Origin: Hirudinaria manillensis
Lineage: Eukaryota; Annelida; Clitellata; Hirudinida; Hirudinidae
Reading direction: 5' to 3'
Length of the DNA stretch: 64,000 nucleotides
NCBI GenBank assembly: GCA_034509925.1
Contig: CM067530.1
Coordinates: forward strand, 5,100,501-5,164,500
Shown here: piece by piece, positions 1 to 64,000 of the stretch
How the letters are laid out: every line of letters starts with the position of its first letter
Position numbering within the stretch: the first letter of the stretch is position 1
Program-made: the position numbers and the translations under genes
The notes under the pieces: model-generated
What the model was told of the DNA's origin: nothing
The model's input: the letters and a program-made list of their open reading frames with translations, nothing else
The model's database searches: none

Positions 1-642
1 GCTAAAGAAATCAGATGTAGGAGGAGGCAATATTTTCGTGTCACCGGATTCCAGATTTGTCGTCATCTTGGAGAGAAATGGCAGCATCATATCCGTTTAC
101 AAGCTCACCGCTGATGGCAAGTCAATTCAAATTATTTAAATTGCCTAAAAAACAATTATTTATTACTTATTATTTTCTACTTAATTACCAAGGGCGTTTG
201 AATCATTTGTTCGACGAATATACCCAAATGCATCTCAACCATTTGAGTTTCTTCCCCTCTGAAAACGGAGTGGGTTACAACGCATTTGCAGTGAGCTCTA
301 CTCAAAATACAGTTCTGCACATTGAACTTCTGAGCGGGAAAGTGACTATGATAGAAGGTAAGACAGAGAAATAAGAAGTTCAGCAGAATAGTAGAGCGAA
401 TAGTCAAGAATTACTGACCTTGAGTTTTAATTTTAGGTGCAGAGGGAGCCTTCAGTTCAACTGATATCATATGGAGTCAAACTCACAGGAAAATTGTTTC
501 CGGAGATTTCTTTGAGCATTTGATGACGTCATCGAGGACTTCCGTCATTGGCCTCGACGGACAGAGGAAGCGCATTCAGTGTCACTGGCAGAATGTCAAC
601 AACACTTCGACCTTCGTTGCTCTGCCACTCGCGTACCAATGA
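1..642 (+). CDS. 3' end of a beta-propeller-type protein (possibly follistatin-like 4/5 C-terminal region), partial
   Basis: Three exons: <1-116, 193-357 and 437-642, joined in phase 1 and ending in TGA at 640-642. The 5' part lies outside the window. The peptide has propeller-blade phrases such as FVSPDSRFVVILE, SIISVYKL, HLSFFPSENG and VLHIELLSGKV, which alternate short beta strands with a recurring 'visible value then time/position' pattern. Follistatin-related proteins 4/5 end in a propeller of this kind, so that is my first guess, but no diagnostic upstream domain (Kazal, EF-hand, Ig) is visible. The first intron (117-192) starts with GC rather than GT; only that choice keeps the downstream frame. 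Another secreted beta-propeller family would fit equally well. The coding call is more certain than the family. Confidence 0.5.
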
Positions 643-2623
643 AAGTCGCTTTAGAGTTTGGAGGTACAATTTCCCACATTTCAAGACGTTTCTTATTTTC
701 TTATTCTTTGCTTTTGAGAAGCAGGGGTAAGTTTGCCACGTAGGAAATGTGCTTAGTTAGAAACAAGGAGGAGATGCACAAAGTTGTTTCACGACCAGAG
801 CGATAAAATCAAAAATGTAGATACAAATCTATGTTGTTCGCGTGAATTTTTCCGCTTACCCGCAATTTTATGACTCTATTGTCGTGGCCTGATTTTTTCG
901 ACCTTGCTTTTTTCGTCTCGTTTCGTTGAACTGTTTCGTTGCAAGAAAGTTTCCTTAAACTTTGCATTTTGATTCTTCTGCAAAAAGATTTTTTTTTTAG
1001 CAGGTTTGGATGTTTGGAATCATCTAAAAAAAACGAAGAGCTTTCCAAGATATGATTTATTAAATGTTTATTTCTTACAAATAGTCATTGATTGCTTCGA
1101 AATGTTTAAAGTCAAGTCGTGGTCGTGTTTATAATCGTTCCTCTGACCGCAGTGATGCAGGTTTTTTCAACTTTCATTCATTCAAACATTCTTTACTGTC
1201 GTGGAAACATGGACTTTTAACTAGCTTCAAGAGAAAATGGTATAAAATTGAATAAAAGATTGCGATTTTCATCGATCGCAATTGTCTGGTTCGTGGCTGT
1301 TGTTACTTCCCTACATGCAGAGTTGTGCACGGGAAGTACTTTTGATCCATCCCCATCAGTGTTGACTTCAAATTTAACTGCAACACTTCATCACCATCTC
1401 TACAATCTGTATGACTGTGGTCATAGATTGTGAACGACATAAAAATAACGTTCTGAAAAGAATATGTGAAAAATAAATGCATAAAATCTATAATGCTAAG
1501 TTGAAGGATTTTCAATAAGTAGTAAAGTTGTATTCATTCATGTGATAATAAAAAAGGTTTTTATTCCTCCGTTAATAGACATTCTTAAAGAATATTCACG
1601 GTAATCTTGCAACGTTCATTCCAAATTAGAGTTTGCATGGAAAAAAACCCATTTTTAAAAAGATTTCTGGCTTTAAAAGAAATATCTTTTAAACTTAATT
1701 AATACAAGAAGCCTTTTATGAGCCATTTGATACAATAATCTATTACTATAAAAAAAACTGGTTAGAGTTACAAACGAGCAATTTTAATGTTATGGGATGT
1801 GCTTGTCACTTGTAATACTGCGGTACAAATTCCTTGTCGATCTTTGATCACCGTCCGCGTGTTCAACTGAATGCAGGGAGTAAAAAAAGTAACCTTTTCT
1901 CTTTCATTACATCTCAATTTCCGAAACGTTTCGAAGCTTTAATTTTATGATAGACTTAAATAAAATTATTAAGGATTCTTATTATGAATAATTATTCGAT
2001 AAACAATTTATTATTACACATATTTATTAATTTATTTGTCGTCGGTAACTGACCACAAGGATTTACCATTTGTAGGATTAGATCTTTATTCTAAAGCTCA
2101 CTGAAAGATTCTGAACTGTTTTCTAGCTTTTTTTAAACACCCTGCTTGTGATTTATTTCCAAATACATTGTAACTTAACTTAAATAAACATGTTTTCGCG
2201 TCTTTGTTAGAAGACAACTTCGAGGCCATCTGGACAAAAATATGAAAAATAAGTTAAGCAAGTTAGCAGATAGACTGCCGGCGAGGCTATCAAACGAAAA
2301 GGTAAAAGTTAATAAAAAATCTTTCGTCTGACGTGTATGTATTAAAGGAGACCTTTTGAAGAGGATAAGTTGTCAGTTCATCGATACCCGTACCGCTTTG
2401 AATGACCGATTAGATTGGTAGACTTACTACCAGAACCTCACTTGAAACTTGATGCGTTTGTCCAATATCTGCCTAAATGTGACGAAATTTATGCAATAAA
2501 TCATCCGAGATTAAATAACTTTTCCCTCACATTTTTCACATTCTCCCTGCAAAGCAAAGTTTAAATAATGCCGAGGCCGGTTGTTACACAAATTTCACTG
2601 CAGTCTTTCCAAGTGACAGGCAG
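643..2623. other. Intergenic, no supported gene
   Basis: About 2 kb of AT-rich DNA between two plus-strand genes. A 61-codon open frame ending at 1433 reads like a hydrophobic leader followed by a short cysteine-containing tail, but it has no ATG and no recognisable splice partner. Nothing else stands out. It should hold the 3' UTR of the upstream gene and the promoter of the HNMT-like gene. Confidence 0.5.
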
Positions 2624-3674
2624 ATGGCGAATTATCAAACTTTCATCGATTCTTACAGAAAAATTGGAAGCGATGAAAAGGTGTTCGAGGAACTGTTTGA
2701 TAAGTTCAAACCGGACGTCCTCAGGGAAGCCGACAGTTGCATTGCCGTTGGTCCTGGACCAGGATTGAATGAACTGAATTTCTTGCGGAAGTTTGTTCCT
2801 CAACTGAAGCGTTTAACTTGCGTCGAAATGGACGACAGCTGTGCCGCTGCTCTCAACGAAAACTTGAAAAAGAAACTCTCTAAAAACGTTAAAGCAAATG
2901 TTGTTCAACTTTCCGTTCAGAACTGGGAAGGACCCGAAGAAAGGGTGGATGTTGTGCTGATGTTTCATTGCTTGTATTTCGATGACAAGGAGAGATTCGA
3001 AGTTCTCAGGAGGTGCTTGCATGATTGGCTGAAACCGAATGGTCGGTTGTACATCATGATGTTGAAGGACGTGAATGAAGGTCGGTTTTTACAAATTTAT
3101 GCAATTATTACTTTTTAAATGGATTCTATGAATTGCATATTTAAACATTTACGTCGGTAGTGATTTGATTACTAATAGTAGAAATAAATACATTTTTACA
3201 TCGCCATAGACTTGAGCACAAGGGATGCCAAGAAAGTTTATGTAACGCCTTACACAGGCGTTTTGTGGCAGTATCGCGAACTGGGTTTGCGAACACGACA
3301 CGATAAATCACTCAATTTACTAATTCTTGTTCAGGTCATTATTAATTAATCTCCATTAGTTGTCGTGTTAACCTTTCAAAGGGGAGAAACACTTAATGAA
3401 TGAGGTGTACAGAGAACTAGGAGTGAAGACGGTGGCCGAAGCATTCCATGTGAAGAAAAACATCACGGACCTCGGCTTCGAGATTGACGAAGAACGTTCC
3501 TACGAGAGCTTCAAACCGCTGGACCAAATCGACTCAGGATTCATCGCTTTCCTGAAATTCTATTCACAAACTCTCACCGAGGAACAAATTCAAGAAACTT
3601 TGAAGAAACTGCACGAGGAAGGGCACCGAGGTCGCACCTGTGGGACTCTATTCTCGGTGGTCAAGAATAAATGA
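2624..3674 (+). CDS. Histamine N-methyltransferase-like SAM-dependent methyltransferase
   Basis: Exons 2624-3080, 3210-3284 and 3382-3674 give 825 nt (274 residues); human HNMT is 292. The ATG follows CAG at 2621-2623. A class I SAM-binding motif is visible (IAVGPGPGLNELNFL, about residues 40-54), followed by an acidic strand end (LTCVEMDD), a fourth-strand motif (VDVVLMFHCLYF) and a post-I helix (CLHDWLKPNGRLYIMM). The order and the C-terminal part (FLKFYSQTL, GTLFSVV) match the HNMT family, which methylates the imidazole N of histamine in vertebrates. The substrate here is inferred only from family; invertebrate relatives may act on other amines. An upstream ATG at 2568 opens an overlapping out-of-frame uORF, which could lower translation or lie in an unspliced leader. 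The exon 2 donor at 3285 was chosen because it alone restores frame. Confidence 0.8.
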
Positions 3675-4144
3675 ATTTAAGAATTTTGAAACTAAGTCAG
3701 CCACCTGAATGTCTCCAATGTCATCTAATGTTATCTCTAATGAGAGCAATGACACTCGGAGAAACGTTGTTATTGTTTTTAAATTTAAATGAACCGGGAG
3801 AGTCATTAACTAAGTTTAACTTAAAACGCAAATCTGAGCAATCAGAACGTACTTTGTTAAAAACGTTTTTATAAACATTACATAGAAATTTAAATACTTC
3901 AACTGATGAAAACCACTTAATAGATTTTTAATTAAATATTTAATAAAAAGATATTCAAGAATGATAAATGCAGCACATTTCCACCTATATAAAATGCACG
4001 AAATAAGAAACATCGTTCGCGATCGAAATGCTGAGCAGACGAGTAATTTCTCAATTTGAGCCTAATTCAATCGTGCAGAAATAGAAATAGAAAGCCTATC
4101 GAATGTCAAAAGAAAGAAGAAGAAGAAGAAAACATTTTTCGTTG
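3675..4144. other. Convergent intergenic spacer
   Basis: Between the stop of the HNMT-like gene (+) and that of the alpha2delta gene (-). It contains an AATAAA at 3942-3947 on the plus strand, a plausible poly(A) signal for the HNMT-like transcript, and a short GAA/GAAG-rich run around 4110-4130. No gene is seen. Confidence 0.5.
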
Positions 4145-4220
4145 ATTAAAAATAAATAATAAGAATAAACTTCAATCGCGATTAAAAATAAATAATAAGA
4201 ATAAACTTCAATCGCGATTA
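4145..4220. repeat. 36-bp tandem duplication over the alpha2delta stop codon
   Basis: A 36-bp unit at 4145-4180 is repeated exactly at 4181-4216 and begins a third time. The alpha2delta stop codon (minus strand, 4208-4210) lies in the copy nearest the gene, so the second copy is 3' UTR. Confidence 0.85.
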
Positions 4221-7208
4221 ATCTGGCAGATCCGAACGAGGAAATAAAAAAGCGCATAAAGAGGAAAACGGCCGAGACTCGGAGCCGAACTGTAGCGACA
4301 GTATAGAGAAACGAATCTCTTCTTCGGGCAGGTCGTGGAGTTGGTCCGACTGACGTAGTAGTCGTTGTGGGTCGGACACAAGCCTTTCGTTCGAACGTCT
4401 AACGTCTCTCGGAGTTTCCTGCAGAAAAATTGCACACAAAAAAAATGTATTCAAGTGACGTTCGATGCATCGCTCTCGCCGATAATACTAAGTTAAAATT
4501 GATAATTTACGAAACGATTTACGTATCCGAAAAAATGGCAAACGGTTCCTTCCGATCGACGAGAATGAAAACCGTTTTCCGCACGAGAACGAAAGTCGGC
4601 CGAGAGAAACTCGCTCCGAGGAACTCACGCGATTTGTCGGGTGCAGGACGGAGAACGTTTGTCGTCGGAGTAGTTGAGGAGACTCAGAAGGAAGAGGTTC
4701 GTGTCCCGGACGGAAGTGACGAAAAATATTCCTTCGTGACACGAGTCCTCGAAATTCGACCCGTCGGACGACCTCCCGAAGGTGCCGCCCGCTCTTTCCA
4801 AGTCCGCGCTTTTGATGTGCGGCTCCATTTTAACTGCCATGCAGGCCCTCGAAAACTCCTGCACGTTTTATTTTAAATTTAATTCATTGAAATAAAATTG
4901 CTTTTGACCAGATTACAAAATAAATCATAAGTAAATAAATAATAAATAAATAAATTAATAAACAGTCACCGACCAGATTTTTCGATGAGGAGCAGTTTTT
5001 CTTCAACTCGGTACTTTTCATCGGAACCAGGAGCTTGTGCTTTGCCAGGCTTTTGTAGATGAAAGGGAATTGTTTGTGAAGTTCTTTTGATTTGGACCTG
5101 TCAAGGCCGTCGCTCAAACTCATCACGATCTCTCCCCGGTCCGAGATCAAGTAGCACCTGCCATTTAAAAGTAATGATATTTATTTCAATTAATTGATTA
5201 ATTAAATAATTAATTACTTGGCACTGCACGACGAGCTTTTGTTTTGAGGCGGGCAGCAGATGTCCGTGTCGACGACGTGCAAGATTTTCTGAAGGAATTC
5301 GTCCTTGAGAATGTCGGCAGCCAGAACGACTGCGAAGATTTTTAGCAATTTTTTTAATCAATTCTTTTGCAATCAAAGCCTCATATCACAGCTTTTGATA
5401 TGACAAATTAATTGCAATTACATTATAATTATAATTACATTATACATAATTATAATGTAATGATATGACAAATTAATTGCAATTACATTATAATTATAAT
5501 TACATTATACATAATTATAATGTAATTAACAAGAACCTTTATGGGATGAGTCGACCACTCTGGAAATGGTGATGATGTTGGACGATCCCGAGAAGGAAGC
5601 CTTGTTGTCGGTGATGACGATCCTTCCCGGGTTCAACATGGCTTGAACGAACCACTGGTACCTGAGAGTCACAAGCAGGTTGTGACATAGAAATGTGCAA
5701 AGTCCAAAACGGAAGCAACAGGACCGAGCCATTCGAGGTAACTAATGCTATTACTTATAAATTATTACTATTACTACTATTATTGCTATTACTTATTACT
5801 ATTGACATAATGATTCTCAGGTCATTGTCATCACTATCACCACCGACATCAACATCATCATCGTCGTCGTCGTCGTTAATGGATGACAACCTCAAAGGAT
5901 GACGAATCATGCTTTCGGGAACGTGTAGTCCTGGGTAATGTCTGATGATTCCATTGAACGTTGCAACGTACAAGGATTTGAGGCTGCTTGCGACCATTCG
6001 GATTTTCTTCCAATTTTCTTCTAAGGGCAAAGACATTATGATGTCGTGTCTGCAGAAAATAAATTCTTGTAAATTAATAATTAACTAATAAAATAAGTAA
6101 AGTTAAATTAATCATTGCAAGCAATGATTTAATAAATAAATAAATTAATTATTAATTAAATAAATAAATTAAATTATTAACCATTGCAAGCAATGAATTT
6201 TGCAATGATAACTTAATTTAATTTTGGTTAAAATATTTACTTAAACTTCTGTCATATGTTACAAATACAAATTATAGAATCATATTTTGATAATTATATT
6301 TTCAGACCTAGGATGAACCTCGATTACTTTCTAGACATTTTCAATTAGATATAAATAAAAATGTATTAGTTACTAATTATTCTTTATTATTCTTCAATTC
6401 CTTATTCTTTAAGAGAGGTGATTTAAGCCACTTTAAGCTCATTCATTGAATCCACCAACTTTGATGGACAAACAATTCTTAGTATGACTGATTTCCATGT
6501 CCAACATATTTAACATCTTAACACAAAGTATTGATTTATGAGTAGATATATTCAAAGCATATATTAATAATAATAACAATAATAATAATAATAACAATAA
6601 TACTCGTATTCAGCAGAAATATAAGTTCACCTCGCCCTCTCGGTGATCAAACATTCATCATCGTCGTTGTCGTCATCACCATCATCGTCGTCGTCCTCAT
6701 TTCCGATTTCCTCGTGCTCGTCGTCGTCTCTCGTCACCTCCAAAGTTCTGCTGACGTTGATGTAACTTTGAATTTCAAGCAACTTTTTGTCCGACACGAG
6801 ATGAAGGAACGAAGATTTGCAGAAAGCAGGAGGAGTGAGGATGATGGCCGAGTGATTGAAGGACACCGGAACGCCTGGAATAACAAAGCAAGTCGAGTTT
6901 CTTCGCAAAATCACGACACGCTCCTCGCCGACCTGCGACCTACCTGGATAAATGACGTGGTTTTCGGTGACGTCGAGGTCTCCCGACGGGCCCAGGATGG
7001 ACGACCCGAAGAGCGAGTGGACGTAATTTTGCATTTCGGGTTTCAATCCACGAGGTTTGACGTTCTTTTTCATCTTCAAAAAGTATGCATGATGCTGATC
7101 CCTTTCGAGGACGGCTTTTATTCCGAATCCAAAGTTGGTTCCTGTTGTTTGAACTCACGATGCAAAATTTTATAAGTTGAAATAAAAGATTATTAATGAC
7201 AATAACAC

Positions 7209-7240
<32 letters not shown>

Positions 7241-10200
7241 CACAATAACACTAATAAAGTTACGAACCGGGAATATTGGCAAATGTGTGTCGTATCGAGT
7301 GCACCGGTTTCCACAGGGCACGACCTTCCTCGACCTCAAAACCTTCGCTGGCATTGGTCCTCACGACGACCTCACCACTTACCCTCTGCATCATCTTCCT
7401 GAGAACTTCTGGAAATTCTTTCGAATGGTCAGAATCTTCCATTTCGAGGTCAATCATCGGAACGTCGTTCCACTCTTTGAAACTCTTTGGAAGTTGATGA
7501 CGAATTACCAATTCGGAATAAGTCCAAAGTTCATTGAAATAATGAATTTATGGCATTAAATTATTAGATATGACTTATATGACTATGACTTATTAGAAAA
7601 TATTTGATCAATTTAACAATGAATTAAACATTAAAATAATGTGATTATCCAAACGTTATTTAAAAAACAAAACCGAAATTAAATAAAAACATCCGAAAAC
7701 CTCGTAGGTCTTTTCAATGAGCGGATGTACGATGGCCGATCCGTCGACCAGGTTAACCACGTACACGTACTCGTGGTGTTCTTCTAAAAGATTCTCCAAC
7801 GTGGAAAACAAAACTTCCGTTCCAACCACTCCGAGGATGCTGAAAAAAAAAAAGGATTTCGCTTTTTATATTTTTGGGGAAATTGATTTTAATACGTTGA
7901 AACTACTTGAATTAATTCCAAACATTTGAATTCACAACAATCGTCGATTATACTAAATCAGCGATTACACCGAAAGTTATAATAATTGCATCGTCTCGGA
8001 TACGATCTCGGACGTGACGAATAGTGCTTATCCAAAGGTATACGATGTAATCGTATTCTCTAATTAAGTCATTAGCATGCTTAAATTGCAAAGTTATTAT
8101 ATCATTGATAACTCAAGATAAATTAAACATTCAATAAATCAATCGATCGATCGAGCAGTCGATCGAGCACGACGAGCACCTGCCGGAACCCCTCGTTACG
8201 ACGGGAGCAGAAAAGGTGAGCACCAGACGACCGTCGATCTTGCTCTCGTGAGGTCCCGTGACGATCGGTTCGTAACCGTACTCCCTGCTTCTGATGTAAT
8301 CGAAGAAGGGCGACATCTGTCGGAAAAGATCTCGGTCCTCGTACAATCTGGAAAACGCTCCGTCGTTCTGGCAGGCCAACTCGCCGCAGAAGGAAACGTC
8401 GGACTTTCTTCCGTGCCACGTCAGAAAAGTGAACACGTTTGCCTGTCGATGTTTCAAAATAAATTAACTTATTTATTAATTTATTTATTATTTAATAATC
8501 AGCTTCTTATTAATTTAATTCTGTTTATTATTCTTTTATTATTATAACTTATAATTACTATTATTATTATTATTATTATTATTTAATTCGAGGTAATTCG
8601 TCTTGCAAAACGTTCGAGATCAAAATTGCACTGGCTTTTGTTCCCGGCAAGTTCCTCTGAAGCCTCTGAATGCGGTCGAGAAGTCCGCCGGTGTCGTGCT
8701 GGCAGATCTCGCCCTGTTGATATTTCCTGAAATTGCCCTCCGTGTACTGATAATAACCTACGATTTGATACTCGAGTTAAAAAAGTTAATCGACAAAGTG
8801 AGAAGGCCTCGGTTACCTGGAGAACATCTCAGGTGTTCGTCCTGCTCTCCGTCCGTCACGAATAGAATGACGCTCCTGCATTCCAGGAACTTCGGGTGGG
8901 AAGACTGTTGTCCTTTCAGCAATTGGAATGCTTTAGAGAAGGCATCTCTATAAAGGCAGAAAAAAATGTAATAATAATTATTTTAAAATAAAAATCAAAT
9001 AAATTACTTTAAAATAAGCGAGTTACTCAAAAATAGAATTAAAACGTACTTACTTGTGGTCGGATCCTCCGAGGGCTTCGATGGACTTGACGACCTCGGT
9101 CAGCATTCGGACGTTGCCCGAAGTGGCTCTGATGAGTCTGACAAAGCGAGTTTTAATTTAATAAATTGACGATTTTATGTAATATATCAACAAACTAATT
9201 TATAAATAGATTAAATTATCAGAATTCCTTGCCTGTCTTTGACACAACCGAGCACCGACGCAGAAGCGTTGTGAACTTTACCGGACGAGTTCCAGGTGGG
9301 AGACGAAGAAGAAATGACAGCAAACCTCTGATGCTGAGCCAAACTTCCGAGCAATAAAAGAGCAGCATCCCTGGTTCTCTTGAATCTAAAAAAAATAATT
9401 TTAAATAATAAAATGACAAAAAGTAAAACCTTCAAAAATAGAAATGGAAACCTGATTGAATTGTGAGTGTAACTGGCATCAATTATCAGAATAACATTAG
9501 AAGGGGCTTCTTTCACACCAAGATACCAAGGTTGAATTCTTGGCTCAAATTGCTTGAAGCTGTGATCTGGCTTCACAAAAAATTCTCCTTCCCTTGAAGC
9601 AAAGAATGTTCTCCTGGAAAATTAATTGTAATTTATTATTATTGCATTAATTCATAAAGTCGTGAAAATTGAACGTTTGTACTCGGCATAGGAGTCCGAC
9701 TGTCGTAAAACATCTTCTCCGAGCCAGGAAAACTTGTTCTTGTCCTCTACATTCACAGACCCAAATTTACTCTCCTTGCTTGATTTTACAAAAGAAAAAA
9801 GATTAAAAGTAATAATAAAAAATAGATTACTAATATTTTCTCCAACAACATCATAATTGAAGCAAACAAGTCAACCACAACAACAAGTCAAACCTCGACT
9901 TGGGAACTCGAGTCATTTCCTCATCAGTCGTGACCGATTTGTTGGAGGAATTGTTGACTGCTTCGTTATTTACGAATGCCTCGTGAAGTTCGCCAACTTT
10001 TCTAGCAATTTCTTTGACAGCAGTCTTCCTATTTGTGAAAAAGTTGCCTAGAAAATCAATATTAATCAAATTAGAACACCTTTGCCAAAGTTCTATCGTC
10101 TACGTTAGTACAAACTGAGTTCGGTCTTTAGTTTTTCAATGAGCTCGGAATCTTTAACCTTGATCATAGAATGTGACATTATGCCTTTTTCAAAGTTGGT

Positions 10201-10356
10201 AAATTTTACTGAATTATGAGCAAATTCAGTTATGAATGTTGATACTGATTTCCCTAAATCGTTTATTTCTTCGATCGGTATGATGCGTCCTTGGCAACTT
10301 CCGACACCCAACAAAAATATAAAAAATAAGATTTTTGTCCAACTACTATTTTTCAT
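4208..10356 (-). CDS. Voltage-gated calcium channel alpha2delta subunit (CACNA2D family)
   Basis: Nineteen exons (5'->3'): 10356-10116, 10047-9894, 9778-9683, 9613-9452, 9385-9233, 9137-9054, 8947-8817, 8757-8612, 8442-8180, 7839-7701, 7484-7268, 7141-6944, 6874-6631, 6049-5891, 5661-5537, 5329-5218, 5157-4974, 4858-4629, 4418-4208; 3249 nt, 1082 residues, close to the vertebrate length. From the ATG at 10356: signal peptide (residues 1-22), VWA_N region with NFFTNRKTAV, VWA domain with DASYT (MIDAS start, residue 209) and FVTDGE, then the alpha2delta/Cache region (ILGVVGTEV, VVNLVDGSAIVHPL, CYLISDRGEIV), the VRDTNLFLL motif and a weakly hydrophobic C-terminus near 1062-1078. It should be an extracellular, membrane-attached partner that traffics and modulates CaV channels. 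The intron after 9233 begins with GC. An acidic tract near residues 720-740 is encoded by a GAY trinucleotide run. The family could include CACHD1, but length and C-terminus fit alpha2delta better. Confidence 0.9.
5397..5526. repeat. 65-bp tandem duplication in an alpha2delta intron
   Basis: A 65-bp AT-rich unit, itself rich in inverted ATTATAATTATAAT blocks, occurs twice head to tail with the second copy starting at 5462. It lies in the intron between exons 5661-5537 and 5329-5218. Confidence 0.85.
6563..6602. repeat. (AAT)n microsatellite
   Basis: Trinucleotide AAT/AAC run in an alpha2delta intron. Similar short runs occur at 7207-7236 and 8557-8584 in other introns of the same gene. Confidence 0.8.
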
Positions 10357-10980
10357 AGACTGTAGCTTTTTATTCCTTTTAAAGTTCAAAAGGTCAGAAC
10401 TGTTCAAGTTGCTTGAAACAAATAGAAGAAATGCCATAAAATAAAACTTTAAAGAAAATGACAATCCACTCTCTCCACTGGTTTGTAGATTTGGTATGTT
10501 AGGCACAGAGAAGCACTTGGTGCTCTGTCCAACCAGGAATCTTCTGCTAAGGCAAAATTCTTTGCCACTCCCATAAAGCTGTTTTATTTCATTCCCCTTC
10601 AATATAGCAAATTTACAGGATTCATACAGCAAGTCGCAAAAAGATTCACATACAGTCAATCGCTCCTTCTTATAAAACTCATTTTGATTAGGTGCACAGA
10701 TGTAGCACATCAGGTAATTCGTATATTTTTGACAATCTTCAGTAGCGCCAATTAGAGGTTTGACTCTGGAAAATGATACATCAATTTCGTGTTGGAGACA
10801 GCAACTGTTCTTTTGAAACCACGTACAATTTGTTAGAGTTGGTTGAGATTGAGGTGCGCGATTGTTAAAAAAAGAACAGAAACGAAGTTCGCTGGAATTC
10901 CCGTAGGCTCCACTATCACCCTGACTTGCAGAATTTGCAGAGAATTTAAGAAAAATAAGAGTAGTTAAAATAATGACCAT
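10357..10980 (-). CDS. Folate-receptor-like cysteine-rich secreted domain, in frame with alpha2delta
   Basis: ATG at 10980 opens 208 codons with no stop before the alpha2delta ATG at 10356; the frame is shared. Residues 1-19 form a signal peptide. Residues 30-160 hold 12 cysteines, with CTWFQKNSCC, DCQKY, CYICAPN, VCESFCDLLYESC and KCF, the spacing pattern of the folate receptor / riboflavin-binding family (also found at the N-terminus of HHIP). Residues 172-190 are hydrophobic (FSLKFYFMAFLLF), like a GPI-attachment tail or a membrane segment, followed by an Asn/Lys-rich linker. It may be a separate GPI-anchored protein whose stop is missing, an alternative 5' extension of alpha2delta, or a real fusion. 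The domain call is reasonably firm; the gene boundary is not. Ligand binding cannot be judged from sequence. Confidence 0.65.
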
Positions 10981-13900
10981 CTCAGTAATTCATTACGGAC
11001 CAGGATAACGATTTAAGCGGCGCTTAAAAAAAACGCAGCAACCGACATAGAACAATAATATAAACAATGCTAGGTGTTTGAACTAATTTAGTACGGTAAC
11101 CTTTTTAAAGGTTTAAAGATACAGTTCAATTAGTCAAGTACTAATTTAAGAGTTAATTTAAAATAAATAACTAATATAGTGTCTCTTCGGTAAATAGTAT
11201 CTCTGTTTTATACCTTGAAAGCACATTTAACTTGAAATAAATAATTTTTAATATCAATATTCAGCTAAATATTTTTCGTTTATTCTACATTGCTAATTAT
11301 TCAAAATAAGTTTTATTTTAGCCCTTAAAGTTTAAGGGATGCAGATCACACTAATAATAAGACGTGAGATTTTTTTATTTTGAGAAATTTTCTAATTTTA
11401 GAAAAATAAAGAAAGCGAAGCTTATTTGAAGATAACTGTGCCCTTTATGTCTCTATTATTGTCCACTTTTTTCAGTTTCAGTGTTTCAATTTATTTCTTA
11501 TTATTCTTATTATTATCACCTTATATAATTGTGCGTTAAATCATTAGTTAGAAAAATCTAGATTACTTTTCAGAAGTCCACTTCAAGAAATATTGGTATA
11601 AAAAGTGTGACAAATGAATTACAGGAAATGAGTGAAAGACTCTTTTAAATGGATGCAAGCAAACGCAAACTGCTTTTAGGGGTGACAGCGAAACCCTACT
11701 TCCACCTTTTAGAGAAAAATAACACTAAACTCTATCGTTCTACAAACACCACACAACATCAAAACAATGGCACGCAATTGCCAAGTATCACTTGAAAGTC
11801 AAGAGAGTTCTCAACTACAACATTTTACAGATTGAAATGATCGATGAGTGAAAGAGACTGAGATGAGACTAGAAACAATTAAAAGTAAACTTTGTGGACC
11901 TTTCGATATAAACAGGATTTATTTGAATTTAAGTTTACAATTTAATATCATATTCCACTATCGGACCAGCTCTTGCAGCCTGAATGCATTTGAACGCAAT
12001 ACCTCTGAGGTTTAAAAGCCATTCACAGTAACAAGCAAAAAACAAAATAATATGTAAAGTCTTAATGACTTTTCTAAACCCTGGCTTGAAAGACGATTTC
12101 AGCATCTTTAGTCTGATGAAGATTGACCGATGATCCTGTTGCAGGTCATTTTTAAATCACCGCGAGCTATTAAAACTTCACGAGGATGAGGACTTCATGA
12201 TTCTAAAAGTAAAACATCAACCCATCTTCGCACCAATTTATCAAAATTAAGCGATCAATTGCAATTTTATTTTATTTTACCAGACGTTGCTAAAGTTTTG
12301 TTTTTTAATAATGGAAGCAAACATCTAAACGTTTTTACTCGTCTCTCGATTTTCCTTCTTATGTTTTGATTAAACACCATTATTACCTTAATTCGAGTCG
12401 CATAGATCACTCCAGAGAATTCAGAAATTCACAAAAGAATACTTCTTCCTAACGCGGCGCGACACATTTAGGAGCCAAATCTTTGGAGCATTAATGATAA
12501 CCTTTTTTCTTTTTGAAAAGAACTCCAAAAATTTGATAAATGTAGAAAATTAGTAGCGAATAAATAAACGTTTCAAATTTAAAACCACACTCAAGCTCTA
12601 GCAATTAACGAAATAATTCACTTAATTATTTCCTTTGTTTGCTCGACAAAACGCTGCTGTTGATGTTGTTGTTTACAGCAAACAGACATCTTCCGCTCGT
12701 GTGAAATTCACATCGTGAATGCTATCTGATGATGGATTTCAGGTTTGCATGTCCATAATTTTGTGTCCACCGGAATTTTTCGGGCTGATATCCATAAATT
12801 GATATCCATAAATCTGCCAAGGAGCCCTTGCAAGGTCGATGCGTGTCTTCGGTCGCACAACAGTCGCAGTACAACAACTGGATTTAATAGGAATTAATTG
12901 CAGTTTATGTTCACGACAGAACCAATGTCTTTCTGAGGATTGCAAAAGATTATGAAATTCAACAAAACCACTGAATTAGAATTAAACGAAATTGAACTGA
13001 TTTCTCTCGTGCATTTTTTTAAAATTTTCCCAAAGAAATAAATTTTTATTCAGTTGACGTTTTGCATTATTATTTACAGATCGGCCCCATTATGCAATAA
13101 CACTACGTACGCTTATAAGACAATCCTAGAAAATTTTCAGAGATTTTTCAAATTTTTTTTTTACTAATTTTCAATTATTAACCTGGACTAGACGAAAATT
13201 TTTTGGTTTTTTAAATTATTAGGTCAATAAATTATTCTAGTTCACCTCATCATGTAACCATAAATGCGAGAAAGTATTGAATGAATATCCAGTGAATCGG
13301 TAAAATTTGTCATTCATAATAACTTTTTTGCCCTCCTTCGCCTCGATCCATGTTTTCCAAACCCTTTCCCAGTGACGGATCTGCTTTTGTACTCGCAAGA
13401 TTTTCCCAGGGAAATTGTTTTCCAGGGGAAGAAATGAGTGACACTTGAGGACATCACTCGAGAAAATGAGGAGCTGCTCCTTAAGGTCTCAGACGAACTC
13501 TTTTGTCTTCTTGCCACTCACGCCTCGGGTACTCCCATTAATTCTGCAACCTCCTTTTGTTACTCAATCACTCTTCGCACATTCAAACCAGAAGATGGAC
13601 TAGATAAGAGGCCTTAATTAATTAATTTTAGCAAAAGAAATGGTTTGAAAATCAACAAGTCGGCGTCGATCACGTGTAGATCAATAAACCCAGTCGGTAA
13701 AGTAAAAAAAAATAACTTTTGTTCATTCCCGGATGTACTCGGTCCCCGAAAGTAATATTTTATTTGTTTTCTGCTCGAATGAAAGTTGGCAGGAAACATA
13801 AAGAAATCAATCAGAGAGTGGAGGGCTTGGATGCACAGCGCGTGCAATGTTTGTTCTCAAAGACGGCTCTCGAGGTTCAGGCTAATGATGCTGAGACCTT

Positions 13901-14105
13901 AAGCAGAAAGCATCGTTTCTCTATTAATTTTTTAAAGTATTTCATACGTTTCAAAAACTATCTTACCTGAGGTTAATGTTTTTATTTCTTTGAAAAATTT
14001 ACAAATGCAATAATCGGAAAAGAATTGAATTAAAGGAGTATTGAAATGATTAAAATTCTGTTAATTCTTAAAATTCTGTAATTTCTCCAGAGATTTTGTG
14101 ACAGG
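10981..14105. other. Intergenic, about 3.1 kb
   Basis: No convincing gene. Open frames at 12739-12945 (-) and 13314-13517 (-) have no family resemblance. A 59-codon stretch at 13438-13617 (+) reads like protein (EDITRENEELLLKVSDELF) but lacks an ATG and a clear acceptor; it may be a lost or alternative 5' exon of the next gene. A short imperfect inverted pair (around 13470-13490 and 13890-13905, sharing CCTTAAG with flanking GTCTCAG) is present. The promoter of the downstream plus-strand gene should lie here. Confidence 0.4.
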
Positions 14106-15615
14106 ATGACAGAAAGAAGGCGCTTGGCCGAATCAGAAAGTCGGGGGAAAAGAGACGAAGAAATCTGGGCAAGTGAAAAGACGCTCCTCATTCAACCTTC
14201 GTTGAGGAAAAACAGTGGAGCATCTGACATCATCCACGTCGAGGAGGAAGATGGCAAGAAGTGGCTTTCATGTTCCAGGACTGGCAACGCGGCACGCCAC
14301 AGCGCCCCCTCTATAGAGGTCCAAAACTTTCCAGAAGGTCAAACGGCCACAAAACGGGACGAGACTTCGAACCCAGTTTCGTCTGCCTCCTCTTCTCCGT
14401 CACCTGGATTTGCTACTTCGGTTTCAGGTCAGTTGCTGACCCCAAATTCACCTGGTTCCGAAAGAGAACGAAGTTCCAGTATGCAACAGAACGTTCTCTC
14501 CTCGTCTTCGTCTCAGTCGAAGATCAAACAACCCGTCATCGCGGGTCTTGAAAGAACCCCCAGTATTCCAGCTGTTCTCATTTCAAGAGTAAGGGACAGA
14601 ATCCAAGATAAAGTGAGTCACAATTGCATAATTATTAATCCATAATTCAGAGTTTTGCTAATCTCTATAACAACAGCAATCTTCCGACCACCAGACGATT
14701 TGTAATTTTTTTCTTTCTTGACTTTCTCGGTCATTTTCGAAGGTGATTCACACGTCAAAGTGGCAAGCTGTTGCCGCTGTCGTGCAGGAAAGACGACAAA
14801 GAGCGGCCAACGATTACATTTTTAAGAATTCCTCGTCGAGAAATAACTGGCATCAGATCCAGCAGAAACTCCACCTCCTTCAACAGCACAAGCATCAAAA
14901 CGTTCAAAACTCTGCTCACGACTCCATAGAACTGGAAAGCATGAAGGATCAGAAGATGCTGACCAGAGTGAAATCTGATCCTTCTCAGCAAGAAATTGTG
15001 GCTGCCTCCGCTCTGAAGAAGCGGAGGGACGGAAGCGTGGTCAGCACCACCGGTTTCTTGGACGAAGGACCGTCGTCGACTGCACGATCGTCCATCACGT
15101 CCGATCAGTTTCCCTCGAAGAACAAGATGAGCAAATCGACCAGCATCAGCGGTTCCCGCTCGGTCCTCGGGGAATCCTACAAAACTCCGGAGAAGCAAGG
15201 AGTCGTGTGCTCGGGAGCGGACTTTGAAGACATATTGTCCAATTACAACTCGCACATCAGACCTCTTTTGACCAACCATCGCAAAGTAGATTCGCAGAGT
15301 TTCGAAGACTTTGCTCAATTCGAAGACAGGAATTCTGCGAACGTGTCTCCAAAACCTTTGGAGTTCGATCCTCAGGTCATGGGAGACGCCATTGAAGTTT
15401 ATTTGGAGCACAAAGTATGCAAGGGAAGGAGAAAGCGATCGTCGCAGCAGAGAGTTTCCCTTCAACAAGACAGCCACAGCTTAGACGAAGAAGACGATGA
15501 CGACGACGACGACGACGAAGAATCCTTGAATGGGAAGGAATCGAAGAATTGCGTTCACATCTTCAGCCTGTTTTGTTCTTTCTCGACTGAGAAATCCAAG
15601 AGAGGCACACGATGA
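14106..15615 (+). CDS. Unrecognised Ser-rich, low-complexity protein
   Basis: Exons 14106-14612 and 14743-15615 join in phase 0 (GTGAGT donor) for 459 residues. I do not recognise the family. The first exon is Ser/Pro/Arg-rich and probably disordered. The second opens with a helical, Gln/His-rich stretch (KWQAVAAVVQERRQ, then WHQIQQKLHLLQQHKH), followed by Ser/Thr-rich sequence, a more ordered part (DFEDILSNYNSHIRPLL, DPQVMGDAIEVYLEHK), a basic KGRRKR patch that could be a nuclear signal, and an Asp/Glu run near the C-terminus. Acceptor-like sequence just before the ATG suggests an untranslated 5' exon. The last 20 codons overlap a minus-strand gene, so the true 3' end may differ. The length of open frame, splice phase and composition argue for coding; the minus-strand frame here is an antisense shadow. 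Confidence 0.6.
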
Positions 15616-16330
15616 AGTTGTTTCCTGTACAACTGGAAAAGTGCCTTCGATGCGTCAACTTTGATCGATTCCAAGCTCGAATCTAAAATAAGAACTTCCA
15701 TCCACGTTTGATTGGCTCCGTGATTAATGAACACCGAAACCTGCGAACACTGCGCATGGTCTGCATAACCACTGCAAATATAAGGAATATAAAGAAAATA
15801 TAACATCACAACACTCCAATCATCAACATTAAAAGTCATAATTTTTTTTAAAATCATTTATTTATTTATTTATAATATTATAATTGATTAAAAGTACTAT
15901 ATTCTTTCACGAACTTTGAATAAGTCTTCGAAGATGTTAACAACATTTTAATTTACAGTTGAAATGGACAGAAATGTTAATTAAATCAATTAAATTACAT
16001 TTTAATGCAAAACATGTTGGCGTGGATTAAGAAAATATAATAATTCAAAAAATAAAATTCATTCAAGATTTTAAAAATAACTTCTTAACTTTAAATTTCT
16101 GAATCTTGAATCCCAAAAAATCTGATTTCGTTGCAAAGTTTCATAATATTTTCCCGAGTCAAAAGGTTGCTGCGATGTTTAATGGCGAAAGAACTGGATT
16201 GACAACGTGGTGACCTCGAAGAAATTGTGGACAGCATTTTTATGGCTCTCGTCAGTGGATTCCCATTTGCATCGGTGATCATCAAGTGCTGACTCTCACG
16301 GGAATCCAACACGATCATAGGAACGGCCAT
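15555..16330 (-). CDS. Small unrecognised protein (110 residues)
   Basis: ATG at 16330; exons 16330-16215 and 15771-15555 join in phase 2 for 333 nt ending in TGA. The peptide (MAVPMIVLDSRESQHLMITD ... VSVFINHG ... WMEVLILDSSLESIKVDASK ... ALFQLYRKQL) looks like ordered alternating strand/helix sequence and has no signal peptide. I do not recognise a family; helical-repeat scaffolds come to mind but the resemblance is weak. Without the splice, the first exon would run to a stop at 16091. Its last 61 bases overlap the end of the plus-strand gene, a convergent overlap of coding sequence if both models hold. Confidence 0.45.
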
Positions 16331-16600
16331 TCGTGAGACAGAAAATCTTTATAATTATGACATTCATGCTATTGTTTTTATAGTTATTATGTTATGTTAA
16401 GTAATTTGTTATTAATTTCTCATCTTGAAATCGTTAAACTTATGACTGCAATAAGTTGGAATAACGATGATATTTCATGTTCGTACAAGGTTCTAAAATA
16501 TTTGTTTTATTTGTTCCTTTGGCAGAATTTGATTTGTAAATGTTTTTATTTGCTTTAAAAGCGTTCAAATGACCAATAAACGTGACCTGAATGATGCGGG

Positions 16601-16660
16601 AACAACAATAACAACAACAACGACAAGAACAGCAAGAACAACACCAACAACAACAACTAC
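16601..16660. repeat. (AAC)n-type microsatellite
   Basis: Imperfect AAC run with AAG, GAC and ACC interruptions. Confidence 0.75.
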
Positions 16661-17311
16661 TGATTACTGACGCTGTTCCGACTGTTTGGCTTCGTCTGCT
16701 TCCAGAGAGGTTTTGCCTGCAATTTCTAATGAACTCATAATTCCTAATGAATTAATAATTTCCATAAGGGAGGAAATTTTCTGATTCGAAAATCTGTTTT
16801 GAAGTTCTTAAAAGCACTTCAAAACCTAAAAAAATTAAAATAATTTTAATTTAAAGAATTAAAACTTCGAAATTACATCTAAATTTAATTAAATTAAATT
16901 CTTTTTACAAAAAAAAACATTTAATTTTATTTAAATTTAATAAGCACCAAACATATCTTTCGACAATTTTCAAATTTTCAAAATAAACACCAGTTTCATA
17001 AAGAGCGGTTTTAGAATCACGACATTCAAAATGTCTGAAAAGTTAATATTTGACGCTCGAAATATTTTAAATATTTTACCTCGAAATATCTAAAATAAGT
17101 CTCAAATATCCGAAATAAGTCTCGAATATCGTACGCAAAAGTTTCTAATGACGCCCTAATTATACCAGTCAGCATTTCTAAACTAAGTCCTGATTAATTA
17201 AAGAAATACATTTAAAGGAATTATTTAAAAAATGATTAAAATGGAAGACTTCCAACAAATCCGTTAAAGCTTGAAAGAGTTTATGGAAATTATTTTGTTG
17301 ACAACATACGA

Positions 17312-17357
17312 TGTTGTTGTTGCTGTTGTTGCTGTTGTTGTTGTTGTCGTCGTTGTG
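17312..17357. repeat. (GTT)n microsatellite
   Basis: GTT run with GCT and GTC variants, followed at 17401-17430 by a short GAT/GAC run. Confidence 0.8.
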
Positions 17358-17800
17358 GAATGTGCAAGAAATCGTATTTCACCGCAATAACCCTGCAGCT
17401 GACGATGATGACGATGATGATGATGACATCACTTCTCAGTGCAAAGAACAATATTTTAAAAGCAAATATATTTTCAAGGAATTTAATTATTAAAATAAAA
17501 ATTAATCAGTAAATACATTTTGAAAATTCTTTTTAATTCATCAGATTGGAAATTCCTTTCCTTTTTTTATAGTATTCCACTCGGAGGAATATTTGTCCCT
17601 TAAAATAAAACTGTGAACAAATAATAATTATTATTATAGAAATAATTATTATTATAATTATAATTATTATTAATACTAATAATTATTATTTTGTGATTTA
17701 AACAGAAAATTATCAAAGAATTATTTCCAGGTCGTCATTAGGAATGAATTTATCTAAAATTCATTTAATTGCATAAGCCATTTAAATTCTAATTAATTTT

Positions 17801-17868
17801 TCATCATCATCATCATCATCATCATCGTCGTCATCATCATCATCGTCGTCACCGTCATCGTCGTCATT
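17801..17868. repeat. (ATC)n/(GTC)n microsatellite
   Basis: Compound trinucleotide run alternating ATC and GTC blocks. The same GAY/RTC type also occurs inside coding exons of the alpha2delta gene and the gene at 14106. Confidence 0.8.
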
Positions 17869-19500
17869 ATAGTCTATTCCTTCTACATCATCAGCTCATT
17901 GGACTGCGGTTTTGCATTGCATCGGTGATGATAATAGTCGCGTTCACAGCTTGCCATTTTGGATTCTGCCAAATGTTGAACGCTTAGCAAGGGATGCTTT
18001 CACATCTTAACTTCGATAATTTCTTGACTGGATAAATACAAATGTAAATACAAACATACAACAAATACAAAAACATTGCAACACACTTTTAAGATAAGGT
18101 CGTTTGTATCTTATTGACCGAATTTATGCTTCTTTATTGAATAATACTCTGATACTCTATGAGGGAGATGGTGATGACGACGACGATGATGATATGATAA
18201 TGATACTGATGGCCGTAAAACAAAGGAACCAAAAATCTTTTCAGTTTCTTGTGAAAATTCAAAATTTTTGAGTTTTTATGTTTAAAATTCTTAATTAAAA
18301 CAGTGAAAAATATTTATATTTTTGGAGATTTTGAAGATTTTAAGATTCCTATTTGCAATTTTTTTTTTAAATATTCGTTTATTTGTTGGTCTCCTGCAGG
18401 AAGAAATTGATGATTAATTTTTACTTTTAAACTTTCCTTTGCGGGAGGAAATGAAAGTTCGATTTCCTGGCAACGAAAGATTTAATGTTTTAATGTTTTT
18501 GTGTTGCCGTATTTGTATTTACATTCTCTTGTTGTTTGTATTGTTGCTTGTGTTGTTGTTATTGTAATGTCGTTTATGTTTGTCTTGTTGATTGTGTTGT
18601 TGTTATTGTAATGTGGTGTTTGTGTTTGTCTTGTTGCATGTGCTATTCGTGTTGCATTGCTGTTACTATTACATTTAGTCTGCAACTTCTACAATGAGCA
18701 GAGGAGTAATTTGGGGAAGAAACATACCCCCTCAGCTCCTTCTGAACGTCTGAAAAGCAATTGAAAGGCGTCAGAACGTCCGATGTTTGGTTTGCCTCTG
18801 GAAAAATTTAAACGATGTTTTAGATGCAATCAATTATTTCTCTTAATGATGTTTAAATTATTTAAAATGAATCCTGCAAGATTAAATTATAAATAATTTA
18901 TAAAATAATTTATAATTTATTTAAATAAATTAAAATAAATGTAATGCTTGATTATGTTGCAGTTAGTTAACATTTTCAAGAGAAACTCCACTCAAAGTTA
19001 AATATTCAGCGTAAGAAGAAAGGTTAGGAAACATTTTAAAAGAGGAATCAAAAATGCTAGGAAAGTACATTTTTATTTCAAAATATTGTGAAGGACGCAA
19101 ACATTTATTAAGAAAAGTATTCATTAAGAAGTGTTATTACATTATTAATTAAGAGTTAAATAATCTGATTATATTTTTAATAAATCATTATGAAAATAAA
19201 GTCTTTTAAAAATTTAAAGTCCAGTCTTTATATTTGAACTGGTTTCTAGGTATTTCTACTGCTTATAATTATACTTAATGACCGACTACAACCCTATCTA
19301 AGCGAATCGTATTAAAATATTTGACCCAATTACATTTTATTAGGCCTGATCAAACTAATTAACCTATTTATTTGTATTTTAATGGGTGAATGAGTTGCAA
19401 GAGCATCGAAACTCTAACATTTAATTAATTTTTAACTTAAACATTTATTTGATTAATAAGATAATTTATGATTTCATGTCAAATTTGTACCAAGAAAATG

Positions 19501-19738
19501 CCTAAGGCCAGTGAGACATTTAGGAGACTATTAGGCTCTTAATTCCAAATATTATATTTAATCAATTTTGAATTTTTAACGGTATTTTCGAATGCGAATC
19601 TTCTTAATAAACATCTTCATTTGTTTTAATTTTGCCAGGAAAATTGATTAAATGAATAAAAGATTTAAAATCATTTCCAAATTTTGATGCCAATTAATCA
19701 GAAAATCTGCAAAAATAAAGCACAATTTGAGATTAATC
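19501..19738 (+). repeat. Dispersed repeat, copy 1
   Basis: A segment of about 240 bp whose landmarks (GGCCAGTGAGACATT, ATTATATTTA then AATTTTGAATTTTTAA, GCGAATCTTCTTAATAAACA, CAGAAAATCTGCAAAAATAA) recur in the same order at 20412-20579. The copies differ by substitutions and indels. Confidence 0.75.
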
Positions 19739-20411
19739 CTTGGATACCCAACGGTTGTTTTTGTTTTTTTGAAATATGGAGTCCGTTTTTAAAATTTTGT
19801 CATGAATTTGTATGGGATTTATTCCCAACATGTCTGTTACAACGTCATGTAAATATTTTTTAGAAAAAGTCAAACGCATCTTTTTTACGAACGTTCAAAA
19901 GTCATGGGGTACATTTGTACTCCCCGTTGGGCACTAAAATTAGGGACACGCATGTTCACAAACATTACAGATTTTTTTCAATAATAATTGCCATATTACA
20001 TATGATATCATATAAAATGCTATTATATCATATAAAATATAACATATATTTATTACAACATAAAACATGTTTCAACTTTAGACTAGTTGGAGCTTAGATT
20101 TTCTTCTATTGTAAAATAAGGATGTTATATCTCTGTATGTTCAGCAGTGGTGACAGCATGTCTTGGGAAATTCAAACAAAGAAAAAAAATAACTTTCTTG
20201 AAGTTCATAAAAACTCGGATAAAACAATAAAAAGACTGTGAAACAAATTGTGGTGTTCCTGAATAATTGAAAGGAAAATAATTGACGCGCGATCGAATTA
20301 TAATGAGTTAAAATTTGTAAAAATATTAATTTCATTTGAGTATCTCCATCTATAAGCTTAGATCATAAATACAATTATATACGTTATGGCGGGAGCTGCG
20401 CAATAGAAATA

Positions 20412-20579
20412 GCCCGAGGCCTGTGAGACATTACTATTGGGTTCTTATTTCCAGATTTTATATTTAACAAATTTTGAATTTTAAAGGTATTTTCAAATGC
20501 GAATCTTCTTAATAAACATCTTCATTTCTATGCAAAATGAACAGAAAATCTGCAAAAATAAAGCATAAATTGAGGTTAA
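20412..20579 (+). repeat. Dispersed repeat, copy 2
   Basis: Direct-orientation, shorter and diverged copy of 19501-19738. No terminal inverted repeats or coding capacity were recognised, so the class (MITE, SINE-like, other) is unknown. Confidence 0.75.
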
Positions 20580-21694
20580 CGGATGTCAACGGATGTTAAT
20601 GATTGTTGTTGTCAGTCCAAGGCTGGAATTGAAACGATGAAATGATTTACAGGAAATAATGGCTGCCACAAGTAATTGACCAAGTAACATGAAATTTAAA
20701 TGGATTTTAATGTCAATATAATTAATTTAATTTCACGTGCTTTATTTTTTAAAGAAAACCAAAATGAAGTTAAAACTTTTTAAATTGAATTTTAAACTTT
20801 TAAATTAAAATTTTAAATATTAGAAACTTTTAAAATGTTTGCGTGAATTTTTCATTTGATTTACTCCGTTATTGGACAATCCAGGAAGATTTTCTAAGCA
20901 ATTATATAATTTCTTTCTATGCGAACATTACGCACAAAGATTACATACCACATATTATATATAGTATTCACATAGTATAGTACAGTACATATTACATATA
21001 GTTTTCATATAGTATAGTACATATCACATGTAGAATTCATAAAGATTCCTAAACCTACAATAATTTATAAATCATATTAGATAAATTATATAAATACACT
21101 TGAAGATTATATGAAGATTCTACTCAAAAATTATAAAATTAAAAACTCCATATCCTTGAAAGCCAAAGAACATATTCAGAGCAGAACATTTATTTATTTA
21201 AGTTTTAAAAAGTATTTGTTATTTAAAACATTGAAATATGAGATTGTTCTGGCGACACTGGCTTTAATTAATTTATTTATTTTATTCTTTGCATTTTACA
21301 TTCTCAGATTCTCTCAGCGGAGACATGAGCTTCCTTGAATTAAGTCCATCATTGGATTCCTCTTTTGTTTGCTTCCGTGCTTTGCTTAAGTGTTCATATT
21401 TCACTCGGATTTATTAAATTAAAAGAAATTCATTTACAAATATTCTTCAGAAAAATATCACATTAATAATATTGATAAAATTAAGCATACATTACAAGGT
21501 TAAATTATTAAATTTAATTAAACTTTAAAAATGTTAAATTAAAACGAAAACTAAGTTGCTAATTGCAGTGGTCACGTTGCCTTAGCAACCATGATGATCT
21601 TCGAACACTTTTTAATAAGAATGGTCAGTTGTCTGTGAAAACCTCACACGTTGAAGTGTTTCAGAAATTGCTTCCTTTCACGATGCTGTTGCCT

Positions 21695-22040
21695 TCATTG
21701 TTGTTGTTGTTCTTGTCTTAGTCGTCTCCTTCCATGTTGTTGTTGTTGTTGTTCTTGTCTTAGTCGTCTCCTTCCATGTTGTTGTTGTTGTTGTTCTTGT
21801 CTTAGTCGTCTCCTTCCATGTTGTTGTTGTTGTTGTTCTTGTCTTAGTCGTCTCCTTCCATGTTGTTGTTGTTGTTGTTCTTCTTGTCGTCGTCGTCTCC
21901 TTCCATGTTGTTGTTGTTGTTGTTGTTGTTGTTCTTGTCTTAGTCGTCTCCTTCCATGTTGTTGTTGTTGTTGTTGTTGTTCTTGTCTTAGTCGTCTCCT
22001 TCCATGTTGTTGTTGTTGTTGTTCTTGTCGTCGTCTCCTG
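21695..22040. repeat. 42-bp-based minisatellite with GTT core
   Basis: About eight head-to-tail units of roughly 42 bp (some 45-48 or longer), each made of a CTCCTTCCATG block, a GTT run of five to nine repeats and a CTTGTCTTAGT block. Unit lengths are multiples of three, so long frames stay open on both strands; they are a by-product of the repeat. Confidence 0.9.
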
Positions 22041-24430
22041 AGCAACGAAGAACAAAAGGCGTCTTAATGAGTTGTACGAGTTCACAGAGCAAAATTTTTA
22101 CTTCATCAATATTCATTGAGTTACGGTAATTGAAATATTAAGTTATGATAATTTAGATGCTACGATGATTTGAATAAAAAGTTACGTTGCGTAATATCCA
22201 GCATCTGCCAATGTAGTGTTAGATTTGTAAATAAACAATTGTTAAGTAAAAGTCAAGTAATTGATTAAAGATTTTCAGTGCAATTTTCAGTTATCAACGT
22301 AAGCCATTTTAAAACTGGGTTAATTGAATGTCGTCAGTTCATGTGGGTTTAAGCATCACGTGCTCTTTTCTTTAAAGTCTTGGAAAATCCGTCGCTGACG
22401 AAATCATTTCGATGTCAATGCAACCGAGACATTGTTATTATTGTTTGAAATTATTATTATTATTATTATTATTTTTATCATTTCTTATTTTTGTTATATT
22501 TTATCTAATTAATTAATTTCTTGTTTGAATTATTATTATTAAGTTAATAATTACTTTAAAATTATATCCTTGTTTATTTTTCCTCTTATTTTTGACAGTT
22601 GTTACTCGGAAAGAAACCCAATTTACGACGTCTGGAAGATCGGCAAATTAAAAGAAGCCACTTTAGCAGAACTTTCGATAGAAATTCTCACTAAATTTAT
22701 TATTTAAATATATAATATTTAATTAATATCATTATTAACTGATATTAATTAAGTAATTAATTAATTAGTAAACCATTTAATCGTTAAATTAATATTAAAT
22801 TAATCGCCAACGCTTGTAAAAGTGCTTCTCGTGCTTAGCTCGAGTGAGACTTGATAGATTGATGTTAGGAGGTATTTTTAGTGCTGATGGTTGAATAGAT
22901 AAAAAGACGGATGCTGATGTATTCCAAGTCGACCAATTATGCACCTCATTATTCAAAGAGCCTTCGAGCGTACATAACTGAACTCTTCAAGAAGTTGCAT
23001 TTGTTTGAAATGATTTGATTTAATTACATTTAATATAATTTAATAAATTGTTTATTAAAATTAATCTTTAACGAAGGAATGCCTTCCAAGGCAAAGAACG
23101 CTCTCCAAGCTCAAAGTGAAAAATGCTGACACACCAAATTGTTCACTGAAATTAAGACGTTTTTCTTTGTTCAACAATGCTTGTGTGTTGCTGTTGTTGT
23201 GAAACTTACACCAGCCTTTATTCCACAGTCCCAAAATGATGATGATGATGATGATGACGTTAATCATCACGATGATAACTTTTGGTGATGATTATGAAGA
23301 TGATTCTAATCTCCAAATCCAAGTAATGTACTTGCCACTTTTAAAATTATTTGTTATTAATTTATAATTAATTTGTTATTAATTCACCTCAAATGCAGAA
23401 GGAATGACTTTCAAAAGGTGACTGAACATTCCTCATATAAATGTTTAAACCTATTAAAACAAAGCAAGTGAATTGGATTATTATGGATGGAATTGGTTAA
23501 TAAATTGGTAATTTATGTTATTATTATTAATTAAACAATAATAATTTATAATTATATTAATTATTTTATAATAATTTATTTTATGATTTTCGGGATTGAT
23601 TTCCAACAATTTCATTTCATTAACACTGCATGTTCTGGCCATTTGCATTGCTTTAATTTTTCGCTCCGCTTGTTGCTCGGATGTCATTTTGTCAGGTCGG
23701 GATCCGAAAATATTATCTGGAATTATTCAAATATTATTAATTTATCAAGTATTTATCCTATAACATATTTATCCCTACCATTTATCTAATTTATATTAAA
23801 ATGCATAATTTTAGAAACAATTTATGCCGGTATTTTCTAAAAAAAATTCAATAAAAATAAACAAAAAAAAAAATGAATTAAAATAAAATAAATGCAGAAA
23901 TAAATGCACACGAATGTTGTTTATTTTCCATGAAAGTCAATCATCAGCGGGACTGTTGCTCCAGTCTGGAATGCCTTGATAAGTTGCACGAGTGGATTTC
24001 TTATTAACTTTTGATGCTCATTTCATGCCACCCTCAGGACACCGAAGGAATGACATTTCAGACCTTAAAAACTTTCAATAAATGCCTTCCATTTTCTTTT
24101 CCAGGATTTAATCATGAATATAAAAAAAAATAGTATAAAATAAATAAATAATGCTTGAAGATTAGACTAAATTATAAGTCGGTTTATTAACAATAATTTA
24201 AAAGTAACTTTGAAAAATTTCACTTTTATAAATTTATAAAATGTTTTTATGCTCTTCAATTTATTGACTTCATTTATTTCAACTTTCTTTTATTTTATTT
24301 ATTTATTTCAAACATGTTTTTGTATTACTTTCGAGACCTAAATAATAAATAGTATAAAATTCAGAATTCGAATAAGTCTGAAAAAAAATTGTTGTCAAAA
24401 TTCAGAAATAAAATTGGACGAAGGACGAAT

Positions 24431-24506
24431 GCATGCATGCATTCATTCATTCATGCATTCATTCGTTCATTCATTCATTCATGCATTCGTTCGTTCATTC
24501 ATTCAT
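24431..24506. repeat. (CATT)n tetranucleotide tract
   Basis: CATT repeats with CATG and CGTT variants. A complementary-type GAAT/GAAC tract lies at 25318-25366. Confidence 0.85.
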
Positions 24507-24771
24507 ATGAATTCGTGTGATGACGTTGAAAATCTAGAGAACAAAAAAAAGATAATCACTGCAATTACTGAATCCGCTCAGCAAAAAAGAAAAGAAAAAT
24601 AGATGACGATTATACTGATGATGATGATGACGATCAGATAATTAGATGATATCGTCATCATCATCATCATCATCATCTATTAATCAATCTTTTTTGCCAG
24701 ATTCAGTACAAGTCAGTAAATGCTTTTTCTGAGGTCCTATAAACCTAGCTTCTTCTTTTTCTTCCTTCTCC

Positions 24772-24935
24772 ATTACCATTACCATCATCATCATCATCAT
24801 CGTCATCAACACCGTTACAATCATCATCATCGTCGTCGTCATCGTCATCATCATCATTTTCATCAACGTCGTCGTCATCGTCATCATCATCATTTTCATC
24901 AACGTCATCGTCATCATCATCATCGTGTGAATTGC
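24772..24935. repeat. Compound (CAT)n/(GTC)n tract
   Basis: Long trinucleotide tract with an internal higher-order unit of about 39 bp (an AACGTCGTCGTCATCG-type block followed by CATCATCATTTTCATC) present twice or more. A shorter ATC run lies at 24653-24678. Confidence 0.85.
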
Positions 24936-25317
24936 TGAAATGCAGTGACATTTGATCGTTCGGCAAAAAGTGGAACGTGCCTCAGAAGAAAATTTCATTG
25001 GTTTATTGTTTGTTATTTGTTACATTAATCGGATTATTTAATAATTTAAATAGTATAATAATCTAAATGAATAAATTACGTAATTAACAGATTAATAGAA
25101 ACTTATTATTATATTTTAAATTAATTCATTCATTTATTGATACCATAATATTAGTATTTAATATTATTATACAATTAATATATTGTTCCATTTAATAATT
25201 TATTATTAAATTTTTAATTAACAATTTAGTATTTAATATTTCGAAACATAAAAGTCTTGTCTTGCATTGCATTGCAAGTCGGAATGCAATAATGATTGAT
25301 CGTTTAAATGAAAGTTT

Positions 25318-25366
25318 GAATGAATGAATGAACGAACGAACGAACGAACGAACGAATGAACGAATA
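25318..25366. repeat. (GAAT)n/(GAAC)n tract
   Basis: Tetranucleotide run with GAAC core flanked by GAAT repeats. Confidence 0.85.
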
Positions 25367-25561
25367 ACAAAGGAGGAGGAAACAGTTGCGGTAAAGAAGA
25401 TGGAATTGGTGGACAAAAAACGGAGGAGTTTCATGTCAAACAATCTCTGAAGAAGTTGAGGTTTCATGCATGTCCTTCTTGGATGTTGTTCTGGAAAAAT
25501 ATTCGTTCAGTTCTTTATGCCTCCGCTGCTTTGATGCGCTACATAAATGTTGCACAAATTC

Positions 25562-25620
25562 AGCAACAACAACGACGACGACAACAACAGCAACGACGAC
25601 GACGACGACGACAATAATAA
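25562..25620. repeat. (CAA)n/(GAC)n tract
   Basis: Compound trinucleotide run. Confidence 0.8.
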
Positions 25621-26159
25621 TTGCTTTGAGAAAGATTTTTTAAAATTTAAAACTCCTTAAAACAGTGGAGTTCGTATATTTAGCAACATTCAAGAAGCAA
25701 AAAAAAAAACAAACAAAAATCCGTTAATTTTTTATTCCAATTATCGACGAAATAATTGCCATTTGTTACAATAATTTCTAATAATTGTCCGGACGCTGGA
25801 AGTGCTTGGTTAGTAACTTCGAACAATTGCTATCCGCAGAAGATGGATGTCGTGTCATTCATTTTTAAAGCATTCCAACGTTCAATCATCGCTCGCTTTC
25901 CCGTCCAATCTTTTGCAATTTCCCTCCTTAAAAGTTGCAACGAAATTGAAAACAGAAGTCGTTAAACGACTTTTAATCACGAAAGATTCGCCATCTTATG
26001 TCACGTGATGCGTTTGCAATAAATTAATTTGCTAAAATTAATATTAACGAAATAAATAAATAAATTGATTAATTTACATTAACGTCGATGGCATGGTGTC
26101 TTTTTTTCGGAGAAAAAATATTTTTCATCGCATTAAAGAATCAAAGAATTCCTTTTTCT

Positions 26160-26236
26160 GTCGTTCTTGTAGTTGTTGTCGTTGCTGTTGTTGTCGCTGT
26201 TGTTGCCGTCGTCGTTGTTGTCGTTGCTGTTGTTGG
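26160..26236. repeat. (GTT)n/(GTC)n tract
   Basis: Compound trinucleotide run; an ATC run follows at 26361-26442. Confidence 0.8.
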
Positions 26237-27550
26237 AATTTCCTTCCCTCGGAACTTCTTTTTATTCTTTTATTTGACCATTAAGTCTGCAGTTTGATTT
26301 GACTTCGTGTCACATCAACTTCCGTGTAAATTGTCAACATGCGCCATCATCGTGCTCTATCACTACGCCAACATTATCATCATCATCACCATCATGATGT
26401 GCTGGCTTTATCATCATCATCATCATCATCATCATCACTACGTTATCACATCATCATTCGGAGAGCCTGACCCGACTGCTCTGCATGGTTTTCGTATGTC
26501 GAACGTCTTGATTCTGCAGTTTCGTACTTGACCCTTTGATTATAAATTAAATCAATGTTACTGTGTAATATTAAATTATCATAAATTGTAATTGAATCGC
26601 ATCCATCAACTTCAAAGTAACGAAAATATTTATACCCGATCGTCAATATTTTGTTAAAACGAGAGGACAAGTTGGATGAATGGTCACTGACCGATGGCCA
26701 GCATTTCTGCGAGCTTTCAGTAATGACAGCAGTCGTTATGTGACGAAAAACCGACCTGCACCGTCGGGGAGCATCCTCGCTATATAGGAGCGCTATATAA
26801 ATGGCAAATCGATTCAGAAGTGCCTTCACGTCCTATTAGGATTCACTCACCTTCCTTACTCGCCTTCTTGCAGATGCAATTTCACAACAACAACAACCTC
26901 GAGAGACTCGACCTTTGGAATGTTCATGAAAAGTTGTCGTGCTCGGGACTGAAAGATGTGACAATAATCGTTGAATGATTAACGTGAAGACGATCCTTTA
27001 AAGATTAACGTGCACCAACTTTTATGTTTCTTACTCCAACGAACGTTTTCTTTTCTGGATTATTGCAGGGGGACAAACGATGTCGTAAATTAATTCAATT
27101 TGATAATAACTATTTTATGTTAATTACTCAATTAATTAATTATATTATTTAATTATTATATTAAATATTATTATATCATCATCATCATCATATTATTATA
27201 TTAAAGATTATTTTAATTAATTAGAATTAATACGTAATATTAATCACATAGTTAACCACACAAACATATAAAGTTTATAAATTATTTATAATAAATTACT
27301 TAATAACGTATTTAATTATTATTATAACTTAATTAAATAAACCGTTAACTGAGATAAAAGTAATATAATTAGCAGTCACCAATTTGCATATAATAATAAT
27401 ATCGTGTGGACACGTGATTCGACCAGCACCGTTCAGCACCACTGAACGTACAAACGTTAATTGCTTCAAACAATACGTGGAACGTGCAAGGAATTTGTTT
27501 CTTCATCAGAAAGAAAACGATGGAACTTCAAGAAGACTCACGATTAAAGG

Positions 27551-27781
27551 ATTGTAACTGTAATTGTGGTTGTAATTGTGATTGTAATTGCGATTGTAAT
27601 TGTAATTGTAATTGTAATTATGATTGTAATTGTGGTTGTAATTGTGGTTGTAATTGTAATTGTGATTGTAATTGTAACTCTAATTTTAATTTTAATTTAA
27701 GTTGCTACTGCAATACTAATTTTAGTTGTGATTGTAATAATAATCGTTATTGTAATTGCATTTCCAAATGTAATTGTAATT
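27551..27781. repeat. (TGTAAT)n hexanucleotide tract
   Basis: About 38 imperfect copies of TGTAAT with TGTGAT and TGTGGT variants. In one frame the tract encodes an alternating Cys-Asn polypeptide after an ATG at 27520, ending at 27783. No leader or splice context supports translation. Confidence 0.85.
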
Positions 27782-28407
27782 GATTAAAGAACAACATGAA
27801 AGAGGTTTTTAAGCTGTTTTCAAGACTCTGTGCAATTTGACCATGCATTCATGCATCCTTTAATCCATGCATTCATGCATCTCCGGGTCCTACATTTAGC
27901 TACGCATTCCTAGAAGATCTAAAGTTATTTTTACGAAAGTTGTGAATTCAATAATAAAAATAATATTTCTAATAAAATTTAATAAAACGTAATTTTTGAC
28001 TGAACGGTTAAAAGAAAATTATCTCAAAAAATATCTTTTTCGTAAATTTATAATTTTATTTGAGAAAAATATATAAAATCACGTGATCTGTTGAGATGAA
28101 GAAAAACAAGAAAATGGAGACGATGATGTCGTCTGCGATGATGAATGCGGTTCATTGGTGGTCTGCTTATAATATGTTAAATACACTGCATTTATTCAGT
28201 ACTAGATGTACTGTATTATTATTATATACTGTATTATATATTATTAATTATATTAATTAATATGAGTCACCGCAAATTCTGGAAAAATTAGAATTTAGTC
28301 ACTAAACATACATCGATGGACTGAAATCATTTTATTTGGTGACGGTTTTGGAAGTTTTAATTATTTAATATTCTTTATATTTTGCAAAAACAACTTTAAC
28401 TACTACA

Positions 28408-28492
28408 GCAGCAACAACAACAACAACAACTTTATCAATAACAACTACAACAACAACAACTTTATCAACACTAACAACGACGACGACAACAT
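28408..28492. repeat. (CAA)n tract
   Basis: CAA run interrupted by two ACTTTATCAA blocks, then GAC repeats. Confidence 0.75.
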
Positions 28493-29979
28493 CTATTAAA
28501 CGATAAGGACACTTTACAACATTTTTCCAATTAAAATTTACTCGATTTTTTGCCATTTTGAGGTATTTCGCCGAGAGAGGAAATCCCGGAATATCTTTGT
28601 TTGTGGACTGACATAAGTTTTAAAGTAATAATTAATTAGTTAATTTAAGAATTAATAAACAAAGAATTATTTAAATTTATTTACTAGTTCTCTTGTGACA
28701 CCAAGGTAAAAATGTTCAATGTTCAATTTATATTTTCATAAATTTTTAGTTCCCTTGAAATTTATTAAATTTATGTTTTTTTTATCAATTACTGGAGTTT
28801 TGTGACAAATTCCTGAAATTTTAAACAAAAAAAACAACAAAAACAAAAACAAAACAAACGCGAAGTCTCGGAAGTTCTCAGAAGAAATTTGAAGAGAAAA
28901 TTGTCGAAAATACGTCAAGCGAACGTATCCACGTCATTGTTTATAATCCTCTTCACATCAAAGATTTCTTCTTCTTTCAGATTCATTTCCGAATGAAATG
29001 TCGGAGTTTATTTTGGAAAATATTTGTTTATTTATTTATTTAATCTTACAAATATCTATTTATTCAGGCCTCAAAAAACGTGAATTCTAAACGTGAAAAT
29101 GAAAGACATTGGGGAACGTCTTAATGTAGGAGGGTTTCACTTTTCTTATCTTATCACCCCGCATCTCTTTTCAAAGATCAAAATCGCACAAATAAATATT
29201 AATTGTGAAAAAAAAATCATAAAACAATTCGAAATAATACATAATAAAAAAATGCATGCAGTATTCATTACTTAGCTTATAATAAAAATGTATGTTATAT
29301 AATATATTATAAATGTTATTATATATCATAAATGTTTGTTATATTATAAATATAATTCATTTTATATTAAATGTATGTTATATATATAAACATATCCAAT
29401 GTATAAATGCCTCCAGGTATATATATTATATCTTGTGGACCACGACATTTAATGGCTTACGATGTTTTAGATATTTTGTATGCCCTCACATCTCATACAA
29501 TTGAATTGGTTTCCAGATGAACTATGACGAGGTTTAACAGCAACGCATTTGTTGGTTATGCCAGGGGGACATACAAAGTAGGTTATTGTAAAATTTGAAA
29601 CGCAAGTTGAGGGTGGAAATGAATGATGGCTGTTAAATAACAGAACTGAAACAAAGCAGTTTTTTATGATGAATCACGCAATCAAAAAGCTTCAGCCAAC
29701 TCAACTTCTTCATTTAATCCTTGATTGATTGAATGAATGAATGAATAAATAAATTAATAAATAAATAAATTAATTATGCACGTCACAAGAAACTAATTAA
29801 TATTTAATGAGCAATGGTCGACGTCTGCTTATGACGTGCAGAATTAAAGCTATTTTCAGAAGTGGTTTTCGTCAACAACTGAAACCATTGAAGGACATTT
29901 TGTTAAATAAAAGTCTATTTTGAGACAAAAATAAGAGCCACTCAACATCTCTTTAATTTTCTTTGTTTATTATTTCTAA

Positions 29980-30052
29980 TAATAATAATAATGATGATAA
30001 TAATAATAATAATAATATAATAATAATAATAATAATAATATAATTAACTTGT
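29980..30052. repeat. (AAT)n tract
   Basis: AAT run; related AT-rich AAT sequence continues in patches to about 30670, with further AAT tracts at 31286-31378 and 32343-32402. Confidence 0.75.
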
Positions 30053-31538
30053 TGAATATGTAATGTTAATAATAAATGTAAAATAAAAATAATAATAATA
30101 TAATTAATTTATTGAATAATGTTAAAAATAATTTTAAAATAATATTATTAATAATATAAATTAATTTGTTGAATAAGTGTTAGGTGAATAAGATGTTAAT
30201 AATAATAACTTCGAAATAATAATTTAAATTTGTTGCAGAAATCTTCACATCACGTTGGCTTCCTTATGTTGGCTTTTGAGAATTCATGAAACCCTTCGAC
30301 GCTTTTTAAGCATTAAAAAATAAATGTAACGCATTGTTGCTGTTCATTATGGCCGTTCATTACCACGTTGTCAATCACGTGACCATGTTCTTGTAATGAA
30401 AGGATTCAGATTTAAATCAAGTAATTAAACAAATTAATTCAATATTCTGATGATGATTAAGCCCAAGTTGGATTTAATTTAAGTTGCATTTAATTTAAAT
30501 AAACAAAAATTATAATAAATATAAAAACAAAAAGAATAAAATAATAATAATAATTATAATTATAAAAACAAAAGAATAAAATAATATAAATAAAATAATA
30601 ATAATAATAAATATAAAAACAAAGGAATATAATATTATAACCTAAAATAATAATAATAATAATAATAAGTTGGTGAATAAATTTGAACAATTCGAAAATT
30701 ATGAAAGCGCTACTTCTTATCTTTCGATATGAACACTGTGGATTTACAGACGTCAAGTTACGATTGATTAACATTGTTTATTTAACAATGAGTATAAAAT
30801 GTGATGACATTAAATCACCATTAATTACACTATTAAATCATCCGCAACATAAAGTTATGTTCAACATCCGACACCCATTCCATCCCATTCCCGATAACTT
30901 CCGATGAACACCAACAACTTCACACGAAGTTTAAAGTGTTAATTAATAATTTAATTTTTATTTTAAAAAGTCGTATTTAATAATTTCATCTGTTTAGCGT
31001 CTGCCTCAAGGTAATAATTTAGTGTTTGTACTTGTACTTGTGTTTGTAACAAATTTATACTTAATAATAATTTACAAATTAATAATAATTTAATGTTTAA
31101 TAATAACTTTACTTTAATAATAATAATTTACAATTTCAATAAAAAGATTAAAATACGAGAAATACAAGAAGATGACAAACCAAACCAGCAGACGAAATAA
31201 TCCAGAATCTTTGTTCAAACACATCACACGTCCACGTGGGAAATTTCAAAAGAGCTTTTTTTGGTTTTTCCAAAAAAAAAGACTTTCAGAAATTGATAAT
31301 AATAATAATAATATTAATATTAATAATAACAACAACAATAATAATAATAACAATAATAACAACAATGATGATGATGGTAATCATAATTTATTATTGTTAT
31401 TTGTATTGACATTAAATAACTTACTCAAACGAAGACGTTTTTCTTAAATCGATTCTATCTAAACAAAAATTAGTAATTATATTTTTTAACACCAATTAAT
31501 TGATGAGCATCTAATAATTTCAATATTTCCCTCTTTCT

Positions 31539-31597
31539 ATCCATCCGTCCATCCATCCATCCATCCATCCATCCATCCATCCATCCATCCATCCATT
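31539..31597. repeat. (ATCC)n tetranucleotide tract
   Basis: Nearly perfect ATCC repeat of about 14 copies. Confidence 0.9.
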
Positions 31598-32352
31598 CAG
31601 CTTTTTACTTTTTCTGAACTTATCACAGTCCTTACTCAATGCGATAAAGTCCATATTTATTTTAATTAATTTTTAAAATAATTAATTTTAAAATATGAAA
31701 AAGGGCAAAAAATACGTTTATTTGAAATTTAAAAAAAAAATCTTTTTCTATTCGAAGTCGAAGGAATTCGTTGTTGACTCCGAAGAAATTAAAGTTTTTT
31801 TTTTAATTTAAAGAAGAAAAATCTCTTAAAAATGACTTTTGAATGCAGTTCTAATAAACATTGGAACGGCGTGTTTGGCCAGGAAAGCAACGACTGGGTG
31901 TTTTAGAGTCTCAAGTGGACAATTGGATGGAAGTGAATTTTGAATTGAGTCTTTTTTTATTTCAAGTTCTTTTTAAAAGAGGAAATTCAAAACTTCATAG
32001 GATCAACTTCATGGTTTGGTCTGCATGTTACAGGAAAATCTTGTGTCCAACTTCTGTCGGACATTATGAATATTGGTTTATTAATTTAAAAATTAAACGC
32101 TACTTAAAACACTGCATTCAAATTTAATTATTTTTCCAATTTTTCATAATAATTTATTATTTTGATGTGTTTATTAATTTTTTTTAAATTTGAAAATTTA
32201 AAAGAAATTCATGAAAAGTGAAATGATATCTAGGAACCTGATTATCCAGGTTTTCATGTGAGTATAGCAAAGAAGGTAAATAAAAAATTATAAAAGATCA
32301 ATATTAACAATATAATAATAGATAATAGTATACTAAATTATTATAATAGTAT

Positions 32353-32401
<49 letters not shown>

Positions 32402-32989
32402 TAACAATTATATTACATAATTCCGTTTAACATCCTCTAAGTTATGCATGGCTTACCTGTAAATTGATTTTACGTTTTACTCATCCTTGGATTTTCATTG
32501 TCAACTGCTTGTTGCAGGTTGTTGTGATGTGCTGCAAGTGTCCTCTTTCTCGTGTTTTTTTTTATATATTCACAAAATCGCCATTAATTGTTCCAAGGTG
32601 TTTATAATTAGGTGGTGACAAAAATAGACCAAAGACTCAAAACCTAATTACATTACTTTATTGTTCTTTGCGTTAATGCCAAAAAATCGATGTCTATTAT
32701 TTCTGAACAACTGAACGTACAAAGGATGTTCAAGTGAAATACTCGAAACAACGCCAGATGGCCATCTTGGACTTAAGAAATGATTGTCAGTCTTTCGAAC
32801 AAATGAATTAAATTAAAAAGAAAAAGCTAAAAATTACTGAACGATGAATGAATTGATCAAATAAAACTCATAACATTCCAACAAAATCAAACGAAATCCC
32901 AGCAAATGTTGCTGCAGGCTGCAAATGCGAGAAACATTTTGCAGGCGCCTAAAATTACTTTTGCAATCTCTTATCGAGGCTCGTACAAC

Positions 32990-35900
32990 ATGCTAGAGAA
33001 GTTTCAGGTTAATTTTTCTGCAATAAATCTTTATTAACTAACGTACACGCGCGTGGATAGATTTATACATTTTTGACTTTGAAAAAGGCCAAGAAAAGAA
33101 AAAGATTTTTGCTGAAAGCCCGAGAAGGAGACTTGGATTACGTTTCAAAATATCTTCAACAGAAACCGCAAGATGTTGATGTCACAAATTCTGTTAGTTT
33201 TAATGCTTATGTATTTCGAGAGACCTCACTTTTGGACGTTCTTTCTTATCATCCGAAATCAGGTCGGACTGACGTGCCTACATTTGTCATCAAGAGGAGG
33301 TCACCTCGGTCTTGTTTCTTATCTGCTGCACAGAGGAGCCGATGTGAATGCTTTCACAAAGGCATTTGAATTTCTTTTATATTTACGAGTTCTCGAATGC
33401 AAGGCATCAATTTTCTTTCACCAACAGAACGGCAACACTGCCCTCGCCTTTGCATCCTTTGAAGGACATTTGGAAGTCGTCCGTGAACTGGTGAAGCACG
33501 GGGCTAACGTCAACTTTCGACTAAACGTAGGTTCGCTGAACATTGAAGAATCGGAAAGTCCCCTTAAATTTGCGTTCGTTGCATTCAGGAGGAGAGTTTC
33601 AGTCCCCTTTACTTGGCTTGCCAGGAAGGATATGCAGAGGTTGTCGAGTTTCTTATTAAAAGTGGAGCTGATCCAGATCTTTCCATCAAGGTACTGACAT
33701 TTAGCCGATTGCTTGAATGTTTAAGTATCTAATTAAATTGTGAGGGTAAAACATTAAAATTATTCTAAAACGGTGAGATTGCGAACACAACACATTACGA
33801 CTGTTAACGTTACAATTAGAGCCTGTTGGCAATTTCTGATCACGATTGAAGATTTCAGAAAAAAATTTAAGCATTTTATGTCCACGTTTTCACGTGAAGG
33901 GTGGTTACAAGCCACGGGATGTTGCCGTGCAAAAGAAGCAAGTGCAATGTCTCATTCGTCTGTTGGAACATCAGGGAATCAAAGAGCGCATTGGACCATT
34001 TCCGATCCACGTGGCCATAAAAAATGGAGACCAGGAGGCACTCGAGGTGATGTTGGAGGAAGGTTTCAATGTCGACGAACAGTCGAAAGTGAGGAAATTA
34101 ACACACGGATAAATCACTTACGTCCTCATCAATTGTTATCTTTCACGCACAGCTCGGATTCACAGCATTGCACTATGCAATCTACTTTGATAATACTTCG
34201 CTCGTAAATTATTGCTTGGATCAAAAGGCAGACGTCAATTGCCAATCTAGGGTGAGTATCAAATGTCTGTATACGGCATCAAGGGTAGCCCTTTATGAAT
34301 ATTTCTAGGCAGGTATAACTGCACTGCATGTGGCCAGCATTCACGGAAGAAAGGATGTTTTGTCATTGCTTCTCTCCAGAGGGGCAAAACTGCACCTGAG
34401 TACCATGGTAAGAGATTTTTAAAGCAAAAACATTCACTTAAAATGGTCGGAATGAACGTCTGATAAAGGAGGGATTAACTTCGCTGCACTGCGCTTCAAT
34501 ACACGGACGAACAGGAGAAGCGAACATTTTGCTGGACCACGGAGACGACGTCGAAGCCAAAACTAAACGAGGAATGACTCCTCTCCATTTTGCCGTGCAA
34601 GGGAATCATTGCCAGTGCATCGAGTTGCTTCTCGATAGGAAAGCTCCAATCGATGCCCTCAACGAGGTAAAAGTGCAGAATTAATCAGATATTTAATGCT
34701 GCTTTTGGAAGATTTGAAAAAGATTTGATAGAGATTAGAAAGCATTAATAAATAGTAATATTAACGATATTATTTAATTATATATTAATAATATTAAATT
34801 TTATAAATTTATTATTATTAGTATTATTGATATTTTTATTTTATTGTTGTTATTATTAACAATAGCAACAAATACACAGGATGGGTTTACACCGCTCCAC
34901 GTTGCTGCCTACTTCAACAAGATCGCAGCAGCCAAACTTCTGTTGCTGAGAGGTTGCAATGTCAACGCAAGAGGCAAAGTAGGTGGAAAATAGTATTTAA
35001 AGGCATTTTGTTTAATTTCGTATCCTTCCTGTAACTAAAAATAATAAATAAAAAATAATAATTAATAAAAATAATAAGATTGTTACAATTTTATGAATTT
35101 AAAATAGTTGTGTCTTTTATTAGAATGCCCTCAGTTCAATTGAAGTGGCCAAGAAACTGGACCACAAGGAGATGGCGGACTTGCTGCTGGAATACGGTGC
35201 CAAACCGCGTTATGACTGCAGCACCAAGGTTTTATCATTTGTTGTCATGTTTAGTTAATTTAAGATGACGACTCATTTAAATTCACACACCGAATTCCAT
35301 TTCCAGTACAAGATTCTGCCATATTATCATTCAACTTCTAATCCAATATTAAGGAGTTTCACGGAATCTCAAATTCTCAACCAACCGTTTCTTTCATTGA
35401 AAACAACTGGAAACGTTTCAGTGCTACCCACAAAAGTGAAGAAATTCTGAATTATTTATTATCTTGTTATCTTTTTATGACTTTCCCAGTCAACCGAACA
35501 TGATATGGATTCTCATGAATTACAAATTTAAAACAGGGCAAAAGTGAAAATGATGTGACTTTTCAGCCCAAAACAGTAGCCACTCAAATAGCTACGCAAT
35601 CGTCGGCAGCCATCAACGGTAAGTTGGATGTAATCTTTCAGTCATGAAATTTCTTCGATTCAAATATAGTATTTATTTTATTTTATTTTTTTTGTATACA
35701 ACATTAACTTCATAACTGCTGGCTATATAACAATTAATCCAATTTATTTCTTATGAAGTCTGAATGTTAAGAGCTGCTATTTCAATTCATTTTCAATGGA
35801 ATGCTTTAAATCAATGTAAGTCTCTAACATTAGATTTCCACTACATTTGTAAGCGTCAGCGTTCCTTTGTTATTAGTCAATATCAGCCCGTGTAAGGCCT

Positions 35901-36260
35901 AATCTAAATTCTATTTAAACTAATTCCTGCCAAAAAATAGTTTGTTCAATATCGGACGGTAAATAAAACTATGAAACATTATTTAAAAAAAAATCCTAGA
36001 TTCAATCCCTCTGGCATCACTTAAAATCATGGAATGCGGAGGCACGAAGAGCGATATGCACTCGAGTCTCGCAACAGAATCTCTGTGTAGGTTTTTAAAG
36101 TTTCATTCGCTGTTTTTCTCATGTGAAATGATATCTCAATTATTTTTCTGCAGACTCCAGCAGTGGTGCCATCTCCACGAAGCAGAATAATTTTCCATTT
36201 ACTTCTGCAGACATCCCTCAAACCTTCGAAATTCAAATTACAACATCGGAAATTCAGTAA
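32990..36260 (+). CDS. Ankyrin-repeat protein
   Basis: Modelled exons: 32990-33007 (tentative start, MLEKFQ), 33088-33192, 33263-33361, 33428-33526, 33589-33690, 33900-34088, 34153-34251, 34309-34407, 34469-34666, 34880-34978, 35124-35228, 35567-35618, 36000-36086, 36154-36260; 485 residues. Residues from about 15 to 410 are ankyrin repeats (TALHYAIYFDN, TALHVASIHGRKDVL, TSLHCASIHGR, TPLHFAVQGNH, TPLHVAAYFNKIAAAKLLL). Most repeats occupy one 99-105 bp exon bounded by phase 0 introns. The tail of about 80 residues is Ser/Thr-rich with no domain seen. Ankyrin arrays bind protein partners; no catalytic domain is visible. The exon ending at 33361 uses a GC donor. The first exon is the least certain part. 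The next gene is a likely paralogue that adds a Death domain. Confidence 0.8.
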
Positions 36261-37389
36261 AGATGCATCGGTTTGTATCCAATTGTCAGTTATCAAGTGC
36301 TTTAATGGATTCAATTACCCCTGGAAATAAATAGATAAATGAATAGAAATAAATGTTTCAGTTTCAATTTCAACTCGAAACTATTCCAAGGATTCAAGTA
36401 ACTCAGGAAGACTCCGACAAATGATTTGATATTATATTTATCAAAATTTTATTATATTTAGCAAAGCAATAATTTTTCTCGAATATTCAGCAAATATCTT
36501 ACAGCTGTGTATGTCATGGTAAATGCTATTCTATTGGAAGTGAACCAAACGAATTACTTACCCAATTGACAATTCCTTTTGAGACCTCATTCACGAAACA
36601 TCATTTTTAGGAAATTAAAATGCTTCATCTTGGAAAATACTTGCCCATTCTGTTTACATTGTTGTTTATGCTTTGGAGCTGAATTGAGCGGGACAAGAAA
36701 TTACAATACATAATTACATACAGTGGTTGTCATATCTTTAAGCGGGAGATGATTTTTCGCGATAACGTTTGGCAAAATTATTTTACAAAACCCAAATTTG
36801 GATATGTTATTTGATACAAACATTGCAATTAATGTGGAAATTTATTCCATATTCTGACAATAACTTTTGAAGATACGTTCTAAAAGTCCATATTGTCATA
36901 TCTTTAAGCTGCCTGAAATGTAGATATATTCTAATGCATATGTACATAAATGAATTCCAAGGGATCCTTACTGACTTGTATGATTTTTAGCCGTTAGCGA
37001 CAGCGTTAAAATTTTAATTTGAAAGCCTAATTCTTCTGACTGCCAAGTAATTCACATTCTGCAGTTCAGTTTATTCGGTTCTTTAAACACGAACTGCTCT
37101 CTCGCTCTGGCATCATCTTCTCATCGAGAAGTTACAAGCTCTTCATTATAGTGCTTCTACAGTTGTCAATGGCTGATTTCTAGATGAATTAAATTAAATT
37201 AAAAATCGGTCAATTAATTAAAATATTATATACCTTATTTGTAAAACTAAAAACTCTTTTTGTTGTCCGAGAAAATGAATCCTTTGAACGGTACGAATCA
37301 ATTTGTAGCTGTGGCACAAAATCTCACCTGAAGATGATTAATGAAAACATTGAGCTCTGATTGCCTCGTGTATTTCGATAACGTCTAAA
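36261..37389. other. Intergenic between the two ankyrin genes
   Basis: 1.1 kb of AT-rich DNA without a supported exon. It separates an in-frame TAA at 36258-36260 from a clean ATG at 37390, which is why I treat the two ankyrin arrays as separate genes. Confidence 0.5.
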
Positions 37390-40300
37390 ATGAGTACTTT
37401 TGGAGGTTCGTCGGAGGATATTCAAGCCATTACGGAAGATGGAGAATGCGTTCTTTCCACGATATGCCAGAAGACATCAAGTAAGCAAACACGAATGTTG
37501 GATAATGCAAAAGCCAACTGACATGCGTGGATCTCTAGCACCTGACCCGCCTAAACTCTAACCTAACCCGCCCAGATCCCACCCGGACTTTACCCCACCT
37601 CCTGACTCTGGAAATTCTCGTAAACCAGTAAAACCTGACTATGAGTTGGCTTTTGCCTGTCATTTATCCAGTACCTGAAAACACAAAGCAAACGACGATT
37701 TTTGGTCTCATTGGCTTCCTTTTTCAGTTTCACCAGCAGAAGTTCTGCTCTTGGAAGCTGCACGTGAAAACAACGTTCCTCAGATCAAAGTCCTCGTCAA
37801 GCAACGAAATGCCAGAGTAAATGTCAGCGACAATGTGGGTTTTCAATTTCATTTCAAAGTTGCTGAAATTTAGTTTCAGTAGGATATTAGAGTTTTAACT
37901 TCTTTTTAATCGGAAGACATAACCTGGCATGACATAACATAACATGATTTCGGCGGTTAAGAAGCCCTAAGTCTGCATGATATTCCACTCCTTAGTTTTA
38001 ATGACCATATTTAATTGGTCCCATCTTAAATTTATCTACTAACCCCAAACTAATGGTTTCAACAACATCCACTGTTACTTAATTTCAAGAAGAACTGTCC
38101 TCGTAGTGGAATAGTTATTCTTTAAGTTTTCTTAAAAGCTTGTAATCGTTCCTTCTGAAAGGCAATATTTTTTGCGGCCACAACATTTTTTTCTGCTCTA
38201 AATCATAGGAGGGGCATTAGCCAATCAGTCCCGTAAGTTTTCGAAACTTGTTTGCAATTTGTTTGCATCCTCTTCCTCTGAATGCATTTTGATTTCCTTG
38301 GAACTGCAGGAGCTGAAAACAAATTTCTCTTCAATTTGTCCAATCAACAAGTCAATTAAATCGCAACGATTGACCAACCTTGTCCTCAATACATCAGCTT
38401 CTCACTAATGAATCATTTATCAATCACCTCTCTTACCTCTTCCAAGTACTTGATTTTCTTTGCTCATCTCCTATCGTTGACCAAAGAGTCTTTAGATATG
38501 ATCCCTTGTCAACAAAGACTCATCACATTTCTAGACTGAAGACCACCTCTTCAGATGACGTTTGAAAGAACTCTTCAGAAGGACTTCGTAAAACCAGGAC
38601 AGTGGGACGCAAGACGCTTTATTTTTTTTTATTTTTTTTTTTAAGAGTTTAGAGTTTATTGAACAAACAATTGAACAAACAATTATGTACAATTTATAAA
38701 TTAGATGTTATAATAATATTTATGATAACAATTATTATAATTATTTTGTTATATTATGTTAATTAGAAGTTACTTATTATAATATCTATAATATTAATAA
38801 TTATAACGTTGTTATTATTATTTTATAATAACATGTAATAATAATTATTTCTCAATTTTATTTCATTACTTGTAAAAAAGTAATTTTGATAATTTGAATA
38901 AATGAAATTGCAGACAGGAAGAACTGCTGCCGTCTGGGCATCAATGAAGAACAACTTGGAAGCGTTGGACGTCCTCATCCATCTTGGAGCAGACACGAAC
39001 AGGTCCGATAAGGTGATTTCATTGGCTTCTGAATGACAACCCGTGACGCATGTCATCACCATGGTGATGATGTCATACGACGTAGCATAAGACGTTCAAT
39101 CTTTTGTTCATAGTATGGAATGACTCCACTACTGTGGGCGGCATGGTCTGGACACACGAAGATCATGATCCGTCTGATCAAAGAAGATCCCGAATGTGCC
39201 AGGCAGACTAATAAGGTGAGGTCTTGTCTCACACGTGTTCGACATGTTGTAATCGCATCGTTTTAAAGTGAATTGTATTGTAATTTGTTGTGATGTTTTG
39301 TATTCCATAGAGATGCATTGCATCAAGTGATATCCCATTATAAATTCATTCAACTGTCACGTGACCAAAATTAAATAATTTACGGATGAACTAAGATAAT
39401 CCACTAAACATCAGCAAGGACTGAACATCCTCCATTGTGCTGCTTCCAACGATCAAAGTCACGTGATTGAATTCATTGGCGATTGTTTGACTGGTTTCCA
39501 ATTCCAAGACAAAGACCAGGTTAATTTCCCAACAACAGCAACTTAAAAAATACTGAATAATTTGATTTCTTAATGAATTAATTTTATTTAATTAAACTTT
39601 AATTATATTTAATTTATTCATTAATCGTTCCAGAGAGGAATGACGGCTTTGCATATATCCTGCCTGAAAGGCCATGACGAATCGACCGAAGTTTTCTTGA
39701 GGTTTTCAGATGCAAACGTTAACAACGTCGACGATGTGAGTCCTTTCTGTTAATGTTTTGTTAATTTATTAACTGGAAAAACTAAATAAAACTCGAATCT
39801 TTTCAGTTCGGATGCACGGCTCTCCACTACGCCTGCAAGAATGGACACGTGGAATGCGTAAAAAAGTTGATGAATTGCGGGGCTGACATGGACATTCAGG
39901 ACAACGTAAGGCGTTAAATCGTGTTGTATGAGGTTTACATTGTAATAACTGTGTAATATGATGTTTAAATTCTAATAATTGCATAATATAATAATAATAA
40001 ATAATAATATGTCATTTATATAGAGCCGTGCGCGTGAGCTACAGGGGCGCTGATCTTTAAATGATGTTTGCATAATGTGACCTTTAAATGGCGATATTAA
40101 GAATAATATGGAGGCCAGCAAAATGAATTATTATACTTCAGAGTTTTATTTCAGTTGGGACAAACTCCTCTCCATTACGCAGCACATAACAACCATGGAA
40201 ATGTAGTCAGGATCCTCAAGAATAACTTGACCATCGATGCAATAAACTGTGTTACTCACGTAGGATGCAATTATGTAATATTTTAATTGTTAAACTATTA

Positions 40301-42788
40301 ACAAGTAATTATTTATAAGATTTCACGTTATTTTCATGATTTAAAATACGTTAACTCAAACTACTCAGAGACAACAATCGGCTTTGATGCTGGCTGCAGG
40401 TCGTGGAAGTGCAAAAGTGGTTGAAGTTCTTTTAAGAAATTCTCAGGTTGAAGTCAACTTGCAGGATGAGGTTTCAATCGATCTTTTGATTGAAAATTGA
40501 TTGATTGACCATCAATAAGTGATTGAGTATCAATTTTAATCGTTCGCATCAAACAGTAGATTATTCAATTTCATATTAGCGATATTTTAAAGTTTTGAGC
40601 TTTAAATTATTGAAATAAGAGATTTGTTCCTGAGAAGCTGGAATGTTCTGATGATTTCCATGTTAGCTGGAATAAGTTGCCATGTAATTGCATCTGTAAC
40701 TAATTCATGGTTGCATATTTTACACATTAATATAAGCGGAAACAATACGAGCATGCATAAAAATAATAATAAATGGACTAAACATGGAAGTAGTAACTAA
40801 TATTGACGCATAAAATAACTAATACTTAGACGTACAGTAACCGATCCTTAGACGTACAGTAACTGATACTTAGACGTACAGTAACCGATACTTAGACGTA
40901 CAGTAACCGATACTTAGACGTACAGTAACTGATACTTAGACGTACAGTAACTGATACTTAGACGTGCAATAAATAATCCAAGCAAGGAAACACGGCCTGC
41001 CATCTTTGTTCGAGAAAGATTCCAGGAAATGTGGATGTCATGAGACTGCTGCTGCACAGTGGGAGGTGCAACGTCAACCTAAAAAACCAGGTGATGATGA
41101 TGATGATGATGGTGATGCAAGCTTTGATTGTTATTTATTTTGTTATCTATTTTTAAACAATTTATAATCTACAAATGAACATCTTATACTGAATATACTG
41201 TTCAGTCAGATTGATATTCAAATTCATATTCGATCAAACATGTTTACGTTCACGTGACCAGGCTCATCAAATTCCTCTGCACGTGGCCATAGAGGACTCA
41301 CAAGCAGAAATTGTTGTCCTCCTCGTCAGGGCGGGTTCAGAAATCAACACGAGAAACAAGGTGGTTGTTGTTGTTATTGTTGCTGCTGCTCATATTGCTG
41401 TTTGTTGATATTTTCTTTTTATTGTATGGCATTTGAATGTTTATTGGGGAAATAGCAATAAAGATTTGTATATGAGTCAAAGCAAATGCAAATGTTCAAA
41501 ATGATCTGTCAGAGGGGAGAAACTCCCGTGTTTGGGTGACTTATATGACTTATAGTGGATTGTTGTTGTTGTTGTTGCCTCAGTGAAGTACTTCAGGATT
41601 TCTTTGAACTTTGAATTTCTTTGAAGGCCGGAAGGAAACCACTGGACTTAGCAGTTCGTTCGGATGAAGTTTCAATCGTCGATTTCATCATCCAAGCTGA
41701 GAGAACCATAAAGTTGTCCAACGACGTCAACTATTTTGGGGTCGATTAAATTAATAATTAACAATTAATTAATAATTAATAATTAATCAATAATATTCGA
41801 TGGCATTCAATAATATTGAATGATTCAAACTAATCATCTCAGAACAAACACCAAGCTTCCTTGAGACAAATCAGTGAAACGTCAAATTGTTTTGAGGAGA
41901 GTACCATTGCAGATGATTGTTCGTATTCTTCATTGGTTCGGTGTTGTGGTGTTGTAATGTTGTGATGTTGCGGTGTTGTGCTGTTGTGATGTCCCGTGCT
42001 TCACAAACACCTTTGGAAATTCATCTTGAAAAAATGTTTAAATCATCCTCAAAATCATTGCAGTCCAAAATATTGGCAGAAGGTTGGAAAACATCTCCGG
42101 AGGTCTGGACTTTGGTGACGATCCTGATGACGATTTCGAAGGAATGAACTCGTTTGACCGTGACCTTGGTCACGTGGTGAATCCTCTCGAAACGATCGAA
42201 GAGGAACCTGTAAGTAGGGTCGAGAGTCTCCACAGTTCGATCGCCAATTCTTTGGACAACGACAGAGAATCGAGGCTGAGTTTGGAGAATTGCGATGGGA
42301 ACATGTTCGTTAAGAAGATATTCTGGAAAGTGGCCCACAAAAACATGAAACACGATGATTGGAAAAGACTTGCCAAACATTGGGAGTTTGAAAATCAACA
42401 CATACAAGCCATTCAGTACCAATACTCGTGTAGGTTAAAACCAGAATTATGGTGTTTAAAATTCATTTTCATCTCAAACATCAGAACCGTGAATTTGAAT
42501 CTCCGCAATAGCTTCTCACAAGCATCGCAATCACGGCTACAGACTGCTTACGATTTGGTTTCAATGCTTCCAAGAACTCAGACCCAATGAAAATCCGACC
42601 AAAGAACTCTTTGAAGCTTTCAACGCTATCGGAAAGAAGCATCTGGCAGGTCAGACTAATGAATTAAATTTCGATATTCAATTTATTTAACGATTTTTAT
42701 CCGCTTTTATTAAATATTACGAAATATTTCAGGGAAAATAAGGAAAAAGTTAAACAACGATTCGAAAAAAAGTTGCATCCTGAGTTGA
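37390..42788 (+). CDS. Ankyrin-repeat protein with C-terminal Death domain
   Basis: Sixteen exons: 37390-37480, 37728-37834, 38914-39012, 39114-39215, 39415-39519, 39634-39735, 39807-39905, 40155-40259, 40369-40470, 40983-41090, 41262-41360, 41627-41725, 41843-41918, 42064-42429, 42512-42649, 42733-42788; 617 residues. Exons 2-12 each hold one ankyrin repeat (TPLLWAAWSGH, TALHISCLKGH, TALHYACKNGH, TPLHYAAHNNH, SALMLAAGRGS, IPLHVAIEDSQ), all in phase 0. An acidic linker (GDDPDDDFEGM) leads to a Death domain at about 515-600 (KIFWKVAHKNMKHDDWKRLA, GYRLLTIWFQC, LFEAFNAIGKKHLAG) and a basic tail. Ankyrin-Death proteins act as adaptors in signalling or as membrane-cytoskeleton linkers (ankyrins, ANKDD1, UNC5-like partners). 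No ZU5 domain is seen, so it is not a classical ankyrin; ANKDD1-like is the nearest architecture. The next gene encodes another death-fold protein. Confidence 0.85.
40824..40975. repeat. 22-bp minisatellite in an intron
   Basis: Seven tandem copies of a 22-bp unit (ACTTAGACGTACAGTAACYG plus AT), with the last copy degenerate. It sits just upstream of the acceptor for the exon at 40983. Confidence 0.9.
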
Positions 42789-43498
42789 AAGAACAACATG
42801 TTGTTTTTAACACATTGTTTTTAATTTCACGAAAACGCAATAAAAATTTGTTTTATGAATCTATTTTTTTTAAACCAACGAACGAAATAAAAGAATTTTA
42901 AGGCATTTGAAACTTTAAATGAGTCGACAATTACACGAGAGAAAATAATAACAATTATAATTTTTAACACTAAAGATAATTGTCGAACGGAATGAAGTGA
43001 ACAATTGGGTTTTGGAGCTTCCAATGTTCTTAGAAGCGAATGAGGTCGCCTTAATGATTACGTCCCATGTCACTCGATTTCCAATACAGGTGCGTTCCTA
43101 TTGTTGCGAATACCTGTACTATTTAATAGAATAAGCTTAAGCCACAACTTCAGTTCATTACAAAGTACAGTTACATTTACAAAGTCGTCACCGGTGGAGT
43201 CAGGCGATGCTGACGTTTGCTTTCATTTTAGAAAGAAATATTGAACGGCAATTGAAACAAAACAACTGCGTCTCTGAAGTCACAAATTATCGTGGAAAAT
43301 CAATGAACCTCCATTGTTTCCAATGTCTCAGAGATGCTGGAGTCTACCTGTTGTCAAGACAACCATTTGTCATTTGTTGTCGATACGAAGGGGAAGTGAC
43401 GTCAGTCAGTCATTAAAAAGAAGCCAAGTTGTTCTCTTTCGAGCTGTTTTTCCACTCTAGTGTCATCGTCGTAGTCGTCGTCATCCTCGGTTTGAGTG
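42789..43498. other. Intergenic spacer
   Basis: About 0.7 kb between the ankyrin-Death gene and the CARD-like gene. An ATG frame at 43207-43416 has no recognisable domain or splice partner and is not called. A short GTC/GTAGTC run lies at 43463-43490 just before the next ATG. Confidence 0.5.
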
Positions 43499-46062
43499 AT
43501 GGATGCACACGAAAGGAAGGTCATCAGATGGAAGAGGGATTTGCTGGCCTCGAACATCATCATGGATGACGTTACCATGAAGAAATTGAAAAACTGGGAT
43601 CTCATATGGGATGCTCTAATCAAAGAGCTTCAAGAAGTAGGAACTCTCATTAAATTGCCTCAGCTATCGCCTTATTTATAATTAATATAAATATAATTAA
43701 TTAAATTGGTAATCATATTTCATTTATTAACACATTTACAACTTGAGTAAGGCATAATATTACATTATTGTAAATAATATTTGCCTCATATATGCATGCA
43801 TTGATTGGCTTCTTAATTTATGTAATCAATTGAATGCAGTCCACACAATTCTAAGTACAGAGTTATCTAAAACACCATCAACCCTTTATAATGGAGATTG
43901 ATTTATTATTAATCTTGCTATTTTACACCATTGATTCTGTTATGGCTTAAAAGGCTTTCGCTATTATTTCGTGAATTTTTTACAACTTTTAAATTTAAAT
44001 CTACGATCAAAACATGGCACAACATGAAAATTTATTAGAAAAGGTTGAGAAAATTATACTTCCGACCAAACGCTTGTAATTTCAATATGAATTTAGTCGC
44101 CATGTCCAATTAGTTACTGAATTTCATGTACAATGCTCATAAAAATTCAGTTTCTTCTTGAAGAAACAAATGAAAAATAATATTTAAAAAGCCAAAAAAC
44201 AGAACGAACCAAATATTTCTCTTGACGAAACGAAATTTTGAAAGAAATTCTAAAAAAAAAAATGGCAATAAGAATAAAGTGAGAATTTTTTGAGGTTGGA
44301 ATAAAATTATTTGCTTATTCGACATATGTATGATGATGAACACGAAAGCTTTCATGTTCTTGTCCTAATACCGTCTCGAAACACAATGGACTTCGTCAGT
44401 CATTGACTGGAACACGTACATCTTATTGTTGGTCGATCATCCAAGCGACCAATATTATCTTCATTTTCAGTGTACCGTTTATTTTCTATGTTTCCAGGTG
44501 AAATATGAATTAATAATGCTTTTTTTAGAGTGAAATAAAGAACGATGAAAAAGTCTGGAAATACTTGGAGCATCTCATGCGTGCCAAGTTGGAAAAGAAC
44601 GCATTTCAGAGTCTATGCCAATTTTTGGACGAAGAAAATCCTTGGATAAGTTCGGAATTGAGAGAAGAGTTGATCCTGGAAAAAGGTCAGTTGAAGTTGG
44701 ACGAATACATCAAGAACGAGGCAGCCACGTTGGTTCACAGGCATTTTGGAGGCACTAAACGTTTCTCTGAAGGAGAAAAGAAGCAGTTTGAAGATCTCCT
44801 GGCAACCAGGAATCAGTGCACGAAGAACATTTGGATGAGGAACCTCGAGCAGACGAGACAAGCTCTGAACGAGCAAATAGCAATTTCTGAGGACAGGAAT
44901 AATTCCCTAAGAGAAATCACATCGAAGATTCAATCGTTCCTCAATTCATCTGAGTCTCCAGTCAAAGAATACTACGAGCAGGATCTCCAAAGAAGTTTCT
45001 CTTCCCTCAAGTAATTTTTCTTCTGTATTTCAATTGCACATAATAATCTTACATAGATTTTCTTCAACTTTCTACTCTACAGTTTGTATTGGAGAAATGA
45101 CAGCTCCAAATCGAGCCTGCTGGCGAAATTGGAAGCATCAATCGACAAATTACTTGAATACTCGAAAACATTTCAGCAAAACCTTGTACTTTTGGAAGAA
45201 GAAAAAATGAAATCCGTGAGAATCCTCCAAGGATTTGCAAAGGAACACGGCATCGACCTCAACTCGGATGGAGGAATGGATAAAGGAGTCAAAAGGTGGT
45301 TACAGAAAATAATGGAAAACCAACAAACTGCAAAACGCGAGCTAGCCGAAAAAGACAAACAGTTGGCAGAAATGAAAATGAAAATCGAACAAATTGAGGA
45401 ACAAAACCAACAGGAATTAAAGGAAAGAGATCAAAACATTAGGTTTTTAGCGAGCAGTTTGGAGAAGTTGCATGTGGAACTCGATTCAAGAAATCAAGAA
45501 AGAGTCAATTTGGAGACAAACTTGAACAGAACTACAGAGAAAAGTCTTGAACTCGAAGAAAAGGCAAGCCACGAATCATTTATTGATATTTTACTTGCTA
45601 ATAACACAATAGCGAGGCCATCGAATAAAAAGGGGCAAAAGGGACAAATTGACCCCCTATCTCAATTTTCCTCAACCTCGACCAATTTTAGGACACGCCA
45701 CTGATAATCACCACAAGCAAAACGATGTGGATATCGAGGCGGATTACTTATCCCACATATTTTCATTTCATCTCAATGAAATTAATTTTGAAACCTAGAT
45801 TTTTCTTTTAAACGGCTCCTAATTTTGAATTTTAAATTTTTATGCAACTTCATCTCAGGTAAAGTATTGGGAGACATTTCGTCGATACGGATATTGGCAT
45901 GGAAGGAACCACGAACAATGCGTCAGATGTCACAGAGATTCGAGTATGGACAGAAAGTTGCTTCAAATGAGACCGAGGAAGGACACTGGTGCCAGAAAGA
46001 ATGTTTCCAAAGCCGCGAAGAAATTGGAGAAATCCATGTCAGCAGCTGGAGCTGACTTTTAG
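43499..46062 (+). CDS. CARD-like domain and coiled-coil protein
   Basis: Exons 43499-43636, 44529-45010, 45083-45563 and 45859-46062; 434 residues. The first ~95 residues (MDAHERKVIRWKRDLLASN ... LIWDALIKELQE / KVWKYLEHLMRAKLEKNAF ... CQFLDEENPWIS) read as a six-helix death-fold, closest to a CARD: an Arg/Lys-rich first helix, then 'L..L...  AF..LC.FL' and a PW before the last helix. A central Glu/Lys/Gln-rich part (about 150-365) is predicted coiled coil (KRELAEKDKQLAEMKMKIEQ). The C-terminus has an aromatic/His/Cys patch (YGYWHGRNHEQCVRCH) and a basic Lys/Arg tail. CARD coiled-coil proteins elsewhere act as oligomerising adaptors in innate immunity. The last intron starts with GC; retaining it would give a different tail with a stop near 45704. 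CARD rather than DED or Death is my best reading. Confidence 0.7.
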
Positions 46063-46641
46063 TTTCAATGAAATGACATTTATGACTTCATTTAATTTAA
46101 TTTAATGACTGTTAATGTCATTTCTTATTTGCTAAGCTTTACTTTCAGAAATTTAAACTCAGTACCAGAAATGCATAACTGTTCTTACTTTATACTAGTA
46201 TAAGTGGACCAGCCAAATGAATAAGCAAAGACATCGATCAGATATAACCAGGTTCAACATCTTCCATATGTGAAGGCCTAATTGCTGACTAACAAGCGTA
46301 ATTACGAACGTGCTGAATGTTCACAAATGTTCAGATGTAACGGCGCGTGATTCCGAGCCATCTTCTTGTCGTAATTAATTAGAAACACGAGGACATGTTG
46401 ATGAATTCCGATGCGGCACAAACATTTACTTAATTAATTCCATCGATCGTCCACGCTTCAAAAACTCACGAGATTCGAGAAGTTGCTGAAGTATTTAAAT
46501 ATTTCTCAGAACAAAACAACGTGTAGACCGAAACATTTGCTAATGATAATAATGTCTCCGTCAAAGTTATCTTACCTTAGTTCACTGGCCGTCGTTTACG
46601 TAGTCGAACACCATTCGCCCCGCTCGATTAATTAAGTTAAG
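46063..46641. other. Intergenic, upstream of the first cyclase
   Basis: No gene seen. It should contain the promoter of the cyclase gene at 46642; a TATTTAAATA sequence at about 46491 is the only AT-box candidate and is far from the ATG. Confidence 0.4.
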
Positions 46642-49600
46642 ATGAGCTTCAGTAGGGAAAGGTCCCAGTCAGTGTCCACATCATCGAGTTCCTCCTCGGT
46701 CTATAGCGAAAACCTTTTCACTGGAACTTTGAGACGTTTGAAGAATACTCTGATCACGGTTGATTCGAGCACCGTTCGAGGAAGATTCGTGCAAAGGTTA
46801 AGATTGGTCGGCATCCAACTCATTCCTGTCGTGGTTTTCCTGGTTGTTTGCATTCAACAGTTAGTCACGTACAGCGAGATCTTGAAGATATACACAAAGA
46901 CCTACGGGAAAGAAAATGTAAGATTTTCAATCGTTAATTTTATTTTTAAACTTGATAAGGAAAGATCCATTACGGCTTACGAATTCTATAAAGCAAAAGC
47001 TTACAACAAAAAGTAGGTTTCCTGACGACTTTAAAACCTACATTTCAGTTAACGATAAAATTCCTATTTGCAGTGGGTTAGAAAAAGATTTTTGTATTTT
47101 TAAAAATGATACTCGTCTCCAAGCTGCCAAACTCGAAACCGATGTTTCTTTCAACATGATGGCTGGACAGCCTTTGATATCATCAAACGACAAATTTCAA
47201 TCTACTCCGTTCAGTGATTACTTGAACGATGCCCGTCTAACTATTAATGGAACGGACTGCGATGAAACTCGCCAACGAATGCTGATCAAGTACTCGAAGC
47301 TCGTTCAAACGTCTTTAATTTACATCCCGATCGTTGAGAACAAAGATTTGTCAGTCTTGACTATCAAACTTATTTCTGCTCTCCAAGACATTCTCAATGC
47401 TTACAGAACTTTGTCGAGAATATGTTACCTGGGTCTTGAATTTTTCATTTACGATCAATTTCAATCAGACCTCTCCCGTCTTTATTTCACAGGTAATCTA
47501 TCCCTTGTCATCTCGCTCACTGACCAGGCTCTTGAAATGGATTATAGTCTGAGCCAAACCTACCAAAGATTAATGAAGAATTACAACTTTTCTTTGGAAT
47601 ACGCAAGCAGCCTGACAGAATACTTTTCATGCTCGGAACTTCACGACAGTTGCAACTTCACGAAATGGTTCAGCGACTGCATCGGCTTTTTGAAATTGTA
47701 CGAAAGTCTTAAAAGTGAAGCAATAAAAGGAGAAAAAATAAAAGGGATCGACCTCGATTTGCAAGCAGTTTTGGCAGGTTGTAAAAGGCAACATATTTGA
47801 TGAATGATTTCAGTCTAATAAATTCTTTCGTTCAGGGATTATATTGCACACGCTAGGAATTCTTTTCATGATCCCTACCCTGATCTTCATTTATCTGAAT
47901 TCGGAAATGACTGTCAGTAATTTAAAGCAATTCTCGATTATGTTCCACAACCAAGCTAAAGAATTAATTGCCGAGAAAGACAAAACTGAAATTTTGCTAT
48001 CTGAGATGCTCCCAAAATCAGTTGCTCGTCAGTTGAGATTGGGCCATTTTGTGGAGGCGGAAACATACGAAGTATTTTAGTTAATAATATTGTCAATTAA
48101 ATGTATTCATTGAACCTGAATGTCTTTTCAGAATGCAACAATTTACTTCAGCGATATTGTGGATTTTAATGAAATCACACTACTTTCAGAACCAATTCAA
48201 ATTGTGGGCATCTTAAATTCAATCTACAACCTTCTTGACTCCCGCATTGAATGTTATGATGTTTACAAGGTAAAACGACTAAAGTTACTAAAGAATACTT
48301 TTCAAGAAGTGACGGATCTAAAATAATTTGGCGTGATGGAGTCGAGGTAAATGCGCGTCAATATTCAATTTAAAGATTAGATCTGACTCCTTTCCTGCGG
48401 CGTGTGCAGATCCTTTAGTATCTTCAAGAAAAATCATTAAATTCCCCCAATTTTTAAATCTTTATTAGAGCTTTAAGGACATAGAAATAACAGAGATTCA
48501 TGAGCTAAAAAGAACGTTATATTTTTAGACCATACCCAATAAAAAATTATATTAAGTTTTAAAAAAATGCAAATAATTTTATCAACTAAGTAGAAAAGCT
48601 GACGGTCCTGGCTATAAAATCTCAAAATGCTGCCAAAAAGCTATTTTATAAAAGAGGTTGGAGTCGAAAAAATAGCATCGAATGATATTGGATCGGGATC
48701 GGCGATCAAAGATGGGGACATTGAAGCAATCCGAAGCGCTGGAAACATACAAATTTAGACATTTCTGGGGCATTTGCATTACAAATTTCGCTAAAGTGCG
48801 AGTAAAGAGGTTAAAAATGTAAAGACACGTGTTTTGAATGAATCGTAATATTTAAAATATCGAATTAATTTGGATCTAAACGTAAGCAAGCTATTAAATT
48901 GTATCTGTACCATATTTTCTTTTGATTGGACAAATGATGTTTGCAAATTCACTGAAAAAATCATAAGAAATCAATTTTCATTTTCATCACATTTGACTCA
49001 AGGTAGAAACAATAGGAAGCGTATACATGGTGGTAAGCGGAGTTCCAGTAAGAAATGGTCAGCAACACGTGGTCGAAGTGGCAGACATGTCCCTCGACAT
49101 CTTGGAGGCCATTGATCGTCAGACATTTCCAGACGTTCAACGCAAGGTGGAACTTAGAATAGGCATCCATACAGGTTGTTGAGTTGAAGAATCTTAGAGG
49201 AGCTGAGAAGTGTTGAGAATGATGATTGGTTCAATCTCGCAGGGCCTTGTGTGGCAGGAGTGGTGGGTAACAAGATGACGAGGTACTGCTTGTTTGGAGA
49301 CACTGTCAACACCGCTTCCAGGATGCAATCAACTGGAGCAGGTATTGAAATACATCGCGTAACGGACTGAATTTACCAGTTAGTTCTGATCAAAGACATC
49401 ATATGCTTTGCATTTAATTGAAGAAGTTTTAATTTTTGTGATGGAAATTTGTTAAAATAGATATATATCACGTCTTCTTGAGTAAAATTAATCAATCGAT
49501 TAATTTATTATTTTGAAAAACAATTGATTATATTTCAGCTTCAAGGATCCATCTGTCAGAGTCTACATTTTCAAGCTTAGACACCAGTAATTACATCATG

Positions 49601-49748
49601 GTCAAGAGAGGCGTGGTCGAAGTTAAGGTGAACCTTCGTGTTTGAGAAAATTAATAAATAAATAATTTGTTGCGTTTATTTTCCTTTCCAGGGCAAAGGA
49701 GCAATGATGACTTACTGGTTGGACGGAAAAGCCTCAAATGAGAATTAA
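46642..49748 (+). CDS. NIT-domain membrane guanylate cyclase, paralogue 1
   Basis: Exons 46642-47012, 47074-47777, 47836-48071, 48132-48269, 49003-49174, 49243-49341, 49539-49627, 49692-49748; 621 residues. Order: short Ser-rich cytoplasmic start, membrane segment at about 55-76 ([16 protein letters not shown]), extracellular all-helical NIT-type sensor (about 77-358), second membrane segment (359-380), dimerisation helix ending [12 protein letters not shown], then the cyclase domain from about 438. There is no kinase-homology domain. Cyclase landmarks: first metal Asp kept in FSDIVDF (Asp445); guanine-contact Glu485 in VETIG and Cys556 in RYCLFG kept; Asn563 and Arg567 in NTASRM kept; but the second metal Asp is Ser489 (GSVY instead of GDAY). 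NIT-GCs have been linked to nitric oxide or nitrite responses in marine invertebrates; the ligand here is inferred. Ser489 predicts weak or no homodimer activity. Confidence 0.85.
48270..49002 (+). other. Enlarged intron of cyclase 1
   Basis: 733 bp, against 65 and 58 bp for the same intron in the other two cyclases. No exon or recognisable mobile element is seen inside. The acceptor (CAAG at 48999-49002) is the same as in the paralogues. Confidence 0.6.
49003..49341 (+). repeat. Homogenised cyclase tract, copy 1
   Basis: Exon 49003-49174, its 68-bp intron and exon 49243-49341. Nearly identical in DNA to 52116-52464 and 62948-63286, including most of the intron, while the exons on each side are strongly diverged between paralogues. 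Confidence 0.9.
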
Positions 49749-50362
49749 AATAAATCAGTCGAGATCAGAGCTAAAGTCAGTCCTAAAGTTGAAAACGTTA
49801 TCATTTAAATTCATGACTTGAAATTCATAAACAAATATTACAAATAAATTTTGACTCATTTTTGAAAGAAATTCAGAGCTGAACCAGATTAATCACACAT
49901 TATAATCATACAGTGTAAAGCATGCAGTGTAATCACACCGTTTAGTATTGTCATTCTAAATACATCATAGCTTTTACTTAGATTTCAGGAATAATTTAAG
50001 TTCGATGAGTCAAGAAGCATTCAAATGATTTCCGTTTCCATTGAATTGCAACGAGTGTCAACGAGTTCATTGTCATGAAGTTCGTAATTAGATTCAGTCG
50101 AGTACTCGATTATACCAGCATATAATTGCAAAGAAAAAGTAGCGTTCAATACCATTACAGGAGTTAACGAGAATACGAACCGAGTGGATACCATGTGTTT
50201 CGCAAACGCAGACAAGTCCTTCAGACTAACCGTCTCTCACAACGACAATTTTTAAAAGTTAATTTGATGCTCTAACAGTATAAATACATTGAATTACGGT
50301 CGAATAAAATTCAGATAATTAAATATTTCTTTGAAATCGGAGTGTTGGAAAGTTTCGCTACG
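49749..50362. other. Intergenic between cyclases 1 and 2
   Basis: About 0.6 kb; no gene. Contains the TATA-like sequence described at 50279 and presumably the promoter of the second cyclase. Confidence 0.5.
50279..50286 (+). promoter_or_regulatory. TATA-like box of cyclase 2
   Basis: TATAAATA about 77 bp upstream of the ATG at 50363. Placement fits a start site near 50310 with a leader of about 50 nt. Sequence match only. Confidence 0.4.
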
Positions 50363-52862
50363 ATGCTCGCTTTAAAGCACAATTTGAAGATTCTCTTTAT
50401 TGACATCAATTCATCCTCGATTTGGGGAAGGTCTATCCAAAGATTTCGTTTAGTCGGGTTGCCATCGATTCCCGTGGTGATCGTCATTGCAGTTTGCTCG
50501 TGGCAACTGGTTAGTTATCGTAAAACTATGGCTGGCTACAGAGGAATGTATGACAGGGCGAAATTCAGGTACACCGTTGCACAACTCATAGCTAAACTTG
50601 ACGAAGAGAGGTCAGCCTTTGCAAGAGACATATTATTGAAGCCCAATGACAGTTCAAGGTAGGGATGTTTAAAATTTTGAATATTTAATGAGTTAATATA
50701 TCCCAAGGAGTAAACCCCTGAGAAGGTCGTTAACATTATTTATGCTTAACTTAATTGAAAGTTTTAATTTTTTCTTAAACTTAATCGAAATGAACAGGGA
50801 ACAGATGCAATCATGTGTCCGAAATAACAACACTGAGATTTCCGAAGCTATCGAAAATACAGACGACATTTTGGCCACTTTTCTTAAAATTCCCTACATT
50901 CCCTCAGAGGATGACATTCAAAGTCGAAAGAATGATGAAATCAAAAATGTTTACAACTCAACAGCATTCGCAGTACTCCTTGAAAAACTCAGGTATATGA
51001 TGATGAGCACTGGTCCCAGCAACTGCGAAACGAAATTTCAACTTCTTTTGGTTTCCTATACGCAGGCAATTAAGTTGTCAATACTCATTTCTCCGAATTT
51101 TTACGAGTCAGAACTTTCCAAACTGACATTTATGCACGTGTTTGCTCTTCAACATGCTCTCGAAACTCACGAACACATGTCCAGCCTCTGCCATTTAGCC
51201 TACGAGTATTTCACTTACGGCAAGTTCATAAAACTGGAAACGGAAATCGATTTTGTGATGAACGTCAGCACTGCCTTCGAAGCTCGTGACTTGATGCTGT
51301 CTTTAGACGATTCAATATCGGTCCTGTATCGTAGGCTGTTGCTGAATCAATCGTTTCCGGTCAAAGAATTCACGGAGATTACTTACGACATCGTGGCGGG
51401 CAAACAGGTCAACTTGTCATTTTCACAGTGGTACGACATGTGCAGAAGTGTAGCAAAATTCAACGAATATTTTGAGGACGAATTGTCAAAGAAGACCAGA
51501 ATGGAAGGATTCGATGTTGAGTGGAGAAACTGTGTTGCCGGTAAGAAATCGTCCCTTGAATGAGATTCCTTGACGTATTGAAAATCATAAGATCGGCATT
51601 TCAGGAATAATTTTTTATTCTCTGGTGATCTTCGTCAACATTCCGGCGTTTGCTCTCATTTTCATGAACTCGGAAACGACTGTCAGAAATCTCAGGCAAT
51701 TTTCATCACTTTTTCAAAGCCAAGTCGACAAATTGGTCGAGGAAAAGGTTAACTCTGAAATGTTGTTGTGTGCTATGCTTCCAAAGACGGTGGCACGCCA
51801 GTTGACCGTGGGAAAGACCATCGAAGCTGAAACATTCGAGGTGAAAATTATACTAATGTGTTATAGCTCCAAAGTGCTAATAAATTTCACAAATTTATAA
51901 CCATTTCAGAGCTCGACGGTTTATTTCAGCGATATTGTGGATTTCAATGAAATCATTCTCAACAATTTGGAAGCAATACAAATCGTGGATCTACTTAATA
52001 ATTTGTATACTCTTCTCGATTCGAAAATTGAATGCTTTGACGTATATAAGGTTACATTTTTGCGCTTCCTAAATAAGTCATGTCCTAAATAACAATTTAT
52101 ATACATTTTTTCAAGGTAGAAACAATAGGAAGCGTGTACATGGTGGTAAGTGGAGTTCCAGAAAGAAATGGTCAGCAACACGTGATTGAAGTGGCAGACA
52201 TGTCCCTCGACATCTTGGAGGCCATTGATCGTCAGACATTTCCAGACGTTCAACGCAAGGTGGAACTTAGAATAGGCATCCATACAGGTTGTTGAGTTGA
52301 AGAATCTTAGAGGAGCTGAGAGGAGATTAGAGGAGTTTAGAACGGTGATTGGTTCAATATCGCAGGGCCTTGTGTGGCAGGAGTGGTGGGTAACAAGATG
52401 ACGAGGTACTGCTTGTTTGGAGACACTGTCAACACCGCTTCCAGGATGCAATCCACTGGAGCAGGTGTAACATGCACAATAATATATCATATTATCCTCA
52501 ATAGATTCACAAAAATATGTTGCCTTTTTCGCAGCTTCCCGAATCCATCTGTCGGAATCAACCTTCCAAGAACTGAATGCGGCCAACAATTACATTTTAC
52601 AGAAGAGAGGAACTACCGAAGTCAAGGCAAATATTTATATTTGTAATATAATTTATATTAAGATCATCTCAAGGAATCTTGTGACGATGGAAAAACAATT
52701 TTACTTTTGCAATTTTCAAAACCGTTTTGCTTCGGTTTTGACAGAATGAGTAGAGTTCCAATAATGAAAAGCAAATATAGAAAAATTCAAAAATATTATT
52801 TCTACGTTCAGGGAAAAGGCCTTATGGTCACGTATTGGCTCTCTGGAAAAAGACAACAATGA
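50363..52862 (+). CDS. NIT-domain membrane guanylate cyclase, paralogue 2
   Basis: Exons 50363-50658, 50798-51540, 51605-51840, 51910-52050, 52116-52287, 52366-52464, 52535-52626, 52812-52862; 609 residues with the same phases as paralogue 1. The ATG at 50363 is the first in frame after the TATA-like box. Topology is again membrane segment ([15 protein letters not shown]), NIT sensor, membrane segment, dimerisation helix ([11 protein letters not shown]), cyclase. The first metal Asp is kept (FSDIVDF, Asp433), the second is Ser478 (GSVY). Glu474 and the RYCLFG Cys remain. The N-terminal and NIT parts align with paralogue 1 only loosely, while two cyclase exons are nearly identical in DNA. The exon ending at 52626 uses a GC donor (GCAAAT). 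A 222-codon antisense frame on the minus strand is a shadow. Confidence 0.85.
52116..52464 (+). repeat. Homogenised cyclase tract, copy 2
   Basis: Matches 49003-49341 and 62948-63286 across both exons and most of the intron; the intron here is 10 bp longer owing to a short duplication (GAGGAGATTAGAGGAGTTTA). Confidence 0.9.
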
Positions 52863-53421
52863 TATGGATAACGGTGAAGAATTGGGTCGAATGGATTGCA
52901 TACTGAATGGGCCCTTGGAAAATATTTAGTGGCGCTTTTATTTATTTTTTAAGTTTGATGTGCGCTTAAATTATTAGTGCATCAATGTTTCTAAATAATT
53001 GCAAGCAACGACACTATAATAACGTTTCTCCCTTTTTCCTTTTGAAGAAATTAATTTTCCAAAATTTTTAATTCTTTTTAAAAGTTGCGAAATAAGGTTT
53101 TCTATTGTTGCCACGCATTCATCCTCACCAAATGGAAAAAAATTAGCATTGTGTCATTTTTGAACTGTCCCAACTTATTTACTATAATAAATAAATATAT
53201 TATAATAAATAAATATATCAACGCACGAGGTCGTACTGAAAAAGACCTTCGCTTTATATCGTTTGTTTAAATTCTAATGAGCCTCAACCATAGACCCAAA
53301 AACCATTCCTTTCGTGCACTTCAATTCAGTACATCTTTCACCTATGTATTAATAATTTATTACAAATACATACAAATTCTGTCCTATAAAAAAAAAAACG
53401 TTTATTTCATTGAAAGTCTGG
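52863..53421. other. Convergent spacer between cyclase 2 and EFL1
   Basis: No gene. The EFL1 poly(A) signal lies at 53401-53406 on the minus strand. A TAAATA run around 53185-53215 is simple AT repeat. Confidence 0.5.
53401..53406 (-). terminator. Poly(A) signal of EFL1
   Basis: TTTATT on the plus strand reads AATAAA on the minus strand, starting 16 nt beyond the EFL1 stop codon (53422-53424). Confidence 0.5.
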
Positions 53422-56400
53422 TTATTTGTTCTTTTTCAAGGTTCTCTGCTTTTCACCGAACTCGACAAGCTTCTCAGTAGTTCTTAGGCCCTTCCTCCTC
53501 CTGATATCGTTCATATGTTTCCTTGCGACATTCTCAGAGTCTGCTTTTTCACCAAAATGAGTATATTCCTCGTCAGTCGTTGGTACCCAAAAAGGGTCAA
53601 TGTCAATAACCTGCGACCAATCAATAATTAACGTACCTCCAAATAAATAAATAAATAAATAATTCAAAATGCAAACCTCCCAGTGGCTAAACTTCAACTG
53701 TGGCATAGCTAGACCACTGGTTTTTTTACGAAACTCTTCTGCAAATCCAAAGCTTTCGATGACAGGTAAAACAGCAGAAACATGGAATGTTGTTGATCCC
53801 TCTTTCATTTCTTCACTTAACACTCTTCCATGCCTCTTACCAAGTACTCCGTACATCTTTCCTTTTAAGAAATAAATACTAACTCATCCAAATTTGTCGA
53901 ATAAAATTATTTGAAGAAAATGAGATTACAACCCAAAACTTCAGCTGTGGTCTGAATGACGCAGGTGTACATGGCCCACATGAGCCTCTGTGGTTGATTC
54001 TGGAATGCTCGTTTGCAGCACTCCTTCATGCACGATATTAACGATCCTTTGAATTGCGTAGGAGCTCTACGATCACAGATTGTCTCTTGGATTTCAACAT
54101 CATCTTCTTCTTCTCCATCTCGTTCATCTAATTCTCCATTTTGGACACTTTCATTTTCCAGTTGTTCTAGACTCTGCTTCTTACCTATTTCAATCCAGTT
54201 TTCAACAATAAAACAAACACCAAACATAGGCTCTTCACACAAGGGGCCTGCATTTGTTGCTACTTCAAACCCATTAATTATGGACCTGTCCATGCTTCTC
54301 AATCTTTAAAATAAATAACTTATGATAAAAAATTGTAAATATCTTTAAATTAAAACAAACATTTAATGACCTTTCTATAAGAGAATTGTCAGAACACTTG
54401 GCCAAATCCCAGAAGGAAGGTCTATCATATTCAGGAACTCTGTTGATGAGAATGTTTGAACAAACTCTTCTAGGATCGACAGACCACAAATTGTCCACGA
54501 AATCTCCCTCGATGTCCATATCCTCTTCGAAAAGCTCGCTCAACTTATTTTTCAAAATATTCAATGCAGTCAAAGTTTTGTTATCGATTGCTTCTGTTAA
54601 CTTTCCTGAGCTAATCTTTCTGGTGCAAAGTTTCAAGAGCTGAGAATTGTCGGCAAGAACTTTGACGATCCTTTCCGAGAGAGGCAAGGCTCTCACGACG
54701 AGTTGCCAAGAATCGGAAAGCAAAGTGGCAGACTCGGACTCCTCCCGGTTATTCTTCAATTTCACGGATGATAACTGATCGGCAATGTTCTCGTTTACTC
54801 TGTCGGTAGTCGGAGGAAGTACGATCGTCTCTCTAAATGGAACCGTGGGCGACGATACAGTGATGTCTATCAAAGCAAACCTAGAAATAAAAATGTTTTT
54901 CACTTTCATGTGAATAACAATTTACTATGTTATTGTATCATGATAAAACCTCTGTCTGAGATCATCAAGACATTTCTCTAAATGGACCTCTCCTGATGTC
55001 ACCAAAATATGTTCCCCTGTCTCCTTAACAAACACTTCCACACATGGATCTGACTGATTCAGAAGCTTCAGACCGTGGACCAGCTTGTCAAGATCACCTA
55101 AAAATAGAATTTATTTACACAATCCAAGCCAATCCAATATGTCTTTAATAGTTTAGTACTTGTGAATTTTGGTTCCACTGCAACTCTGACAATTGGTGAA
55201 ACTTCTTGGAAAAGATCAGTGAATGGGGGACAGAATAAATTGTCTGACAATGATGCAGACTTGAAAACCAACTCTTCTAAACCACCAATGCCTTGAGAAA
55301 TTAAAAAAAAAAAGCTTTGGTAATAAATCATGATAAACACTAATGAAGGCAATGATAATTTGTAGGCAACAAATAATAAATAATGAGGTAGGAAAGATAA
55401 ATGGCTTGTGTCGTACCAAAAATATTTCCTGCGGGGACCTCGTCAAGACAATCCAGATCCCTTCCCATCAATAGGTACAAATCCTTCACTTGAATCTTCA
55501 CCACATTCAAGCTCTTCAATTTTTCATCATCCTTTGATGATAATTTTTAATTATAAAATAGTTATGGATTTATGGTGAATTATTTAAAATACCTATACAC
55601 ATATATAAATATATTCTAGATACACAGAAAATTATATTATGTATCCTTCAAGGGATATACATATATATTAAAACAGATAATGGAAAACCTTCAGATCCAC
55701 GTTCAAGAGGTTATTGGGATCGTGCCTCGGACCAAGTACGTACAACCACTGTCCCTTCCTGATGCTTCCGCTAAATATTCTGGCAAATGCAATGAAAGTC
55801 GTGCTTTTTTCGTTTACAGTTTTGGTCTCAGTTTGGTTCTGTTCAGAATCTTAGTTGGACAAAAGTTAATGATGAGCAAAGAATCATTTTGCTAGAAGTT
55901 AATAAAAGCTCTTACCAAAGGGAACCACGGTGCCAGACGAACCCAAACCGTCGGTCTTGCCTTCATGTCTTCTCTTGAGAATTGCTTCCCTTTTGGCAGA
56001 TCTTTCTTCAGCCGTCAAAGGCCTTCAAAAAGTACATAAAGATCATATTTACCGAAGATATGTATATATCGAGTGCCAAACGTACTTTGGTTGATTCTTT
56101 GGCAAGAATTTTGTTTCAAATGGAAACATTTTTGAGATGAAGATGACTGTAGGGGAGCTGTGTGAAGCACTGCAGTTTGAGATATCTGTTTTTTTGTTAA
56201 AAAATCAATTCATTCATTATTTTAAGTGAGGATGTAAGATTCAATATGTTTTCTTTGAATAAACCTTCTTTGAGTGACATTGTTTCAATTGGAACAGAAT
56301 CAATGGATGCATTTCCCTTCAAGAATGTCAACACTCTTTCCTCTGGAATGCTCAGTGGGTTTGGAAGAAGCTGGCAGACCATTTCTTAATAATAATAATA

Positions 56401-58471
56401 ATAATAATAACAACAATAAATAACAAACTCATTTGAATTGTTTACATATTCATAAAATCTCACCAAGCACAGAACTTGAAAGTGGTAGCCATTGACTGAA
56501 AATGGAGTGCAAAGTTGTTTTTGGATCATTATGCTTTACAACAACTTTCAGGCCTAAAGTTTCAACAATTTTCTTGACCAAAGATTCATCTCTATAAAAT
56601 GCAGGAGTTAATTTTAGATGAATTTTAAAGTAAAATTGAAGTCAACATATTTATATTTAAATCATCCTCACCTCTTATTACAAACACAATCATAAACTTT
56701 CCATATATTGTCAAGAATCAGTTGAACAAACAATGTCTTTTTGCCTTTGCTCTGAATAGACATAAATTAGTGATGCATTCCAAGCCTGAGAAATGTATGA
56801 CTAAATGCAATGCAATTTAAAAATACCTTTGCTCCCTTTTTTACTGATTTGGATTTTGGATCCAAATAAAAATCTCCCCATAAAGTCTTGTTCAGAACTT
56901 CAAAGCTTACACCCAATTTTTCAGCATATAGAGCAGCAAAGGTGGAAATCCTGAAATAGGTTGTTGAATTAAATTAAGTTAAAATAAAATATCTTTAATT
57001 GATGTAATACCTGAATCCCCAGCCATCTGTGGCACTGCTAAATACCACGTTTCCCTGATCAGGTGAGAAATAGAGTGTGGAATCGTCGAGATCTTCAATT
57101 CCCGTGTCCCATTCGTTCAAGTCAAACTGAATTTATCATAAAAGTATTATCAACAACACAAACACACTGAATAAACAATCGAAAAGGACAGCTCAAATGG
57201 AAATGCATCCCATTATTTGAATTGTTTAGATTAAGAAATGAAGCAAGTGAGCAAACACAGATAGTTCAAATAACAATTAACTTGGTGGTTTATTACCTGG
57301 TTTCTTCGTTCTTCGTGATTTTCTTTCTGAGTCTCCTGGAATAAATTCAATTTTATGAGAAAGAGTTTCATAATAAAATCATAAAATTTAACAACTATAA
57401 AAAAATGAATTCAAACCTCCTGAGATGACTTTGCAAGTACATCACTTGTAAACAACTCTCCTCTAAGGGCATTGATCTAAAGTGATTGAGTCCAAGGATT
57501 AATGAAATTATGAAATGAACCATTTTCTTAAATCAATAGCAACCTGCTCAAACAGTTGTGTTAATTTGATTTCTGCCTCCTCTGGGGACATCTTCAGTTC
57601 GAGGATGAGGCGATCTAATTTATTCAGCACTAGAACAGGTTTGATGTTCTGAATCCATGCTTGTCTTAGCACAGCTTGAGTCTGGTATGAAGGCATTTAT
57701 GGCATTATTAAATGCATAATAAGGAATATTTATCTTTGCTAAATTTGTTAAGACTATAAACTAACTTGTGGGCAAATGCCTTCTACGACGTCAACAAGAA
57801 TGATTGCACCGTCACAAAGACGGACCACAGTAGACACTTCACTGTAGAAATCAATGTGCCCTGGAGAATCTATTAAGTTGACAAGATATTCCTCCTGTCC
57901 CCCTTTTAAGATAAAATCATTTTAATGACATGTAAATGTAACATGTAAAATGTATATTGTAAACATAAACTAATCATACTTGAAACATAATGTAGAGAAA
58001 TAGCACTGGACTTCATGGTGATTCCTTTCAATTGCTCATCCTCTCTACAATCCAAATATCTCAACTGCAAACAAAATTAAGCCAATTAAAAACAAACTGC
58101 AGTTTTTATTCAACACTTATCTAGTCTCTCAAAAAGTTTTGCTAATAAATTCAAATGCTGATCCAAACCTTTCCTGCCAATTTTGGTGATATGATGCCGT
58201 TGCTGGAAATCAGATTGTCCGCTAATGTTGTTTTGCCTTTAATTGTAATAAACTTATGAATAGAAGTCGAGTTACGAATTATTGGTAAGTATAATATTGG
58301 TTGGTACATGTTATATCATTATTTGGAATTTCAATCTGACTTTATTTTTAATATTAGATGCAATTATGTAATTCACATACCATGATCTACATGTGCCAGA
58401 ATGCAAACGTTCCGTATGTGAGAGGTCTTTTTTTGAAGACGGCATATCGTTTCAACATTTACTCGATTCAT
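53422..58471 (-). CDS. EFL1: Elongation factor-like GTPase 1 (ribosome maturation)
   Basis: Twenty-two exons (5'->3'): 58471-58381, 58236-58169, 58064-57980, 57902-57766, 57681-57544, 57476-57417, 57335-57297, 57126-57011, 56950-56827, 56751-56672, 56591-56464, 56384-56265, 56185-56086, 56022-55916, 55849-55689, 55531-55417, 55291-55160, 55097-54950, 54880-54371, 54303-53933, 53861-53677, 53610-53422; 3204 nt, 1067 residues (human about 1120). G1 AHVDHGKTT (26-34), switch GITMK, G3 DSPGH, G4 NKLD and G5 SATDG are intact, followed by EF-2-like domains II-V ([46 protein letters not shown]) and the C-terminal [10 protein letters not shown] / KQRTLKKNK tail typical of EFL1. EFL1 works in the cytoplasm with SBDS to release eIF6/TIF6 from pre-60S subunits. 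EFL1 rather than EF-2 is supported by the long insertions and the tail. Confidence 0.95.
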
Positions 58472-58747
58472 TTTGAGAATAAAGCGTATATAAAATCGTA
58501 ATTTAATAACCAATAAACTCTCAAAAGTCACTCAAATGACCGATTATTATTTAAGCAGTTAGCAAATGAAAACAACGTGCACAGATGTAAACAATAACGT
58601 AATGTGTAAATGAAAACTTAAATTATTATCTTGCTTTGCGAAGAAAAGCAATAATTTTAAAATGGTCAATAAAACTAATAAACTTTTAACTAATAAATTT
58701 AAAAATGAATGCAATTAAATCACATACAATGCATTTATGAAAATGTT

Positions 58748-59044
58748 TTAGGTTTCAACGGAGGCATTTTCCATATTTTCCTGGCATATTCTCAGGGAAA
58801 TGCCAAGTTCAGCAATTACAATGATGATGCTCAACGGTTGTTCGCTCAGCACATAGTTAAGACGAAAGTTGTAGTTCTTTGATCCCTCGATTCTAAAGAT
58901 TTTTTCAATAATCATTACTGTTGTTTTTATGCGAAATCATTGGAGGCCAGGTGCGAAACTATCGCTATTTTGGTTGTTGAACGTTGCAACGGTGGGTAGT
59001 CCTTTATTTAGCACAACGTTCTGCATTCTGATTCTTTTTGCCAT
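58748..59044 (-). CDS. Tiny unrecognised protein (68 residues)
   Basis: ATG at 59044; exons 59044-58983 and 58892-58748 join in phase 2 for 207 nt ending in TAA. The peptide starts MAKRIRMQNVVLNKGLPTVA and has a hydrophobic stretch (LSIIIVIAELGISL) before a polar end. I do not recognise it. It sits 277 bp upstream of EFL1 on the same strand, and its ATG is 23 bp from the divergent ATG at 59068. The alternative plus-strand frame over the second exon lacks a start. Support is the precise splice phase and open frame only, so it may be spurious. Confidence 0.35.
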
Positions 59045-59067
59045 GCCTTGCGGTAAATAGGAAATCA

Positions 59068-60789
59068 ATGGAGCACGTGAAAAGTTGTCTGACTCTAAAG
59101 TCTCTGCTGGAAATGAGTCCTTATCTTGGAGAAGTGGATTATTTGAGACTCGCTGCAAAACATTTGTTTTTGATTTACGTAAAAAACCATCCAAAGGTAA
59201 AAAATTTGTTGTTTGGAGAAGAGCCGGGTTCTGACAAAGTCGAATTAAACAAAATTATACTCGGATTTCCAACAACAAAAGAATTAGAAAACACGAACTT
59301 TGATTTCGGTCACTTTGCCGTTTTGTTCGTCTGCAAGGCAATTTGTGGACTGAGAGGAGAGTTCGGATTCCACGAATTGTTGGATAGAGATCTTATTGAT
59401 TCAGAATTGCAAGGAATATATAACAGTCGTGCCTGGATAGATGTAGGTTGGTTTTTCGAATATTCAAATTTAAAGATCACAGTTATGAGATTATGATAAA
59501 TAATTCTTCGAGGTCTTGCCTTCTACGTTTCCACGTTTAGAGAACTTTTAAGAGATAGGTCCACTGGTGAGAGTTTCAAAGATTTTTTAGTCGACAGGTT
59601 GTACATTTTATAGCTTTATTTGGAATTTAATTCTGAATTCATCATTTGATGTTTTATAGAGAAAAGTGGGGTAAGAAACTTTCAAATTTCTATCAATCAG
59701 AGCTTGCGGTTCTCCGGGATTTTCCGATATTCACTTCTTCCTCTGATGCCATCAAAAGAGATTTAAATCTCCTTCTGATGAAGGTTCATCTTCTCAACCC
59801 TAATCTTGTCAAGATCACTTTCGATCTAATCCACAAAAGTGAGGAAACCCTAATTGTCATAACGTCATTAAATTAACATGTCATCCAATAAAGTGGCCAA
59901 TTACAATTTAAAAAATCGCTCATGAATTTTTAGTGGTGCCAGACCTTGACCTGGAATTCTTGTCATTTCCATATTTGGGCGACCACTTAGACTGGACTTT
60001 GATAAAAAGTGAGGTGGAGGATGCCATTATGAAGCCATCGATTCCAAGCAACGTCTCCAAGTTTTCCTTGTTTGACATCGAAGAGTTCTATGGTGTTCAA
60101 GTTTTTGAATTCATCACAACAGAAGCCAAAGAACTCGGGTTATGGACTGGTAAATATCCAAACAATCACAGAATCTCCACAATTACTGATAGATGCAACA
60201 TGTCTTAATGTTGGAAGCACGACGAAAAACTTAATTTACATTGCTTTAATTTAATTCCATCATTTAATAATTAAATTAAAAACAATTCCTAAGCAAAAGA
60301 AACCCACAAAATACAATTTCTCCTCGAGATTATGATAAATCCGCGAAAATAATTACACGAACACAAATTCAGAAATAGTTCCTTAGCCCAAATTTCAAAC
60401 GTTTCTATCAAAAGCGATGCAAAAAATTGTCTTATTTGTCGTAACCAAGAAATTGCGCTCGTGTTGATTTAGGTGGCTTGGATCCATTAGTTTATAATTA
60501 CTTATAATTTGTATATTAGGTTGTTTTAGACCTATGGACTCTCAAACTTTCAAAAAGGAAGGTGGCTTGACTCAATTTGGTTGAGTCTTTCAACAATTTC
60601 CAATGCCTTGATATATGTTGATAATGCAAACGAGGAAATGGCTGAGAAAATAATTAATGTCAAATGACCTGCTCGAGTAGCATTCAAATCGGCAATACTT
60701 GCGTATGTTTTTCAGATTTCAAGAAGCCTTCACCAGATGCAAAATTTGCGGGGACGTCCTTTTGTGACAGAGTGGAGATCTCTGGTTAA
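59068..60789 (+). CDS. Unrecognised soluble protein (about 310 residues)
   Basis: Exons 59068-59446, 59513-59597, 59660-59838, 59934-60149 and, less surely, 60716-60789 ending in TAA; 933 nt. No signal peptide; one mildly hydrophobic stretch (FGHFAVLFVCKAICGL). The sequence is rich in helices (YLRLAAKHLFLIYVKNH, DLLMKV-like, FRELLRDRSTGESFKDFL) with paired acidic and aromatic residues (VPDLDLEFLSFPYLGD). I recognise no domain and no catalytic motif. If the ORF upstream of 59068 (from 58931, MRNHWRPG...) were a first exon, the protein would gain a hydrophobic leader, but the GTAAAT donor there conflicts with the open frame that continues through it. The final exon could be replaced by another frame at 60716-60952. 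Confidence 0.55.
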
Positions 60790-61255
60790 AGTTTGTCTGG
60801 TGAATGCCAAGAAACTAAGTCATAGAGAAATGGATGCGACTAAAAAGTCCAAACATAAAATCGTTATCATGATTTCCAAGATTCTTCGGTCTCTCACTTT
60901 CTATGTTAAGCATTTATGTGGTTCTAGTGAGAAGCATCGGTCTAAAAGTTAGCTGAAAAATTTCCATGAGTGATGCCATCGGCTCAACAGCTATTCTCAA
61001 TAATTATCACCTTAAGTAAAATATAAATTTTAAACAAAATCTTGTTTAAATAAATAGAAATAAAACGAGCAGTTAAAAACATTTCAAATTAAAAAGACTT
61101 AGAAGAAAAATGCCATTAATTCCACATCCAAGAGTATTTCGAAAAGTCGCAGCTGTGAGAATGTTTTTTCAAGAGCTCTTGAGAGGTGTTTTAAGTGGCA
61201 CCTTTTTCAAAGTTCATATAAAGATGAGGTCTTGACAAATTAGTTTTAGTCAAAC
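60790..61255. other. Intergenic upstream of cyclase 3
   Basis: An open frame continues over 60737-60952 in another phase and could be an alternative last exon of the preceding gene. Otherwise no gene is seen. Confidence 0.4.
61217..61223 (+). promoter_or_regulatory. TATA-like box of cyclase 3
   Basis: TATAAAG about 33 bp upstream of the ATG at 61256. If used, the leader would be only a few nucleotides long, so this may be coincidental. Confidence 0.3.
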
Positions 61256-63813
61256 ATGCCTGCTCATGAATCTCCACGTTTCAAACTCTGGTATAGATTC
61301 AAACTGCTTGGTATTCCTCTGATTCCTATGGCCATTTTCATGCTGGTGTGCGTCAACCAGTTAATCTCTTATTCAAATACTTTTATGGGTTATGCTGGAA
61401 TTTTTGATAAAGCAGAATTTAGACACGTTATTGGGAACTTTGTGTTTTCTCTTGGCGATGAACGACAAACAATTGCTTACAGCTACATCACGAAGGAGTT
61501 GGTAATTTTAATTTGTAATTAAAGCGATGAATTGATTTAAATATTTCACTGACAGATGGTCAAATGAATCGTCAAATGCAAGTTTGTGTCTGTCTCCAAA
61601 CACTAGCAAGCTAAACGAGGCTTTCAAGAACACAAATGACACAATGTCACGCTTGATACCTTTCCAATGGAAAACGAAGAGTGCGGGAAAGAAAACTTAC
61701 GATTTTTTTACTGTTTCCGGTCTCCTGAGCTTGGAGTCAGAGATATTTGGGATGAGATCCAAAATGCTCTTACAAAATGATTCAAATTGCTCTTCAAGGT
61801 ACCTGGAAATGACTCGATTCTATTCTGTGCTGATAAAGGAAAGCATCGAGCATTTGCCTAGTTTCCATGAAGCAGAACTTTCTAAAATTACCTTCATGCA
61901 CATTCATGCCCTTCAAGATATTCTCGAAGCTTATGAAGATTTTTCGTTGTTGTGTTGCCTGGACGGCATGCAACTACGATATGATGATGCGAAAATATTC
62001 TTCATAAGTTTAATAAGCACGGGAGCAGCAGCCATTGAACGATCTTTTGAGGGAGACAACAGTTTGTTAGATGTGTACAGGAGTCTAACCGAGATGTTTC
62101 CTGATATACGCTACTTCCTCGACGAAGCGTGGCAAGCGGAGCTCTTCGAAGAAATGCTGGCAAATCCTTCGACATTCCGTAACAAGTGTCTCCATGTTGT
62201 AATGATGATGAAGCGGATGGCCATAGAAGTTTATCAGGGAGAAAAAGAAGAAGGATTCGAGAAGGAATGGAACAAATGCTTGGCAGGTGAATAATTATTC
62301 TTTGTCGAGTACAACGAATTATTTGATTGGTTATTGAACCAGGTGTGGTTGTTTATTTGATGGCCTTTGTTGTGCTCGTGCCAAACATGGTAGCCATTTA
62401 CCGAAATTCCGAGATGACCATCAATACCCTTCTACAATTTATGAAATCGCTCCAATCTCAAGTGGATAAACTTACCGAAGAGAAAGATAGGAGCGATGTG
62501 TTGCTCTCTGAAATGTTCCCCAGATCAATCGTTTCTCAATTGAAGAATACGAGCGAAGTTGAAGCGGAATTTTTTGAGGTTAAAAACCTGAAAAATAAAT
62601 TTCAAACTCAAAATTTACTTTCGACTCACACTGTTCAATGCATTATAATTAATTATTTGTAATTAATGAATTAATTATTTAAATAATTAATTATTCAAAT
62701 AATTAATTATAAATATTTAATTATTAATTATCAATAAATTTGCATTTTTAGTCAAGCACGGTCTGTTTCACAGACGTCGTTGACTTCAATGACATAATTT
62801 TCTCCCACCAATCAATACAAATTGTTGATTTCCTGAACTGCGTTTATAATCTCATCGATTCCAAAATAAATCTGCACGATGTGTATAAAGTTAGTAATTA
62901 AGTGAGTGTATTGTTTCCACCGACTTACAACTTTATAAATCCTAAAGGTAGAAACAATAGGAAGCGTATACATGGTGGTAAGTGGAGTTCCAGTAAGAAA
63001 TGGTCAGCAACACGTGGTCGAAGTGGCAGACATGTCCCTCGACATCTTGGAGGCCATTGATCGTCAAACATTTCCAGACGTTCAACGCAAGGTGGAACTT
63101 AGAATAGGCATCCATACAGGTTGTTGAGTTGAAGAACCTGAGACGAACTGAGAGGAGTTTAGAACGATGATTGGTTCAATCTCGCAGGGCCTTGTGTTGC
63201 AGGAGTGGTGGGTAACAAGATGACGAGGTATTGCTTGTTTGGAGACACTGTCAACACTGCTTCCAGGATGCAATCAACTGGAGCAGGTACGATAGGCGCG
63301 TTACAACAACACGAGTCAATATATTCAAGAATGTCCTTTTTTTAAAGATTATTTTAATGATTTGATTTATTATTCAAATGTTTGTCGCAGCCTCTAAAAT
63401 TCAAGTATCTTCAACAACTCATTCCCTGCTCCTCATCAGCGGTGGTTATGTTATGGAAAAGAGAGGAAATGTACAAGTTAAAGTAAAAAATACGATTTAA
63501 CTGTTATGATAGCACCTCTTCATAAGGCTGCAATGTCAATAGTCTTGCATAAATGGTCTGCATATCTGCTCGCATATGGCGCCATTTGGTCTTAAATAGA
63601 CGGGTTTCAATCACAAACTTAATTTAGATACTCCCATGAAGTTATCATGTTTCTTGTTAATAAATAAATTGATAATTTTGTTTATTTTATATATAAAAAT
63701 AATAATGTTTATTAATAAACTAATAATTTACTGATAAATCTTTATTATTGTTTATAATGAATATCCAGGGAAAAGGCATTATGGAAACATTTTGGTTGCT
63801 GAGGAAATGCTAG
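61256..63813 (+). CDS. NIT-domain membrane guanylate cyclase, paralogue 3
   Basis: Exons 61256-61497, 61556-62286, 62343-62578, 62752-62889, 62948-63119, 63188-63286, 63391-63482, 63769-63813; 584 residues, with exon phases and several exon lengths (236, 172, 99, 92) identical to paralogue 2. The N-terminus is the shortest of the three. Membrane segment [20 protein letters not shown] sensor, second membrane segment ([19 protein letters not shown]), helix with [12 protein letters not shown], cyclase. The first metal motif has drifted (CFTDVVDF, Asp411 kept); the second Asp is Ser455 (GSVY). Guanine-contact Glu451 and the RYCLFG Cys remain. The gene is separated from paralogues 1 and 2 by EFL1 and two unrelated genes, so an insertion or rearrangement followed array formation. 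Confidence 0.85.
62948..63286 (+). repeat. Homogenised cyclase tract, copy 3
   Basis: Third copy of the two-exon tract, differing from copy 1 by only a few bases in the first exon, although it lies more than 13 kb away and the neighbouring exons are diverged. Confidence 0.9.
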
Positions 63814-64000
63814 ATTTAGTTTAATTGGAAAGGAATACAGGGGAGAATCTCGTTGACCAGAATGGAATTTTTGCCTCTTCACCGAGATTTTATTTAGTAC
63901 GTTAATGAAAATATTTTCAATTTTATTGTATATTATGAACATTCGTCGTGTTGAGATTCCATTGACTTGTTTAGTTCTTAGAATTAGAAAATTCAACGGA

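Follow-up and report, generated by a model that had tools for sequence, protein, structure and literature searches.

Three neighbouring genes with a guanylate cyclase (GC) domain, A, B and C, lie on the forward strand of the window, the 64,000-nucleotide stretch of Hirudinaria manillensis contig CM067530.1 that was analysed (Table 1). Their models are open over the full length with proper splice sites; in the exon-by-exon models all junctions are GT-AG, save one GC-AG after exon 7 of gene B (52535-52626). The protein lengths rest on predicted start codons, and the 621 residues of A hold for the model with the last exon placed at 49692. The Pfam Guanylate_cyc profile matches the whole domain of A, B and C with 216, 207.9 and 202.9 bits, respectively (cut-off 21.9). 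All three have an ectodomain between two hydrophobic segments, as read by eye from the models, and no kinase-homology domain. Up to the exon that holds the first metal-binding Asp, amino acid identity among the three proteins is 30-34%.

Table 1. Genes A, B and C in the window, with their exons and catalytic segments
Feature	Position	Strand	Content	Basis
Gene A	46642..49748	+	8 coding exons, stop included, 621 aa predicted	spliced model, GT-AG junctions
Gene A exons	46642-47012, 47074-47777, 47836-48071, 48132-48269, 49003-49174, 49243-49341, 49539-49627, 49692-49748	+		
Gene A exon with first metal Asp	48132..48269	+	D445, motif FSDIVDF	spliced model
Gene A converted cassette	49003..49341	+	E485 and S489 in one exon, Cys, Asn and Arg in the next; intron 49175-49242 in between	
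Gene B	50363..52862	+	8 coding exons, 609 aa predicted	spliced model
Gene B exons	50363-50658, 50798-51540, 51605-51840, 51910-52050, 52116-52287, 52366-52464, 52535-52626, 52812-52862	+		
Gene B exon with first metal Asp	51910..52050	+	D433, motif FSDIVDF	spliced model
Gene B converted cassette	52116..52464	+	E474 and S478 in one exon, Cys, Asn and Arg in the next; intron 52288-52365 in between	
Gene C	61256..63813	+	8 coding exons, 584 aa predicted	spliced model
Gene C exons	61256-61497, 61556-62286, 62343-62578, 62752-62889, 62948-63119, 63188-63286, 63391-63482, 63769-63813	+		
Gene C exon with first metal Asp	62752..62889	+	D411, motif FTDVVDF	spliced model
Gene C converted cassette	62948..63286	+	E451 and S455 in one exon, Cys, Asn and Arg in the next; intron 63120-63187 in between	

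Catalytic residues and ectodomains

In class III cyclases, each active site takes two metal-binding Asp residues (Asp1 and Asp2) from one protomer and Glu, Cys, Asn and Arg from the other. A complete cyclase of this class has both Asp residues. In the spliced models, A, B and C keep Asp1 (Asp445, Asp433 and Asp411, respectively) and have Ser in place of Asp2 (Ser489, Ser478 and Ser455); these residue numbers, given in the preliminary description, are exact. The Ser codon is AGC in each gene, two bases away from GAC. The Glu (KVET) and Cys (RYCLFG) for GTP recognition and the transition-state Asn and Arg (TVNTASR) are retained in all three, as had been stated. Directly behind Asp1, A and B carry further acidic residues (FSDIVDFNE).

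The three proteins had also been labelled NIT-guanylate cyclases. NIT-GCs, which are reported in annelids, have an ectodomain that is flanked by two transmembrane segments and followed by a class III cyclase domain (PMC7400543; PMC10584369). A, B and C resemble the Platynereis NIT-GC1/2 and the placozoan NIT-GCs in this layout. However, Pfam gives no match of the NIT domain (PF08376) to A, B or C at E <= 1, so the label is unconfirmed and they are not filed as members; the loss of Asp2 may be a further difference. Two other loci of the genome, L038 (E 7.4e-5) and L035 (a rough join; E 0.0015), have NIT matches below the curated Pfam cut-off, and L037 (also a rough join) has none. A genome search with the Pfam NIT profile gave no match anywhere, controls included. 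In profile comparison, the A-C ectodomains matched L038 with E 0.039 at 1% probability and showed no significant similarity to the roughly joined ectodomains of L035 and L037. The ectodomain of B gave no NCBIfam match, and its model (one exon, without the first transmembrane segment) was all-helical with a pLDDT of 58 and had no PDB match at E <= 0.001. When the ectodomains plus helix (A2) were searched against PDB profiles at E <= 5, all best stretches fell in the signalling-helix end.

A shared cassette and the cyclases of the genome

The Ser, Cys, Asn and Arg of each gene lie in a cassette of 339-349 bp, composed of two exons and the intron between them. Among A, B and C, the cassette exons are 96-99% identical and the intron 88-91%, whereas synonymous sites outside the cassette are saturated or nearly so. 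Because of this difference, we infer that the cassettes have been homogenised by gene conversion. The three serines then go back to a single change, and the idea that A, B and C lost Asp2 independently is rejected. The preliminary description was right that Ser is present in each gene, but it marks a single converted cassette, not three parallel losses; an odd residue shared by paralogues can be one copied event. Between genes, dN of the cassette is 0-0.01 and dS is 0.067-0.121, while the internal intron has drifted by 9-12%; from these values, the cassette exons are judged to be under strong purifying selection. In a whole-genome DNA search, the full cassette was present at the A, B and C sites only, and a GAC version was not found in the assembly.

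In the genome, 28 guanylate cyclase domains were found, and 24 of them keep Asp2, so the deviation in A-C is more than chance. The other four are A, B and C with Ser and L038 with Cys; in each of them Asp1, Glu, Cys, Asn and Arg are unchanged. The L038 codon at this position is TGC, one base from AGC, and the next residue is Val as in A-C. In the tree built without the cassette, L038 is far from A-C (path of 1.8-2.7 changes per column) and groups with them with support of 88/63; the whole-domain tree gives no resolution. From this grouping and the shared Val, it is plausible that the loss of Asp2 was ancestral to L038 and A-C.

The kinase-homology signature is absent upstream of A, B, C, L035, L037 and L038 and is present at the other 22 GC loci. 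The preliminary description had named paralogues with an intact GDAY in the same genome as possible support; both Asp residues are present in 24 of the 28 domains, and two of these, L035 and L037, have the same architecture as A-C, lacking the kinase-homology domain. L035 keeps every tabulated catalytic residue. L037 keeps both Asp residues and has Lys instead of Arg (FGETVNLASKM), the reverse of the loss in A-C and L038, so that complementary losses occur within one architecture. This reciprocal loss may be a coincidence, since Arg or Asn is also lost in the kinase-homology receptors L025, L027 and L032. In none of the 28 domains is the loss of a metal Asp combined with a loss at Asn/Arg. By frequency (4/28 and 4/28), such double losses should number about 0.6, so this absence is not significant. 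No soluble guanylate cyclase (sGC) of the haem-NO type was detected in this leech genome.

Split active sites and candidate partners

The C2 domain of transmembrane adenylyl cyclases (tmAC) works together with C1, which supplies the metals. AC8 C2 reads KIKTIGSTYMAVSG, with Ser at the position equivalent to the Ser of A-C. This C2 is the non-metal half of a pseudo-heterodimer; however, it differs from A-C in that Asp1 is also lost (AC8 and AC9 C2 read FASI), it recognises adenine and it is fused to its partner, whereas A-C keep Asp1 together with Glu and Cys. Human sGC beta1 lacks Asp1, not Asp2. The likeness to sGC proposed in the preliminary description holds for the partial loss, in which Glu, Cys, Asn and Arg stay in place, but the best one-residue match is the tmAC C2 of AC8 and not an sGC subunit.

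In sGC, which unlike A-C is soluble and has a haem domain, both metal Asp residues (D486 and D530) come from alpha, beta gives R552 and K593 to the active site, key residues are divided between the subunits, and homodimers are inactive (PMC3591389). The NeoR/RGC cyclases of chytrids are membrane-bound heterodimers with a single working site, in which NeoR, having Thr/Lys instead of Asn/Arg, supplies the metal Asp residues and RGC1 supplies Glu and Cys; the D379A substitution at the metal Asp of the non-catalytic site of RGC1 raised activity ninefold (PMC12264004). NeoR corresponds to L037 and, in its residues, to L025. On the other hand, these are fungal proteins with a rhodopsin sensor, and neither RGC1 nor RGC2 has lost any residue of known importance for cyclization (PMC8815786). 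Judged by its residues, the leech split follows the way in which sGC, tmAC C1/C2 and NeoR/RGC divide the work. A natural loss of Asp2 in an animal membrane guanylate cyclase was not found among the literature matches listed, as far as titles and the starts of abstracts tell, and may still be in print; the available part of PMC1435932 makes no mention of metal residues.

We propose, with a probability of about 0.58, that A, B and C are half-site donors like C2 or sGC beta, which need a partner with both Asp residues, L037 or L035. They would be membrane guanylate cyclases whose catalytic domain is reduced to half of a composite active site, donating base recognition (Glu, Cys) and the transition-state Asn and Arg without a complete metal site. 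Since both metal Asp residues of a site come from one protomer, A, B or C paired with itself would form two sites, each short of Asp2, and be dead or nearly so. In a heterodimer with an Asp-Asp subunit, one site would be complete and the other dead. L037, with its reciprocal change, or L035 would be the most likely partner, since these two have the architecture of A-C and retain both Asp residues. Dimerisation, partner choice and activity are all predictions; the constraint on the exons that carry the remaining catalytic residues favours a working heterodimer.

Several points count against the proposal. The candidate partners lie on scaffold C1 and A-C on C5. The cyclase domains of L035 and L037 form no specific group with A-C in trees, and their roughly joined ectodomains show no significant similarity either. 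Even with Ser, weak activity might in principle remain with Mn or a single metal.

It is also conceivable, though rather unlikely, that A, B and C are pseudo-cyclases, which would produce no cGMP whatever their partner and would serve as sensors, as scaffolds or as dominant inhibitors binding an active cyclase or GTP. One catalytic residue is indeed missing in them and in L038, and one inactive heterodimer has been reported in lower organisms (PMC3591389). However, the other five tabulated residues persist in all four genes, the cassette is strongly constrained, and a scaffold has no need of Asn and Arg. Less probable still is that A-C are active homodimers with an altered site, perhaps using another metal or working at a low rate, in which the metal is held by Asp1 and nearby acidic residues such as those just behind it in A and B. 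L017 has IVDF as well although its GDAY is intact, so that an additional Asp is no sign of compensation, and both Asp residues are described as essential for metal coordination (PMC3591389). It is very improbable that the genes are decaying or misassembled and that Ser reflects an error or the beginning of pseudogenisation: assembly collapse or copying can make exons of three adjacent genes almost identical, but the models are intact, flanks and introns around the cassettes differ from gene to gene, synonymous differences within the cassette amount to 6-11%, and a shared sequencing error behind the three codons is unlikely because the published assembly is described as built from PacBio HiFi reads.

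If the half-site proposal is right, part of the animal NIT-like membrane guanylate cyclases would be obligate heteromers with halves split among genes, and single-gene activity assays would give false negatives. The converted cassette is a natural experiment, in which the catalytic half is the same and the sensors differ. A more tentative and doubtful extension is a combinatorial system, in which sensors with different ectodomains would share one catalytic half through repeated conversion, all pairing with an L037-like metal donor. Such enzymes would be coincidence receptors, the membrane counterparts of sGC alpha/beta.

In the survey, an apparent loss of the guanine-recognition Glu in L010-L013 was ruled out, as a GC-AG donor (TACAAG|GCGA) restores VET. 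A GC donor is also present in L021.

Copied catalytic exons of the three window cyclases

The catalytic exons of A, B and C, three neighbouring membrane guanylate cyclase genes on the + strand of the window, have been copied between these genes and then kept by purifying selection. The window lies within scaffold C5 of a genome of 148.4 Mb in 23 contigs, of which C1 has 14,755,599 and C13 8,303,845 bases. The published Hirudinaria manillensis assembly, with PacBio HiFi reads, is described as comprising 13 scaffolds of 14.76-8.30 Mb, nine further small scaffolds and the mitochondrial sequence (PMC10671345), and 13 chromosomes are also given in PMC10087013. A, B and C are each predicted to have eight coding exons, with AG acceptors throughout and GT donors save for one GC in B, after exon 7. 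The predicted proteins of 621, 609 and 584 residues, respectively, each contain one full guanylate-cyclase domain (Pfam; 216, 207.9 and 202.9 bits). In the spliced models, the first metal-binding aspartate (Asp1) is residue 445, 433 and 411 and the serine replacing the second (Asp2) is residue 489, 478 and 455, as numbered in the preliminary description. The EF-G-like minus-strand frames between B and C indicate that A-B and C are not one unbroken tandem array.

The exon with this serine, a short intron and the exon with the Cys, Asn and Arg residues form a cassette, in which pairwise identity is 97-99%, 88-91% and 96-99%, respectively; the intron of B carries a 10-base insert. Outside the cassette, the Asp1 exon is 53-69% and the exon 3' of the cassette 45-61% identical, and the flanking introns are of unequal length and align poorly. 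At sites with the same amino acid, the three pairs have identical codons at 81/84, 81/86 and 78/84 sites in the cassette and at 78/197, 63/156 and 68/176 outside it; dS is 0.067, 0.084 and 0.121 in the cassette and at least 2.8, saturated or nearly so, outside. When the genome was searched with the cassette, full-length matches were found at A, B and C only, and four other matches (80-83%) covered essentially the second exon. The cassette intron was taken as a neutral yardstick. Since the exons diverge by 1-4%, with dN of 0-0.01, against 9-12% for this intron, purifying selection has acted on the copied exons, the serine included. The replacement of Asp2 in all three proteins is real and had been correctly measured, but it represents one converted event and not three separate cases.

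Catalytic residues across the genome

A Pfam-based exon search of the genome gave at least 86 matches. Those lying outside the window genes were collected into 31 stretches, which were spliced, together with A, B and C, by a GeneWise-like program made for this analysis. A second genome search with the L038 domain, one of these stretches, as query found no additional locus. L009, L014, L015, L016, L033 and L034 resemble adenylyl cyclase pieces and were left out of the count; their Asp2 place is Asp in L009 and L014, Ser in L016 and L033, Pro in L034 and unaligned in L015. The remaining 25 domains and A, B and C make 28. Asp1 is kept in all 28, as is the guanine-recognition Glu, given the GC donor reading of L010-L013. 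Asp2 is kept in 24, being replaced by Ser in A, B and C and by Cys in L038. The guanine-recognition Cys is kept in 27 (Thr in L024), the transition-state Asn in 27 (Thr in L025) and Arg in 24 (Lys in L025 and L037, Met in L027, Thr in L032). None of the 28 was without both a metal Asp and Asn/Arg.

A kinase-homology signature was found upstream in 22 of the 28 domains (18 by a first pattern, two more by a second, two by reading). It was not seen for A, B, C, L035, L037 and L038, and all four Asp2 losses are among these six. Because A-C are one converted group, the losses represent two lineages, not four independent events. L038 reads VETINCVYMV, with TGC as the Cys codon and normal splice sites, and shares with A-C, and with no other of the 28 domains, a Val after the lost Asp. 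A cassette-free tree joined L038 and A-C (88/63); the whole-domain tree does not settle this grouping. L037, on scaffold C1, reads GDAY and FGETVNLASKM, so that both Asp and the Asn are kept; the Asp of FGD is Glu. L035, also on C1, keeps all tabulated residues.

Odd residues also occur in kinase-homology cyclases, namely those given above for L024, L027 and L032, and Lys in place of the Gly before the second Asp in L039. L025, another kinase-homology receptor cyclase, has TVTMAAK in place of TVNTASR; the same two residues are altered in the chytrid cyclase NeoR (as described in PMC12264004). Five paralogous receptor cyclases, L010-L013 and L021, have an apparent GC donor (GC-AG introns) at the same place, after TACAAG in the exon before VETIGDAY.

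Half-site reading and nitric oxide components

From their residues, A, B and C are best read as C2/beta-like half-site cyclases; paired with a metal-donating subunit, they would form a working site. This half-site principle is familiar from sGC, tmAC and the RGCs of fungi. In sGC the metal Asp pair is D486 and D530 of alpha, the latter matching adenylyl cyclase D440, and the second site is described as lacking key residues and the homodimers as inactive (PMC3591389). At the position of the A-C serine, the C2 domain of AC8 has KIKTIGSTYMAVSG and that of AC9 GATY. NeoR/RGC1 is reported to be a membrane heterodimer with a single working site, in which the Asp pair comes from NeoR, whose Asn/Arg positions are Thr/Lys, and activity rose when the other half had its metal site broken (PMC12264004). 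The division of catalytic residues between A-C and L037 is of the same kind. According to the same source, NeoR stayed inactive when Asn and Arg were introduced, so single residues are not the whole story. Among the matches listed from open-access titles and abstract starts, no half-site case was found for this type of animal membrane cyclase.

NO-cGMP signalling has been reported in the leech Hirudo (PMC3710617). Whole-genome exon-wise searches, whose controls were prokaryotic and which genes may escape, gave no candidate for the haem-NO-binding domain (PF07700) even at E <= 10 and did not find the oxygenase domain of NO synthase (PF02898), for which the best E was 0.29. No sGC-like domain was seen by eye among the 28, and a whole-genome HNOBA search gave two short matches only, one being the L037 signalling helix.

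Ectodomains and neighbouring features

The preliminary description had labelled A-C as NIT-guanylate cyclases. This label is not secured, as Pfam NIT matched none of the three up to an E of 1; we call the genes NIT-GC-like on the grounds of architecture and annelid precedent (PMC7400543, PMC10584369) and do not file A-C as NIT-GC members. The same profile matched L038 (7.4e-5) and the rough L035 ectodomain (0.0015), both missing the curated cut-off, and did not match the rough L037 ectodomain. Profile comparisons of the A-C ectodomains with those of L038, L037 (rough) and L035 (rough) did not demonstrate common descent. The structure model of the B ectodomain is helical and of low confidence, and a PDB search with it gave no significant match. 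A short motif reads LDKERS in A, LDEERS in B, GDERQ in C and LQMERGS in L035, which we take to resemble the NIT Arg motif.

Locations of additional features in the window and elsewhere in the genome
Feature	Location	Strand	Observation
GC donor of gene B	window 52626	+	after seventh exon
EF-G-like frames	window 53422-54909	minus	between B and C; resemble C-terminal part of the GTPase (by eye)
L033 and L034	C1:12.86-12.87 Mb		adenylyl-cyclase-like domain pair, both halves odd; Asp2 place QGSRYF in L033, GPSY in L034 (automatic splicing)
Retroelement-like polyprotein frames	L017:3-1660		upstream of receptor cyclase gene; resemble RNase H and integrase (by eye)
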